Source: Synechococcus sp. SB0662_bin_14 (GTDB lineage: Bacteria; Cyanobacteriota; Cyanobacteriia; PCC-6307; Cyanobiaceae). From it: DNA of 56,192 nucleotides. A program made the position numbers and the translations under genes. The stretch spans positions 1 through 56,192 of the forward strand of contig VXNS01000016.1 of assembly GCA_009840445.1 (NCBI GenBank), given 5' to 3'. Positions 1 to 56,192 of the stretch are shown here, piece by piece. The stretch's first letter is position 1, and every line of letters begins with the position of its first letter. The notes under the pieces are model-generated. The model worked only from the letters and a program-made list of their open reading frames with translations, was not told where the DNA came from and did not search any database.

Positions 1-587
1 ACGCCCACGGCCTTGATCGAAACCGCCACCACCACCGCCAGCAGTGTGATGAAAGCCAGTTGGTGCCAGCCGTTACGGACGCCCATCGACCCGGCCAGAT
101 TGCTGTTGAGGGTGAGGAGCAACTGGGCCCGAAGGCTCAGCACCAGATACGCCAGAGCACCAACCAGCAGGGCTCCGATCACCCCCAGATCGTGCCAACT
201 GATGCCGAGGATGTCGCCGAACAGCAACTGCTGAATCCCGCCGCGGTAGGTCTCCACCAGGCTCAGCGCCAGCACGGCCGCCGCCAGCGAACTGGAGTAC
301 ACGATGTTGAGCAACGCATCGGTGGGCAGAGCGCTGCACTTCACCAACTGATTCACAAGTATGGCAACCGTGACCGCAAACGGGATCAGCACCACGGTGG
401 GATTGATCCCCAGAAGAATGCCCAGGGTGATGCCCAGAAGGGCCGAATGGCCCAGGGCGTCGCTGAAGAACGACAGTTGACGCAGCACCGCAAAGCTGCC
501 CAGCAGGCCACCCAGAGCGCCGGTGAGCAACCCGCCCAGCAAGGCCCGCTGCATGAACGGTTCCGCCAGAAGAGCCGGATCAGCCAT
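1..587 (-). CDS. znuB: Zinc ABC transporter permease ZnuB, partial (runs off left edge)
   Basis: Inner-membrane permease of the ABC-3 family that carries Zn2+ (possibly Mn2+) into the cytoplasm with ZnuC and ZnuA. About 195 codons are present from an ATG at 587, and the gene continues past position 1, so the C-terminus is missing. The translated part is very hydrophobic, with successive membrane segments and a stretch near residues 36-50 (SFFSDALGHSALLG) that is typical of ABC-3 permeases. Its start overlaps the znuC stop by 8 bases, which points to translational coupling in a znuA-znuC-znuB operon. Zinc is preferred over manganese because of the His-rich binding protein and the Zur-type operator upstream. 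Confidence 0.9.
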   Translation of the reverse strand, partial: MADPALLAEPFMQRALLGGLLTGALGGLLGSFAVLRQLSFFSDALGHSALLGITLGILLGINPTVVLIPFAVTVAILVNQLVKCSALPTDALLNIVYSSSLAAAVLALSLVETYRGGIQQLLFGDILGISWHDLGVIGALLVGALAYLVLSLRAQLLLTLNSNLAGSMGVRNGWHQLAFITLLAVVVAVSIKAVG

Positions 588-1350
588 GGCGCTGATGCCG
601 GCAGGACACCACGTTGGGGCCGTAGATCTCGCTCAGCCGCTCAGGACTGAGGATGTGATCGGGACTGCCGCTGCAGCGCAGCCAGCGGTTGAGGCAGAGC
701 ACCTGGTCGCAACTGCGGAGCACAAGATCCAGGTCGTGGGACACCTGCAGCACGGTCCAGCCCTCCTGGCCGCAGAGCTCCAGGAGCAGGTGCTGAAACT
801 GCTCCTTGGAGGGAACATCCAGGCCGGCCTGCGCTTCATCAAGCACCAACAGACGACGGGGACGCACCACGCAGAAGGCCAGCAACACCCGCTTGAGCTG
901 GCCGCCGGAGAGTTCGCTGAGCAACCGTTGACCCAGGTCCGCGCAGCGGGTGCGCTCCAAAGCCCGTTGCACGGCCAGTCGCCGCCCCTGGCGGTTGTGC
1001 CAGGGCCAGCATGGCCCTGGCGAATCGAAGCCGAAGCCCACAAACTCGGCCACCGCCAGCGGAAAGCGCCTCTGCAGTGCCAGGTTCTGGGGCACGTAGG
1101 CAATCTGGGAACGCACCGAGCGGGGCAACTGCCCCTCGGCGCCGAGGGGGTGGCCGAGGATCTCCACTTCACAGGAAGATCGCGGCAGCAGGCCGAGCAC
1201 AGCCGCCACCAACGTGCTCTTGCCGGCTCCGTTGGGGCCCACCAGGGCCGTATTGCTCCGGCTCCGGAGTGAGAAGGACACTCTCTCCAGGACAGGTGTA
1301 CCGCCCCGCCGTACCGAAAGGTCCTGGACCCGTAGCACCGTGCCCGACAT
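580..1350 (-). CDS. znuC: Zinc ABC transporter ATP-binding protein ZnuC
   Basis: Cytoplasmic ATPase that powers zinc import through ZnuB. The 256-residue protein has Walker A GPNGAGKST at residues 38-46, signature LSGGQ at 147-151, Walker B LLVLDE ending at residue 172, and an H-loop SHD near 205. The residues after the Walker B glutamate read AQ where most ABC ATPases have P plus a small residue, a minor deviation. The start ATG touches the znuA stop (1350) and the end overlaps znuB, so the three genes form one transcription unit read leftwards. Length is normal for the family. Manganese specificity cannot be excluded from this subunit alone. Confidence 0.93.
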   Translation of the reverse strand: MSGTVLRVQDLSVRRGGTPVLERVSFSLRSRSNTALVGPNGAGKSTLVAAVLGLLPRSSCEVEILGHPLGAEGQLPRSVRSQIAYVPQNLALQRRFPLAVAEFVGFGFDSPGPCWPWHNRQGRRLAVQRALERTRCADLGQRLLSELSGGQLKRVLLAFCVVRPRRLLVLDEAQAGLDVPSKEQFQHLLLELCGQEGWTVLQVSHDLDLVLRSCDQVLCLNRWLRCSGSPDHILSPERLSEIYGPNVVSCRHQRHG

Positions 1351-2318
1351 CAGGGGGCTCCACCAAAGGCTTTCACCAGGCTGGCCCCGTTGGCGCGCAT
1401 CACGGCGACATAGGTGGAGGGGTCCTGAGACGCCTGTTTGCTGCCGGTTTCCAGCGGGTCGAACACGCTGATGGTCACGCCCAGATCCTTGGCAAGGGCG
1501 TTGAAGGATCGCTCACCTTCCTGGGGCTCGGTCAGCAGGGCCTTGAGTTGGGTGGCCTTCACCTTGGCCGCCACCCGTTGCAGGTCACGAGGCGTTGGAC
1601 TCATTTCGGGAACGTCCACCAGGAAATCGGCCTTCAGGTTGTAGCGCTGGGCAAAGTAGGGAGCAAAATCGTGGAAGGCGATGAAGGTCTTGCCGGCATA
1701 GGGCTTGAGTTGAGCGGCGAGTTCCGTGTTCAGTTCCCGCAGGCTGGCGGTGTAGGCGGCGGCGTTGCGGCGGTAGCCCTCGGCGCAACCGGGATCCGCC
1801 TCCACCAGGCCGTTACGGATGGTCTCCACCTGCTGAACCGCCCGCAGGGGATCGAGCCAGATGTGGGGATTGACCTCGCCATGCCCATGGTCGTGCCCGT
1901 GTTCGTGACCATGGCCCGCTTCCTCAGGGGAGTCGAGGGTGGCCACGTTGCGACTGCTGTCGATCACCACAAGCTGGACGTTTTCAGCCGAAGCGATGAG
2001 CTTGTCGAGAAAGTGCTCCATGCCCAGGCCGTTTTTGACGAGCACCCGTGCCCCACGCAGGGTGGCCAGATCGCCCGGTGTTGCCTGGAAGTCATGGGGA
2101 CCCAGGTTGGGGGGAATCAACGCGGTGACCGTGGCACAGTCACCCGCCACGGCCCGGGTGAACAGCGTGATCGGCAGAAAGGTGGTGGCCACCTGGAGCG
2201 GCTGGCCCTCAGGGGCAGGATCGGATGCCTGGCTGCGACCTGGCCAGGCCACCAGAACCAGCGCCAAGGAAAGACCGGCCGCCAGACGCGAGAGACGGGC
2301 AGCGCAGAAAGCGAACAT
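1350..2318 (-). CDS. znuA: Periplasmic zinc-binding protein ZnuA
   Basis: Substrate-binding protein of the zinc ABC importer (cluster A-I, 322 residues). It has an N-terminal signal peptide (hydrophobic residues about 12-24, likely cleavage near SQASD at 29-33). The His-rich charged loop GHGHEHGHDHGHG at 135-147 is a hallmark of zinc rather than manganese binding proteins. Expected metal-ligand contexts are visible: GPHDF (His75), NPHIWLDP (His152) and a later AFHDF. It is first in the operon, and its ATG lies only 4 bases from a Zur-type palindrome, so zinc repression is likely. The very short leader implies transcription starting within or next to the operator, or a start codon slightly downstream. 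Confidence 0.93.
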   Translation of the reverse strand: MFAFCAARLSRLAAGLSLALVLVAWPGRSQASDPAPEGQPLQVATTFLPITLFTRAVAGDCATVTALIPPNLGPHDFQATPGDLATLRGARVLVKNGLGMEHFLDKLIASAENVQLVVIDSSRNVATLDSPEEAGHGHEHGHDHGHGEVNPHIWLDPLRAVQQVETIRNGLVEADPGCAEGYRRNAAAYTASLRELNTELAAQLKPYAGKTFIAFHDFAPYFAQRYNLKADFLVDVPEMSPTPRDLQRVAAKVKATQLKALLTEPQEGERSFNALAKDLGVTISVFDPLETGSKQASQDPSTYVAVMRANGASLVKAFGGAP

Positions 2319-2322
2319 TCTA

Positions 2323-2343
2323 TGAGAATGAGAATCGTTCTTA
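2323..2343. promoter_or_regulatory. Zur-box-like operator upstream of znuA
   Basis: A 21-bp dyad of the Fur/Zur 7-1-7 type. The outer arms are TGAGAAT and GTTCTTA, and 7 of 10 base pairs are symmetric about position 2333. It resembles the operator at 4492-4512 over most of its length (shared core AGAATGAGAATNNTTCTTA). Its position against the znuA start fits a repressor site. Assignment to Zur rather than Fur rests on the genes it flanks. Confidence 0.7.
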
Positions 2344-2404
2344 CCTTAAAGAGCGCCGCGAAAAAAGTCAACATCTTGGAGGAGGCCCTCTCTCCACGGG
2401 AAAG

Positions 2405-3493
2405 TCACTGGCGCTCCTGTTCATGCATCGGTGCGGCCACAGGCCACAACCACCACCGCCCCTGGGCATCACCCGCTGCCAAGTGTTGGCCATCGGGGCG
2501 CCAAGTCAGGATGTTGAATCCCGCTCCCGCTCCCTCAAGGGGTTGCAGCAACTGGCCCTGTCCATCCCAGAGCGCCACGGTGCCATCGCTGGAGGCGCTG
2601 GCCAGCACGTTGCCCCCGGGCATGAACGCCAAGGCGTTCACACGACGCTCATGCCAGAACAGCGGCTCCGGCCGCCAGCCATTGGAGCCATGGCTCACCT
2701 GCGTCCACAGAATGACCGTCTCTTTCGCGGCGCTGGCCAGCAGCGGCGCCAACCGGCCCGGCTGATCACTCCAGGCCAGGTGGCGCACCTTGGCGGGAAA
2801 ACCGCTGAACTGCCAGGGTTGTCCATGGCACCCCTGTGGCCACACCAGCAAGGAGCGATCCAGCAGGCCGCAGGCCAAGTGGTTGCCCGGCCCTGCAAAC
2901 GCCAACGCCAAGCCTGCAGAAGCGATGGCATTGCGCACCGGCGGGGCTGGCGCCCTGCTCAAGCAGGGCTGCCACAATGCTACTTCGCCATGACAACCGG
3001 CTGCCAGTTGCACCCCGTCAGCGCTCCAGGCCAGCGCCTGAACCGTGCCCGGCAGATCGAGGGTGTCATGGCGCCACTGCCGGCTCGCCCCATCCCAGAG
3101 GCGGAGTTGGCGGCCGGCGGCCACCGCCAGTTGTAACCCTCGCGGCTGCCAGGCTGCCGCATCGATCCAGCCACAGCCCAGGGGAATGGGATCCAGGGCC
3201 ATCGGCCGGATGCTGGTACCACCCAGTTCCCACAACAGCAGCTCACCACTCTGGCCCGCCGCCGCCAGAAACTGCCCATCACTGCTGAAGCCAAGGACAT
3301 CCAGGCTGCTGTCACGGTCGCCGTGCAGCAACTCCTCGCAGCCGGCGCAAAAGTCAAGCAGCAGCAGTTCGCCACCGGCGCTGGCGATTGCCAGGAACTC
3401 CCCATCCGGCGACCAGGCCAGTGCGGTGATTGCCTGCAGCAGATTGCCCCAGAGCCGCTCGCTCACCAAGGGCGCCATCCGTGCCGGCTCCAT
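2405..3493 (-). CDS. WD40 beta-propeller protein linked to zinc GTPase
   Basis: A 362-residue protein built almost entirely of WD40 repeats. About eight units can be read, including AWSPDGEFLA, GFSSDGQFLA, AWSADGVQLA, AFMPGGNVLA and TWRPDGQHLA, each followed by a short strand ending in LLLLD, LLLWE, VALWQ or similar. No signal peptide or membrane segment is seen, so it is probably a cytoplasmic protein-binding scaffold. It overlaps the COG0523 GTPase upstream by one base (TGATG), so the two are co-translated and should fall under the same Zur operator. A metal-related role is inferred from context only; no catalytic motif is visible. Confidence 0.85.
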   Translation of the reverse strand: MEPARMAPLVSERLWGNLLQAITALAWSPDGEFLAIASAGGELLLLDFCAGCEELLHGDRDSSLDVLGFSSDGQFLAAAGQSGELLLWELGGTSIRPMALDPIPLGCGWIDAAAWQPRGLQLAVAAGRQLRLWDGASRQWRHDTLDLPGTVQALAWSADGVQLAAGCHGEVALWQPCLSRAPAPPVRNAIASAGLALAFAGPGNHLACGLLDRSLLVWPQGCHGQPWQFSGFPAKVRHLAWSDQPGRLAPLLASAAKETVILWTQVSHGSNGWRPEPLFWHERRVNALAFMPGGNVLASASSDGTVALWDGQGQLLQPLEGAGAGFNILTWRPDGQHLAAGDAQGRWWLWPVAAPMHEQERQ

Positions 3494-4470
3494 CAGGCCA
3501 CGCAGGCGCCGAAGCCGGCCCGCAGATCTGCGGCATCCAGATCGCGGCCGATGATCACCAACTCGGTGCGGCGCCGTTCAGCCGGTTTCCAGGGGCGGTC
3601 AAAACTGCCGTTGAGCAGCATATGCACCGACTGCAGCACATAGCGCTCGTTCCTGCCGGTAAGGTGAACGATGCCCTTCATCCGAAACAGATCCGGACCA
3701 CGGGTACTCACCAGATCCGAGATCCATCTGCCGAGCTTCTCCAGATCCATGGGGCGCTCCTCCACCAACGCCACCGAGCCCACGGCATCGTCGTGCTGGT
3801 GGTCGTGCTCCTCGGCCAGAAAAGCCGGATCCAGACTGAGGACCCGCTCCAATTCAAAGGCTTCCACGCCGAGGATTTGCTGCATCGGTACATCCGCTTT
3901 GGCGCTGGTGAGCAGCCGGGCCAGAGGATTGATGGTCCGCACCCGCTGCTCGATCGTCAGACGCTGGGCCTCATCGACGAGATCGGCCTTGTTGAGCACC
4001 AGCACATCGGCAAAGGCCAGTTGCTCCTGCACTTCCTCCGCATCCCAATGTTGCTGCACATGCACCAGGTCCACCAGGGTCACCACTGCATCCAGCCGCA
4101 GTTCGTCCCGCAGATCCTCATCCACGAAAAATGTCTGGATCACCGGGGCCGGATCGGCCAGACCCGTGGTTTCAATGACCAGGTGGTCAAAGTGATCACG
4201 ACGTTTCATCAGGTTGCCGATGATCCGGATCAGGTCACCGCGCACGGTGCAGCAGATGCAGCCGTTGTTCATCTCGAAGATCTCTTCATCGGCATCCACC
4301 ACCAGTTGGTTGTCGATGCCCACCTCGCCGAACTCGTTCACGATCACCGCCACCTTGAGGCCGTGCTCGTGGGTGAGGATGCGGTTCAGCAGGGTGGTCT
4401 TACCGGCGCCCAGGTAACCGGTGAGCACGGTGACGGGGAGACGCTCAGCAACCGAAGAGGCGAGTTCCAT
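3493..4470 (-). CDS. COG0523 (CobW/ZNG1-family) metal-chaperone GTPase
   Basis: G3E-family P-loop GTPase, 325 residues, probably a zinc chaperone that hands metal to client enzymes when zinc is short. It has Walker A GYLGAGKT (18-25), the metal-binding CICC at 71-74, ETTGLADP (about 100-107), and guanine-specificity NKAD at 160-163. A His/Asp-rich segment EEHDHQHDD lies near 220-228, and there is a CobW C-terminal domain. It is divergent from zur across a shared palindromic operator and coupled to the WD40 gene. Placement next to znuABC and zur argues for the zinc-related subgroup rather than cobalamin CobW or the nitrile hydratase activator. Confidence 0.92.
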
Positions 4471-4491
4471 GGGAGCGGACCAACAAGTCCA

Positions 4492-4512
4492 TAAGAATGA
4501 GAATGATTCTTA
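4492..4512. promoter_or_regulatory. Zur-box operator shared by cobW-family GTPase and zur
   Basis: Near-perfect 21-bp palindrome with arms TAAGAAT and ATTCTTA around a 7-base centre; 8 of 10 positions pair. It lies 21 bases upstream of the GTPase ATG (4470) and 17 bases upstream of the zur GTG (4530), so one bound dimer could repress both directions and give zur autoregulation. It is a closer match to the dyad than the site at znuA, which suggests higher affinity. Confidence 0.8.
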
Positions 4513-4529
4513 TTCTATCCTGAAGAGGA

Positions 4530-5003
4530 GTGCTCGGAGACCCGGACGTGGCCCAACCCCACCACCCAGCAGCAGCCCCGGCCAAGACCAGGCGGTTCAA
4601 AGCACAGCCGCCCGAGCGTCCGAACCCGGTGCTACGGCTGCTGGAATCCACTGCCGATGAATTGAGCCCCCAGGAGATCCATTCTCAACTCAGAAGCAAA
4701 GGTACTCGCTTGGGTCTGGCCACCATCTACCGGCAACTCAGGCAGCTCAGCCAATCGGGGCTGGTGCGCCACCGTGTTCTGAGCAACGGAGAACGGGTCT
4801 ACTCCCCTGTTGAACGGGACCAGCATCACCTCACCTGCGTGAACTGTGGCAGCAGTGAGCCGCTCCCCATCTGTCCCGTTGACACGAGGGCGCAGGAACT
4901 GTCCAAGGTTCTGCTGCACGGATTTCGCCCGTTGTTTCACACCTTCGAGATCCACGGACTCTGTGTGCGCTGCCAGCGGCCTGGGGCGGCAAGCCGTGGC
5001 TGA
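4530..5003 (+). CDS. zur: Fur-family zinc uptake regulator, probably Zur
   Basis: Winged-helix metalloregulator of 157 residues. The DNA-recognition segment GLATIYRQLRQL is followed by the metal-binding dimerisation half with HHLTCVNCG and a C-terminal CVRC, the two CxxC pairs that hold structural zinc. The first 30 or so residues are a Pro/Ala-rich extension. The start is uncertain: GTG 4530 sits directly on AAGAGGAG (4523-4530) with no spacing, and GTG 4548 is the next choice. The gene faces the zinc GTPase across a palindromic operator and lies beside znuABC, which favours Zur over Fur or PerR; the protein sequence alone does not decide. Confidence 0.85.
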   Translation: MLGDPDVAQPHHPAAAPAKTRRFKAQPPERPNPVLRLLESTADELSPQEIHSQLRSKGTRLGLATIYRQLRQLSQSGLVRHRVLSNGERVYSPVERDQHHLTCVNCGSSEPLPICPVDTRAQELSKVLLHGFRPLFHTFEIHGLCVRCQRPGAASRG

Positions 5004-5004
5004 G

Positions 5005-6183
5005 ATGGTGATCATCGGGGCCGGGCCCCAGGCCCTCAGCCTGTGTTGCCTGCTGTTGCAGAAGCGGCCGCGCTGGCGGCGCCGTTTGCGCATCATCGAC
5101 CCCAGTGGCAGGTGGTTGAGCTGCTGGCAGCGGCAGATGCAGCGTTTCGAAATTCCCCGTTTGCGTTCTCCGTCGCCGCACCATCCCCATCCCAACCCCA
5201 ATGCCCTGCGCTCCTATGCCCAGGAACGGCGCCGCTTTCGGGAACTGGAGGGGCGTTACGGCCTGCCACGTACGGACCTGTTCAACGAGTTCTGCCGGAG
5301 CGTGGTGGGGGAATTCCAGGTGGCCGACCGGGTGCAGGCGGTCTCTCTGGAGGAGATTCAGTTGGAGGCCGGTGGAGCCGGATCACTGCATCTGACCCTG
5401 AGCGACGGATCGCTGATCCCGGCCAGGCGGCTGGTGATCGCCACGGGAGTGGGTGAGCCCGTGCTTCCCGACTGGGTTCAGAGGATTCCATGTCCCTACC
5501 CCAAGGAGGCTCTGCAACACAGCCGGATGATCGACCTGGCCGCCTACCGGTCGCTGCAGGGGCAGCACATCCTGATCGTTGGCGGCGGCCTCACCAGCGC
5601 CCATCTGGCCCTGGGCGCCATCAAACGCGGATCCCGGGTGAGCCTGCTGTGCCGGCACAAGCTGCGCAGCAAACTCTTTGACACCGACCCGGGCTGGCTG
5701 GGACCCAAGTACCTCAAGGCGTTCCGGAGCGAACCCTGCTGGCGGCGACGGCATCAGCAGGTGCTGGCGGCTCGCGACGGCGGCTCCATCACACCCCGGC
5801 TAACCGTTGCCCTGCAGCGGGAACGCCAGCAGGGCAGCCTGCAGACATACGAGAACTGCCAGGTCCGGCAGGCTTTGTGGAGTGCAGGGCAGTGGAGGAT
5901 CCTCTGCGACGACGGCAGAAGCCTGTTGGCGGATCGCATCTGGCTCGCCACCGGCCACAAGCTGGGCGTGAGCCGCCAGCCTCTGCTACGCCAGTTGCAC
6001 AAACAACAGCAGATCCAACTGGTGGATGACTGGCCTGTGCTCTCCGATGACCTGCGCTGGCCAGGAACCAACGTGCATCTGATGGGCGGGATGGCAGCGC
6101 TACGGTTGGGCCCGGCAGCGCGCAACCTGTTCGGCGGCCGGGAAGCGGCCCGGTTGATCAGCCGCGCTGCCATCAAGGCCTGA
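5005..6183 (+). CDS. FAD/NAD(P)-binding oxidoreductase, lysine/ornithine N-monooxygenase-like
   Basis: Flavoprotein of about 392 residues with two dinucleotide-binding folds: the N-terminal VIIGAGPQALSL and a second HILIVGGGLTSAHLAL near residue 190. There is also an ATG-type motif (RLVIATG) and a late WLATGH motif, the pattern of flavin monooxygenases such as the SidA/IucD group. The start is taken at ATG 5005, just after the zur stop; a longer frame reading back into zur is rejected because its extra residues do not look like protein. The close coupling to zur suggests a job in zinc or metal physiology, but substrate and product cannot be read from sequence. Confidence 0.75.
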   Translation: MVIIGAGPQALSLCCLLLQKRPRWRRRLRIIDPSGRWLSCWQRQMQRFEIPRLRSPSPHHPHPNPNALRSYAQERRRFRELEGRYGLPRTDLFNEFCRSVVGEFQVADRVQAVSLEEIQLEAGGAGSLHLTLSDGSLIPARRLVIATGVGEPVLPDWVQRIPCPYPKEALQHSRMIDLAAYRSLQGQHILIVGGGLTSAHLALGAIKRGSRVSLLCRHKLRSKLFDTDPGWLGPKYLKAFRSEPCWRRRHQQVLAARDGGSITPRLTVALQRERQQGSLQTYENCQVRQALWSAGQWRILCDDGRSLLADRIWLATGHKLGVSRQPLLRQLHKQQQIQLVDDWPVLSDDLRWPGTNVHLMGGMAALRLGPAARNLFGGREAARLISRAAIKA

Positions 6184-6267
6184 TCGCCATGGCAGAGAAG
6201 AAGGGCTTCCGGTTCCCCGACCCTGGGGGAAGATGACATCTAAACTGTCCGCAGCCGTAGAACCCTG

Positions 6268-7281
6268 GTGGTGAGCACCCCCGCCGACCTGGACACCCTC
6301 ACCAGTCAACTGGACGCCCTTGAGGCGCAAGCCAGTGACCAGATCCGCAGGGCCGACTCCGCCCCGGCGCTGGAGCAGTTGCGCATCAGCCTGCTGGGCA
6401 AGAAAGGGGGGCAACTCTCCAGTGTGCTGAGGGCCATGGGCTCCCTGCCCCATGCCCAGAGACCCCTCCTGGGCCAGCGGGCCAACGTGCTCAAGAAGGA
6501 GATTCAGGGGCTTCTCGGCGAGCGGCACAGGCAACTGGAGGCCACGGCCCTCAGCAAGCGCCTGACGGAGGAGGCGGTGGACGTGAGCGCCCCGGCCCTC
6601 TACAGGCCCCTGGGTCACCCCCATCCCCTGCTCGGCACCCTGGACGAGATCGTCACCACCTTCTGTGGCCTGGGGTATCGGGTGGTGGACGGACCCGAAA
6701 TTGAAACAGACCACTACAACTTTTCCGCCCTCAACATTCCCGAGGATCACCCCGCCCGGGACATGCAGGACACCTTCTACTTGCCAGGTGGAGAGTTGCT
6801 GCGCACCCACACATCACCAGTCCAGATTCGCCACCTGGAGCGCCACAGTCCCCCTGTACGGGTCATTGCCCCCGGACGGGTCTATCGCCGTGACGCCGTG
6901 GACGCCACCCACTCCCCCATCTTCCACCAGGTGGAGGTGCTGGCCGTGGACGAAGGACTGAATTTTGGCCACCTGCGGGGCACCGTGATTCAGTTTTTGC
7001 AGGTCTTCTTCGGAGAATTGCCGGTGCGCTTCCGGGCCAGCTATTTTCCGTTTACCGAACCCTCCGCGGAGGTGGACGTGCAGTGGCAGGGCCGTTGGCT
7101 GGAGGTGATGGGCTGTGGCATGGTGGATCCGGCCGTGCTGGAGGGCCTGGGGCTGGATCCGGAGCGCTGGAGTGGCTTTGCCGCCGGTATGGGGGTGGAA
7201 CGGGCCTGCATGGTTCGCCATGGCATTGACGACATCCGGCGTCTCTTCAGCAGTGATCTGCGCTTTTTACGTCAGTTCTAA
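6268..7281 (+). CDS. pheS: Phenylalanyl-tRNA synthetase alpha subunit
   Basis: Catalytic alpha chain of the (alpha-beta)2 class II synthetase that charges tRNA-Phe in the cytoplasm; 337 residues, normal length. It has an N-terminal coiled-coil tRNA arm (about 1-90), then the class II core with [12 protein letters not shown], the motif 2 region [18 protein letters not shown], and motif 3 [18 protein letters not shown] near the end. Two consecutive GTG codons (6268, 6271) are possible starts. The cognate tRNA-Phe lies far away in the same window (49090-49162). pheT is not here, so the subunits are encoded apart, as in many cyanobacteria. Confidence 0.96.
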
Positions 7282-7314
7282 GAATTTGCCTGGGGGGCAG
7301 GGGCAGGTCGAGCC

Positions 7315-8274
7315 ATGACCAGCAAGAGGGGCAACCACGCAGAACGGGAGGATGGGACGCCACCGGTTCTGGGCTTGATCGTCAACGACAGCAAGCCCAA
7401 GGCCCTGGCGGCAGCGGAGATGCTGGCCCAGCGGTTTGGCAAGGCGGGCTGGCAGGTGGAGCGCACCGCCAGTGCAGGGGGCCTTGTGGGCTTTGCCAGC
7501 CCTGAAGGGCCGCTACGGGGAACCCGCTACGACTCCTGTGTTCCCGACAACTTCCATGCAGGCATCACCATGGCCATCGTGTTGGGGGGGGATGGCACCG
7601 TGCTGTCCGCCGCCCGACAGACCGCCCCCATCGGGGTCCCCATGCTGGCTGTCAACACCGGCCATATGGGTTTTCTGGCGGAGGCCTATCTCCACGAACT
7701 GGAAACCGTCATCGCCCAATTGCTGGCGGGTCGGTGGACGGTGGAGGAGCGCACCATGCTGGTGGTGACCCTGTTGCGGGGTGATCAGCGGCGCTGGGAA
7801 GTGCTCTGCCTCAACGAGATGGCCCTCCATCGGGAACCCCTCACCAGCATGTGCCACTTCGAGGTGGCCATTGGCCGCCATGCTCCCGTGGACATTGCCG
7901 CGGACGGGGTCATTCTCTCCACCCCCACCGGCTCCACCGCCTATGCCCTCAGCGCGGGCGGCCCCGTGATTACACCGGAGGTCCCCGTCCTGCAGTTGAC
8001 GCCCGTGGCGCCCCACTCCCTGGCGTCAAGGGCTTTGGTGTTCAGTGACCGGGAAGCGGTCACGGTGTTTCCCGCCACGCCGGAGCGTTTGATGATGGTG
8101 GTGGACGGCAGTGCGGGCTGCTACGTGTGGCCGGAAGACCGGGTGCTTATCCAGCGGTGCCCCCGGAGGGCACGGTTTGTGCGACTCCAGGAGCACGAGT
8201 TCTTTCAGGTGCTACGGGAAAAGCTGGGCTGGGGCCTGCCCCACGTGTCCAAGCCCAAGGGCGAGAGCCCCTAA
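7315..8274 (+). CDS. nadK: NAD kinase
   Basis: Phosphorylates NAD+ to NADP+ with ATP, supplying the NADPH pool used by photosynthesis and reductive biosynthesis. The 319-residue protein carries the GGDGT motif (VLGGDGTVL) and the family signature [15 protein letters not shown], followed by the all-beta C-terminal domain. It starts 33 bases after pheS on the same strand. Its stop overlaps the stop of the convergent psb30 gene by 4 bases. Cyanobacteria often carry two NAD kinases; this reading does not say which paralogue this is. Confidence 0.95.
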
Positions 8275-8378
8275 AGGGCACCGCGACGGGCAAAGATGAT
8301 GAAGACCACCGCAGGGCCGGCGACGAAGATCAGGCCAAGGGAGACGAAACCAGCAATGAGACCGAAATCAATGCCCAT
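8271..8378 (-). CDS. psb30: Photosystem II protein Psb30 (Ycf12)
   Basis: A 35-residue single-span thylakoid protein located at the edge of the PSII core near cytochrome b559. It begins MGIDF and ends in RRGAL, with a central hydrophobic helix containing AGPAVVF, which is the recognisable Psb30/Ycf12 pattern. It is too short for usual gene callers. It runs against nadK, and the two stop codons overlap by 4 bases. No second PSII gene is adjacent, as is usual for psb30. Confidence 0.93.
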
Positions 8379-8501
8379 GGGTGCGAAGCGCCGTCAAAGC
8401 TGCAACAACTGCAACGAGCCTAGGTGCCCATGGGAATGTCCACCGGCCTCGGGCCGGGGTGTAACACGGTTTTACAGTGCCGGTGACCCGTCTGTCTGGT
8501 C

Positions 8502-8801
8502 ATGACCTCCTCCGAGAAAAGCCGCTTGGCGGTGCTGGTTGGCGCCTTTGTTACGGTGTTTCTGGCGGAGTTGGGGGACAAGACCCAACTGGCCACCTTG
8601 ATGCTGGCAGCCCAGTCCGGCCACCCCTGGCAGGTGTTCCTTGGCGCTGGCGCCGCCTTGATGACCTCCAGCCTGCTGGGTGTGCTACTGGGGCAATGGC
8701 TGGGTCGCGTTCTGCCCACCAACCTGGTCAAACAGGGGGCTGGAGCCTTGATGGTGGGGCTGGGGCTCTTCTTTTGCGTAAAATTTTATGCGGTTCTGTG
8801 A
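8502..8801 (+). CDS. Half-size UPF0016 (Gdt1/Mnx-type) cation transporter, copy 1
   Basis: A 99-residue membrane protein with about three helices and the family signature ELGDKTQLAT near residue 25. It is one half of the two-fold repeat that makes up full-length Gdt1/TMEM165/Mnx proteins. Those move Mn2+ (and Ca2+) out of the cytoplasm, in cyanobacteria into the thylakoid lumen or periplasm, which supplies or detoxifies manganese for PSII. It is followed 41 bases later by a second half-size gene with the same signature, so the active unit is probably a heterodimer. Metal specificity is inferred from the family. Confidence 0.85.
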   Translation: MTSSEKSRLAVLVGAFVTVFLAELGDKTQLATLMLAAQSGHPWQVFLGAGAALMTSSLLGVLLGQWLGRVLPTNLVKQGAGALMVGLGLFFCVKFYAVL

Positions 8802-8842
8802 TCCATGGATCATCAGAATGTTTTTGAGCACCGCCGCACCCC

Positions 8843-9142
8843 ATGGATGTTGCCCTGGTTTCCTCCACGTTCCTGACCATCCTCCTGGCGGAGTTGGGAG
8901 ACAAGACCCAGTTGGCCACCATGGCCCTGGGCAGTTCCTCCGGGCGGCCACTCATGGTGTTCCTCGGCAGCACCACGGCCCTTCTCCTGGCCAGCCTGTT
9001 GGGGGTTATGGTGGGAGAATCTCTGGCATCCATGGCGCCACCTGCATGGCTACACTTGGCCGCAGGCGTCGGTTTCCTTGCCCAAGGTGTGCGCCTTTTG
9101 TTGGAGGCCAGAGGTGATCTCCCCGCAAGCACCTCCTCTTAA
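8843..9142 (+). CDS. Half-size UPF0016 (Gdt1/Mnx-type) cation transporter, copy 2
   Basis: Second 99-residue UPF0016 repeat, with ELGDKTQLATMAL near residue 15 and three predicted helices. It differs from copy 1 in its N-terminus (much shorter before the motif) and in the loops, so the pair is diverged and not a recent duplication. Starting with MDVALV, it follows copy 1 closely on the same strand. The two halves together reproduce the six-helix architecture of full-length Gdt1 proteins; opposed orientation of the two halves in the membrane would be expected. Confidence 0.85.
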   Translation: MDVALVSSTFLTILLAELGDKTQLATMALGSSSGRPLMVFLGSTTALLLASLLGVMVGESLASMAPPAWLHLAAGVGFLAQGVRLLLEARGDLPASTSS

Positions 9143-9280
9143 CCAGAGGCATTACCCCGGCCCACAGGATCAATCCCCCCGCGCCATGCCACCGCTGCGC
9201 CCAGGGCCGACGCAAACCTTTGCGACAGAGCACCTGCCGTCCCGGCCGCTTGTTTACTCCACAAGACATTTGCCCACGCG

Positions 9281-11545
9281 ATGAAGTTCTCGGTTGCGAA
9301 GCTGTTGAGTCAGCTTCATCCCGATACGCCCACAACCCTCACCCAGCTTCAGAAAAAGCTTTCTCTCAGCGGGACATCAGAGAAAACCCAACTGGACATT
9401 GCCCTGACGGCCCTCAAGGCGTTGGGTTTGCTGCGTCAACAGGATGGCAGACTCTATCTGCAACCCCATGACCATCTGGTTCCCGCTCGTCTGCGTAGCT
9501 CCGGCAAGGGATTCTGCTTCGCCGTGCGGGAAGGCGGCGGCGATATTTATATCCGCGACCAGCATTTGAATCATGCTTGGGACGGGGATCGTGTTCTAGT
9601 CAAAATCGTCCGTGAAGGAGGGCGCCGCCGTTCGCCGGAAGGGATCGTGCAGTGCGTGCTGGAGCGGGCCCACGGGACCCTCCTGGCCGTTCCCAAGCGC
9701 AGTGACCACGGTCTCGTTGCCCAGCCCCTGGATGACCGGTTGCCCCACCCCATCCAACTGCCGGAAGACGACAGCCGCCATCTGGACCCATCCGACCATG
9801 GGGCGGCGGCGGAGGTGCGCCTTGACCGCTTCCCCATCGCCCAACACCCGGCCCAGGGGACAATCACCCGCAGCCTGTCCACCAGCGGCGGCGAGGACCA
9901 GGATCAGCGTCTGATCCAGACCAAACACGGTATTTTCGGTCGCAGCGCCCGCAGCCGCGCCGTTTTGCAGCCGCTGGATCTGCAGCAACGGGAAGACCTG
10001 CGCACCTTGCCCACCCTGCTGTTGGAGGGCTATGGCGTCTCGGATGCGCCGCAACTGCCCGCCCTTTCCCTGGAGACCACCGCCACCGGCAGCAGACTGT
10101 GGGTCCACACTCCGGCGTTGGCAGAGCGTTTTGCGTCGTCGGGATATGCGGACCTCTGGATGCGGGAGCGGGGCGCGGCCATCTGCACGGGCCGCCGTTG
10201 GCAAGGCCTGGTGTCGGCCAAGCTGGTGAAGGCGTCCACGTTTGCGGTGGACGAGGAGCAGGCCGCCGTATCCGTGGCGCTGGACCTGGGTCCCGACGGC
10301 ACGTTGGAAGGCTACCGGTTCTGCTGCTCTTCCATCAAACCCCACGTGCTGCTGAACACCAGGGACTTCCAGGCGTTGGCGCGGCAGGACTTCAAGCTTC
10401 GTGATCAACTCCCCGCCCCGTTGCAACACCTGAAGTCCCACATGGCCATCATCGCCCAGTTGCGCACTGTGCTGGCCGCGGTGCGGCAGCGGCGCCTGGC
10501 TGCAGGGTCCATCGAGCTGGATTTGCGCCGGCCGGCCCTGAAGGCGGTGGGGGATCTGCAAACCGTGGCCCTGGACGAGAAGCTCCAGGGCTGGCTTCCC
10601 CTCGCCCAGGACCACGAGCCCATGGCCTGGTTGCGGGAGGCGGCCCTTGTGGCCAATCGCGCCTTTGGTCAGCACTGTGCGGCCCTGAAACTGCCTGCCT
10701 TTTACGTGCAGAACGCCCCTGCGGAGGCCGGTGATCTGAACGGGGTGGCCAGAACCGCTCTGGGGTTGGAGAGCAACCTGGAATTGGGGCAGGACGGGAA
10801 CGCCCCGGACGGAGCCACCATGGCGGCGGCGTTCCGAGCGGCGGCGCGGAGCCGGGCACTGCAACAGCAGTTGCGCAACGTGGTGAAGCCCTGCACCTTT
10901 GCATCAGAGCCGGGTCCCTACATGCCAGCGGGAGAACGTCAGGCCTATGCCCCGTTTGTTGGTGCTGCACTGCACTACGGGGAGTTGTTCAACCAGCAAC
11001 TCCTGACCACGCTCCTGTGCCACGGCAAGCGCAGCGACGGCTGCCGTCCGCAGGCCGCCGTGGACCTGGCCAGCCACCGGAGCCGGGATCAGGTGTCCTG
11101 GGATGTGCTGTCTCCCCACCACAGCAAGCCCTTCAAGGACGCCCTGGCGGAAGGCCTCTGCCGACATCTGCTGGATCGCAGCCGCTTTGCGGCGGCGGTG
11201 GAGGCGGATTGGATCGCCCTTTGCCAGGCGCGTCACCTGGAGTCCCGTGTGGGGACAACCATGGACGGGTTGATCAGCGGCGTGCAGAGTTACGGCCTGT
11301 TTGTGGAATTGCCCCCCGCCCATGGGGAGGGTCTGGTGCACATCAGCGCTCTGCGGGACGACTGGTACGAATTCCGCGCCCGGCAACATCGTCTTCTGGG
11401 CCGCAAAAGTCAGCGGCAGTTCATGCTGGGGGACACCGTCCCGGTGGAAATTCAGAAGGTGGACGTGCTGCGCAACCAGATTGACCTGGCGGTGGTGACG
11501 GCAGCCTCCCCTGTCGAACCTCCCGAGGTGGCAGGTCGAGCCTGA
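9281..11545 (+). CDS. RNase II/RNase R-like RNB protein lacking catalytic residues
   Basis: A 754-residue protein with the layout of bacterial RNase R: an N-terminal helix-turn-helix-like segment (1-60), two cold-shock domains (about 65-200), an RNB-like domain (about 245-640) and a C-terminal S1 domain (about 665-745, with GLISGVQSYGLFVELP and GLVHIS). The RNB active site normally has a cluster of four aspartates just before the strand reading VHIAD. Here that stretch reads SDAPQLPALSLE before RLWVHTPA, with the acidic cluster gone. The SPIRRY-type arginine region is replaced by GAALHYGELFNQQ. It is therefore probably an RNA-binding protein without exonuclease activity. The frame is intact and long, so it is maintained. 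Confidence 0.85.
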   Translation: MKFSVAKLLSQLHPDTPTTLTQLQKKLSLSGTSEKTQLDIALTALKALGLLRQQDGRLYLQPHDHLVPARLRSSGKGFCFAVREGGGDIYIRDQHLNHAWDGDRVLVKIVREGGRRRSPEGIVQCVLERAHGTLLAVPKRSDHGLVAQPLDDRLPHPIQLPEDDSRHLDPSDHGAAAEVRLDRFPIAQHPAQGTITRSLSTSGGEDQDQRLIQTKHGIFGRSARSRAVLQPLDLQQREDLRTLPTLLLEGYGVSDAPQLPALSLETTATGSRLWVHTPALAERFASSGYADLWMRERGAAICTGRRWQGLVSAKLVKASTFAVDEEQAAVSVALDLGPDGTLEGYRFCCSSIKPHVLLNTRDFQALARQDFKLRDQLPAPLQHLKSHMAIIAQLRTVLAAVRQRRLAAGSIELDLRRPALKAVGDLQTVALDEKLQGWLPLAQDHEPMAWLREAALVANRAFGQHCAALKLPAFYVQNAPAEAGDLNGVARTALGLESNLELGQDGNAPDGATMAAAFRAAARSRALQQQLRNVVKPCTFASEPGPYMPAGERQAYAPFVGAALHYGELFNQQLLTTLLCHGKRSDGCRPQAAVDLASHRSRDQVSWDVLSPHHSKPFKDALAEGLCRHLLDRSRFAAAVEADWIALCQARHLESRVGTTMDGLISGVQSYGLFVELPPAHGEGLVHISALRDDWYEFRARQHRLLGRKSQRQFMLGDTVPVEIQKVDVLRNQIDLAVVTAASPVEPPEVAGRA

Positions 11546-11560
11546 GCCGTGCCCCGGCTC
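11544..11560. terminator. GC-rich hairpin between convergent genes
   Basis: Perfect 6-bp stem GAGCCG/CGGCTC with a TGCCC loop, lying exactly between the stop of the RNB gene (11545) and the stop of the minus-strand ArsS-type gene (11559). No T-run follows, so intrinsic termination is weakly supported. Confidence 0.3.
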
Positions 11561-12521
11561 AAGGCGCGGCCACGGTGGCGCCGCCACAGGAACTGCCTTG
11601 GCCGGCGGTGCAGCCAAAGCAGTGGTCACCTGTGTGGATGCTGCGCCCGGCCAAGGTTTCCGGCATCACGTCGGCAATGGTGTGCCCCGACAAGGGCATG
11701 TCCAGCATCTGGTTGAAGTCGCAGTCATAGAGCTGGCCGTTGGGGGCAACCGACAGGGTGTCGCGGCACATCAGCCCCCGGACGGCACAGGGGTTAAAGG
11801 CGTTTTCCAACACCTGCTGATAGTGCTCCAGGCGGCCTGTTTCCACCAGCCAGTCCCGAAAGCGGGCAATGGGCATGTTGGTCAGGCCGATGAGTTGGTC
11901 AAAGGCGACCCCGTGCTTGGCCAGTTCCTGGCGCCACTGATCCGTGATTTTGTCGCACAGGGGCTGGAGGCGGTCCCCGTCGGGATTGGTCATCAGGGTG
12001 AGCTGGCGCCGGGGATCGCCAGTGCCGTACCCCACGGCCCGGAGGCGGCGCAGAGCTTCCAGGGACTGCTGCCAAGTGCCGTCCCCCCGCTGCCGATCGG
12101 AGTTCTCCCGACCCCAGTGGGGAAGACTGGCCACCACCTCCACCTGGTGGTCCGCCAGCCACTGGGGCAAGTCCTGGTAGGCGGGCACCAGCAGAATGGT
12201 GAGGTTGCAGCGATCAATTACCGGGATGTTCCGTGCCCGCGCCGCCAGCACCAGTTCCCGAAAACGACCATGCATCTCCGGTGCGCCGCCGGTGAGATCC
12301 ACGCACCGGGGCTGGAGACGGTCCATGGCGGCGATGCATTGCCGGACCACGGCATCCGGCATTTGGGTGTGCCCCTGATCCGGCCCGGCCCCCACATGGC
12401 AATGGCTGCACCGCATGTTGCAGAGGCGGCCAAGATTGAGTTGCAGCACACGAAGCGCTTGGGACCGCTCCAGGCGCTGCCCCGCAGCGGCTAGGCGGAT
12501 GTTGAAGGTGCTGGCAACCAT
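11559..12521 (-). CDS. arsS: Radical SAM protein of the ArsS (arsenosugar biosynthesis) family
   Basis: Radical SAM enzyme of 320 residues. It has the CxxxCxxC cluster at Cys34, Cys38 and Cys41 (CNMRCSHC), then DLTGGAPEMH and RCNLTILL, which mark the ArsS/'radical SAM-Cys-rich' family. The Cys-rich C-terminus has CDFNQ and HCFGCTAGQGSSCGG. Characterised members form dimethylarsinoyl adenosine derivatives on the way to arsenosugars, a detoxification route common in marine phototrophs. The start is set at ATG 12521; a longer open frame upstream runs antiparallel through the neighbour's coding region and has no protein-like features. The gene overlaps the end of the GH57 gene by 31 bases on the same strand. 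No arsM or other ars gene is adjacent. Confidence 0.85.
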   Translation of the reverse strand: MVASTFNIRLAAAGQRLERSQALRVLQLNLGRLCNMRCSHCHVGAGPDQGHTQMPDAVVRQCIAAMDRLQPRCVDLTGGAPEMHGRFRELVLAARARNIPVIDRCNLTILLVPAYQDLPQWLADHQVEVVASLPHWGRENSDRQRGDGTWQQSLEALRRLRAVGYGTGDPRRQLTLMTNPDGDRLQPLCDKITDQWRQELAKHGVAFDQLIGLTNMPIARFRDWLVETGRLEHYQQVLENAFNPCAVRGLMCRDTLSVAPNGQLYDCDFNQMLDMPLSGHTIADVMPETLAGRSIHTGDHCFGCTAGQGSSCGGATVAAP

Positions 12522-14071
12522 GGCTCGAGGTTCAGGTCTGGGAATAGATTGTCTTCTGACTCCACGGCTTTCAACCAGTCTGGCGGGGGTTCCTGGCCGG
12601 AATTCAATGCATCGGCCAGCGTTTGGAAGCGTTCCACATGGCAATGAATCTGCTCCCGGGCCAAATCCGTTGTGGTGCCGGAGCGGAGAATGAAGCTCCA
12701 ATCCGAGCTTTGCAGGAGCAACAACTCTCGGGCCGCCTGGCGCAAGAGGTGTTGCCTCTGCTTGTGGTGTCCATGCCTGGCCGCCAGGCTTTCCATGCGC
12801 AGCCCGCAGCGATGCCAGAGGGGAATGGCCCAGGCGTTGGTGTCGTTCAGCCAGTAGCTGTGGTAGCCCCCCTGCCCCCAACTGGACGGGGCCGGACGGC
12901 AGAGTTGCAACTGGGGGGAATCCTCCAGGCAACGGCGCAGGGTGGTGAACCTGAGTTGACGGCGGGGCGCCTCCCGCCACAGGGCTGCAAGGAATCGGGG
13001 TCCCTCGTACCACCAGTGGCCGAACAACTCCGCATCAAAGGGGGCCACCACCAGGGGAGCCCGCCCCCCCATGGCCAGTTGTAACTGCCGCAACTGCCGG
13101 ACCCGCCCCTGGACGTAGTCCTCGGCATCCGCTTGCACCTGAACCTCCGCATCCTCGGGGACGTAAGGGGGTTTGTGCTCCAAGGGGCAGGACGGCGGCC
13201 CAACCGCGTGCAGCTTGAGACCCAGGGGGCGGGCACTGGGGATTGCCATCTCCTGCAATTGCTCCAGGGGCAAATCCCAGCCCAGATCCCGGTAAAACTC
13301 CCGGTAGCAGGCCTGTCCCGGATAGCCGTCCCGGGCCGACCACACCGGCAATGTGGCGGTGCTGTCCCGCCCCATAAACGCCACGGCCCCCGGTGAGCAG
13401 ATGGGGGCATAGATGCCGTAGCGGGGGCGGGGCAGGGCCTGAAGCAACCCGTGGGCATCCAGAACGGCGTAGCGGAGCCCTTCCGCCGCCATCAGACGGT
13501 CCAGCCCCTCGAAGTAGGCACATTCCGGCAGCCAGACGCCCAGGGGGGCGCAGCCCAGATGGTGCCGATGGTGCTCCACCGCAACCCGCAACTGGGCCAC
13601 CACAGCGGAGCGGGGCTCCCGCAGGAGTGGCAGGTAGCCATGGGTGGCGCCACAGGTGAGCAGATCCAGCACCCCCTGCCGCTGCAACTCTTGAAAGGCG
13701 GGAATCAACCGCCCCTCCAGTTGGTGCCAGAACGCCAGCATGGCCTCAAGCTGTTGGCTCAGGTGGGCAGCGGCATGGTGGTGCTCGGGGGGCGCCCACT
13801 CCAGAAGCCGCTGACGGCAGGCGACCCAGCCGGGGAAACGGCCACAGAGCAACGGGTCCGCCAGCATGGCCAGCAGGGTGGGGGAGAGGCTGAGGCTTAG
13901 GGCCGGGGCCTGCCGGGGATCTTCAGCGCTGCGTTGCAGGTGGTGGAGCAGGGGAAGATAGCTCTCCAAGACAGCCTGGTGAAACCAGTCCTCCTGCAAA
14001 CTTCCCGCCTGCAGACGGCGCACGAAGGGCAAGTGGCCGTGCAGCACCAATGCCAGGTGTCCTGCTGCCAT
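12491..14071 (-). CDS. GH57 glycoside hydrolase, probable 1,4-alpha-glucan branching enzyme/amylase
   Basis: Family 57 (beta/alpha)7-barrel protein of 526 residues with a DUF1957-type C-terminal helical part. The N-terminal LVLHGHLPFVR carries the conserved HGHLP. The nucleophile region GVWLPECAY places Glu183, and the acid region PFDAELFGHWWYEG places Asp346, so both catalytic residues are kept. It likely acts on storage glycogen as a branching or amylolytic enzyme in the cytoplasm. It is divergent from leuA, with about 85 bases between the likely start codons. Activity within GH57 cannot be fixed from motifs alone. Confidence 0.88.
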   Translation of the reverse strand: MAAGHLALVLHGHLPFVRRLQAGSLQEDWFHQAVLESYLPLLHHLQRSAEDPRQAPALSLSLSPTLLAMLADPLLCGRFPGWVACRQRLLEWAPPEHHHAAAHLSQQLEAMLAFWHQLEGRLIPAFQELQRQGVLDLLTCGATHGYLPLLREPRSAVVAQLRVAVEHHRHHLGCAPLGVWLPECAYFEGLDRLMAAEGLRYAVLDAHGLLQALPRPRYGIYAPICSPGAVAFMGRDSTATLPVWSARDGYPGQACYREFYRDLGWDLPLEQLQEMAIPSARPLGLKLHAVGPPSCPLEHKPPYVPEDAEVQVQADAEDYVQGRVRQLRQLQLAMGGRAPLVVAPFDAELFGHWWYEGPRFLAALWREAPRRQLRFTTLRRCLEDSPQLQLCRPAPSSWGQGGYHSYWLNDTNAWAIPLWHRCGLRMESLAARHGHHKQRQHLLRQAARELLLLQSSDWSFILRSGTTTDLAREQIHCHVERFQTLADALNSGQEPPPDWLKAVESEDNLFPDLNLEPWLPAPSTSA

Positions 14072-14122
14072 GACCTTTGCTGCGCTGATTCAAACATTAC
14101 GCTGCACTGGCCCCCATGGGCT

Positions 14123-14128
14123 TAGAAT
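14123..14128 (+). promoter_or_regulatory. Possible -10 element of leuA promoter
   Basis: TAGAAT hexamer in the short gap between divergent GH57 and leuA genes, with a poor -35 candidate (TTACGC, 14097-14102; spacing 20). If used, transcription would begin near 14135. It is a weak match and rests on position. Confidence 0.3.
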
Positions 14129-14156
14129 GCGTTAACTCACAGTGATTCCGCATAGG

Positions 14157-15833
14157 ATGTCTTCCCACCGCTCACCTGCGCCGCCTGGGACCATGCGGGC
14201 CAAGGATCCCGGGCGCGTTCTCGTTTTCGACACCACCCTCCGGGACGGGGAGCAGTCCCCGGGCGCCAGCCTCAACCTGGAAGAAAAGCTGGTGATTGCC
14301 CAGCAACTGGCTCGGCTCAACGTGGACATCATTGAGGCCGGTTTCCCCTTCGCCAGCGAAGGGGACTTTGCGGCGGTGCAGCGGATTGCCCAGGTGGTGG
14401 GCACAGACAACGGCCCGGTGATCTGCGGGCTTTCCCGCGCCGCAAAAGGGGACATTGAAGCCTGTGCCCGCGCCATTGCTCCGGCTGCACGGAAGCGCAT
14501 CCACACCTTCATCGCCACCAGCGACATTCACCTCAAGCACAAGCTGCGCAAAACCCGCCGTGAGGTGCTGGAGATCGTGCCGGAGATGGTGGCCCATGCC
14601 GCATCCTTCTGCGACGACGTTGAATTCTCCTGCGAAGACGCCGCCCGCAGCGATCCGGAATTTCTCTACAAAGTGATCGAGGCCGCCATTGCCGCAGGGG
14701 CCACTACCATCAACATCCCCGACACCGTGGGATACACCACGCCGGAAGAATTTTTTCAGCTTATTACCGGCATTGACGCCCACGTGCCCAACATGGATCA
14801 GGCGGTGATCTCCGTTCACGGTCACAACGACCTGGGCCTGGTGGTGGCCAACTTCCTGGCGGCCGTGAGGGCCGGCGCCCGCCAACTGGAATGCACCATC
14901 AACGGCATCGGGGAGCGGGCCGGTAATGCCGCCCTGGAGGAGTTGGTCATGGCCATGCACGTGCGCCGCCAGCTTTTCAATCCCCTCCTGGGTCGACCTG
15001 CCGACAGTGAACAGCCCCTGACAGCCATCAACACCAAAGAGATCTACCGCACCTCCCGGTTGGTCTCCAACCTCACGGGCATGTTGGTGCAGCCCAACAA
15101 GGCCATTGTGGGGGCCAACGCCTTTGCCCACGAGTCCGGCATCCACCAGGACGGTGTGCTCAAGAACCGCATCACCTACGAGATCATGGATGCCCGCACC
15201 ATCGGTCTCAAGCAAAATCGCATCAGCCTGGGCAAGCTGTCCGGGCGCAACGCCTTCCGCAACCGCCTGGAGGAGTTGGGGTACAACCTTGCTCCCGAAG
15301 ATCTCGACCAGGCCTTCCGCCGCTTCAAGGAGTTGGCGGACCGCAAGCGGGACGTCACCGATCTGGATCTGCAAACCATCGTCAGTGACCAGGCGCAGCA
15401 GGTGGACGCCACCTACACCCTCAAGCTGGTGCAGGTGAGTTGCGGCACCAACCTGCGCCCCACCGCAACGGTCACCCTGGAGGACAGCCAGGGGGGGCTG
15501 GCCACCACGGCCGCCATTGGCACAGGTCCCGTGGACGCGGTGTGCCGCGCCATTGACGATTTGGTGAAGGTGCCCAACGATCTGGTGGAGTTCAGCATCC
15601 AGGCGGTCACCGAGGGGATTGATGCCCTGGGGGTGGTCACCATTCGCCTGCGCCAGGGGGAACTGCTCTGCTCCGGGTACTCCGCCGACACTGACGTGGT
15701 GGTGGCCTCAGCCCAGGCCTTCGTGGCAGCCCTGAACCGGCTCCTGGTGCTCAGCAAGCACCCCTCCACCCATGCCCAGCACAGTGAGATTCCACAATCT
15801 CAACCAGATACCGCCATGGCTGCTTCCCCCTGA
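14157..15833 (+). CDS. leuA: 2-isopropylmalate synthase
   Basis: Condenses acetyl-CoA with 2-oxoisovalerate, the first committed step of leucine synthesis. The protein has about 558 residues: a TIM barrel with [12 protein letters not shown] near the start, [10 protein letters not shown] carrying the metal-binding His pair, and [12 protein letters not shown]. It ends in a full LeuA dimer/regulatory domain ([14 protein letters not shown]), so feedback inhibition by leucine is expected. The start is ambiguous: GTG 14142, ATG 14157 and ATG 14193 (before AKDPGRVL) are in frame, and the first 17 residues are not conserved-looking. The 3' end overlaps the convergent lipoate ligase by 34 bases. Confidence 0.95.
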
Positions 15834-16588
15834 AGCACAGTCGGGCCATGTTCCATGGGCAGTCGGGCCATGGCTGTCCATGTGCCGGGGCCGGGCTGCC
15901 AGCAACGCCACTGGCGCAGGCCCAGTTGCTCCATGAGCGCTTGACGCAGCAACTGTTGGAGGCTGGGCAGTTCGGAGGGATGCACGGGAATGCCTGGCGG
16001 CGCCGCTTGGCCAAACACCTGTTGCCATAACACGGAAGGCGGAGACCCCAGCACCATCTCCCCATGTTGCAGCAGCGCACGCCGGCTCCTGCGCTGGGCA
16101 CTGCCAATGCGCTTGTTCCCGTCTTTGGCGTCCACTAGGTCCGCGGCGGTGGCGCGGTCAAAGCAATGGCTGCTGGTCAGTCCGGCCGGGTCCTGGCCAA
16201 ACACCAGGGGATGACCCAACCGGGCGAAGACCTGCTGCAACCAGCGGCAGCAGAAGCGATAACGCTCCACCCCGGTGCGGCCGGACACCATGGCCATGGG
16301 CAACACCAGGGCATAGGTGAGACCGCTGCCGTGCAGGACCGCCGAACCGCCACTGGGGCGCCGCGCCAGTTCCAGGTGTCCCTGCCGGGCCAGGGCATCC
16401 CATGGCGGCGGATAGGAGCGCTGATGACGGCCCAGGGAGAGACAGGGCCACGGCCAGTGGTAGAACCGCAGCACAGGCCCCAGCGCCCCAGCGTCCACAG
16501 CTTTGAGCAGCCAGTGGTCAAGGGTCATCTGCCAGGCCCCTTGCAACACCATGTTCGGCAACACCACCAGTTCTGCCGGAGACCTCAT
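15800..16588 (-). CDS. Lipoate-protein ligase A family (BPL/LPL fold)
   Basis: A 262-residue BPL/LPL-fold protein, probably transferring lipoate or octanoate to lipoyl domains of 2-oxoacid dehydrogenases and the glycine cleavage H-protein. The ligand loop [22 protein letters not shown] matches the RRxSGGGAVxH motif of the family, and [10 protein letters not shown] has the lysine expected to contact the acyl-adenylate. It is coupled by a 4-base ATGA overlap to the PhoU-like gene upstream. It overlaps the leuA 3' end in convergent orientation. An octanoyltransferase-like activity is a possible alternative. Confidence 0.82.
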
Positions 16589-16935
16589 GGATCGGCGTCC
16601 ATAGCACCATGGTTGATGCGACAGCTTACGTTGACGCCATGATCAGCCAACCGCTCCAGGGCGCGAATCGCAAGGGCGGTCAAAACGACAACCTCCCGTG
16701 GCATGGATTCAAGGAGGCGCCCCTTGGTGAGTTGCCCATAGATGGTGGCATAGTCCTGATCCACCAGGTCATCCAGGGCAACGAGACGCTGCCCGGCACC
16801 AGCATCGTTGCGACTCAGGGCCTCAAGGACCAGGCAAAGGGACTCGTCCACTATGGAGCCAAGGCGCAACGCCTGAAGCTTCAGGGTGCGTTGGTCCCCA
16901 TGGAACGGCTGCCGCAACAGACGAAGAGGCCTCAT
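16585..16935 (-). CDS. Single-domain PhoU-like protein
   Basis: A 116-residue all-helical protein matching one PhoU helical bundle. The C-terminal half has the PhoU consensus (VVVLTALAIRALERLADHGV), and the middle reads VALDDLVDQDYATIY, like the acidic repeat where PhoU binds metal. Normal PhoU proteins carry two such bundles (about 220 residues), so this is a half-length form. No pst or phoB/phoR genes are near. It overlaps the lipoate ligase start by 4 bases. A link to phosphate control is a family inference only. Confidence 0.65.
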   Translation of the reverse strand: MRPLRLLRQPFHGDQRTLKLQALRLGSIVDESLCLVLEALSRNDAGAGQRLVALDDLVDQDYATIYGQLTKGRLLESMPREVVVLTALAIRALERLADHGVNVSCRINHGAMDADP

Positions 16936-17012
16936 CCTACGCCTTGTAACAGGACTGAAAAGCCATGGTTGTCATGCCTGAGAATGAACACGACTTCAAC
17001 TCGTCTTGATCT
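16936..17012. other. Intergenic leader between divergent phoU-like gene and psaM
   Basis: Contains no frame with protein character. It must hold the promoters for the minus-strand phoU-lipoate ligase pair and the plus-strand psaM transcript. No clear -10/-35 pair was identified. Confidence 0.3.
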
Positions 17013-17105
17013 GTGGACCAAACGCAGGTTTTCATCGCCCTGGTGGTGGCTCTTCATGCGGCTGTGCTGGCCGTTCGCCTTTCTGTTGCGTTGTATCGCT
17101 CCTGA
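17013..17105 (+). CDS. psaM: Photosystem I subunit XII (PsaM)
   Basis: A 30-residue single-helix thylakoid protein of photosystem I. The translation starts at GTG 17013 (VDQTQVF) and runs through a hydrophobic span to ALYRS, matching the PsaM pattern (TQVF.ALV.AL...LA.RL...LY). A stop codon lies directly two codons upstream, so no longer start is possible. It was probably missed by standard callers because of size and the GTG start. Its position shortly upstream of por fits the arrangement I recall in marine picocyanobacteria. Confidence 0.85.
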   Translation: MDQTQVFIALVVALHAAVLAVRLSVALYRS

Positions 17106-17182
17106 AGCCCTGATCTCTGCCCACCAATTTTCAGGTCAATCCTCGGGCACGTGGTCGGGCATGTGGTCGGTTCACTGACGTC

Positions 17183-17494
17183 ATGCCTCAAAAACGTGAT
17201 GAGCACCTCCTGGACCTCTTGAGCCTGGGCATCAAGCTTGGTGTGATCCTGATGGCTTCCATCAGTTTCATCAAGCTGGGGGCGGCTCATCATCGCACCC
17301 GTGCCCTCAGCCGGGGGTTGGAAGCCGAGTATGCACGGCAGCAGGAGTTCCTTCTCGTGGCACGCCGCGCCTTTGACGATCTTTTTCAGATTCGTCCTGG
17401 AGGGCGCGCAGGCAAATGGGCTGCGCCCAATCGCCAGCGGGTGGTGTGGGATTCCTCAGCACATCCGGGAGCCCCCAGCACGGGTTCACCATAA
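17183..17494 (+). CDS. Conserved cyanobacterial small membrane protein
   Basis: A 103-residue protein. An N-terminal hydrophobic helix (about residues 12-31, LGIKLGVILMASISFIKLG) is followed by a helical, charged segment and a C-terminal APNRQRVVW motif. The layout suggests a protein anchored once in the membrane with a short soluble helix. I recognise the pattern from hypothetical proteins of marine Synechococcus but know no function. It sits between psaM and por on the same strand, so a role near photosystem or pigment assembly is possible by context. Confidence 0.65.
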   Translation: MPQKRDEHLLDLLSLGIKLGVILMASISFIKLGAAHHRTRALSRGLEAEYARQQEFLLVARRAFDDLFQIRPGGRAGKWAAPNRQRVVWDSSAHPGAPSTGSP

Positions 17495-18607
<1,113 letters not shown>

Positions 18608-18673
18608 GGGCACTCAACACTCGGCACATCCCATCCCTACCTGCTAAGATTGGCGTACAACTTACTTACCGCC

Positions 18674-18892
18674 ATGACAAAAGCCAAGCAGACACAAGGG
18701 TCTTGGGCTTGTTTGAACCCTGCTCCTGGGAATCCGCTGGTTGGTGGTGACAATTTTCCTGCCCGCACCAGTGAAGGCGAAGAAACGCTCAACACAGTAC
18801 AACCACCTGGGTCTGGACCATTGAAAGGCAAAATTCATCTCAGCGAAGACTTCGATGCCCAACTTACCTTTGCTGAACTCTCCCTAATTTGA
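18674..18892 (+). pseudogene. Remnant of Phd/YefM-type antitoxin
   Basis: An open stretch whose last 25 residues (GPLKGKIHLSEDFDAQL) match the C-terminal tail of Phd-type antitoxins, which normally read RxKGKIxIxxDFDAPLP and bind the partner toxin. A fragment SEGEE just before it resembles the end of the DNA-binding part. The middle of the domain is missing, and the ORF ends early at ELSLI. A PIN-domain toxin follows 31 bases later. An internal deletion is the simplest reading. The sequence is AT-richer than the flanking genes. Confidence 0.55.
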
Positions 18893-18923
18893 TGTATTGA
18901 CAGTAATTTGATATGCTGTTGTT

Positions 18924-19303
18924 GTGGCCAAACTCTTGTTGGATACCCATTTGGTTCTCTGGTGGATTGGCGGCGACGTATATCTACCAGAAGCAGTAGT
19001 TAGCCAAGCTCTGGCAAAAATGCATCTGCATTTGTCAGCCAAATTTCACTATGGGAGATGGCCGTCAAGGTGAAACTGGGGAAGCTGAATCTTCCTGTTC
19101 CACTTCAAAAGATGGAACAGGAGGTGGTGCGTCAGGGGTTTCATTGGTTGCAACTCCAAAACTCACACATTCTGGCATTGGAGAAATTAGAAAGATACAA
19201 AGAGCATAAAGACCCTTTTGATCGGTTATTGGTTGCTCAGAGTCGGACGGAGTCCATGAAATTTCTCACTAGTGACAAAGTATTTAGAGACCTATGGGGG
19301 TAA
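18924..19303 (+). pseudogene. Frameshifted VapC-like PIN-domain toxin
   Basis: The two halves of a PIN-domain ribonuclease are in different frames. From GTG 18924 one reads AKLLLDTHLVLWWIGGD with the first catalytic Asp. From about 19016, in a second frame, one reads ASAFVSQISLWEMAVKVKLGKL and then HKDPFDRLLVAQ and FLTSDKVF with the later acidic residues. The shift lies at the A-run 19016-19020, where one extra A would rejoin the frames into a normal toxin of about 127 residues. All other key residues look intact, so the break is either recent or a sequencing error in a homopolymer. It follows the antitoxin remnant. Confidence 0.75.
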
Positions 19304-19361
19304 CATTTGGGGATTATGACCTTTAGTCACATGAGCGCTGGTGAGGGGGTGCCGCCATGGG

Positions 19362-19913
19362 TTAGGGTTCAATCAGCCCAGCAGAGGCCTTCCATATGCA
19401 AGGGAGATGGAACCGCCCTGAGGCCTCGGTATTAGACGACAACTTGCGATTTTCGCCATCAACCTGCCCCGTAAGTTCCAGATAATTACGAATGTTGTCG
19501 CGGTAGTTATCTTTGTAGATGAAGTCCTTTCCAGTGTTGTAAGGCGGATCAATATAGATCAACTTCACCTTACCTGCATAACTCTTTCTGCAAAAGTTTC
19601 AACACCTCCAGGTTGTCACCTTCGATCATCAAATTCTTCGTGGTATCCCAATCGACACTCTCTTCCGGGCAGGGCCTTAGCGTGCCGGTGGAAGGCGTTA
19701 GGGCCAGTTGTCGTGCTTGACGTTTACCGTGCCAGTTGAGGCCGTACTTCTCTTCCCGTTCTTCCACGTTCCCGCCCAGCAGTTGCTTGAGCACGTGGAA
19801 ATCAATTTCCCCTCCGTGAACGCCTCGGGAAACAGGCTCTTGAGGCGCTCCACATTCTTGGCAATGAGATTAGCCGAGCGGGCTTCCGGGTCATTGCCAG
19901 TGATTTCCTTCAT
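19362..19913 (-). pseudogene. Frameshifted, truncated type III Mod-like DNA methyltransferase
   Basis: N-terminal third of an N6-adenine methyltransferase of the type III Mod (beta) group, spread over three frames. Reading from 19913: MKEITGNDPEARSANLIAKN to FTEGK, then a shift near 19803 at a GGGGAAATT run into VLKQLLGGNVEEREE, with LRPCPEESVDWDTTKNL and IEGDNLEVLKLLQK. A second shift near 19575 leads into KLIYIDPPYNTGKDFIY (motif IV) and NTEASGRFH. The rest of the enzyme, including motif I and the target domain, is gone, and no res helicase is present. The gene is dead and is lower in GC than its surroundings. Confidence 0.82.
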
Positions 19914-20054
19914 GGGTTGGGCCTAGTGCTTTGTTGAGCGGGCAAGTGCCTTTAATCATAGGGCACAAAGGGCTGAGGCTGATCCCGTGAAAGCAGAGAA
20001 TGGGAATCCATCTCCCATGATGGGGATTGGCCGTTGCCGGGAAATGGACAGCGT

Positions 20055-21512
20055 TCAGGGTAGGTTGTTGGCCGGTGTTGATGGCGGAGGGGTGGCGGAT
20101 GACCGCGCATCACCCCCCCCATCAGGGTGAGCCATGGCCTGGGGATTCACCACCTGATCAAAACGTTCTGCCGTGATCACCCCCAGGGTCAGGGCGGCGT
20201 CCCGCAAGCCGAGTTGATGGGCATGGGCGTGGAGCGCCACCCGGGCGGCGGTGTCGTAGCCGATTTCCGGCGCCAGGGCGGTGACCAGCATCAGGGAACG
20301 ATCCCGCAGGTTGCCGATGTGGTGCCCGTCCACCTCCAGCCCCTCCACCAGGTGAACCCGCAGGGAACGGCAGCAATCCCCCAACAGGGCCGTGGCATGG
20401 AGCAGGTTGAATCCCAGCAGGGGTTTGTAGACGTTCATCTGCAGGTGGCCGCCGCAGCCCGCCATGGTGACCGCATGGCTCTGGCCCAGCACCTGCACCG
20501 TGGCCATGGCCACGGCTTCGCACTGGGTGGGGTTCACCTTGCCGGGCATGATGGAACTGCCCGGTTCGTTGGCGGGAAGCCGCAATTCACCAAAACCGGC
20601 CCGGGGACCCGAGGCCAGCAGACGAATGTCGTTGACAATTTTGTGAAGGCCCATGGCCAACTGGGCGCCGCGGCTCATCAGGTCCACCAGGGCGTCGTGA
20701 CATCCCATCACGGCAAAGCGATTGGGGGCCACGTGCCAGTTGTGCCCACTCCACCGGCGCAGGTGTTCACACACCAACTCCCCGAAGCCCGTTGGCGCCC
20801 CCAGGCCTGTCCCCACCGCCGTACCACCCAGGGGCAAGGGGTGGAGCCCTGCGAGGGAATGTTGCAACCGCCGCTCGGCATCCTGCAACTGGGCCGCCCA
20901 GCCCCCCACCTCCTGGGCCACCGTCAGCGGCACCGCGTCCTGCAGGTGGGTGCGGCCAATTTTCACCACCTCCGTCCACTGGGCCGCCTTGTTCGCCAAG
21001 GCGGCGATCAACTCCGCCAAGCTGGGCAACAACTGCTGCTGCACACTGTCTGCCGCCGCCAGGTGAACGGCCGCGGGAAACACGTCGTTGGTGGATTGGG
21101 AGCGGTTCACGTGGTCGTTGGGATGGACCGGCCGCTTCTGGCCCCGCTGCCCACCGCCCAATTCCGAAGCCCGATTGGCGATCACCTCGTTCACGTTCAT
21201 GTTGGTCTGGGTGCCGCTGCCGCTCTGCCACACGCTGAGGGGGAATTGACGATCAAAACGGCCGGCCAGCACCTCGTCACAGGCCGCCACAATCCATCCG
21301 CAGCGCTGCTCATCCAGCACAGCAAGCTGGGCATTGCTCAGCGCCGCCGCCTTTTTGATGCGGACCAGGGCATGGATGATCGCCATGGGCATCCGATCCG
21401 CACCAATGGCAAAGCTGCGGATGGCCCGCTGGGTCTGGGCGCCCCAGTAGTGCTGGCCCTCCACCGTGACCGGCCCCAGGCTATCGGTTTCCAAGCGGGA
21501 GGGATCAGCCAT
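20055..21512 (-). CDS. fumC: Fumarate hydratase class II
   Basis: Iron-independent fumarase interconverting fumarate and malate; 485 residues, slightly longer than usual because of a Pro/Ser-rich C-terminal tail. It contains the fumarase/aspartase signature GSSIMPGKVNPTQCE, the substrate-site SGSGTQTNMNVNE, and GRTHLQDAVP with the catalytic His context. The start is ATG 21512 (MADPSRLETD); further upstream the frame runs antiparallel over bioD. It overlaps the bioD stop by 8 bases on the same strand, so the two are probably co-transcribed. Confidence 0.95.
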   Translation of the reverse strand: MADPSRLETDSLGPVTVEGQHYWGAQTQRAIRSFAIGADRMPMAIIHALVRIKKAAALSNAQLAVLDEQRCGWIVAACDEVLAGRFDRQFPLSVWQSGSGTQTNMNVNEVIANRASELGGGQRGQKRPVHPNDHVNRSQSTNDVFPAAVHLAAADSVQQQLLPSLAELIAALANKAAQWTEVVKIGRTHLQDAVPLTVAQEVGGWAAQLQDAERRLQHSLAGLHPLPLGGTAVGTGLGAPTGFGELVCEHLRRWSGHNWHVAPNRFAVMGCHDALVDLMSRGAQLAMGLHKIVNDIRLLASGPRAGFGELRLPANEPGSSIMPGKVNPTQCEAVAMATVQVLGQSHAVTMAGCGGHLQMNVYKPLLGFNLLHATALLGDCCRSLRVHLVEGLEVDGHHIGNLRDRSLMLVTALAPEIGYDTAARVALHAHAHQLGLRDAALTLGVITAERFDQVVNPQAMAHPDGGGDARSSATPPPSTPANNLP

Positions 21513-22224
21513 GGGAAGAGGGCGCCGTTGCCGGCCACCAGCTTGCCATGCCGCTGCTGCGCCACACCTGCTCCAGCACCACCGGCTCCACACAAGGGAG
21601 GCGGGGCACATGGCCCAGGAGGCGGGTGCGGCCCAACTGGGGCAGCACGGTGGCGTTATCGGCAAAGCCGTCCCCGTTGAGCACCAGGCCCAACACCGGG
21701 ATGCGGCGCCGACGCAGGGCCTCCAGACTCAGCAGGGTGTGGTTGATGGTGCCCAGCCCGGCCCGGGCCACCAGCACCACCGGCAGCGCCCATTCCCCCA
21801 TCACGTCAATCTGCAACAGGTGGCGGGTGACGGGCACCAGCAGCCCCCCTGCCAACTCCACCACCAGCGCCTGGTACTCCTCCTCTTCCGGTGGCCAGAG
21901 GCGTTGGCGCTCCAGAAGGATTCCCTCCTGCTCAGCCGCCCAGTGGGGAGAGGCGGGATGTTGGAGGCCGTAGGCCTCCGGCACAATGGCGCTGTCGGGG
22001 CAGCCACTCAGCCTCTGCACCTGCTGGCTGTCACTGGGCTCCGAACTCAGGGGCGGCAAGCCGGCCTGGATGGGTTTCCAATACCGGGCCGCCAAGGCCC
22101 GCACCAGCAGGGCCGAGATCATGGTCTTGCCCACCCCCGTATCCGTGCCCGCCACCACCAGCCGTCGCGGCAGGGCCGTGGGGGTGGCGTCTGGCGAGGA
22201 TTGGGAGGGGGTGGATGGCAGCAT
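21505..22224 (-). CDS. bioD: Dethiobiotin synthetase
   Basis: ATP-dependent closure of the ureido ring of dethiobiotin from DAPA and CO2, the penultimate biotin step. The 239-residue protein begins with a short Pro/Ser-rich segment, then the P-loop VVAGTDTGVGKTMISALL, a KPIQAG substrate motif, and VELAGGLLVPV. The start is chosen at ATG 22224 because the P-loop follows about 25 residues later as in the family; codons further upstream would overlap the divergent methyltransferase. Other bio genes are not adjacent. Its promoter must lie in the 24 bases before the methyltransferase or inside that gene. Confidence 0.9.
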   Translation of the reverse strand: MLPSTPSQSSPDATPTALPRRLVVAGTDTGVGKTMISALLVRALAARYWKPIQAGLPPLSSEPSDSQQVQRLSGCPDSAIVPEAYGLQHPASPHWAAEQEGILLERQRLWPPEEEEYQALVVELAGGLLVPVTRHLLQIDVMGEWALPVVLVARAGLGTINHTLLSLEALRRRRIPVLGLVLNGDGFADNATVLPQLGRTRLLGHVPRLPCVEPVVLEQVWRSSGMASWWPATAPSSHG

Positions 22225-22248
22225 GGGGCGTGGGAAAGTCTTCCTATA

Positions 22249-25041
22249 ATGAACCCCCTTCTCCAGGATTTTTTGAACGCGGCGCCAGGGATCATTGACC
22301 ATGCCGAGGCGCTGGCCCGCACCATGGCCGCCAAGACCCGTCTCCTGCGGGACGCCATGGTTGGGGTCCTGGCAGAGGACAAGGGCACAGGGCCGCTGTA
22401 TGATCTATGGCAAGTCTATCGCCAAGCGTTCATCACAAACCTGTCTGCGGAAGATTTCGCCAATCTACAAGCGCAAACCACAACCTATGGTCTGTTTGCT
22501 GCCCGCTGTAGCCATCCGGCAGGGTCGCCCTTCACCCGTCAATCAGCGGTCTTCAGCACAACCACACCGTTTCTCCAAGACGTCTTTAATCAGGTCACAA
22601 CGCCGGAACTGGATGAACGGATGGCCTGGGTCGTTGATGATCTGGCCCGTCTTCTGGATCAAGCCGATATGGTGGCAATCCTGGAAGACTTCAGACAACG
22701 CAGCCAGCGAGAAGATCCAGTTGTACATTTTTATGAGAATTTCCTGAAAGCCTATGATCCAAAATTAAAAGAAATTCGCGGTGTCTATTATACACCTGAG
22801 CCTGTAGTGTCTTACATTGTGCGCAGTGTGGACCGGCTACTACAGCGCCAGTTTGGGCTGCCTTCTGGTTTGGCGGAAATGCCAGGCCCCAGCGAAAAGC
22901 ACCGTGTGTTCATTCTGGATCCTGCTGCGGGGACGGGAACATTTCTTCGGGAAGTGATTGTTCAAATCCGGGCCACCTTGGAGCAGCAAGGTTTGGCTGG
23001 AGCCTGGCCAGAGTACGTAAAGCAGCACCTGCTCCCCCGACTGTTTGGCTTTGAACTGCTCATGGCGCCCTATGCCATTGGTCATTTGAAATTAGCTCTG
23101 GAGCTGGGAGATCAAAGCCAAAGCCTGCAGCTTGCGCCTGGTCAACGCCTGAACGTCTTTCTCACCAATACTTTAGAGGGTGGCCATCAACAGGTGCAAG
23201 GTGTTCTCCTGGCCCATGCCATTGCGCGTGAAGCTGCCAGCGCTGATGGGATTAAGCGGGAAAAGCCCGTGATGGTGGTGATTGGCAATCCACCTTATTC
23301 GGGACACTCTGCCAACAAGAATCCCTGGATTAATCAGTTGCTACGAGGAAAAGGTGGTGACGGCTCAGCAGGAAGCTATTTCCATGTTGATGGTCAACCT
23401 TTGCAAGAAAAGAACATGAAGTGGCTTAATAATGACTACGTAAAATTCATTCGCTTTGCCCAATGGCGCATCGAGAAAACTGGTGAGGGGATTTTAGCAT
23501 TTGTCACCAGTCACAGCTACCTGGATAGTCCCACCTTTCGTGGGATGCGCCGCAGCCTCGTCGACACTTTTGATGATCTCTATCTTCTAGACCTCCATGG
23601 CGATGCCAGGCGCCGAGAGAGTGCCCCTGACGGTGGAAAGGACATAAACGTGTTTGATATTCAAGAGGGTGTTGCCATTGGTCTTTTTGTCAAGCATGGC
23701 AGCAGCCCTCGCCGGCCGAAGAAAAACGTGTTCTGGGCAGAGCTCTGGGGTGAGCGTGACACTGGCCCCAGCGGGGGGAAGTATGGCTGGCTTGCCGCCA
23801 ATGACGTGAAAACAACACCCTGGAGATGCTTGCTGCCCCATGCTCCCTACTATCTATTTGTACCACGGGACAAAAAGCTGGAGAAAGAATATGAAAAAGG
23901 ATACAAAGTAACCGACATATTTCTGGAACAATCTGTAGGAATAGCCACAGCCCGTGACAAGTTATCAATTCAGTTTGATGTGGATCACTTGAGGCAAGTT
24001 GTGAACGACTTTTCGGAACGTGATGTGGAAGACGCTAGGCAAGTCTATCATTTGGGGAAAGATACCCGTGACTGGTCTATACAGCGAGCCCAGCAAGACC
24101 TGAAAGATTATCCAGAGCAAGATCAGCACATCATAAAAATCCTGTATCGACCTTTTGATCAACGCTTTACCTATTATACGGGACGTGACTGTGGCTTTAT
24201 CTGTAGGCCCAGACGAAAAGTCATGCGTCATATGCTGAATGGTTCCAAACTAGCCCTGTGCATTGGCCGCGCTGGCCAAGCAACGGGTTCAAGGCAATGG
24301 GACGTTGTCTTAGTTTCGTCTAGGCCTAGCAACCTTAATCTTTTTCGGCGCGGTGGCAATTGCCTTTTTCCTCTCTATCGCTATTTTACGGATCAGGGTA
24401 GCCAGACTGGTTCAACCAAAGAGCATAACCTGAATCCAGACTTTATCAGGGCCAGCTCAACTGCTCTCGGCCTGAAATTTGTTCACAACGGCCCAGGAAA
24501 TTTGGTGAGTAGCTTCGGCCCAGAGGATGTTCTACACAGCATCTATGCCGTGCTCCACAGCCCAATCTATCGTCAACGCTACCAGGACCATTTGAAACTG
24601 GATTTCCCCTTTTTGCCCCTGATCAGTAGCCCCGCCCTGTTTGCCGAACTTGTTCGCTTGGGTCGGCAATTGGTGGCACTTCACCTTCTCCAGGAGGAAG
24701 GACAGGACATGCCCACATTTCCACACCCTGGCAATAATTATATTGAAAACGTCTCCTATACACCGCCACAAGATAATCATTCCGGCCAAGTGTGGATTAA
24801 TGCCGAACAATGTTTTTATAGCGTATTTCCCGAAACCTGGACCTCCACCATCGGTGGCTACTGCCCTGCCCAGCAGTGGCTCAAAGATCGCAAGGGGCAT
24901 GGGCTTTCCTTCTCGGACATCCACCACTACCGCCGCCTCTGCGCCGCCCTGGCCACAACGTCTCGCCTCATGGCCGCCGTTGACGCCACCATTGACGCCC
25001 ATGGCGGCTGGCCCTTGGGCGCTCAGCACCACACCCCCTAG
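22249..25041 (+). CDS. Type ISP-like DNA methyltransferase with missing N-terminal nuclease/helicase
   Basis: A 930-residue N6-adenine methyltransferase. An all-helical spacer (1-200) contains GVYYTPEPVVSYIVRSVD, then motif I DPAAGTGTFL begins at residue 224, motif IV is NPPY at 347-350, and a long target-recognition part ends with the type ISP-like QQWLKDRKG and LSFSDIHHYRRLC. Full-length relatives have several hundred residues of PD-(D/E)XK nuclease (and helicase) before the spacer. Here the frame opens in the spacer, only 25 bases from divergent bioD, so the front has been lost. A TATAAT hexamer (22245-22250) overlaps the start codon. GC content is lower than in the flanks. DNA modification without cleavage is the likely activity, if any. 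Confidence 0.8.
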   Translation: MNPLLQDFLNAAPGIIDHAEALARTMAAKTRLLRDAMVGVLAEDKGTGPLYDLWQVYRQAFITNLSAEDFANLQAQTTTYGLFAARCSHPAGSPFTRQSAVFSTTTPFLQDVFNQVTTPELDERMAWVVDDLARLLDQADMVAILEDFRQRSQREDPVVHFYENFLKAYDPKLKEIRGVYYTPEPVVSYIVRSVDRLLQRQFGLPSGLAEMPGPSEKHRVFILDPAAGTGTFLREVIVQIRATLEQQGLAGAWPEYVKQHLLPRLFGFELLMAPYAIGHLKLALELGDQSQSLQLAPGQRLNVFLTNTLEGGHQQVQGVLLAHAIAREAASADGIKREKPVMVVIGNPPYSGHSANKNPWINQLLRGKGGDGSAGSYFHVDGQPLQEKNMKWLNNDYVKFIRFAQWRIEKTGEGILAFVTSHSYLDSPTFRGMRRSLVDTFDDLYLLDLHGDARRRESAPDGGKDINVFDIQEGVAIGLFVKHGSSPRRPKKNVFWAELWGERDTGPSGGKYGWLAANDVKTTPWRCLLPHAPYYLFVPRDKKLEKEYEKGYKVTDIFLEQSVGIATARDKLSIQFDVDHLRQVVNDFSERDVEDARQVYHLGKDTRDWSIQRAQQDLKDYPEQDQHIIKILYRPFDQRFTYYTGRDCGFICRPRRKVMRHMLNGSKLALCIGRAGQATGSRQWDVVLVSSRPSNLNLFRRGGNCLFPLYRYFTDQGSQTGSTKEHNLNPDFIRASSTALGLKFVHNGPGNLVSSFGPEDVLHSIYAVLHSPIYRQRYQDHLKLDFPFLPLISSPALFAELVRLGRQLVALHLLQEEGQDMPTFPHPGNNYIENVSYTPPQDNHSGQVWINAEQCFYSVFPETWTSTIGGYCPAQQWLKDRKGHGLSFSDIHHYRRLCAALATTSRLMAAVDATIDAHGGWPLGAQHHTP

Positions 25042-25394
25042 TCCTCGTCCCCCAACAGGGCCTCAAAGAGGCTGTATTGCTCTTGCTCACGGTCCCCGTC
25101 CCCGTTGTTGGCAGCCCGAGCCTGTTCGCCAGTGCCCTCTGCCCGCTGTTGCTCCAGGCTGCGCATGCGTTCCAGAAGATGGCCGGGGACGTGGCCGTCC
25201 GGGCTGGCGTTCATCAACTCCCCAAAGAGGTGTTCGGGATCCTGGGTTTTTTCCAGGGGGTGCCGGCCCACCGATGGTTGTTGCTGGGCCGATTTGTGGT
25301 CGGACGCCTGATCCGCTGCCGGATCCGGCAGGAGCAGCTTTTGGGGTAATTGCCGCTTCAGGGCCGCGAGACGCTCAAGACTGGTGGGATCCAT
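25038..25394 (-). CDS. Conserved hypothetical protein, acidic and Gln-rich
   Basis: About 118 residues from ATG 25394 (MDPTSLERLAALKRQLP); an in-frame ATG at 25421 is less likely as it would overlap the upstream gene. The N-terminus is a short amphipathic helix, the centre is low complexity, and a conserved-looking block reads LFGELMNASPDGHVPGHLLERM. The end is acidic (SLFEALLGDED). I recognise this block from unnamed marine Synechococcus proteins, with no known function. It follows the pentapeptide protein by 17 bases on the same strand and overlaps the methyltransferase stop by 4 bases in convergent orientation. Confidence 0.7.
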   Translation of the reverse strand: MDPTSLERLAALKRQLPQKLLLPDPAADQASDHKSAQQQPSVGRHPLEKTQDPEHLFGELMNASPDGHVPGHLLERMRSLEQQRAEGTGEQARAANNGDGDREQEQYSLFEALLGDED

Positions 25395-25411
25395 GGTGTC
25401 AGGCGTAGGGG

Positions 25412-25897
25412 TCAGGTGCAACCAAGGGTGTCGCGGGTTGACTGGCCGGTGCTTGGGTTGGTCCCCTCGGCGCGACGGCAGAGAGCGCGCAGTTGATCCT
25501 TCCGCAGGATCACGTTGGTGAAGTCCGCACCGGTGATGTCCACGTCTTCAAACCGTGCATTGAAGGCAAAGGCGTCCTCCAGTCGGGCGTCCCGTAAATC
25601 CGCCCGCCGCAGGATGCCGGAATCCAGGGTGGCCTCCCGCAGATCGGCGCCCCGCAGGTTGGCGTCTTGCAGCTTGGCCCCGAATAAGCTGGCGCCCCGC
25701 AGGTCCGCGTTGCCGAGATCCGCCTCCCGCAGGTTGGTGAGATTAAAGGTGGTGCCCCGCAGATCCTGCCCGTGGAAATCAGCACCGATGAGGGACTGTT
25801 TGGCATAGTCCATGGCGGCCAAGAGGGGTGGCGGCGCCACCAGGCTCACCATCAGGGCAAATCCCACGGCCAACAGACCAGCCAGCAGCGACCCCAT
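25412..25897 (-). CDS. Exported pentapeptide-repeat protein
   Basis: A 161-residue protein with an N-terminal signal peptide (hydrophobic 2-26, likely cleavage after LLAA). It is followed by about 16 tandem A(D/N)LXX pentapeptides such as ADLGN, ADLRG, ANLRG, ADLRE and ADLRD, which form a right-handed quadrilateral beta-helix. A C-terminal helix with a Cys pair (LCRRAEG and LGCT at the end) may be disulphide-bonded. The layout resembles thylakoid-lumen pentapeptide proteins (TL17 type) of plants and cyanobacteria, whose function is unknown. It is upstream of the acidic hypothetical gene on the same strand. Confidence 0.88.
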   Translation of the reverse strand: MGSLLAGLLAVGFALMVSLVAPPPLLAAMDYAKQSLIGADFHGQDLRGTTFNLTNLREADLGNADLRGASLFGAKLQDANLRGADLREATLDSGILRRADLRDARLEDAFAFNARFEDVDITGADFTNVILRKDQLRALCRRAEGTNPSTGQSTRDTLGCT

Positions 25898-26035
25898 CTC
25901 TATTCTCCAGCAGGTGCCAACCCAGGCTACCGGCCTGGTGGGGCTTTCTCTGCCATTGGTGACAAAGCAGGAAAGATCCGCCCGTCACCGGAGGCCGAAG
26001 CGGGGGAACCCTGGGACCAGCCTTGCGCAAACACC

Positions 26036-26407
26036 ATGAGTACGTCCTCCGAGCGGGGCCTGGCCGCAGAGCAGCGGGTCGCGACAGTGCTGACGTTCCA
26101 GGGCTGGGAGGTTCTGGAACGTCGCTGGCGCTGCCGCCATGGGGAGATGGACTTGCTGCTGCACCAGGACGGACGGTTGCTGATCGTGGAGGTGAAATGC
26201 CGCAACGCCGCCGGGCTGGCCTTTGTGGACGGTGCCGGCAACTGTCTCGGCTGGCGGCAACAGCAGCGCTTACGCCTGGCTTTTGGCCTCTGGCTCCAGA
26301 GGTCTCCCCAGTGGAGCCATTGCGGGGTGGCCGTAGCCCTGGCGGTGGTGGTCGGTGATCAAATCTTCTGGACCGGGCTTGGGGATTCCATGGCGGAGCG
26401 GAGATGA
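26036..26407 (+). CDS. UPF0102 (YraN) family protein
   Basis: A 123-residue PD-(D/E)XK-fold protein of unknown function. It has the family pattern GLAAEQRVATVL, then WRCRHGEMDLLLHQDGRLLIVEVKCR, which holds the nuclease-like E-D-EVK residues. The start is ATG 26036; a longer frame upstream overlaps the divergent pentapeptide gene and is not protein-like. YraN members are widespread in bacteria next to housekeeping genes. The acidic residues suggest nucleic-acid binding or cleavage, which is not shown here. Confidence 0.9.
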   Translation: MSTSSERGLAAEQRVATVLTFQGWEVLERRWRCRHGEMDLLLHQDGRLLIVEVKCRNAAGLAFVDGAGNCLGWRQQQRLRLAFGLWLQRSPQWSHCGVAVALAVVVGDQIFWTGLGDSMAERR

Positions 26408-26501
26408 CCTTTCCACCCTGTCCCCTGTACCGGCAGTGCCTTCAGTTGGTGGGACCCCTGGAACGGGGGAACACTAAACTGGCACGAGACCAGGTCTTGC
26501 A

Positions 26502-26837
26502 ATGACCGCCAGTTCCCCCACCACAGCCAAGCTGTCAGGGCAGACAACAACCACGCCGGTCCTCGGCGGCGCCCTGCACGAGTGGCGGCAATGGTTGGCC
26601 CCTGGTGTGGTGGTGACTGTTGTTCTTGCCATGGGCGCCCTGCAGAGGGCCGATATTCGCGAGTTGAGCGGCAAAGTTGACCGGATCAACACTGAACTCA
26701 CTGCTGATATTCGGGACGTCAACGGTCGCCTTGATCGGGTGAACAAACGCCTTGATCAGGTGAACATGGGCCTTGATCGCGTCACTGATCAGATGAACGG
26801 ACGCCTTGACCAGATTTATCAACTCCTGCTGCCCTGA
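26502..26837 (+). CDS. Membrane-anchored coiled-coil protein
   Basis: A 111-residue protein. A Ser/Thr-rich N-terminus (1-28) is followed by one membrane span (about 34-48, GVVVTVVLAMGAL) and a C-terminal coiled coil (50-110) built of heptads: GRLDRVN, KRLDQVN, MGLDRVT. The C-terminal half is encoded by a short 21-base tandem repeat (26728-26790), so the coil can grow or shrink by unit slippage. It stands alone between yraN and rsmA on the plus strand. Function unknown; it resembles small spacer or tether proteins of the inner membrane. Confidence 0.7.
   Translation: MTASSPTTAKLSGQTTTTPVLGGALHEWRQWLAPGVVVTVVLAMGALQRADIRELSGKVDRINTELTADIRDVNGRLDRVNKRLDQVNMGLDRVTDQMNGRLDQIYQLLLP
26728..26790 (+). 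repeat. Three tandem 21-bp units inside coiled-coil gene
   Basis: Units begin at 26728, 26749 and 26770, each starting GCCTTGATC and encoding one heptad (RLDxVNx type). A fourth, offset copy begins at 26803 (GCCTTGACC). The period equals seven codons, so unit gain or loss keeps the frame. Confidence 0.85.
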
Positions 26838-26891
26838 GGCGCGTTATCCCATGGCGGCTGCCCCCACGTCCAGCTTTCGAGAAACGCCTCC

Positions 26892-27755
26892 ATGGCCTTG
26901 AAGCGCACCACGGCCGCTGCCACGGGTCTTCCTAGGCCACGACCCCGCAAACGGCTGGGCCAGCACTGGTTGCGGGATCAGCAGGTGTTGCGGCGGATTG
27001 TGGCGGCTGCCCAGGTTGGCCCGGAGGACCGGCTGCTGGAGATCGGCCCCGGTCGAGGAGCGCTGACCGACCATTTGCTGGCCACCCCGGCAGCCGTCGT
27101 CGTGGCCGTGGAGTTGGATCGCCAGCTCGTCGCCGGTTTGCAGCAGCGCTTTGGGGCTGACGAGCGCTTCTCCCTGCTCCAGGGCGATGCCCTGGAGCTG
27201 CTGCGCCAGCCCCTGATCCGCAATCCCAACAAGGTGGTGGCCAACATCCCCTACAACATCACCGGTCCCCTGTTGCAGGGACTCGTGGGCAGTGTGGCGC
27301 AACCACGACAGCCCCAGTTTCAACGGTTGGTTCTGCTGATGCAGAAGGAGGTGGCGGATCGCGTCACGGCCCTGCCGGGGAGCTCTGCCTGTGGGGCCCT
27401 CAGCGTTCGGATCCAACTCCTGGCGGCGGCCCGGACCCTGTGCATCGTGCCCCCAGCCTGTTTTTCACCGCCGCCGGAGGTCACCTCCGCGGTGGTGGTG
27501 CTCACGCCGTACCTGCCGCGCCAGCGCCGTTACGGGCCGGAGCAGGCCCCCTTGCTGGAGCGGCTGCTGCGGGTGGCCTACACCGGGCGCCGCAAGATGC
27601 TCCGCAACACGTTGGGCGGCGTCTGGTCAGTGCCCGGCCTGGAGCAGGCGGCCCGGCAGGCTGCCGTAGACCTGGGACAGCGTCCCCAGGATCTCGATCC
27701 CGATCAGTGGGTAGCCTTGAGCCAAGCGCTGGCGCCTTCCCTTCCCCTGCCATGA
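26892..27755 (+). CDS. rsmA: 16S rRNA (adenine1518/1519-N6)-dimethyltransferase
   Basis: KsgA/RsmA, which dimethylates two adjacent adenines in helix 45 of 16S rRNA late in 30S assembly. The 287-residue protein has RLGQHWLRD, the SAM motif LEIGPGRGALTDHLL, and the target-base motif NIPYNITGPLL, then a C-terminal helical domain with PxVxSAVV-type sequence (PPPEVTSAVVVL). The stop overlaps the ispE ATG by 4 bases (ATGA), so the genes are translationally coupled; rsmA-ispE is a frequent bacterial pair. Confidence 0.95.
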   Translation: MALKRTTAAATGLPRPRPRKRLGQHWLRDQQVLRRIVAAAQVGPEDRLLEIGPGRGALTDHLLATPAAVVVAVELDRQLVAGLQQRFGADERFSLLQGDALELLRQPLIRNPNKVVANIPYNITGPLLQGLVGSVAQPRQPQFQRLVLLMQKEVADRVTALPGSSACGALSVRIQLLAAARTLCIVPPACFSPPPEVTSAVVVLTPYLPRQRRYGPEQAPLLERLLRVAYTGRRKMLRNTLGGVWSVPGLEQAARQAAVDLGQRPQDLDPDQWVALSQALAPSLPLP

Positions 27756-28681
27756 CCTGCCTGAAGCTGGAATCCCCGGCCAAAGTGAACCTGCACCTGG
27801 CCCTGCTGGGTCTGAGGGACGACGGGTTTCATGAGTTGGCCATGGTGATGCAGGCCGTTGATTTTTGCGACGAGCTGGTGTTGGAGTCCCACAGCAGCTT
27901 GCAACTCCACTGCGAAGGGTTGGAATTGGCCAACGATCACACCAACCTGGTGATGCAGGCGGCGCAGTTGCTGCGGAAGGCGTTCCCTGAGCGGCAGTTG
28001 GATGCGCGGATTCGTCTGCGCAAGCGCATTCCCCTGAAAGCGGGGTTGGGGGGTGGCTCCAGCAACGCGGCGGCAGCGCTCATGGGCTTGAATCGGTTCT
28101 GGGACTTGGGACTGTCCACGGAAGAATTGCAGATGTACGGGGCCCGGTTGGGCTCTGACGTGCCCTTTTTCATTGCCGGTGGCACCCAGTTGTGTTTTGG
28201 ACGGGGTGAGCGCCTGGAGCCCGTGGCCAAGCCCGCTGGAGGGGCCGTCTTGCTCAGTAAGCGGATGGATGTCTCCGTGCCCACGGCCTGGGCCTACGGC
28301 ATCTGTCGGGAAGAGTTGGCCCGGGCCTATCTCAAGGGGGAGCAGGCGTTCTGCGGCGCTCGCCAGGCCTTGCGCCGCGGTGAGATGGTGGCGGCGCTCC
28401 ACCGGGGGGACATGACCACGGCAGGGCATCTGCTGTGTAACCAAATGGAAGGCGTGGTCACGGCCCAACTCCCCGCGGTGCGCCAGAACCTGGAGTTGCT
28501 CCGTCAGGCACCGGACTGTTGCGGGGTGTCCATGACGGGCTCCGGTCCCAGTGTGTTTGCCCTCTTCACCACCGTGGACACGGCCCAGGCGGCCCACCGC
28601 ACCTTGGCCAGCCGCCTCAAGACCAACGACATCCAGGCCTGGGTCTGTGGTCTCCGTGGAGACGGCGTTCGCTTTTGCTGA
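27752..28681 (+). CDS. ispE: 4-diphosphocytidyl-2-C-methyl-D-erythritol kinase
   Basis: GHMP-family kinase of the MEP isoprenoid pathway, which feeds carotenoid, phytol and quinone synthesis. The 309-residue protein starts CLKLESPAKVNLHLALLG (substrate motif), has the ATP loop PLKAGLGGGSSNAAAAL, and ends with MTGSGPSVFALF, all three GHMP motifs. The start is the ATG overlapping the rsmA stop. Length and motifs are normal. It is followed by a DUF3082 membrane protein gene 22 bases downstream on the same strand. Confidence 0.95.
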   Translation: MTCLKLESPAKVNLHLALLGLRDDGFHELAMVMQAVDFCDELVLESHSSLQLHCEGLELANDHTNLVMQAAQLLRKAFPERQLDARIRLRKRIPLKAGLGGGSSNAAAALMGLNRFWDLGLSTEELQMYGARLGSDVPFFIAGGTQLCFGRGERLEPVAKPAGGAVLLSKRMDVSVPTAWAYGICREELARAYLKGEQAFCGARQALRRGEMVAALHRGDMTTAGHLLCNQMEGVVTAQLPAVRQNLELLRQAPDCCGVSMTGSGPSVFALFTTVDTAQAAHRTLASRLKTNDIQAWVCGLRGDGVRFC

Positions 28682-28703
28682 AACCCTGCACACAGGTGCT
28701 GTC

Positions 28704-29024
28704 ATGATCCAACCCGCCCCCTCCCCCACGGATCCCGCTCCTGGCAATTCGCCGCGCCCACGGCACGGACCCCTCCGCTATCTGACGGGCGCCTTGAGCA
28801 GTGGTCTATTTGCCGTGCTCTCCTGGTTGGTGGCCGAGAGGCTGGTGGTGCATTTCACTCTCCATCCCCCCCACTACAGCAAGCCCGTTGCCCAGAGCAT
28901 TGCCGTAGGCCTCAAGACCATCCTCGTTGGCACGAGCTTCCTGGCGGTCTTCAGCTTCAGCCTCATTGCCGTGGGACTGTCTCTGTTGCTGGTGCGGTCA
29001 CTACTGCCCAGTGCCGGCCGTTGA
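28704..29024 (+). CDS. DUF3082-family membrane protein
   Basis: A 106-residue protein with a Pro-rich N-terminus (1-25) and two predicted membrane spans (about 30-46 and 70-100). It carries the cyanobacterial DUF3082 pattern: GALSSGLFAVLSW, and AQSIAVGLKTILVGTSFLAVF. Function is unknown. It lies between ispE and pdhB in the same direction, as I recall for other marine picocyanobacteria, which supports the start at ATG 28704. Confidence 0.75.
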   Translation: MIQPAPSPTDPAPGNSPRPRHGPLRYLTGALSSGLFAVLSWLVAERLVVHFTLHPPHYSKPVAQSIAVGLKTILVGTSFLAVFSFSLIAVGLSLLLVRSLLPSAGR

Positions 29025-29059
29025 ATTGGCCGCTAGCCTGGGGCAAGGATTGATTTGCC

Positions 29060-29155
29060 ATGACCCCCCACGACCTGGGCCTTCTGGCCTTGCTCCTGAG
29101 TCCCGGATTGATGCTGTCCGTACTGCTGCTCACCAGCTTTGCCGCGGGTGGCTGA
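29060..29155 (+). CDS. Small hydrophobic peptide, 31 residues
   Basis: A short frame from ATG 29060 starting MTPHDLGLLALLL, with a single hydrophobic helix covering almost the whole peptide and ending AAGG. The size and shape resemble small photosystem or cytochrome subunits, but it matches none that I know (PsaI, PsaM, PetL, PetN, PsbX and PsbK were considered). It lies 35 bases after the DUF3082 gene in the run towards pdhB. Supported by layout only; it could be a chance frame. Confidence 0.4.
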   Translation: MTPHDLGLLALLLSPGLMLSVLLLTSFAAGG

Positions 29156-29278
29156 GCCACACCCGAATCAACGTTCGGGTCACGCTCGAGCCCCGTTGGG
29201 ACATCAGCGCTCCCCGGCCTGGGTTAGCATCCAGGGGTTTTGTTTCAGGGCCTGCTGCGGGCGGGCATCCCCGGGTCT

Positions 29279-30262
29279 GTGGCAGAAACCCTTCTTTTCA
29301 ACGCTCTCCGCGAAGCCATCGACGAGGAAATGGAGCGGGATCCCCATGTGCTGGTCATCGGGGAAGACGTGGGTCACTACGGTGGCTCCTATAAGGTCAC
29401 CAAAGATCTTCACAAGAAGTACGGGGATCTTCGGCTTCTGGATACCCCCATCGCGGAGAACAGCTTCACCGGCATGGCGGTTGGTGCAGCCATGACGGGC
29501 CTGCGGCCCATCGTGGAGGGCATGAACATGGGCTTTTTGCTCCTCGCCTTCAACCAGATTTCCAACAACATGGGCATGTTGCGCTACACCAGCGGCGGCA
29601 ACTACACCATTCCCGTGGTGGTGCGGGGACCAGGGGGCGTGGGACGGCAGTTGGGGGCAGAGCACAGTCAGCGGCTGGAGGCCTATTTCCATGCCGTTCC
29701 CGGCATCAGGATCGTGGCGTGCAGCACCCCCACCAATGCCAAGGGCCTGCTGAAAGCCGCCATCCGTGACGACAACCCGGTGCTGTTTTTTGAGCACGTG
29801 CTGCTCTACAACCTGAGCGAAGAGTTGCCGAAAGGGTCCTACACCTGTGCCCTGGACCAGGCGGAACTGGTGCGGGAGGGCAAGGACGTCACCCTGCTCA
29901 CCTATTCCCGCATGCGCCACCACTGCGGGAGGGCCGTGGAGCAACTCACCGCACTGGGCCATGATCCGGAACTCATCGACTTGATCAGCCTCAAACCCTT
30001 TGACCTGGACACCATCACCGCGTCCATCCGCAAGACCCACCGGGTGGTCATCGTGGAGGAGTGCATGAAAACCGGCGGCATTGGCGCCGAGCTGGTGGCC
30101 CTGATCAGCGAGCATTGCTTCGACGAGCTGGATGCCCGGCCCGTGCGCCTCTCCTCCCAGGACATTCCCACCCCCTACAACGGGACCCTGGAAAACCACA
30201 CCATCATCCAGCCCCACCAGATCGTGGAAACCTGTCAAAACCTGATTCGAGGTCACATCTGA
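29279..30262 (+). CDS. pdhB: Pyruvate dehydrogenase E1 component, beta subunit
   Basis: Beta chain of the thiamine-diphosphate E1 enzyme that decarboxylates pyruvate and loads acetyl groups on the lipoyl E2. The 327-residue protein starts at GTG 29279 ([17 protein letters not shown]). It has [17 protein letters not shown] with the cofactor-binding glutamate region, the [13 protein letters not shown] segment and the C-terminal transketolase domain. A longer frame from TTG 29240 exists but its extra 13 residues are not conserved-looking. pdhA is elsewhere. secD starts one base after the stop. Confidence 0.94.
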
Positions 30263-30263
30263 A

Positions 30264-31742
30264 ATGGTCCGTCAAGGATGGCTCCCCGTGATCCTGGCCA
30301 TGGTCCTGGCTGCGGCGGTGTTGCTGGGCAATCAGTCGCTCCAGTTGGGGCTGGATCTACGGGGCGGGCACCAGCTCAGCGCCCGGGTGTTGAGTCCCGA
30401 CCCCCAGGTGGTCCTCACCGCCACGGACCTGGACGGGGTGAAGAACGTGATCCAGCGGCGCATCGACGGCCTGGGACTCGCCCAGACCCGGATCCAGACC
30501 GTGGGTTCTGATCGGGTGGTGGTGCAACTGCCCACGGTCCAGCCCGCCCCCGGTGAGGATGCAGAGGCGGAGGCCACGGCGGACGACACCTTGCAGCAGG
30601 TGGCCAACCAGATCACGGAAAAGGCTGTTCTCCAGTTCGGGGTGTTGCGCTCCAGTGAGGTGGATCGCTACGCGGCGTTGGTGCAGGAGCGCCGGAATGC
30701 GCAGGTTGCAGTCTTCCTTGGTGAACAGCAACTGGAACAGTTGCAGCGCAGCCGGGGCGACGGCGAGCAACGTCGCGCCGTGAAGGAGGAGTTGGAAGCC
30801 TCTCGAACAACCTTTGACCAGTTGGAGCAGGACGTTGGCCGGTTGTTTGACCTGCGGCCCCTCACCGGTGACGATCTGGTGCAAGTGGTGGCTGAGCCCA
30901 ACCTTGAATCCCAGGGGGAGTATTACCAACTCAGCCTCACTTTTTCCGCCGCCGGCGGCCAGGCCTTTGCGGATCTCACCAAGGAAGTGGCCGCCGACTC
31001 CAACCTGCGGCTGGCCATTCTTCTGGACGGTCGCTCCATCAGTGAAGCCACCGTGGGGCCGGAGTTTCGGGAGAACGGCATCACGGGAGGCGGGGCCAGG
31101 ATTACCGGCACCTTCACCCTGGAGCAGGCCCGTGAACTGGAGGTGCAACTTCGCGGCGGCTCCCTGCCCTACGAGACCGAGATTGTGGAACAGCGCAGCG
31201 TGGGCGCCACGCTGGGATCCGACAACGTGCGCCGCAGCCTGAGTGCGGCACTGGTGGGTCTGGCGCTGGTGAGTGGATTGATGGTGTGGATCTATCGGCT
31301 TCCCGGCCTGGTGGCGGTTGCCGCCCTGGCCATCTACGCCCTCTTCAACCTGGCGGTCTACGCCCTGGTGCCGGTGGTGCTGACCCTGCCGGGTATTGCG
31401 GGCCTGATCTTGAGTTTCGGCATGGCCGTTGATGCCAACGTGCTCATCTTTGAACGCATCCGGGAGGAGTTGCGCTCGGGCCGCAAGCTCTACCAGGCCG
31501 TGGAGACCGGCTTCAGCCGCGCCTTCAGTTCCATTCTCGACGGCAGCGTCACCACCCTGATCAGTTGCTTGGCCCTGGGCTACCTGGGCAGTGGCCTGGT
31601 GCGTGGTTTTGCCATCACCCTGGGTATTGGCGTGAGTCTCAGCCTGTTCACGAGTCTGGTGTGTAGCAGGACTCTGTTGAAAACCAGTCTCTTCCTGTAT
31701 CCAGCCCTACGCCGGATGAAGTACTTCCAGCCTGTGCAATGA
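30264..31742 (+). CDS. secD: Protein translocase subunit SecD
   Basis: Proton-driven partner of SecYEG that helps pull proteins across the cytoplasmic and thylakoid membranes. The 492-residue protein has one N-terminal span (7-25), then LGLDLRGGHQL (the GLDLRGG signature) and a large lumenal/periplasmic domain (about 45-320). Five C-terminal spans follow, including AVDANVLIFERIREELR and the GSVTTLI segment. Length is normal for cyanobacteria. It is coupled to pdhB (1-base gap) and overlaps secF by 4 bases. Confidence 0.96.
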   Translation: MVRQGWLPVILAMVLAAAVLLGNQSLQLGLDLRGGHQLSARVLSPDPQVVLTATDLDGVKNVIQRRIDGLGLAQTRIQTVGSDRVVVQLPTVQPAPGEDAEAEATADDTLQQVANQITEKAVLQFGVLRSSEVDRYAALVQERRNAQVAVFLGEQQLEQLQRSRGDGEQRRAVKEELEASRTTFDQLEQDVGRLFDLRPLTGDDLVQVVAEPNLESQGEYYQLSLTFSAAGGQAFADLTKEVAADSNLRLAILLDGRSISEATVGPEFRENGITGGGARITGTFTLEQARELEVQLRGGSLPYETEIVEQRSVGATLGSDNVRRSLSAALVGLALVSGLMVWIYRLPGLVAVAALAIYALFNLAVYALVPVVLTLPGIAGLILSFGMAVDANVLIFERIREELRSGRKLYQAVETGFSRAFSSILDGSVTTLISCLALGYLGSGLVRGFAITLGIGVSLSLFTSLVCSRTLLKTSLFLYPALRRMKYFQPVQ

Positions 31743-32791
31743 CCTCCAGCGAGATTGTCCCCACACCCCCCGAGTCCCCGTCAGTGCCAGCCTCTGAAGC
31801 CGCTGGTCCCCCGGGGACTTTCACAGGGTTTCAAGCGAGCCGTTATCGCAGGTTGCTGCTGCTGCTCTCGACCGTGATGGTGGTGGTGTCCCTGTTGGGA
31901 TTCCTGGTGAACGGCATGGACCCGCAAATCCGCGCCCCGCTGCGGGCGGGGTTGGATTTCCGTGGTGGCACCAGCATCCAACTGGAGTTGGCCTGCCATG
32001 ATCCCGGACCCTGCACAACCAGCCAGCGCCTCCGGTTGCCGCTGGTGCGCTCTGTCCTGGCGGACGTGCAGTTGGAGCCGGCGGGAGACCAGCAGCCCGC
32101 CCCGGCCCTTTCCAGCTTCAACGTCCAGCTTCTGGATAACGGCGAGGGGGTTCTGCTGCGCTCCACGGCCTTGACCATTGCCCAGGCCCAAGCCATCGAG
32201 GAGCAGCTTGCCACGGCCGAATCCCTCGCCCCCTTTCAACGGGAGCGCACCCAGGTGGACACCATCGGACCGTCCCTTGGGGTCCAGTTGCTGCAGTCCG
32301 CCCTTCGGGCTTTGGGCGTTGCATTTCTGGGGGTGGCCCTCTACATCGCCTTCCGCTTTTCCCCCCTCAATGCCGCCTTGGCCCTGGGGGCCCTGGTCCA
32401 TGACGTGGTGATCGTGGCGGGGCTCTTTGCCTGGCTGGGGCAGGTGTGGGACGTGCAGGTGGGCAGCCTCTTTGCCGTGGCCCTGCTGACCCTGGCGGGC
32501 TACTCCGTCAACGACACCGTGGTGGTCTTTGACCGCATCCGGGAAACGGATCGCCTCCACCCCCGGCTTGGCGTCATTGCCCGCATTGACCGCTCCATCG
32601 CCGCCAGCCTGGTGCGCTCCCTCAACACCTCCGTCACCACGGAACTTCCCATCCTGGCTCTGGCCTTCTTCAGCGGAGGAGAGTTGCGCTGGTTTGCCGT
32701 GGCCCTGGCCTTCGGGATCGGGGTAGGGACCTATTCCTCCTTGTTTGTGGCGCCCCTGCTTCTGGGTCTGTTGAAGAAAGACACGGCATGA
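31739..32791 (+). CDS. secF: Protein translocase subunit SecF
   Basis: Second half of the SecDF translocation motor, 350 residues. After a Pro/Ser-rich N-terminus (1-30) come the first span (about 38-58), AGLDFRGGTSIQLE (the SecF signature), a small lumenal domain and five C-terminal spans with YSVNDTVVVFDRIRE and LNTSVTTELPILA. It overlaps both neighbours by 4 bases, so secD-secF and the following small gene are translated together. Confidence 0.96.
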   Translation: MTSSEIVPTPPESPSVPASEAAGPPGTFTGFQASRYRRLLLLLSTVMVVVSLLGFLVNGMDPQIRAPLRAGLDFRGGTSIQLELACHDPGPCTTSQRLRLPLVRSVLADVQLEPAGDQQPAPALSSFNVQLLDNGEGVLLRSTALTIAQAQAIEEQLATAESLAPFQRERTQVDTIGPSLGVQLLQSALRALGVAFLGVALYIAFRFSPLNAALALGALVHDVVIVAGLFAWLGQVWDVQVGSLFAVALLTLAGYSVNDTVVVFDRIRETDRLHPRLGVIARIDRSIAASLVRSLNTSVTTELPILALAFFSGGELRWFAVALAFGIGVGTYSSLFVAPLLLGLLKKDTA

Positions 32792-33072
32792 ACTCCTTAT
32801 TGCGTGGCCTGCAACGGCTGGTGCTTGTGCTGATGACCCTTCTGGCGCTGCTGCAGTTGGGGGACGAGCTGGGCCTGTTGTTGGATCACTTCACCTGGAC
32901 CGCCATGGGCTACAGCCTCAAGGCGCACCCTCTGGCCGTGCTTAACCTTCTGGCCCTTCCTGTGCTGTGGCCACGCCAGCCGCGCCGCCCAGCAGCCAGC
33001 GGTCCATCACGTCATGAATCAGCACCTCACGGACCAGCACCTGCAGCACCACCACCAGCGGCAAGGCCATAA
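32788..33072 (+). CDS. Small membrane protein coupled to secF
   Basis: A 94-residue frame overlapping the secF stop by 4 bases. It has two hydrophobic helices (about 10-33 and 45-62) joined by LLDHFTWTAMGYSLKAHP. The last 30 residues are Pro/Ala-rich and run antisense over the 3' end of the perM gene, so the functional part may be the first 62 residues. The tight coupling suggests a function with the translocase or simply shared expression. No known family is recognised. Confidence 0.6.
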   Translation: MNSLLRGLQRLVLVLMTLLALLQLGDELGLLLDHFTWTAMGYSLKAHPLAVLNLLALPVLWPRQPRRPAASGPSRHESAPHGPAPAAPPPAARP

Positions 33073-34045
33073 GCAGCCCCAGCGGACCCAGAAGGACCGC
33101 AAACACGAACTGGGACAACAGGGCCAGGCCAGGCAAAAGCTTCACCTGCTTGTGCATCACGAACGGGGTAATCAAGTAACTCTCCACGTTCTGAATCACC
33201 AGGTAAAGAACCACCACGGCCATGGCGCGCCATGGGGAATCCAGCAGGGCCACGGAGGCGGGGAAAACGGTGCTGATGGTGGGGCCGATGTTGGGAATCA
33301 CGTTCAGCAGCCCAGCCACCAGGGCATTGGCCACCACGGGCCTGACCCCCAGCACGGCCAAGCCAATCCCGGCCAACCCCGCCACACAGAAGGAGCTAAT
33401 CAATAGTCCCACGATCCAGTTGCCCAAGGCGCTGGAACAGTGGCCGAGCACAACCTGCAGGCGGCGGCGGTAGAAGCTGGGCGCCAAGCGGACGGCCAAC
33501 GCCTGATAGGGCTTGGGCTGGGCGGTCAGCATCACCGCCAGCACCAGCACAATCACCACTGTCACCAACCCGCTGCCCAGGTTGCCTGCCAAATCCAGAA
33601 TTCCCCTCAGGCTTCTCTCCAGGGTGTTGCCCACATTTGTGCTGGTGATGGCGCGAAACAGCTCGGAAAGACTTTCCGGCAGGTCCGATTCACTGCCATA
33701 GATATTGAGGATCACGGCACGGTAGTTGAGATCAATGAGATCCAGCAGGGTGTTCAAGGCCCGGGGCAGATTCTCGATGATTTCACGCAACTCCTTGACA
33801 AACGGGGGAAACAGCACCACCCCGCTCACCAGGACAAGCACACTCAGGCCCAAAAGAACCACCATCAATGCCCCGGAGCGCCGCCAACCGCAGTGGCCCT
33901 CTATGGCCCGCACGGGCAGATTCAGGGCGACGGACAGGACAATGGCGGTGAACAACACCAACATCACCTCCCTGAGGCTCCAGAGCAACAGCAGCACTGC
34001 CAGCAGCGCCAGCAGGCCCAGCCACTGCCCGAAGCCCATGGGCAT
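32942..34045 (-). CDS. AI-2E/PerM family transporter
   Basis: Polytopic membrane protein of 367 residues with about eight helices and the PerM-family elements: an N-terminal pair of spans, a large helical cytosolic insertion (about 75-170), and GLLNVIPNIGPTISTVFPA near two thirds of the length. Family members export AI-2, sodium/protons or auxin-like compounds; the substrate here is unknown. The start is taken at ATG 34045 (MPMGFGQW), leaving 4 bases after the psb28 stop; the longer frame upstream would overlap psb28 entirely. Convergent 3' overlap with the small gene after secF. Confidence 0.85.
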   Translation of the reverse strand: MPMGFGQWLGLLALLAVLLLLWSLREVMLVLFTAIVLSVALNLPVRAIEGHCGWRRSGALMVVLLGLSVLVLVSGVVLFPPFVKELREIIENLPRALNTLLDLIDLNYRAVILNIYGSESDLPESLSELFRAITSTNVGNTLERSLRGILDLAGNLGSGLVTVVIVLVLAVMLTAQPKPYQALAVRLAPSFYRRRLQVVLGHCSSALGNWIVGLLISSFCVAGLAGIGLAVLGVRPVVANALVAGLLNVIPNIGPTISTVFPASVALLDSPWRAMAVVVLYLVIQNVESYLITPFVMHKQVKLLPGLALLSQFVFAVLLGPLGLLMALPLVVVLQVLVREVLIHDVMDRWLLGGAAGVATAQEGPEG

Positions 34046-34049
34046 CCGC

Positions 34050-34385
34050 CTAGCTCTGGGCAAAGTCCAGGTTGGCACGCTTGGCATAGCGCTGGGCAAA
34101 ACGCATGAACCGCTCAAACTCCTCCAGTGTCTTCCACGTGTAGGTGGCTTCAATGGCGCTGGCACGACCATTAACAAAGCGGCCCCTCACCTCCCGGCTC
34201 ACCAGTTCGCCTTCCTCATCCACGAGAAACATGCCGGAAATGGCGCTGGTCACCTCCTGTCCCAAGGCATCCGGCTCATCAAAAACAAAAATGGCCTGGC
34301 CAGTTTCCCCATCCCTGGAGCGGGTCATGCGGATGTCCGGAATGACGGTCTCGTCAACGCCCCGAAAAAACTGAATGGCCGCCAT
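34050..34385 (-). CDS. psb28: Photosystem II assembly protein Psb28
   Basis: A cytoplasmic-side assembly factor of 111 residues that binds PSII intermediates containing CP47 and supports chlorophyll-protein synthesis. It begins [17 protein letters not shown], the typical Psb28 opening, with [20 protein letters not shown] in the centre. The start is ATG 34385; five upstream residues in frame are not part of the family. It is followed 4 bases later by the PerM gene. Confidence 0.95.
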
Positions 34386-34409
34386 TACAAATGTTCCCAA
34401 AGCGGCAGC

Positions 34410-35453
34410 CTACAAGCTGTGGTTCAAAAGCGTCGGCTCCATGGCCAGAAGCCGTTGGGCCACGGCGGCGCTGGACAGGCCTTCCCGTGCCAGGGGAACC
34501 GGAGTGTGGGGACTCCGCGCCAGGCCATGGGCATAGGTGCGGTCGTAGTAGTTGAGAATCACTTGGCAGGCCAGGCGGAGATTGCCGTCGGCAATGGCCT
34601 CCACCGCCTGTCGGGTCCGCTGTGGTCCCAGGCGTTTGCCAATGCGCCGGGTCGCCTCCACAAGCTCCGGCCGCGGCATGGGGCCATAGGTGGCCAGCAG
34701 GTGGTCCAGCCGCTCATGCTCCGGTCGCTGCAACGCCACCAGCGGCGCCTGCTCCATCTGGTGGAACAACTCGGGCGGAATTCGGCAACAGCCCACCTGA
34801 ACACTCTCCGCCTCAATCCAGAGCACCCGATGGGGGGAGACCGCCTGCAAGGCCATGGCGATGTGGTTTTCAAACTGCTCGGTGGTGGGCTGGCGCGGCT
34901 GACCCACCCCCCCGAAGCTGCTGCCCCGATGGTGGGCCAACCCCTCCAGATCCAACACCTGGGCCCCGGCAACGCGAAGGGCATGGAGCACCTCCGTTTT
35001 GCCGCTGCCGGTGTGGCCGCCAAGGAGCACGACGGGGCGCGGCTGGGCCAGGTCCTGGCGCAGCCAGCGCCGAAAGGCTTTGTAGCCACCGTCCAGGAGG
35101 GTGCAAGGCAAGTCGCAGGTTTCCAGGAGCCAGGCGGTGCTGCTGCTGCGCAGTCCGCCACGCCAGCAATGCACCCGCAGGTTGGCGGCATCCCCTGCCA
35201 GGGCAGCGGCCTGCTCCGCCAGCACGGCCAGCCGTGGTCCCACCAACTCCAACCCATGACCCACGGCGGCGCGCCGGCCCTGTTGTTTGTACAGGGTCCC
35301 CACCGCAGCCCGCTCCTCGTCGCTGAAGAGGGGAAGGTTGTGGGCGCCAGGGATATGACCACGGGCAAACTCTCCGGGGCTCCGCACGTCCAGCACGGGA
35401 CCGTCTGCCTTCAGAAAACGGTCACAGGGGAGGGAACAGGCCATGGACTGCAT
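34410..35453 (-). CDS. mnmH: tRNA 2-selenouridine/geranyl-2-thiouridine synthase (MnmH/SelU)
   Basis: Modifies the wobble 2-thiouridine of tRNAs using selenophosphate or geranyl diphosphate. The 347-residue protein has an N-terminal rhodanese domain with active-site CWRGG (Cys at about 96) and a C-terminal P-loop domain with GGHTGSGKTEVLHAL. It begins ATG 35453 or ATG 35444 (MACSLPC). It is divergent from the GUN4 gene, with about 50-60 bases between likely starts. Whether this organism makes selenophosphate cannot be judged from this window. Confidence 0.92.
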   Translation of the reverse strand: MQSMACSLPCDRFLKADGPVLDVRSPGEFARGHIPGAHNLPLFSDEERAAVGTLYKQQGRRAAVGHGLELVGPRLAVLAEQAAALAGDAANLRVHCWRGGLRSSSTAWLLETCDLPCTLLDGGYKAFRRWLRQDLAQPRPVVLLGGHTGSGKTEVLHALRVAGAQVLDLEGLAHHRGSSFGGVGQPRQPTTEQFENHIAMALQAVSPHRVLWIEAESVQVGCCRIPPELFHQMEQAPLVALQRPEHERLDHLLATYGPMPRPELVEATRRIGKRLGPQRTRQAVEAIADGNLRLACQVILNYYDRTYAHGLARSPHTPVPLAREGLSSAAVAQRLLAMEPTLLNHSL

Positions 35454-35505
35454 TGTCCCTGTTGGCGGCCCCTACCATGGAGCACAGTGTTGTTTGTCTC
35501 CCGGG

Positions 35506-36207
35506 TTGACTGTGCCTGCTGCAGAGTTGCTGGACGAGTTGCGCGAAGCCCGAGGCCGCCAACGCCAGCGGCTGCTCAGCACCGTGCTGGACCAGGCCCC
35601 GCAGTTGGTGACGTTCATCCCCACGGCGTTGCAGGCCTATGACCCGGCTGGCGACGACTGGGGGGCCGGGAGCCTGATCCAACTGCTCATGGCCCAGGAG
35701 GGTCCGACACGGGCGGACTTTCTCCGCAGCCACCCCCAAGGATGGTTTGCCGCCCCCTCCACCATGGGCCAGGACTATCAACCCCTGCAGCAGGCCCTGG
35801 CCACAGAGGCTTTCCAGGAGGCGGACCGTCTCACCATGGCCAGCCTGCGGCAGATGGCCGGACCGGCCGCCGAGGGGCGTGGGTACGTGTTTTTCTCCGA
35901 AGTGCCCGCCTTGGCCATGGTGGATCTGGACACCGTTGACCGTCTCTGGGTTGCCTACTCCCGAGGGCGCTACGGCTTTTCCGTGCAGCGCCGCCTGCTG
36001 AAGGCCTGTGGGGGGCGCTGGGAGCAGCTCTGGCCCCGTCTGGGATGGAAGCAGGACGGCCTCTGGACCCGCTACCCCAACCAATTCACCTGGCGCCACA
36101 CCGCACCGGAGGGGCACATGCCCCTGGTGAACCAACTACGGGGGGTGCGGCTGATGGATGCCCTACTGAACCACCCGGCCATCGTGGCCCGTTGCCCGGA
36201 GGGTTGA
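35506..36207 (+). CDS. GUN4-domain protein
   Basis: About 233 residues: a helical N-terminal bundle (1-85) and a C-terminal GUN4 domain (about 90-230). The domain starts YQPLQQALATEAFQEADRLT and contains FFSEVPALAMVDLDTVDRLW, YGFSVQRRLL and TRYPNQFTW. GUN4 binds porphyrins and stimulates Mg-chelatase at the entry to chlorophyll synthesis. The start is uncertain: TTG 35506 or GTG 35512 are preferred because the earlier ATG 35443 lies inside the divergent mnmH. The helical N-domain fits the long GUN4 form of cyanobacteria. More than one GUN4-like protein may exist in the genome. Confidence 0.88.
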   Translation: MTVPAAELLDELREARGRQRQRLLSTVLDQAPQLVTFIPTALQAYDPAGDDWGAGSLIQLLMAQEGPTRADFLRSHPQGWFAAPSTMGQDYQPLQQALATEAFQEADRLTMASLRQMAGPAAEGRGYVFFSEVPALAMVDLDTVDRLWVAYSRGRYGFSVQRRLLKACGGRWEQLWPRLGWKQDGLWTRYPNQFTWRHTAPEGHMPLVNQLRGVRLMDALLNHPAIVARCPEG

Positions 36208-36471
36208 TGGAGGCTTGCCCTGGTGATCAGGGCAGCCGGGATCGCGCAGCTCGCCCCGCAGCCAATCCAGAGCCGTTTGCAGCGAGGCCATGGCGGCCTG
36301 ATCCTGGTGGTGGAGCAACTGGTTCAGCCCGGCAGCCATTTGCTCTGCAGCGCGGTGGCGACGACTGGTTTTCAAGGCGTGCCATTGGCGCTCGTTGATG
36401 CGCAGGGCGTCCAGCAAGGCACGTGCCAGGGGAAGGGCAGCAGGATTGAGAAGGGGATGCACGGCAGCCAT
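36163..36471 (-). CDS. DUF6439-type cyanobacterial protein
   Basis: A 102-residue helical protein from ATG 36471 (MAAVHPLLN). It carries the block WHALKTSRRHRAAEQMAAGLNQLL and a conserved-looking DWLRGELRDPGCPDH before the end. This pattern belongs to a cyanobacteria-only family that I associate with DUF6439. Function unknown. The last part overlaps the GUN4 3' end by 45 bases in convergent orientation. A longer in-frame start at 36546 adds residues with no family support. Confidence 0.7.
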   Translation of the reverse strand: MAAVHPLLNPAALPLARALLDALRINERQWHALKTSRRHRAAEQMAAGLNQLLHHQDQAAMASLQTALDWLRGELRDPGCPDHQGKPPSTLRATGHDGRVVQ

Positions 36472-36544
36472 GGTGTGTCTCGGGCAGGGAACAGAAGGGT
36501 GCAAGCGTTGCCCCAGCATGGAGCCAACCGTTGCCCCCGTGGCC

Positions 36545-36838
36545 ATGTCAAGTCCTGGAGCGATCCGTCGTCAGCACCGACCCCATGGCCGCCCGCGCCA
36601 GGGGCAGCATCTGGTGGGCCTGATCCTGGCGCTGGACGCCTGCCAACAACGACTGGGGGCAGCGCATCGGCGTGGATCGAGCCTCCGGGCGCGGCGCAAC
36701 CGGCAGCGGCAGCGGGTGTTGCACAGCCTTGCCCCACCTGGGCCGTGGCGGTGGGCCGGAGAGCGGTTTTGGTGGGGGCTGCGCTGGTTTGGCGGGGGCA
36801 TGGCGGTTGCCCTCCTGGCCAACCGCTGCAGCGGGTGA
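36545..36838 (+). CDS. Hypothetical basic protein with C-terminal hydrophobic helix
   Basis: A 97-residue frame starting at ATG 36545, divergent from the DUF6439 gene 73 bases away. The N-terminal two thirds are Arg/Gln-rich and helical (LILALDACQQRLGAAHRR), and the end carries a short hydrophobic stretch (WGLRWFGGGMAVALLA) that could anchor it in a membrane. I do not recognise a family. GC content and codon use agree with neighbours. Support is the divergent arrangement and an intact frame; it may be spurious. Confidence 0.45.
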   Translation: MSSPGAIRRQHRPHGRPRQGQHLVGLILALDACQQRLGAAHRRGSSLRARRNRQRQRVLHSLAPPGPWRWAGERFWWGLRWFGGGMAVALLANRCSG

Positions 36839-36860
36839 CGGCAACGGTATCAAGAAAGCG

Positions 36861-37925
36861 TCAAGCAGGCTTCCGCGCCAGCCACAGGCGAGAGAGAAAA
36901 TGGGTCTCGCTGGGCAGCAACGCGAAACCGGCTTGCTCCAAATGGGTCTCGATGGCGTCAGCCATGTAATCTCCGTAGAAGGGCTCGTGGTACACGCGAC
37001 GGAAGTTTTCCGAGAGCACCTTGAATTGTGGGGAATCCCTGGGCTGGACGGAGTCCAGAACCGCCAGAACGCCGCCGGGCTTGAGGAGGCGGAAGGCTTC
37101 CTTCATGCAATTGGCCCGGGCCGGGCGCGGCAGTTCATGGAGCAGGAACACACAGGTGACGGCATCAAACCAGTTGTCCACAAAGGGGACGGCTTCCACG
37201 TTGGCTTGCACCAATTGGGGCAGTTCCCCCGGCTGTTCAGCCAGCCAGCGCCCCGCTTGGCGAAGATAGGCCTCGGATAGATCACAGCCCACAAGCTGAG
37301 CCGCCGGGAACGCAGCCCGCAACTGGTGCATGGTGCGGCCCGTGCCGGTGGCCAGGTCCAGAATGCGCAGCGGCCGAGGTGGGGCCTCGCCGCCTCCCAA
37401 CAAGGGCAACGCCTCCTTCAAGGGCCGCAGCAGGCGCCGGCGCATGGGATCCGCAGCCCCGTTGAACAAAATCTCCACCTGCAAGTCGTAAAGGGCCGCG
37501 GAATGATCACTCAGGTAGCCATCCGTCTGGTTATGAAAATTCCGCAGGTAGTAGGCAGGGTAATGCCGGCGGTTGATGGTTTTGGGCAGGTCCTGAAAAT
37601 CCCGACGTCGCAATCGGTCCCACGTGGCAGGGCTATCCAGCCAGAGGAGGGGATACCGGGCAGCCCAGTCTTTCCAGGGGCCGGAAAACAAAAGGTCCGT
37701 GGGATAGATTCCGTCCTCCCCGTCCTGCCAATCCCGCTCCAGCAGAACATCCATGGCATCATGGAGAGCCTGGGTGGTGCCCGGTTTCAGGGGCAGGGTT
37801 TTGACCACTGCATCGGGGGCCATGGTCTTCAGCAGGCGGAGGCTGATTTCCTTGTGGGCAAGACTGAAGACCCCTTTTCCTTTTTGCAGTGCCTGGTACG
37901 TCAGTTTTGCCAGCGGGGCGACCAT
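36861..37925 (-). CDS. Class I SAM-dependent methyltransferase
   Basis: A 354-residue protein. The N-terminal helical part (1-190) contains RRDFQDLPKTINRRHYPAYYLRNFHNQTDGYLS. A Rossmann methyltransferase domain follows: ILDLATGTGRTMHQL (motif I), LVGCDLSEAYL, FVDNWFDAVTCVFLLHEL and LKPGGVLAVLD. The domain is of UbiE/COQ5 type, but the large N-terminal part is unlike UbiE. The substrate is unknown; quinone or lipid methylation is one possibility. The start is ATG 37925 (MVAPLAKLTYQAL). It is divergent from the cytochrome P450. Confidence 0.8.
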   Translation of the reverse strand: MVAPLAKLTYQALQKGKGVFSLAHKEISLRLLKTMAPDAVVKTLPLKPGTTQALHDAMDVLLERDWQDGEDGIYPTDLLFSGPWKDWAARYPLLWLDSPATWDRLRRRDFQDLPKTINRRHYPAYYLRNFHNQTDGYLSDHSAALYDLQVEILFNGAADPMRRRLLRPLKEALPLLGGGEAPPRPLRILDLATGTGRTMHQLRAAFPAAQLVGCDLSEAYLRQAGRWLAEQPGELPQLVQANVEAVPFVDNWFDAVTCVFLLHELPRPARANCMKEAFRLLKPGGVLAVLDSVQPRDSPQFKVLSENFRRVYHEPFYGDYMADAIETHLEQAGFALLPSETHFLSRLWLARKPA

Positions 37926-38033
37926 GGACAGCACGGGAGGATCAAGTCTCCATTGTGGCAACACCCAAAGCCCTGTACGTAACCTTGTTGAGGCGTTCCT
38001 GACAGCCAAGCAGCCTTGAAAGGACCCAACCCG

Positions 38034-39533
38034 GTGACAAAGCGGCAACCCCTTACCCAGCCCCGTGATCTGCCAGGACCCTACGGTCCGCCGCTGATCG
38101 GGCATCTACTTCAACTCAGCGGCGAGCAGTTTCACCTGACCCTTGAGCGTTGGGCGGAGCGCTACGGTCCTTTGTTCCAGATTCGTCTGGGGCGGTCCCG
38201 GCTGGTGGTGGTGTCCGACCACGGGACGGTCCAGCGCATCCTGGAGCAGCGGCCACAATCGTTCCGGCGCAACCGTGTGGTTGAGGACAGGTTTACCGAG
38301 ATTGGCATCAACGGTCTGTTCACGGCGGAGGGGGAAGACTGGCGTCAGCAGCGGCGAACCGTGGTGGCTGCACTGAGCCGCACACGGCTCGCCAACTTTT
38401 TCCCCAAGCTCAAAGCCACGACAGCCCGCTTGCAGCGCCGATGGGCAGCGGCGGCGGACGGGAATCACGTGGTGGACATTTGCCGTGACCTGACCCGCTT
38501 CACGGTTGACGTCACCATGCAGTTGGCCTTTGGCGTTGACCCCAACACGTTGGAGACACCGGGTCCAGTCATCCAGCAACACCTTGAAAAAATCGGCCCA
38601 GGCTTGCAGCGGCGATTTTTTACGCTCTTCCCCTACTGGCGCCTGGTGGGCCTGCCGCCGGACCGGGCTCTTGACCGTGCCGTCCAGGTCCTTGAGCGGG
38701 AAGTGGCAGCTATTGTCCGCGCCACACGGGAGCACATGGCAGCCCACCCCGGCCATGGGCCCACAAATTTCCTGGAGGCCATGCTGACGATTGCGGAACG
38801 TGAAGGCTCCAACCTCACCAGCGCAGACCTGCTGGCCCACACAAGCCAATTGCTGCTGGCCGGAGAAGACACAACCTCTTATACGATGAGTTGGATCGTT
38901 CACTACTGTGCCAAGTTCCCGGAGGCGTTCGCCCGGGTCCGCCACGAGGTGGACGCCCTCGTCGCACCGGCAGCAGCTCTGGACACGTTGGAACAGGCCA
39001 GCCACCTCCCCTTCCTTGACGCCTTCTGCAACGAGGTCATGCGGCTGAAGCCTGTGGCCCCCAATATGGCGCTGGAGACGCTGGAGGATACCGAGATGCT
39101 GGGCTGCCTGATGCCCAAGGGGACAAAACTGTTTGTGCTGCTGCGGTACGTGGCCACCAGGGAAGAGCACTTTGCTGGTGGTGACCGCTTTGATCCCGAG
39201 CGCTGGCTTCCCCGGCCCGCTGGCCGTGAGCAGCAACCTCACCACGCTCAGGCGTTTGTCCCCTTTGGCGCCGGGCCGCGCATCTGCCCGGGCCGCAATC
39301 TCGCCATGCTGGAAATCCGGACGGTTCTCGCCATGCTCTGCCGCAACTTCGAACTGGAGCCGGTCAGCCCCGCCAAGGAGGCGAAGGAAAAGATGGCCGT
39401 GGTCATGCGGCCAGACCACCTTCACCTGCGCCTGAAGCGGCGATCCTTGAACAGCAGCGGCCCTGCTGGCGCCGCCACTGCCACTGGGGTGTCCCAGTTG
39501 GGAAGCGACCGTCACCTTGGCCCTGAAGCCTGA
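38034..39533 (+). CDS. Cytochrome P450
   Basis: Heme-thiolate monooxygenase of about 499 residues. The N-terminal proline-rich PRDLPGPYGPPLIGHLLQL has no long membrane anchor. The I-helix is LLLAGEDTTSYTM, the K-helix has EVMRL (ExxR form), and the heme loop FVPFGAGPRICPGRNLA holds the axial Cys. The start is GTG 38034, 9 bases after AAAGGA; an in-frame TTG at 38016 is less likely. The last 30 residues are Gly/Ala-rich and not part of the fold. The substrate is unknown (fatty acid, sterol-like or carotenoid ring). Redox partners are not adjacent, though a ferredoxin lies about 1.1 kb away. Confidence 0.93.
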   Translation: MTKRQPLTQPRDLPGPYGPPLIGHLLQLSGEQFHLTLERWAERYGPLFQIRLGRSRLVVVSDHGTVQRILEQRPQSFRRNRVVEDRFTEIGINGLFTAEGEDWRQQRRTVVAALSRTRLANFFPKLKATTARLQRRWAAAADGNHVVDICRDLTRFTVDVTMQLAFGVDPNTLETPGPVIQQHLEKIGPGLQRRFFTLFPYWRLVGLPPDRALDRAVQVLEREVAAIVRATREHMAAHPGHGPTNFLEAMLTIAEREGSNLTSADLLAHTSQLLLAGEDTTSYTMSWIVHYCAKFPEAFARVRHEVDALVAPAAALDTLEQASHLPFLDAFCNEVMRLKPVAPNMALETLEDTEMLGCLMPKGTKLFVLLRYVATREEHFAGGDRFDPERWLPRPAGREQQPHHAQAFVPFGAGPRICPGRNLAMLEIRTVLAMLCRNFELEPVSPAKEAKEKMAVVMRPDHLHLRLKRRSLNSSGPAGAATATGVSQLGSDRHLGPEA

Positions 39534-39581
39534 TAGCATCTGTCCCCAGGTCGTCGCGTTCGCCCGCCAGGAAGGAACCCA

Positions 39582-40081
39582 TGCTTCACAGTCTTCTGCA
39601 GTCTCTGGACACCATCCATCCATTCCCACGGGCTGAAGCCCATTGCGACATTCCGTGCAAAATCTACGATCCTTCCACGGCCCTGATCGCAGCCCTGTCG
39701 GTCGTGCGCCTGATGGACATCATGAAAGAGAAGTCCGAAGGGGGTGCCATGGCCTCCCTGGAGACCCGCAACAATCTTGCCCGCTGCGTCATGCGCAAGG
39801 AAGAGGAAGCGGAGAAGGTGAAGCACGAGGTCCGAATCATCTGGGGTGACTACTTCAAGGCGCCCCAGTTTGAGGCGTTCCCGGATGCCGGCAGCCTGGT
39901 TCACAAGATCATGCTGCTGGGTGGCGCCTGCAAGCAAGGCGTCAACCGCGCTGACGGGGAAGCACTGGTGGACGCAGTGAACCAGTTCGCCGAGATGTTC
40001 TGGGCCACAAAGGGCATCAAGACCACCAGGAAAACCTGCCCCTACCCACCCAGCCTTGAGGTGGTCTATCCGGTGCTTTGA
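39582..40081 (+). CDS. sodN: Nickel superoxide dismutase
   Basis: NiSOD precursor, 165-166 residues, converting superoxide to peroxide and oxygen. A 20-residue propeptide ends in RAEA, and the mature protein begins HCDIPCKIYDP, the nickel hook whose His1, Cys2 and Cys6 ligate Ni. Many homologues read HCDLPCGVYDP, so IPCKI is a mild variant. The rest is a four-helix protein (about 146 residues) of normal length. The sodX maturation protease overlaps its stop by 4 bases, so propeptide removal and synthesis are coupled. NiSOD is typical of marine picocyanobacteria living on little iron. Confidence 0.95.
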
Positions 40082-40512
40082 TCCGGCTGTTTCAAGGGAT
40101 TGGCGCCCTGCTGGGCTTCGGGATCGTTCGCGTGTCCGGGCTCAGCATGGCTCCAGCCCTGGAGGACGGGGATTTCGTCCTGTTTCGGCGGTTGTCGGCA
40201 GATGACGGTCCTTCCCCCGGATTAATCGTCGTCGTCCGTCATCGGCGGCTGGGCACCATCATCAAACTACTGGGGAAGGAAACCGCTCCAGGACAGTTCA
40301 GGCTGCACGGACTTTCGGCGTTATCCACGGATAGCCGTCACATGGGGAACACGGCACGGCAAGAAATTATCGGCCAGGCCGTCCTGCGCATAGGGGCCAA
40401 TGGCATGTCCAGGCTGAGGCCACCGGAGCGGTGGAGTCCGGGATCAGGTCTGCGCCTTGTTGGTCTGGATGTAAAGAATGACGAGAAACAGGGCCGGCAC
40501 CAGGACGAATAA
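40078..40512 (+). CDS. sodX: NiSOD maturation protease (SodX, S26 family)
   Basis: Signal-peptidase-like serine protease of 144 residues that cuts the SodN propeptide so the new N-terminal His can bind nickel. The Ser box is [10 protein letters not shown] and the Lys box is TIIKLLGKE, with the later STDSRHMG motif of S26 peptidases. No strong membrane anchor is seen. The start is TTG 40078 overlapping the sodN stop. The last 23 codons run antisense over psbM; the family domain ends earlier, so this tail is probably free to vary. Confidence 0.92.
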
Positions 40513-40548
40513 AAGGCTGGTGATGAAACCTAGGGGGTTCGTTTCCAT
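40444..40548 (-). CDS. psbM: Photosystem II protein M
   Basis: A 34-residue single-span subunit at the PSII dimer interface. The translation begins [18 protein letters not shown] and ends in YIQTNKAQT, the standard PsbM sequence. The gene overlaps the sodX 3' end by 69 bases in convergent orientation and lies downstream of the ferredoxin gene on the same strand. Confidence 0.96.
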
Positions 40549-40647
40549 CCGGGAACGGCAGAACAGAGCAAGTTGAGCTTATCACTTCCGCCCATGGACA
40601 GAGGGCCGGGGGGCCATGGCTTCGCAGTTTGTCAAGCAAGCCCCCAA

Positions 40648-41145
40648 TCACCGCTCCCCAGTCTCGTCAATGGTCTTGTCAACGGTCTCAACCCCTGTCT
40701 CGGCACCGTCCCCACCATCTTGCCCATTGCCGTCACCCTGCCCACTGTCCTGGTGGGCGCCGTCCTGGGGATTCGACATGACGTTCACGGGCATGGCGCT
40801 CGCGGCAGCAGCCAGGGCCTCGTCGCCACCAGGCCAACCAGCCTGGGGACGGGTCACCACCACCAGGGAGTCCCGAATCACGGCTTGACAGGCGAGACGC
40901 CAGTTGAGAGGCCGTTTCTTGAGGAAGCGTTGCTCCGGGGCCGTTCGTGGGGTGAGGCAGATGTCCTCCCCAGGACCGGCCACGGCCACAAAGCAGGTGC
41001 TGCACTGACCGCAGCCACCGCAGTTGCCCAGCTTGCCCTTGAGACCGTAGAGTTCTACGCCGGCGTCCAGGGCCGCATCCCTCAGGATGGCGCCAGCGGG
41101 GCAATCAACGTCCAACTGTTCTCGCAGGAAGTGGATGGTGGGCAT
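40648..41145 (-). CDS. 2Fe-2S ferredoxin with acidic C-terminal extension
   Basis: Electron carrier of 165 residues. A beta-grasp ferredoxin domain (1-100) has cluster cysteines at 42, 48 and 51 (CGGCGQCSTC) and 86 (LACQ), the C-x5-C-x2-C spacing of adrenodoxin-like proteins. Cys45 is an extra cysteine inside the loop, where relatives I recall have Tyr. Residues 115-165 are a Gly/Asp/Gln-rich acidic tail of low complexity, not usual for the family. The start is ATG 41145 (MPTIHFL). It is divergent from psbB and upstream of psbM; this neighbourhood is common in marine Synechococcus. Confidence 0.88.
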   Translation of the reverse strand: MPTIHFLREQLDVDCPAGAILRDAALDAGVELYGLKGKLGNCGGCGQCSTCFVAVAGPGEDICLTPRTAPEQRFLKKRPLNWRLACQAVIRDSLVVVTRPQAGWPGGDEALAAAASAMPVNVMSNPQDGAHQDSGQGDGNGQDGGDGAETGVETVDKTIDETGER

Positions 41146-41390
41146 GGTCCGGAGGCGAAGAAGCTTGATGCAAATTGATTCTGGACGGCAACGCCTGGTC
41201 AGTGTGGAGCGAGGCGGGGGGTGACGGGTGAGGGCTGTGTTACGGGCCAGGTTGCAGTTCGCGACGGGGCAACCCATGGTCACGGTCCTGCTCCTACATT
41301 GGTGTCCTGATCGGCCATCGGTCGCTCTTCCTCCCTTGAGCCGGAGCCATCCGGTTCTCCACTTCTCGCAGATCACCCCTAGAACCAACA

Positions 41391-42953
41391 ATGGGATTGC
41401 CCTGGTATCGGGTGCATACGGTTGTTATCAACGACCCGGGGCGGCTGTTAGCCGTCCATATCATGCACACCGCTCTCGTCGCCGGCTGGGCGGGCTCGAT
41501 GGCCCTGTACGAACTGGCGGTCTTTGATCCGTCTGATCCGGTCCTGAACCCCATGTGGCGTCAGGGCATGTTTGTTTTGCCCTTCATGTCCCGTCTTGGC
41601 GTGACAGGAAGCTGGAGTGGCTGGGACGTCACCGGCGCTACGGGTGTGGACCCCGGCTTCTGGAGTTTTGAAGGCGTGGCCACGGCCCACATCGTGTTTA
41701 GCGGCTTGATGTTCCTGGCCGCTATCTGGCACTGGACCTTCTGGGACCTGGAGATCTGGTACGACCCCAGAACCGGTGAACCAGCCCTTGATCTACCCAA
41801 AATTTTCGGCATCCACCTGCTCCTGGCCGGGCTGGGCTGCTTTTCCTTTGGCGCCTTCCACCTGACCGGTGTTTTTGGTCCGGGCATGTGGGTTTCCGAT
41901 CCCTACGGGCTCACTGGACACGTGGAGCCTGTGCAGCCGGATTGGGGTCCTGGCGGATTTAACCCCTTCAATCCCGGCGGCATCGTTGCCCACCATATTG
42001 CTGCAGGAATCGTTGGCATCATCGCCGGTATCTTCCATATCACCAGCCGTCCCCCGCAACGCCTCTACCGGGCTCTGCGCATGGGCAACATCGAGACGGT
42101 GCTGTCCAGCGCCATCGCCGCTGTGTTCTTTGCCGCCTTTGTGGTGGCCGGCACCATGTGGTACGGCAGCGCCGCCAACCCCGTTGAGTTGTTTGGCCCC
42201 AGTCGGTACCAGTGGGACCAGAACTACTTCCAGCAGGAGATCAGCCGCAGGGTGGAGGCGGCAGAAGCCGGCGGGGCAACCCAGGAAGAAGCCTGGTCCG
42301 CCATTCCCGAGAAGCTTGCCTTCTATGACTACGTGGGCAACAGCCCCGCCAAAGGCGGCCTCTTCCGCGTAGGCCCCATGGTCAACGGGGACGGCCTGCC
42401 CACAAGCTGGTTGGGGCATCCGGTCTTTACCGACGGCGAAGGTCGGGAGTTGTCCGTGCGGCGCCTGCCCAACTTCTTCGAGAACTTCCCGGTGGTTCTC
42501 GAGGATGGCGACGGCGTGGTTCGGGCCGACATTCCCTTCCGCCGGGCCGAGGCGCGCTATTCCTTCGAGCAGACCGGCGTGACGGCCAGCGTCTACGGCG
42601 GTGAGCTCAACGGGCAAACCGTCACCGATCCTGCCGAGGTGAGGAAATTGGCGCGGGCAGCCCAGTTGGGCGAGCCCTTCGCGTTCGATCTGGAGCGTTA
42701 CCACTCCGACGGCACCTTCCACAGTTCCACCCGAGGCTGGTTCACTTTTGGCCATGCCTGCTTCGCCCTGCTCTTCTTCTTCGGCCACATCTGGCACGGG
42801 GCCCGCACCCTCTATCGGGACGTGTTTGCCGGCATTGATCCCGATCTGGGGGATCAGGTGGAATTTGGTCTGTTCCGCAAGCTTGGTGACGAATCCACAC
42901 GCCGCCTTCCCACAACGGCGGCTGCGTCCCAAGCTGGAACACCCATTCGCTGA
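41391..42953 (+). CDS. psbB: Photosystem II CP47 chlorophyll protein
   Basis: Core antenna of PSII with six membrane helices binding about 16 chlorophylls; 520 residues. It begins [20 protein letters not shown], and the His-containing helices ([45 protein letters not shown]) are all present. The large lumenal loop E (about 260-450) and the C-terminal helix [20 protein letters not shown] follow. The C-terminus is about a dozen residues longer than in plants. psbT follows 16 bases later and both likely end at the hairpin at 43107-43135. Confidence 0.98.
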
Positions 42954-42969
42954 ATCCCAGGAGCCCAAC

Positions 42970-43065
42970 ATGGAATCCCTCTCCTACATCCTCATTCTCT
43001 TCCTGGCCCTCTCCACTCTTTTCTTTGCCATTGTCTTCCGGGACCCTCCCAAAATTGGCAAATGA
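42970..43065 (+). CDS. psbT: Photosystem II protein T
   Basis: A 31-residue single-span PSII subunit at the dimer interface, beginning [19 protein letters not shown] and ending DPPKIGK. It lies directly after psbB and shares its transcript. Confidence 0.96.
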
Positions 43066-43106
43066 GTGAACTGCTGACGGCAGCAGCCTGTATCAGCAAC
43101 CTTGTC

Positions 43107-43135
43107 AGGCCCCGCCGTTTTGGTTGGGGCCTTTC
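43107..43135 (+). terminator. Intrinsic terminator of psbB-psbT
   Basis: Stem AGGCCCC/GGGGCCT (43107-43113 with 43126-43132), a 12-base loop, then a short T-run, 42 bases after the psbT stop. The 7-bp GC-rich stem is the best terminator hairpin seen in the window. Confidence 0.75.
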
Positions 43136-43274
43136 ATATGGTTGCTTTTGCGTTCAAACCCTTCAACAATCACGGCCATAAGCGGCTAAGCTCGTGAGTC
43201 TCCCGTGGCGGTGCGGCAGTCGCCAGGGATTTGCACAATTTTCGTCCTGCCCCCGGCAGGCTGCCGCCCAGTCA

Positions 43275-43751
43275 ATGGTTTCCACACCCACTTCCAGTTC
43301 CGACACGTCCAGCCCTGACGACCGCATACGGAACGGCGCCTCATCCGCCGACCATCCTCCAGCCGACACCCTGAATCTTGCCGAGGAAGCAACAGTAGAA
43401 CCTGACGAGATCGATGGCGCTCCCCTTGACGAGGAAGAAAAAGGCAACGACGTCGTTGTGGCCGCTGAAGAGAGACCCCAGTCCAGAGGAGGCAGTAGAG
43501 ATCTGGATGACGTGGGCTTCACGATGGAGGAGTTCACGGCGCTGCTGAGCCAATACGACTACCACTTCAACCCCGGCGACGTGGTGAGTGGCACCATCTT
43601 TAACCTGGAGCCCAAGGGAAGCCTGATTGATATTGGCGCCAAAACCGCCGCGTTCATGCCTCTCCAGGAAGCTTCCATCAACCGGGTGGAAGACTTGGCG
43701 GACGTGCTCCAGCCGGGGGACGTGCGGGAGTTCTTCATTCTTTCGGAGTAA
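43275..43751 (+). CDS. rpsA: 30S ribosomal protein S1, N-terminal part (ended by in-frame TAA)
   Basis: First 158 residues of a cyanobacterial S1. An unusually long acidic N-terminus (1-85, rich in Asp/Glu/Ser) is followed by GFTMEEFTALLSQYDYHFNPGD and the first S1 OB-fold (GSLIDIGAKTAAFMP). The frame ends at TAA 43749-43751 after FFILSE, where homologues continue with EENEDGQL; here TAA is followed in the same frame by NEDGQL. A single G-to-T change (GAA to TAA) explains it. The start ATG 43275 is chosen because the upstream codons are not protein-like. The product would hold one of three S1 domains. Confidence 0.85.
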   Translation: MVSTPTSSSDTSSPDDRIRNGASSADHPPADTLNLAEEATVEPDEIDGAPLDEEEKGNDVVVAAEERPQSRGGSRDLDDVGFTMEEFTALLSQYDYHFNPGDVVSGTIFNLEPKGSLIDIGAKTAAFMPLQEASINRVEDLADVLQPGDVREFFILSE

Positions 43752-43766
43752 AACGAAGACGGCCAG

Positions 43767-44429
43767 TTGATGCTGTCCATCCGCCGGATTGAGTACCAGA
43801 TGGCCTGGGAACGGGTCCGGCAGTTGCAAAAGGAAGACGCCACCATCTACAGCGACGTGTTCGCCACCAACCGCGGTGGCGCACTGGTGCGGGTGGAGGG
43901 TCTGCGGGGCTTCATCCCCGGCAGCCACATCAGCACCCGCAAGCCCAAGGAGGAGTTGGTGGACGAGGTGCTTCCCCTCAAATTTCTTGAGGTGGACGAG
44001 GAACGCAACCGCCTGGTCCTCAGCCACCGCCGCGCCCTGGTGGAGCGCAAGATGAATCGCCTGGAAGTGGGTGAAGTGGTTGTGGGCAACGTGCGTGGCA
44101 TTAAGCCCTACGGCGCCTTTATTGATATCGGTGGCGTCAGCGGCCTGCTGCACATCTCCGAGATCAGCCATGAGCACATTGAGACGTCCCACGCCGTCCT
44201 CAACGTGGGGGACCAATTGAAGGTCATGATCATTGACCTGGATGCGGAGCGGGGACGCATTTCCCTCTCCACCAAAGCGCTGGAGCCGGAACCGGGCGAC
44301 ATGCTGACCGATCCCCAGAAAGTGTTTGACCGGGCTGAGGAAATGGCGGCGCTCTACAAGCAGATGCTGGAAGAGCAGGTGGAAGGGGAACCTGTGCAGA
44401 TGGGCGTCGAGACCGCTTACAAGAGTTAG
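43767..44429 (+). CDS. rpsA: 30S ribosomal protein S1, C-terminal part
   Basis: Continuation of S1 in the same frame as the N-terminal part, 15 bases after its stop. The 220 residues from ATG 43767 (MLSIRRIEYQMAWERV) contain the second S1 domain (IYSDVFATNRGGALVRVEGLRGFIPGSHI) and the third (VVVGNVRGIKPYGAFIDIGGVSGLLHISEI), and end in a helical tail. It could be translated by restart at ATG 43767 or an upstream TTG, giving a two-part S1, or the pair may be one gene with an error or readthrough. Marine picocyanobacteria carry another S1-like gene, which may lower the pressure on this one. Confidence 0.85.
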   Translation: MMLSIRRIEYQMAWERVRQLQKEDATIYSDVFATNRGGALVRVEGLRGFIPGSHISTRKPKEELVDEVLPLKFLEVDEERNRLVLSHRRALVERKMNRLEVGEVVVGNVRGIKPYGAFIDIGGVSGLLHISEISHEHIETSHAVLNVGDQLKVMIIDLDAERGRISLSTKALEPEPGDMLTDPQKVFDRAEEMAALYKQMLEEQVEGEPVQMGVETAYKS

Positions 44430-44452
44430 ACAGCACTGGAGCACCTTGCCCC

Positions 44453-45226
44453 ATGGTCTGGCTGCAGATTGGTCCCCAGCGCTTCGGCCCGCTGCGGGCC
44501 ATTCTTTTTGACAAGGACGGCACCCTCTCCAACAGCGAAGCCTTTCTCATGGCTCTGGCCCAGGCGCGGCTTGCCACGGCTCTGGAGCAGGTTCCTGTGG
44601 GCCTGCGTCCCCGGCTTGCGGGTCTGCTGCAGCGGGCCTACGGGTTCTCCCTGGAGCAGGGGACACCGGGCCTGGATCCTGGTGGGGCCACAGCCGTGGC
44701 CAGTGCAAGCCATAACCTCATCAGTACGGCCACCTGCCTGACCCAGGTGGGCCTGAGCTGGAGTGAGGCCTTGGCCAAGGCCCAGACCATCCATGCCCAG
44801 CCTTTGGACGATCACCTCCCCAGAGCACAGCTCACCCCACCATTGCCCGGTGTGCCACCGCTGCTGCGCCGGGCCCAGGCTCTCGGTCTGCCCTGCGGCA
44901 TCGTCAGCGGGGATTGCCGCCAGGGCATTGAGGACTTTCTGCGGCATTGGGACTTGCTCCATGCCGTCCCGGTCTTCCGAGGCTCGGACCAGGCGCCTGC
45001 CAAACCAGCAGCCCAGGCGGCTCTCCATCTTTGCCGTGATCTTGGTGTTGAGCCGCAGCATTGTCTCCTCTGTGGTGATTCGGGCCAGGATCTGGCCATG
45101 GCCCGCGCCGCAGGGGTTGGTGCGGTGGTGGGGTACACCGGCGGCTGGCGGCGCCCACCCCGACTCCATGGCTTTGACACCTTGGTGGCAGACTGGAACA
45201 CCGTGACGCTCATGGCCAGCCCTTAA
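44453..45226 (+). CDS. HAD-family phosphatase
   Basis: A 257-residue haloacid-dehalogenase hydrolase resembling phosphoglycolate phosphatase. The nucleophile motif is ILFDKDGTLSNSE (the second position is Lys, DKDGT), motif II/III has KPAAQAAL, and motif IV is CLLCGDSGQDLAMARAAG. A helical cap (about 30-120) separates motifs I and II. The substrate is unknown. It lies between rpsA and metK on the same strand, 23 bases after rpsA. Confidence 0.88.
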   Translation: MVWLQIGPQRFGPLRAILFDKDGTLSNSEAFLMALAQARLATALEQVPVGLRPRLAGLLQRAYGFSLEQGTPGLDPGGATAVASASHNLISTATCLTQVGLSWSEALAKAQTIHAQPLDDHLPRAQLTPPLPGVPPLLRRAQALGLPCGIVSGDCRQGIEDFLRHWDLLHAVPVFRGSDQAPAKPAAQAALHLCRDLGVEPQHCLLCGDSGQDLAMARAAGVGAVVGYTGGWRRPPRLHGFDTLVADWNTVTLMASP

Positions 45227-45289
45227 AGTTCCTCTGGCCCCATCCCCTGGTTCCTGTGATGGTGCGTCTTTCCTCTTGCCCGCATCCCC

Positions 45290-46528
45290 ATGGCCCGCTA
45301 TGTGTTCACCTCCGAATCGGTCACTGAGGGCCATCCCGACAAGATCTGCGACCAGGTGAGCGACGCTGTGCTTGATGCCCTTCTCAGCGCCGACCCCGAC
45401 AGTCGTGTGGCCTGTGAGACGGTGGTGAACACGGGCCTTTGTCTGGTCACGGGTGAGGTGAGAACCAAGGCTCATGTTGACATCCCCGCCGTTGTGCGGC
45501 GGGTCATTGCCGACATTGGCTACACCGGCGCCCGGGCCGGTGGTTTTGACGCCCACAGTTGTGCCGTGCTGGTGGCCCTGGACCAGCAGTCGCCGGACAT
45601 TGCCCAGGGGGTGGATGAAGCGGTTGACCACGACGGGGATCCCCTGGACCTGGTGGGGGCTGGTGACCAGGGCATCATGTTCGGCTATGCCTGCAACGAA
45701 ACGCCGGAGCTGATGCCCCTGCCCATCAGCCTGGCCCATCGCCTGGCGTTGCAACTGGCCCGTGTTCGCAAAACCGGCACCCTGGACTATCTCCTGCCCG
45801 ACGGCAAAACCCAGGTGAGTGTGGTCTACGACGACGGCCAGCCGGTGGCCATTGACACGATTCTCATCTCCGCCCAGCACACTGCCCAGGTGGCCGGTCT
45901 TCACCAGGCCGAGGCCGTCCGCTGCCACATCCGTGAGGATCTCTGGACCCACGTGGTGGTGCCGGCCACCGCTGATCTCCCCCTCAAGCCGGAGCGCAGC
46001 ACCACCCAGTTCCTGGTGAATCCCACCGGCCAATTCGTGGTGGGGGGACCCCAAGGGGATGCCGGTCTCACGGGCCGCAAGATCATTGTCGATACCTACG
46101 GGGGCTATGCCCGCCACGGGGGCGGCGCCTTCTCCGGCAAAGATCCCACCAAGGTGGACCGCTCCGCCGCCTATGCCGCCCGTTTTGTGGCAAAGGCCAT
46201 CGTTGCGGCGACGTTGGCCAGGCGGGTGGAGGTGCAGCTCAGCTACGCCATTGGCCGTGCCCGTCCCGTGTCCATTCTGGTAGACACCTTTGGCACCGGC
46301 CGGTTGGGCAACGAACAACTTATGGAGCTGGTTCAACAGCACGTTGATCTGCGGCCGGCGGCCATCATTCAGAACTTTGGCCTGTCCACCATCTGCGCCG
46401 AACGGGGCGGTCGCTTTTACCAGGACACCGCCGCCTACGGCCACTTCGGCCGCATGGACCTTCAGGCCCCCTGGGAAGACGTGACCGCCCTGGCCGATAC
46501 CCTGCGGCAGGCGGCCCCGTCCGTCTGA
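45290..46528 (+). CDS. metK: S-adenosylmethionine synthase
   Basis: Makes S-adenosylmethionine from methionine and ATP, supplying the many methyltransferases and radical SAM enzymes of this window. The 412 residues contain [19 protein letters not shown], the methionine-site [12 protein letters not shown], and the phosphate-site [19 protein letters not shown]. Length is normal. Start ATG 45290 ([11 protein letters not shown]). Confidence 0.98.
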
Positions 46529-46548
46529 CCTCCGGGACCCAAGCCGTC

Positions 46549-47814
46549 ATGGCTGGTGACGCTCCACAACAGCTTGCCCTGGGGGTGGATCTGGGGACCA
46601 GCGGTGTGCGGTTGGCCCTCATGGATCCTGGCGGAGATTTACACCATCAAGCCGGTTGCGCCTACCCCGGCCCTTTTGTGCAGCCCCAAGCCTGGCAACA
46701 GGGCTTGATCCGGCTTTGCAGCGCCATCCCCTTGCCCCTGCGGCGCCAAGTGACCGCTCTGGCGGTGGCCGGCACCTCCGGCACCCTGCTGGCCATGGAC
46801 TCCGAGGGGCATCCCTTGGGGGAGGCGTTGCCCTATAACGCAGCCCAGCCCCAGTGGGCGGGCCGGTGTCAGCAGTTGGCGGAACCGGGTCATCCCGCCG
46901 CTTCGGCAAGCGGCACCATGGCCAGAGCCCTGGAACTCCAACAGCGTTATCCCCATGCCCAGGGCCTGCGTCATCAGGGGGAGTGGCTGACGGGGTGGCT
47001 GCTGGGCCAGTGGCGCTGGGGAGATCTGCACAACAGCCTCAAGTTGGGCTGGGATCCGCTGCGGAGCGGTTGGAGTGGGGCCATTGGCAGCCAACCCTGG
47101 TGCGGGTTGTTGCCCCGTGTGGTGCGCCCCGGCACCGTCCTGGGTCCTCTCCACCCGCCGGTGGCCAACAAGCTGGGCCTGCCCACCACGGCCCAGGTGG
47201 CGGCCGGCACCACGGACGGCAACGCCGCCGTGCTGGCGGTGGATCCCCAGCCTGGGGACGGGGTCACGGTGCTGGGCACCACCATGGCCCTGAAACAACT
47301 GTGCCCGGCATCCTTACAGGGCGCTGGCGTCTACAGCCACCCCATCGGCAACCAATGGCTGGTGGGTGGGGCGTCCAACAGTGGCGGTGGGGTGCTGCGC
47401 CAATTCTTTGATCCCCCCACCATCGCCGCCCTGTGCCGCCAGCTTGATCCCCGCCATCCCACAGGCCTCAACTACCTGCCCTTGCCCGCCCCCGGCGAGC
47501 GGTTCCCGGTGGATGATCCCCAACTGATGCCTTGTCTGGAGCCACGGCCCGTGAGTGATGCCTTGTTTTTGCAGGGATTGCTGGAGGGAATTGCCGCCAT
47601 TGAGGCCCGGGGTTGGGCACGGTTGCAAGCCTTGGGCGCTCCGGCGGTGCAGCGGGTGCTGACCGTGGGGGGCGGCGCCCGGAATCCCACGTGGCGGCAA
47701 CTGCGCCAACAGGCCCTGGGGTGCCCCGTTCTCAATCGGCCCCATGCCTCCACTGCTTGCGGGGCGGCCCGGTTGGCGTGCCGTCAGAATGGGACCTCAA
47801 CGTTGTCCGCGTGA
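46549..47814 (+). CDS. FGGY-family carbohydrate kinase (D-ribulose/xylulose kinase-like)
   Basis: ASKHA-fold sugar kinase of 421 residues. The N-terminal ATPase half starts LALGVDLGTSGVRLALMD, with AVAGTSGTLLAMD. The C-terminal half has AAGTTDGNAAVLAV (with the catalytic Asp), GTTMALKQL and TVGGGARNPTWRQLRQQ. It is shorter than E. coli xylulokinase, in the range of the cyanobacterial SePSK-type kinases studied with D-ribulose. The true sugar is uncertain. It follows metK by 20 bases. Confidence 0.88.
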   Translation: MAGDAPQQLALGVDLGTSGVRLALMDPGGDLHHQAGCAYPGPFVQPQAWQQGLIRLCSAIPLPLRRQVTALAVAGTSGTLLAMDSEGHPLGEALPYNAAQPQWAGRCQQLAEPGHPAASASGTMARALELQQRYPHAQGLRHQGEWLTGWLLGQWRWGDLHNSLKLGWDPLRSGWSGAIGSQPWCGLLPRVVRPGTVLGPLHPPVANKLGLPTTAQVAAGTTDGNAAVLAVDPQPGDGVTVLGTTMALKQLCPASLQGAGVYSHPIGNQWLVGGASNSGGGVLRQFFDPPTIAALCRQLDPRHPTGLNYLPLPAPGERFPVDDPQLMPCLEPRPVSDALFLQGLLEGIAAIEARGWARLQALGAPAVQRVLTVGGGARNPTWRQLRQQALGCPVLNRPHASTACGAARLACRQNGTSTLSA

Positions 47815-47831
47815 TCGGAGGCCAACCCCCC

Positions 47832-47945
47832 ATGAAGCGCCTGCAAGCCATTGTGTCCATCGGCCTGTTTCTGGTGCTGGCGGGTTACGTGAGCTTCAGC
47901 GGATTCAGACTGCTGAGCTTGCTCTGGACCCGGTGGCAGGGCTGA
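47832..47945 (+). CDS. Small single-span membrane protein, 37 residues
   Basis: From ATG 47832: MKRLQAIVSIGLFLVLAGYV, then SFSGFRLLSLLW and a basic end. One hydrophobic helix with positive residues at both ends. It lies 17 bases after the sugar kinase on the same strand and before the DUF2470 gene. The start is supported by position and charge pattern; no family is recognised. Confidence 0.5.
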   Translation: MKRLQAIVSIGLFLVLAGYVSFSGFRLLSLLWTRWQG

Positions 47946-47985
47946 GTTGCGGCAGGATGGGATGCCCCCACCCATCTCCAGCGCC

Positions 47986-48252
47986 ATGGCTGCCGATCCC
48001 CTCACACCTGCCGTCAGTGACCGCATTTGCCGCCACATGAACGAGGACCACGGGAGTGCAGTTGCCGCCTATGCCCGCCACTACGGCAATTGCCCACAGG
48101 TCTCCACGGCGCGGCTGGTGGCGGTCACCACCAGTTGGATGGATCTGGAGGTGGACGGGCAGCCCCTGAGGATCGCCTTTGACCATCCCTTGCAGGACAG
48201 TGAGGATGCCCATCGCACCATGGTGGCCATGCTGCGGGCCATTCCCGGGTGA
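47986..48252 (+). CDS. DUF2470-domain protein
   Basis: An 88-residue protein with the DUF2470 pattern: SDRICRHMNEDHGSAVAAYARHY (the HMNEDH motif) and AFDHPLQDSEDAHRTMVAML. In larger proteins this domain follows a heme-oxygenase or pyridoxamine-oxidase-like barrel and is linked to heme or flavin handling; here it stands alone, as in other cyanobacteria. An earlier ATG at 47962 is possible. Function unknown. Confidence 0.85.
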   Translation: MAADPLTPAVSDRICRHMNEDHGSAVAAYARHYGNCPQVSTARLVAVTTSWMDLEVDGQPLRIAFDHPLQDSEDAHRTMVAMLRAIPG

Positions 48253-48348
48253 GCCCTGGTGGTTTGAGACCAGGAAAAACCCTGATGGTTGTGGCGGGGG
48301 TGTGGGAACGCTGAGACAAGGCTTCCCCATCCCCCGTTCATCCTTGTC

Positions 48349-49044
48349 ATGGCTGGCAATCCACCGCCAACAGGCACTGGTCGCCCCCTGGTCCAACTCT
48401 TGCGCCTGGGCCAGGACCTGATCACCCTGCCCACCTGCCCTTGTTGTGGCGCCGCCGCCACGGATCGCCACCGTCCCTGCGGAGACTGCCTGAAACGGTG
48501 GGACTGGCCGGACGCTGTGCTCCACGGCAGTGAACCGATGCGGTTCTGGGCGGTGGGCTTGTATCAGCAAAGCTGGCGTAGCCAACTGCTGGCCTGCCGC
48601 GAGAATCCCGTGCCCGGCGTGCTCCACTGCGCTGCGGAACACCTGCTGACGGGCCTGAGCTGGGAAGGCGCCCCGCCTGTGCTGATGCCCATCCCCGGCT
48701 GGAAACGCCGGGGCAATCCCCTGCCGGAGGTCTTCAGCCAAAGCCTGAGCCAGTGCTCCGGCTGGCCCCAGGTTCAGTGGCTCAGAAAGCAGCCCCGCCC
48801 GGGTCAGCACCATCTGGGCGCCAGTGGCCGCCGCCGCAACCTGCAGGATGCTTTCCGGCTGCTCTCCGTTGCCGCCAAAAGTCAGCAGGGGCGCCTGGTG
48901 TTCCTGGTGGACGACATCCTCACCACCGGCAGCACCGCTCTGGCGGCGGCAGCTCCACTGGAGGCGGCCAACATCCCCGTGGCGGGGCTCCTCTGCCTGG
49001 CCCGCACGCCCCCCAAACATGGGCGTCGGCCCACGGTGGGTTAG
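48349..49044 (+). CDS. ComF-family phosphoribosyltransferase-like protein
   Basis: A 231-residue protein with a zinc ribbon (CPCCGAA and CGDCLKRW, about residues 31-52) and a C-terminal type I phosphoribosyltransferase fold holding the PRPP loop VFLVDDILTTGSTALAAA. ComF proteins help DNA uptake through the transformation channel in competent bacteria, and marine Synechococcus retain many competence genes; the precise role is unknown. The start is ATG 48349 (MAGNPPPTG). It ends 45 bases before tRNA-Phe. Confidence 0.85.
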   Translation: MAGNPPPTGTGRPLVQLLRLGQDLITLPTCPCCGAAATDRHRPCGDCLKRWDWPDAVLHGSEPMRFWAVGLYQQSWRSQLLACRENPVPGVLHCAAEHLLTGLSWEGAPPVLMPIPGWKRRGNPLPEVFSQSLSQCSGWPQVQWLRKQPRPGQHHLGASGRRRNLQDAFRLLSVAAKSQQGRLVFLVDDILTTGSTALAAAAPLEAANIPVAGLLCLARTPPKHGRRPTVG

Positions 49045-49089
49045 GATTAAAAGCGTGGTTTTGACCTGACCAGCATCAGGCCAAGGCCT

Positions 49090-49162
49090 GCCGGGTTAGC
49101 TCAGTTGGTAGAGCAGGCGACTGAAAATCGCCGTGTCCCCAGTTCAAATCTGGGACCTGGCA
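49090..49162 (+). tRNA. trnF: tRNA-Phe (GAA)
   Basis: 73-nt cloverleaf: acceptor GCCGGGT with ACCTGGC, D-arm GCTC-AGTTGGTA-GAGC, anticodon stem GGCGA/TCGCC with loop CTGAAAA (anticodon GAA), variable loop GTGTC, T-arm CCCAG-TTCAAAT-CTGGG. One G-U pair in the acceptor; no encoded CCA. Confidence 0.97.
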
Positions 49163-49239
49163 TTGCCCATAGGTCGGAAAGGGTGGTGGAGCTGTCTTCA
49201 GTGACAGCGATTAGGGTCTCTTGGGCACGGAAACCTGAC

Positions 49240-50109
49240 ATGTGGAGCGTGGCGGCAGTGGCGCTGGCGGCTGTTCTGGCGGGAACCATGGGAACCGCTG
49301 CCCAACTGGGACCCGGGGACCTGGGCCCAACGGCGGCAGCGTCATGGCGATCTGTCCTGGGCGGCTTCGGCTTGCTGGCGGCGTCCATGCTCCGTCGGCA
49401 AGCCCCATGGCGCTACAGGTTCCCTGTCCGTTGGGTGGCGCTGGGGTGGCTTGGTGCAGCCGTGGGTCCACTGGCGTTCTTTGTGGCGGCGGACCGCACC
49501 GGTGTTGCGGTGGCCACGCTGGTGGCCCTCGGCACCGCTCCCCTGGCGGCCGGTTTGCTGGACTGGATGACAGCAGGCCAGCGTCCCAACCGGCATTGGC
49601 TGATTGGGGTGACCACGGCCTTGGCGGGGGTGGCTCTACTCTCCGGCGGGGCGATCCAGGTTGTGGGTAGTGGCGTGGTCTTGGCGGCGCTGGCGGGCTG
49701 TGGCGTTCCCTGTCAGGGATTTGCCGCCCAGAAGTTGATGATGGACCGGCCGCCTCTGACGGCAATGGCCACAGTGGTGGGTGGCGGCATGGTGCTGCTG
49801 TTGCCAACGGCGCTCATGGAGGCGGGGAATGCCCTGGGGTCTGCGGTGTCTATGGCCACGGTGGCGTATCTGGGGTTGGTGACACTGGCCTTGGGCCATG
49901 TCCTGTTTGGCCTCGGCCTCAAGCGCCTCAGCCTCAGGATGGCGGTAGTGGTGGGACTTCTGGAGCCGGCGGTAGCCGCCACCCTGGCCATGACGGTGCT
50001 GGCCGAGCCGGTGACCACGGCGCTGTTGACCGGGATCTGTCTGGTGATCGCGGGCATCACCGTTGCCGCCATGGACGCAAGCACCAATCCCGGCAATCTG
50101 TCACGCTGA
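49240..50109 (+). CDS. EamA/DMT-family transporter
   Basis: A 289-residue inner-membrane protein with about ten helices arranged as two EamA repeats (about 1-135 and 145-280). Each has the usual Gly/Ala-rich spans, for example FFVAADRTGVAVATLVALGTAPL in repeat 1 and FGLGLKRLSLRMAVVVGLLEPAVAATLA in repeat 2. Family members export or import amino acids, nucleotide derivatives or drugs; the substrate is not readable. The start is ATG 49240; the longer frame upstream covers the tRNA. The stop overlaps the next gene's ATG (TGATG). Confidence 0.88.
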   Translation: MWSVAAVALAAVLAGTMGTAAQLGPGDLGPTAAASWRSVLGGFGLLAASMLRRQAPWRYRFPVRWVALGWLGAAVGPLAFFVAADRTGVAVATLVALGTAPLAAGLLDWMTAGQRPNRHWLIGVTTALAGVALLSGGAIQVVGSGVVLAALAGCGVPCQGFAAQKLMMDRPPLTAMATVVGGGMVLLLPTALMEAGNALGSAVSMATVAYLGLVTLALGHVLFGLGLKRLSLRMAVVVGLLEPAVAATLAMTVLAEPVTTALLTGICLVIAGITVAAMDASTNPGNLSR

Positions 50110-51395
50110 TGGAACCTGCCCCGGCCTTATTGCGTCTTGACCTGCATCACCGTCATCAGCGGGTGGAAGTATTGATCCAGCAGCGGCGCCATGTGGGGGT
50201 GACGGCCCTGTGCTGGTGGATTGCCGGGGGCAGCGCCGCAGATCCCCTGGGGCAACGGGGACAGGCCCAGCTTTTGGCCAGCGCTATTCAGCGGGGAACA
50301 GTCCGCCAGGATGCCGTGGTCTTGGCAGAAGAGATGGAGTCTCGCGGCGCCTATTTTGTGGCGGGCGCCCGGGAAGACGGCGTGGTGTTGTGTCTGGGGT
50401 GCATGGCTGCGGATGCGGCGCCCCTGCTGGAGCGGTTGCGGGAGATGGTCCAGACGCCACGGTTGGCGCCCCGTGAAGTACAGCGGGAGCAGCAGCTCAC
50501 CCTGCAGGCCTTGGCGCAACAGCGGGAAGATCCCCTGCAACTGGCCCTGGCAGACCTGCGCCGTCTGCTCTACGGCCATGGGGGCTATGGCCATGCTCCC
50601 CTGGGCTTGACGGCAGAGGTGGCGACATTGACTCCCGGCCAGCTTCACCAGGCCCATCAAGGCTGGGGGAACAGCGCCATGGTCATTGCCGCAGCGGGCC
50701 ATCTGGATCGGAGCGCCACAGCCCTCCTGACGGCCCTGGCGGAGGCTTTGCCCCCCAGCCATGGCTCTCCCCCCATGGCGCCGCCCACGGCCCTCCCCGG
50801 TGCGGCCACCATGGCCTTCCATCCCCAGGACACGGAGCAGGTGGCGCTGCTCCTGGGGGCCGCCACCTGTGGGCTCAACCACCAGGACCATGCCGTTCTG
50901 CGCCTGCTGCACCACCACCTGGGCATGGGGATGAGCGCCCGGTTGCCCCAGGTGATCCGGGAAACCCATGGCCTGGCCTACGAGGTGGGGGTGTTGTTCC
51001 CTGTGCGCCGGCAGAGCGCCCCGTTTGTTGTTCACCTCTCCACCAGCGCGGCACGGGCGGTCAAGGCGCTGGAACTGTTGCTGGCGGAGTGGCAGCGCCT
51101 CCTGGAGCAACCCCTTCAGCCGGAGGACCTGCGCTTGGCCCACGCCAAGCTGCAGGGGCAGGAGTTGGCGGCCCTCCAGACCAGTGGCCAGGTGGCGGAA
51201 CGGCTGGCCCTGCTGCGCGGTTACGGGATGGCCGTGGATGCTGCCGAGCAGCGGTTGACCCGGTTGGCGGAACGGGACGGGGGCGACTGCCAACAGGTGG
51301 CGCGCCGTTGGCTCAGCCAACCCCGTCTAGCGGTGGTTGGCCCCCAGGCGCTGGCGGCACCCCTGGAGCGCCTCTGGTCTCAGGGGAAACCATGA
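50109..51395 (+). CDS. M16 peptidase-like protein without zinc-binding motif
   Basis: A 428-residue protein with the two-domain M16B (insulinase/MPP) fold: QLLASAIQRGT in the place of the HxxEH helix, the ESRGAYFVAGAREDGVVL strand pair, YGHAPLGL, and a second half with LHHHLGMGMSARLPQVIRE. The zinc ligands HxxEH are absent, so it should be the non-catalytic partner that forms a chamber with an active M16 subunit. Such pairs usually lie in tandem; here the neighbour upstream is the transporter, overlapping by one base, so the active partner must be elsewhere or lost. Confidence 0.85.
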   Translation: MEPAPALLRLDLHHRHQRVEVLIQQRRHVGVTALCWWIAGGSAADPLGQRGQAQLLASAIQRGTVRQDAVVLAEEMESRGAYFVAGAREDGVVLCLGCMAADAAPLLERLREMVQTPRLAPREVQREQQLTLQALAQQREDPLQLALADLRRLLYGHGGYGHAPLGLTAEVATLTPGQLHQAHQGWGNSAMVIAAAGHLDRSATALLTALAEALPPSHGSPPMAPPTALPGAATMAFHPQDTEQVALLLGAATCGLNHQDHAVLRLLHHHLGMGMSARLPQVIRETHGLAYEVGVLFPVRRQSAPFVVHLSTSAARAVKALELLLAEWQRLLEQPLQPEDLRLAHAKLQGQELAALQTSGQVAERLALLRGYGMAVDAAEQRLTRLAERDGGDCQQVARRWLSQPRLAVVGPQALAAPLERLWSQGKP

Positions 51396-51613
51396 ACCCC
51401 ATGCCTGCGCCGCCGTTGCGGGGTATTGGGCGCAATGTCTAACATAACCCGAGTTCTGGATAATGGGAAGCAGGAGAAGCCGCTCCTGTCCTGGCTTGTG
51501 GCCTTGGTAAGGCTGATGGGGAAAGGGAGAAGAGACCTCCGCCGCGTCCCGCTGTTCAGGCTGTCTGGACCTTGCCGTGGGGTGAGGGGGAGGTTCCCAA
51601 ATGGCGATCATGG
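51396..51613. other. 218-bp convergent intergenic region
   Basis: Lies between the stops of the M16-like gene and psb32. A short plus-strand frame (51435-51662) starts like a protein but overlaps psb32 and has no family features. No strong hairpin with a T-run was seen. Confidence 0.4.
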
Positions 51614-52402
51614 TCAGTCCTGGCCTGGCGCCTCCTGTTGCCGCAACCGATGGGTGAGATAGGCGCCAATGGCGGCCCCCAGGAACCCCAACACGTTGCG
51701 GGTGACGGGGAGCCAATCGGTGGTGCGGCTCAGCACGGGTCCCAGGCCGAAGATGATGAACATCACCCCCCACAGCGGCGCCAGCAGCAACACCCAGAGC
51801 CAGGCAACGGGACTGCTGCTGTTGGGGCGGGGATGACCTGCAAAACCGGCCACCACTCCTCCCAGCATGGAGATGACGAAGGTGAGCACCCACTGCTCCT
51901 GGGGGAGGCCGGGCACCACCCGGCAACCACCCCGCTCCAGACAGGTTTCCACCGCCGCCAGGGCATCCTGGATGGCCCCGTCCTCGCCATGGTCCCGCAC
52001 GTAGTATTGGTTCCCGAACCGGGTCTGGAGTTCCACCCAGTAGTTGCGGGGCATCAAGGCAAACATGTGGTCGCCCACGCTGAAGTTGAGCAGGTTGCCG
52101 CCACGGGAGTCGGCGATGAGCACCAGGCTGCGTTCGTCCACGCCCCAGAACTCCTTCACGGCCAAACCGGGGGTGCGGTCGTATTGGGTCAGCACCCGCA
52201 GCTTCCACCCGTCCTGGGCCTCCACGGCGTCCAACTCCTCCACCAGAGCTTGCCGTTGCACGGGAGTGAACACACGGGCCAGGTCAATGACCGGGGTGGA
52301 CTCCTTGGGCAGCAACTCGGGGTTGTTGGCCCCGTGGGCAGGGGCGACCCAGGTGGAGAAGGACAGGATCAAGGTGAGGAACAGGGTTAAGGCGCGAGGC
52401 AC
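51614..52402 (-). CDS. psb32: Psb32 (TPM-domain thylakoid protein)
   Basis: A 262-residue protein with a signal peptide (1-24, ending AHGA), a TPM domain (about 35-170, VIDLARVFTPVQRQALVEELDAVEAQDGWKLRVLTQYDRTPG), and two C-terminal membrane spans (about 180-230). It is the cyanobacterial counterpart of plant TLP18.3 and takes part in PSII repair and protection from photodamage. Length and layout match Psb32. It reads against the M16 gene, with 218 bases between the stop codons. Confidence 0.88.
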   Translation of the reverse strand: MPRALTLFLTLILSFSTWVAPAHGANNPELLPKESTPVIDLARVFTPVQRQALVEELDAVEAQDGWKLRVLTQYDRTPGLAVKEFWGVDERSLVLIADSRGGNLLNFSVGDHMFALMPRNYWVELQTRFGNQYYVRDHGEDGAIQDALAAVETCLERGGCRVVPGLPQEQWVLTFVISMLGGVVAGFAGHPRPNSSSPVAWLWVLLLAPLWGVMFIIFGLGPVLSRTTDWLPVTRNVLGFLGAAIGAYLTHRLRQQEAPGQD

Positions 52403-52572
52403 GGTTGCGGGGGCAAGAGACGGTATTCTCTTGCAGATTCAACAACATTCCGTTACCGCTCTCAAGCAATTCTGTGTCTCAACCCTTCACCAAACGTCCC
52501 GGCAGGGTCACCCCGGGCAAGGGTAGCGGGTCGATACTGAACAGGTCGGAGTCAAGTTATCGAAGTCAAGTT

Positions 52573-52884
52573 ATGGGCCTCGCCCTTGCCCAATCCCAGC
52601 TTGAGGCCATTACCGCTGCCTGCCGCCGCCATCCGGTGGCTCACATGCATGCCTTCGGCTCCGTGGTGCGGTCCGACTACCGCCCCGGCGAGAGCGACAT
52701 CGACCTGCTGGTGGAGTTTCATCCTTGCGAACCTGGAACGCCCTACAGGGCCTACTTCAGACTGCCGAGTGAACTGCGCAAAAGCCTGTCTGATCCCGTG
52801 GAGCTGGTGATGGTGGATGCCGTTCGCAATCCCTGCGTCAAGGCAACAATCGAGGCCAGCAAGCGGGAAATCCATGCTGCGTAA
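52573..52884 (+). CDS. MNT-type minimal nucleotidyltransferase
   Basis: A 103-residue pol-beta-superfamily protein with the MNT signature AFGSVVRSDYRPGESDIDLLVEF: the GS motif and the DxD metal site are intact. The domain is normal in length and ends with VELVMVDAV and a short helix. MNT proteins pair with HEPN RNases: the nucleotidyltransferase AMPylates the HEPN toxin and silences it. A HEPN-like start overlaps its 3' end by 11 bases but is frameshifted, so this antitoxin now stands without a working toxin. The start is ATG 52573. Confidence 0.88.
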   Translation: MGLALAQSQLEAITAACRRHPVAHMHAFGSVVRSDYRPGESDIDLLVEFHPCEPGTPYRAYFRLPSELRKSLSDPVELVMVDAVRNPCVKATIEASKREIHAA

Positions 52885-52983
52885 TCCCGCGCCTACCTCA
52901 ACGACAACCTGGAAGCCGCCGCTGCCATCGCCGCGGCAACCGCAAGACTGGATGAAGGCGCCTACAGCAGAAACCGGCTCGTC
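52874..52983 (+). pseudogene. Remnant of HEPN-domain toxin
   Basis: ATG 52874 gives MLRNP, after which the frame must shift by one base near 52886 to read RAYLNDNLEAAAAIAAATARLDEGAY, which resembles the first helix of HEPN/DUF86 proteins (LRDPRAYLEDIxEAxxxI). No RxxxxH catalytic motif or later helix can be found before the MidA gene. The 11-base overlap with MNT is the normal MNT-HEPN arrangement. Confidence 0.6.
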
Positions 52984-53002
52984 CCCATCAGGAAACGTGT
53001 TG

Positions 53003-54235
53003 ATGCCAGCGAGATCATCCCCCAAGCAACAACTTGCTCCTCACCAACAGCCCTGCCCGCTCTGGCTGCAGCGGCGCCTTCAGGCGGCTGGCGGGGCTGT
53101 GCCTTTCTCCACCTATATGGAATGGGTGCTCCAGGATCCGCAGCACGGCTACTACGGCCATGGTCGTGTGGCATTCGGGAGGAAGGGGGATTTTGTGACG
53201 GCCGCCAGCCTTGGCCCCACCCTGGCCACTTTGTTGTTGCCCCAGGTGCTCCAGTGTCTTGACGCCCTGGCCGGCACATCAGAGGCCCTCAGCCTGGTGG
53301 AGTGGGGACCGGGGGATGGTGGGCTGAGCCGTGATCTGGGCATTCTCCTGGCGCAGGCGCGCCCCCAGTGGCGGCAACGGTTGCAGTTGGTGCTGGTGGA
53401 AGCCAGCCCCGCTCTCCGTCAGCGCCAGACTCAGCAACTACAGCGTCAGCCCTTGACTTGGCGCCATGTCCACCCTGCCGAACTGGCTGCCGCCCCCGTC
53501 ACCGGTCTGCTGTTGGCCAACGAGTTGTTGGATGCCTTGCCGGTGGAGCGCTTGACCCGGGGGGAGGACGGCTGGCGCTGGCAATGGGTGCATTGCCGCC
53601 AGGGGCGCCTGGGCTGGTGTCCGGGACCACCGCTGCCTGCCGAGATTCCGGCCCTGTTGGCGGCCGTGGGCATTCATTTGGCTGGAGACGCCTTCCCCCT
53701 GGGCTGGAGCAGTGAGTTGGCCCTGGCTCAGCGCCCCTGGTGCCGTGCAGCAGCAGCGGCGCTGCAGCGGGGCTGGCTGTGGTGTCTGGATTACGGCCAC
53801 AACGCCCGGCGCTACTACAGCCCCCAGCGGCCGGACGGCACCTTGATGGCCTATGCCCAGCAGCAGGCCGTGGGCAATCCCTTCCTCCAGCCGGGCCGGA
53901 TGGACCTCACCGCCCACGTCTGCACCGATCTGCTGCGCTACTGGGCCGAAGGGGCGGGCTGGACATGGTGTGGCGAGGTGAGCCAGGGCCAAGGTCTGCT
54001 GGCTCTGGGCCTGGCCCGGCAACTGAGCCGTCTGGGGGAGGCGGACGGTCCTCCGTTGGCCCAGCGGCTCGCCCAGCGGGAGGCGTTGCTGCGGCTGGTG
54101 GATCCCGCCGGGCTGGGGGGCTTCCGCTGGTTGTTCTTTCACCGGGGCTGCCCGACGCCAGTCCCTGGGAACCTGCTGGCCCTGAAGGAGTCGCCAGGGA
54201 GAGAGGATGGAGACTACACCTGTTTTGCAGGCTAA
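53003..54235 (+). CDS. MidA/NDUFAF7-family SAM-dependent methyltransferase
   Basis: A 410-residue protein of the COG1565 group (SAM-dependent protein arginine methyltransferase in the mitochondrial homologue, needed for complex I assembly). It has FSTYMEWVLQDPQHGYYG and GDFVTAASLGPTLATLL, then motif I LVEWGPGDGGLSRDLG, LLLANELLDALPVERL and LWCLDYGHNARRYYSP. In cyanobacteria it might act on the NDH-1 complex, by analogy only. The start is ATG 53003 with GTG 52997 as alternative; codons further upstream are the broken HEPN region. Confidence 0.88.
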   Translation: MPARSSPKQQLAPHQQPCPLWLQRRLQAAGGAVPFSTYMEWVLQDPQHGYYGHGRVAFGRKGDFVTAASLGPTLATLLLPQVLQCLDALAGTSEALSLVEWGPGDGGLSRDLGILLAQARPQWRQRLQLVLVEASPALRQRQTQQLQRQPLTWRHVHPAELAAAPVTGLLLANELLDALPVERLTRGEDGWRWQWVHCRQGRLGWCPGPPLPAEIPALLAAVGIHLAGDAFPLGWSSELALAQRPWCRAAAAALQRGWLWCLDYGHNARRYYSPQRPDGTLMAYAQQQAVGNPFLQPGRMDLTAHVCTDLLRYWAEGAGWTWCGEVSQGQGLLALGLARQLSRLGEADGPPLAQRLAQREALLRLVDPAGLGGFRWLFFHRGCPTPVPGNLLALKESPGREDGDYTCFAG

Positions 54236-54462
54236 CCAAGAGAATTTTTGACCAAATGCCAAATTTCGGATAGGCCCGCCCCTGAAGCGAAGGCAAGGGC
54301 AATAAGCACGACAAGACCAGTTGTCATGGGATTGAGTCCCAAGACGGCCAAGCCAGGCAGACCGCCAATTGCCGCTAAAAGAGCAGCAATCTCAGCGGCT
54401 GACAAATTGCTCATGCCAAGCGGCAGTAACAGAGCCGTGATCTCACCAACAGGCAATTTCAC
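54232..54462 (-). CDS. Small hydrophobic membrane protein, lower GC
   Basis: A 76-residue frame from GTG 54462. Two hydrophobic helices (about 21-45 and 45-63) with many Ala/Leu/Gly and a short C-terminal HLVKNSLG. GC content of this stretch is clearly lower than that of midA or the radical SAM gene on either side, which suggests foreign DNA. An internal ATG (MSNLSAAEIAALL, residue 17) could be the start. No family recognised. It overlaps the midA stop by 4 bases in convergent orientation. Confidence 0.45.
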   Translation of the reverse strand: MKLPVGEITALLLPLGMSNLSAAEIAALLAAIGGLPGLAVLGLNPMTTGLVVLIALAFASGAGLSEIWHLVKNSLG

Positions 54463-54656
54463 TCCGACTAAATCAAGAAATCAACCAGACGCCAGATGGG
54501 AAAGGACATTAGCAGGGCCACAAACAGGGGGAGTGGATGTATCATCTCGATGAGAGTGGATGGGGAGGGTGACGAAGGCAGCGCAGAGAACCATTGGCGC
54601 CTTTTTGTCGCTGGCCAGGCAAGCTACCACGGCGTACGGATCCAAGGGGCCTCCCG

Positions 54657-56030
54657 TCACGCTCCCAGGCAGGCGGTCACCAGGCCTTGGGCATCAGCGA
54701 CGGGGAGAATCGGCACCCCCAGCCTGGCGGCCACTTGGTCCACCGTCAGGTCATCCAGGAACAGGGGAGAGCCATGGCGGAGCATGACGCTGGGCAACAA
54801 CAGTTGATCCCCCAGATCCCGACCCGCCAGCCCGTCAATCAAGTCTGCCCCCGTCAGGAGACCGGTGACCACCAGCTCCTGGCCCCAGTAGGGACTGGGC
54901 AGGGCATGGAGCAGCAGTTCCAGACCCTGGACGCCCTGGAGACGCTCAACCACCGATACCAATGCCGGCCCCACCAGGCCGCCCACCACCCAACTACAAC
55001 GGCGGGGCGCCGGGAGGGCTGGGGGGAGTTGGGCTGTGGCCTGGTCCAACGCCTCCAGGAAGGCGCGAATACTGCCCACCCCGTTGGCCTGCTGGGGCCA
55101 ATCTTCATAGGTGGAGCGGGGCGGCAGGGGCTGGGCAGCCATGAGGTACCACTCATCCGCCAGCCAGGCGAAGCGGCTCCCCACTTGGGGGATGAACTCC
55201 CCTTGCAGGGCCTCCACCTGGGCAACGACCTGGCGGGCCAGAGGGGGGGTCACCGGCGTCAGGTCCATAGCGGCGGCAGGACGGAACCGGGTCAGGCCCA
55301 CCGGCACCACGGCGGTGGAAAGCACCGTTGGCCAGGGTCCAGCGCCCCAGCGGGCCAGATCCCGTAAGGTGCGTTGCAACTGACGACCGTCATTGAGGCC
55401 GGGACACACCACCACCTGGGCATGAATCTGCAGGCGGCGCTGGGCAAACCACTCCAACTGCTGAAGCAGTGAACCCGCCCGCTTGTTGCGCAACAGACGG
55501 CAGCGTAGATCCGGGTCTGTGGCATGGACAGAGACATACAGCGGTGAGAGGCGCTGGGTTTCAATGCGTTGCCAGTCAGCTGGGGTCAGGTTGGTGAGGG
55601 TGAGATAGGAGCCGTAGAGGAAGCTGAGGCGATAATCATCATCCTTGAGATATAAGGTGGAGCGCTTCCCTGCTGGTTGTTGATCAATAAAACAAAACGG
55701 ACAGCGGTTATTGCATTGCCGCAAACCGTCAAACAAAGCTTCACTGAATTCCAAACCCAAATCCGCATCCATATCTTTCTCAAACGCCACGCAATGGTGT
55801 TGTCCGGCTGGATCCACCACTTCAAGCGTCAACTCCTCTTCACCAATCAAAACGCGATAATCAATCAAGTCCCGGGGGGCCACACCGTTGATCCGCACAA
55901 TTTTGTCACCGGGTTGAACGCCAAGCTCCTCGGCAATGCTGCCGGCTTCCACCATGGTCACCACAGCCGGCTGCGGTGCGGTGGCTCCGGCACCGTCCAG
56001 AACAGGGTTTGGTCGTGGTTCTCGCCACAT
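54657..56030 (-). CDS. PDZ-like radical SAM protein (TIGR03279/DUF512 family)
   Basis: A protein of about 457 residues found across cyanobacteria. An N-terminal PDZ-like segment (VEAGSIAEELGVQPGDKIVRINGVAPRDLIDYRV) is followed by a radical SAM core with the cluster cysteines in CNNRCPFCFI and a C-terminal DUF512 domain with the family-typical GxxxxxxLxP pattern near the end (RLGVPILPV). The family has been named a putative FeS-containing cyanobacterial oxidoreductase; the substrate is unknown. The start is ATG 56030 (MWREPRPN); ATG 56069 also lies in frame. Confidence 0.88.
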   Translation of the reverse strand: MWREPRPNPVLDGAGATAPQPAVVTMVEAGSIAEELGVQPGDKIVRINGVAPRDLIDYRVLIGEEELTLEVVDPAGQHHCVAFEKDMDADLGLEFSEALFDGLRQCNNRCPFCFIDQQPAGKRSTLYLKDDDYRLSFLYGSYLTLTNLTPADWQRIETQRLSPLYVSVHATDPDLRCRLLRNKRAGSLLQQLEWFAQRRLQIHAQVVVCPGLNDGRQLQRTLRDLARWGAGPWPTVLSTAVVPVGLTRFRPAAAMDLTPVTPPLARQVVAQVEALQGEFIPQVGSRFAWLADEWYLMAAQPLPPRSTYEDWPQQANGVGSIRAFLEALDQATAQLPPALPAPRRCSWVVGGLVGPALVSVVERLQGVQGLELLLHALPSPYWGQELVVTGLLTGADLIDGLAGRDLGDQLLLPSVMLRHGSPLFLDDLTVDQVAARLGVPILPVADAQGLVTACLGA

Positions 56031-56106
56031 GGAGCGGGGCCTGCCATGGCGGCAGGGGGTGGTGTGCAACCGTCAAAGCTTAGGCACGAGGCTTAGGTAC
56101 CTGAAG

Positions 56107-56125
56107 GAAAAGCCAATTAAGGCCT
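56107..56125 (-). terminator. Small hairpin after probable porin gene
   Basis: On the minus strand, AGGCC-TTAATT-GGCTT (one G-U pair) followed by TT begins at the last bases of the porin stop codon. A weak intrinsic terminator candidate. Confidence 0.35.
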
Positions 56126-56192
56126 CAGAAGAGCAGAGAGAAGCGAAGTCCGAGGGAGTGATCCACGGCAGCATCTGTGGAGGAGGTTTCCT
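56125..56192 (-). CDS. C-terminal end of probable outer-membrane porin (partial)
   Basis: Only the last 22 codons are inside the window. They read ETSSTDAAVDHSLGLRFSLLF and stop. A final Phe preceded by alternating hydrophobic residues (LGLRFSLLF) is the signature of the last beta-strand of outer-membrane barrels. It would fit the cyanobacterial SomA/OprB-type porins; the rest must be read beyond the edge. Confidence 0.5.
   Translation of the reverse strand, partial: ETSSTDAAVDHSLGLRFSLLF

Follow-up and report, generated by a model that had tools for sequence, protein, structure and literature searches.

The rpsA locus

The window analyzed here is a 56,192-nucleotide stretch of DNA, contig C68 of a genome (G000) from a sponge-dwelling cyanobacterium of the Candidatus Synechococcus spongiarum type. 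The genome is a draft from an uncultured symbiont (2.16 Mb in 85 contigs, rated 99.6% complete). S1-type genes are usually essential. The rpsA frame of the window consists of 158 codons, a TAA, a further 225 sense codons and a terminal TAG at 44427-44429 (Table 1). We confirm that the in-frame stop is a real feature of the frame as assembled. The original prediction had the S1 frame resume for 226 codons and placed an ATG five codons past the stop. The frame does continue, for 225 codons, and the ATG does lie downstream, but six codons separate it from the stop and a TTG precedes it as the first available start.

Table 1. Coordinates of rpsA, its domains and its neighbors in the window.
Feature	Position	Strand	Comment
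psbB (CP47)	41391..42953	+	Upstream neighbor of rpsA
rpsA frame	43275..44429	+	Cyanobacterial-type 30S ribosomal protein S1; three S1 domains, one internal stop; ATG at 43275
S1 domain 1	43566..43784	+	Pfam PF00575 match with one TAA inside, ahead of its last residues
In-frame TAA	43749..43751	+	Codon 159; Glu (GAA/GAG) in homologues read
Downstream open frame	43767..44429	+	Possible restart at TTG 43767 or ATG 43770
S1 domain 2	43830..44030	+	PF00575 match; intact
S1 domain 3	44061..44276	+	PF00575 match; intact
HAD-type hydrolase	44453..45226	+	Downstream neighbor of rpsA
metK	45290..46528	+	Downstream neighbor of rpsA

In addition to the neighbors in Table 1, rpsA is adjoined by psbT, which we named from its sequence and place. 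On the minus strand, a 367-codon open frame (43341-44444) lies antisense to rpsA, and its counterpart in the sister genome has 390 codons. This frame probably reflects the codon bias of GC-rich coding sequence. Elsewhere in the window we observed a cytochrome P450 gene (38016-39533; PF00067) and, at 39581-40512, a nickel superoxide dismutase gene followed directly by an S24/S26-type peptidase gene. The latter two form a usual pair, in which the peptidase serves maturation.

In congeners G001, G003, G004, G007 and G009, the regulator nrdR (TIGR00244) sits a short way upstream of rpsA. It had no match in G000, G005 or G008; in the window, the corresponding gap lies between psbT and rpsA (43065-43275). 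These data suggest that nrdR was lost in a sub-clade.

The stop replaces a conserved glutamate codon

The original prediction that TAA stands in place of a glutamate codon was borne out: the site is Glu, encoded by GAA or GAG, in every homologue where codon 159 could be read. The nearest relative, the sister genome G008, has GAA, one base away from TAA. We also drew 242 genomes of the class, and 237 of these cyanobacterial genomes matched the rpsA frame; among the roughly 155 matches listed, only the symbiont's own rpsA carries an internal stop. Both the Glu in all homologues read and the solitary position of this gene among the listed matches favor an error or a minor allele.

All congeners but one have rpsA, and the symbiont's gene is 90-96% identical to theirs. 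A full-length match that runs through a single stop at this level of identity is not due to chance. The sister genome also shares the gene order psbB-rpsA-HAD-metK, and the frame is thereby orthologous to cyanobacterial rpsA by both sequence and place. None of the listed titles and abstracts from literature searches described a disrupted S1 in this group.

The stop interrupts S1 domain 1

Three PF00575 matches lie in the frame. The first contains the TAA, so that the assembled sequence does not encode the three domains in one uninterrupted chain. Of the 74 positions in the domain model, the N-terminal piece aligns to 2-54 only, and the final residues of S1 domain 1 lie downstream of the stop.

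These results bear on the proposal, raised in the original prediction, that S1 is made in two pieces. Translation would restart 15-18 bases on, at the TTG or ATG, and either the two halves would assemble or the C-terminal half would suffice. A start codon close behind the stop and a downstream frame that is open and constrained (see below) are what such an arrangement would leave. However, the TAA lies within S1 domain 1, and a protein made in two pieces would have this fold cut ahead of its last residues. The candidate starts are also simply the Leu and Met codons of intact S1 in the genus. Split ribosomal proteins are a further point of comparison; here the break is within a domain, not between domains, and the relatives are intact, with no split S1 among those listed. 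A scan for promoter consensus sequences gave no sigma-70-type hit close to the restart. We regard a real stop with S1 made in two pieces as distinctly unlikely.

The sequence after the stop has remained constrained

Relative to G008, the part of rpsA after the stop differs by 28 synonymous codon changes and 1 nonsynonymous change. S1 domain 1 ahead of the stop shows 12 synonymous changes and 1 nonsynonymous. When changes were assigned to branches with the help of the other congeners, the symbiont's own branch carried 16 synonymous changes and 1 nonsynonymous change after the stop. About 52 nonsynonymous changes would be expected, using site counts from the G008 comparison, if this half had drifted neutrally over the whole of that branch. 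The ratio of 28 to 1 indicates that the downstream half has been fully constrained until now, and both this ratio and the scarcity of nonsynonymous change on the own branch fit an error or a minor allele. By our own arithmetic, based on a Poisson upper limit, a stop that was real and disabling would be younger than about a tenth of the own branch.

A related possibility is that the stop is real and recent, that rpsA is dead, and that a paralogue or fragments of S1 carry the load. Contig C46 does encode an intact S1 paralogue with three S1 domains. It is only 34% identical to rpsA, though, and relatives have such a paralogue next to an intact rpsA, indicating that it is not a stand-in gained because of the stop. 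The loss would also have to be very recent, because the post-stop half is almost free of nonsynonymous change. The suggestion in the original prediction that a second S1 copy compensates is weakened, since no second rpsA was found in the assembly and the C46 paralogue is of a kind that accompanies intact rpsA in relatives. On these grounds, a dead rpsA with its function taken over elsewhere appears quite unlikely.

No means of reading through the stop was found

A real stop could also be read through efficiently enough to yield full-length S1. This idea is consistent with the constraint seen both before and after the TAA. In bacteria, RF1 and RF2 both recognize TAA, and the assembly has two release factor genes, both intact. 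We identified 44 tRNA genes in the assembly, including a tRNA-Glu (ttc), and none reads TAA. Separately, a tRNA-Tyr/tRNA-Thr pair occurs twice (C75:25921-26077 and C14:28779-28935). With neither a matching tRNA anticodon among the 44 tRNAs nor loss of a release factor, the genome lacks the features of stop codon reassignment or suppression, and the read-through envisaged in the original prediction has no supporting feature. A single rpsA copy, no tRNA for TAA and a stop that breaks a domain are, in turn, in keeping with an error or a minor allele.

Set against about 1.18 Mb of G008, some 420 kb of the symbiont's genome gave 166 genes and roughly 57,000 codons to compare; the listed stops and frameshifts were inspected by eye, partly from knowledge of the proteins. 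The TAA in rpsA was the only stop deep inside a conserved gene among the 166, which again favors an error or a minor allele. No other internal TAA was found in a conserved gene in this comparison, and TAA is accordingly not in recurrent in-frame use. Taken together with the tRNAs and release factors, this makes read-through highly improbable. Genome-wide breakage was also rejected: in this comparison, the other listed stops and frameshifts fall in antisense frames, at gene ends or in spurious N-terminal extensions, where the predicted start is too far upstream.

We also considered whether the contig is rich in errors. Nonsynonymous and synonymous codon changes on the contig stood at 50:179 for the own branch and 43:156 for the sister. 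These ratios are alike and show no visible excess of errors, which speaks against an error at the stop, although so coarse a test could miss rare single errors.

Discussion

Our analysis indicates that this is an ordinary cyanobacterial rpsA. The TAA most likely stems from a one-base mistake in sequencing or assembly, or else from an allele that belongs to a minor strain or is deleterious and very recent. The living population would most likely carry a sense codon, the TAA having entered the consensus of the draft. We infer that the sense codon would appear in reads or in sister strains. Among the four explanations offered in the original prediction, a base error fits best, as judged from the assembled sequence, but a very recent real mutation would leave the same trace.

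It is unlikely that this symbiotic cyanobacterium really produces S1 in two separate translation products or by reading through the TAA, and there is no sign here of a new biological mechanism. A stop that was both real and fixed would make this a strongly constrained S1 gene that persists despite a nonsense codon, with implications for how far S1 domain 1 can be dispensed with. As it stands, the case mainly shows that one base of a draft genome can resemble biology.

The closest known counterpart is the cyanobacterial 30S ribosomal protein S1 family (NCBIfam NF005639; PRK07400.1). When read through, the symbiont's frame has the same three S1 domains in the same order, and its two pieces match positions 6-89 and 98-307 of the 318-position model. 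The intact sister protein likewise matches chloroplast S1 (PDB 5x8p) over residues 74-367. What sets the symbiont's rpsA apart from cyanobacterial and chloroplast S1 is the single in-frame TAA of domain 1. In draft genomes from metagenomes, genes can be interrupted by sequencing errors and minor alleles, and the stop resembles such cases in being an isolated single-base change in an otherwise constrained, single-copy gene.
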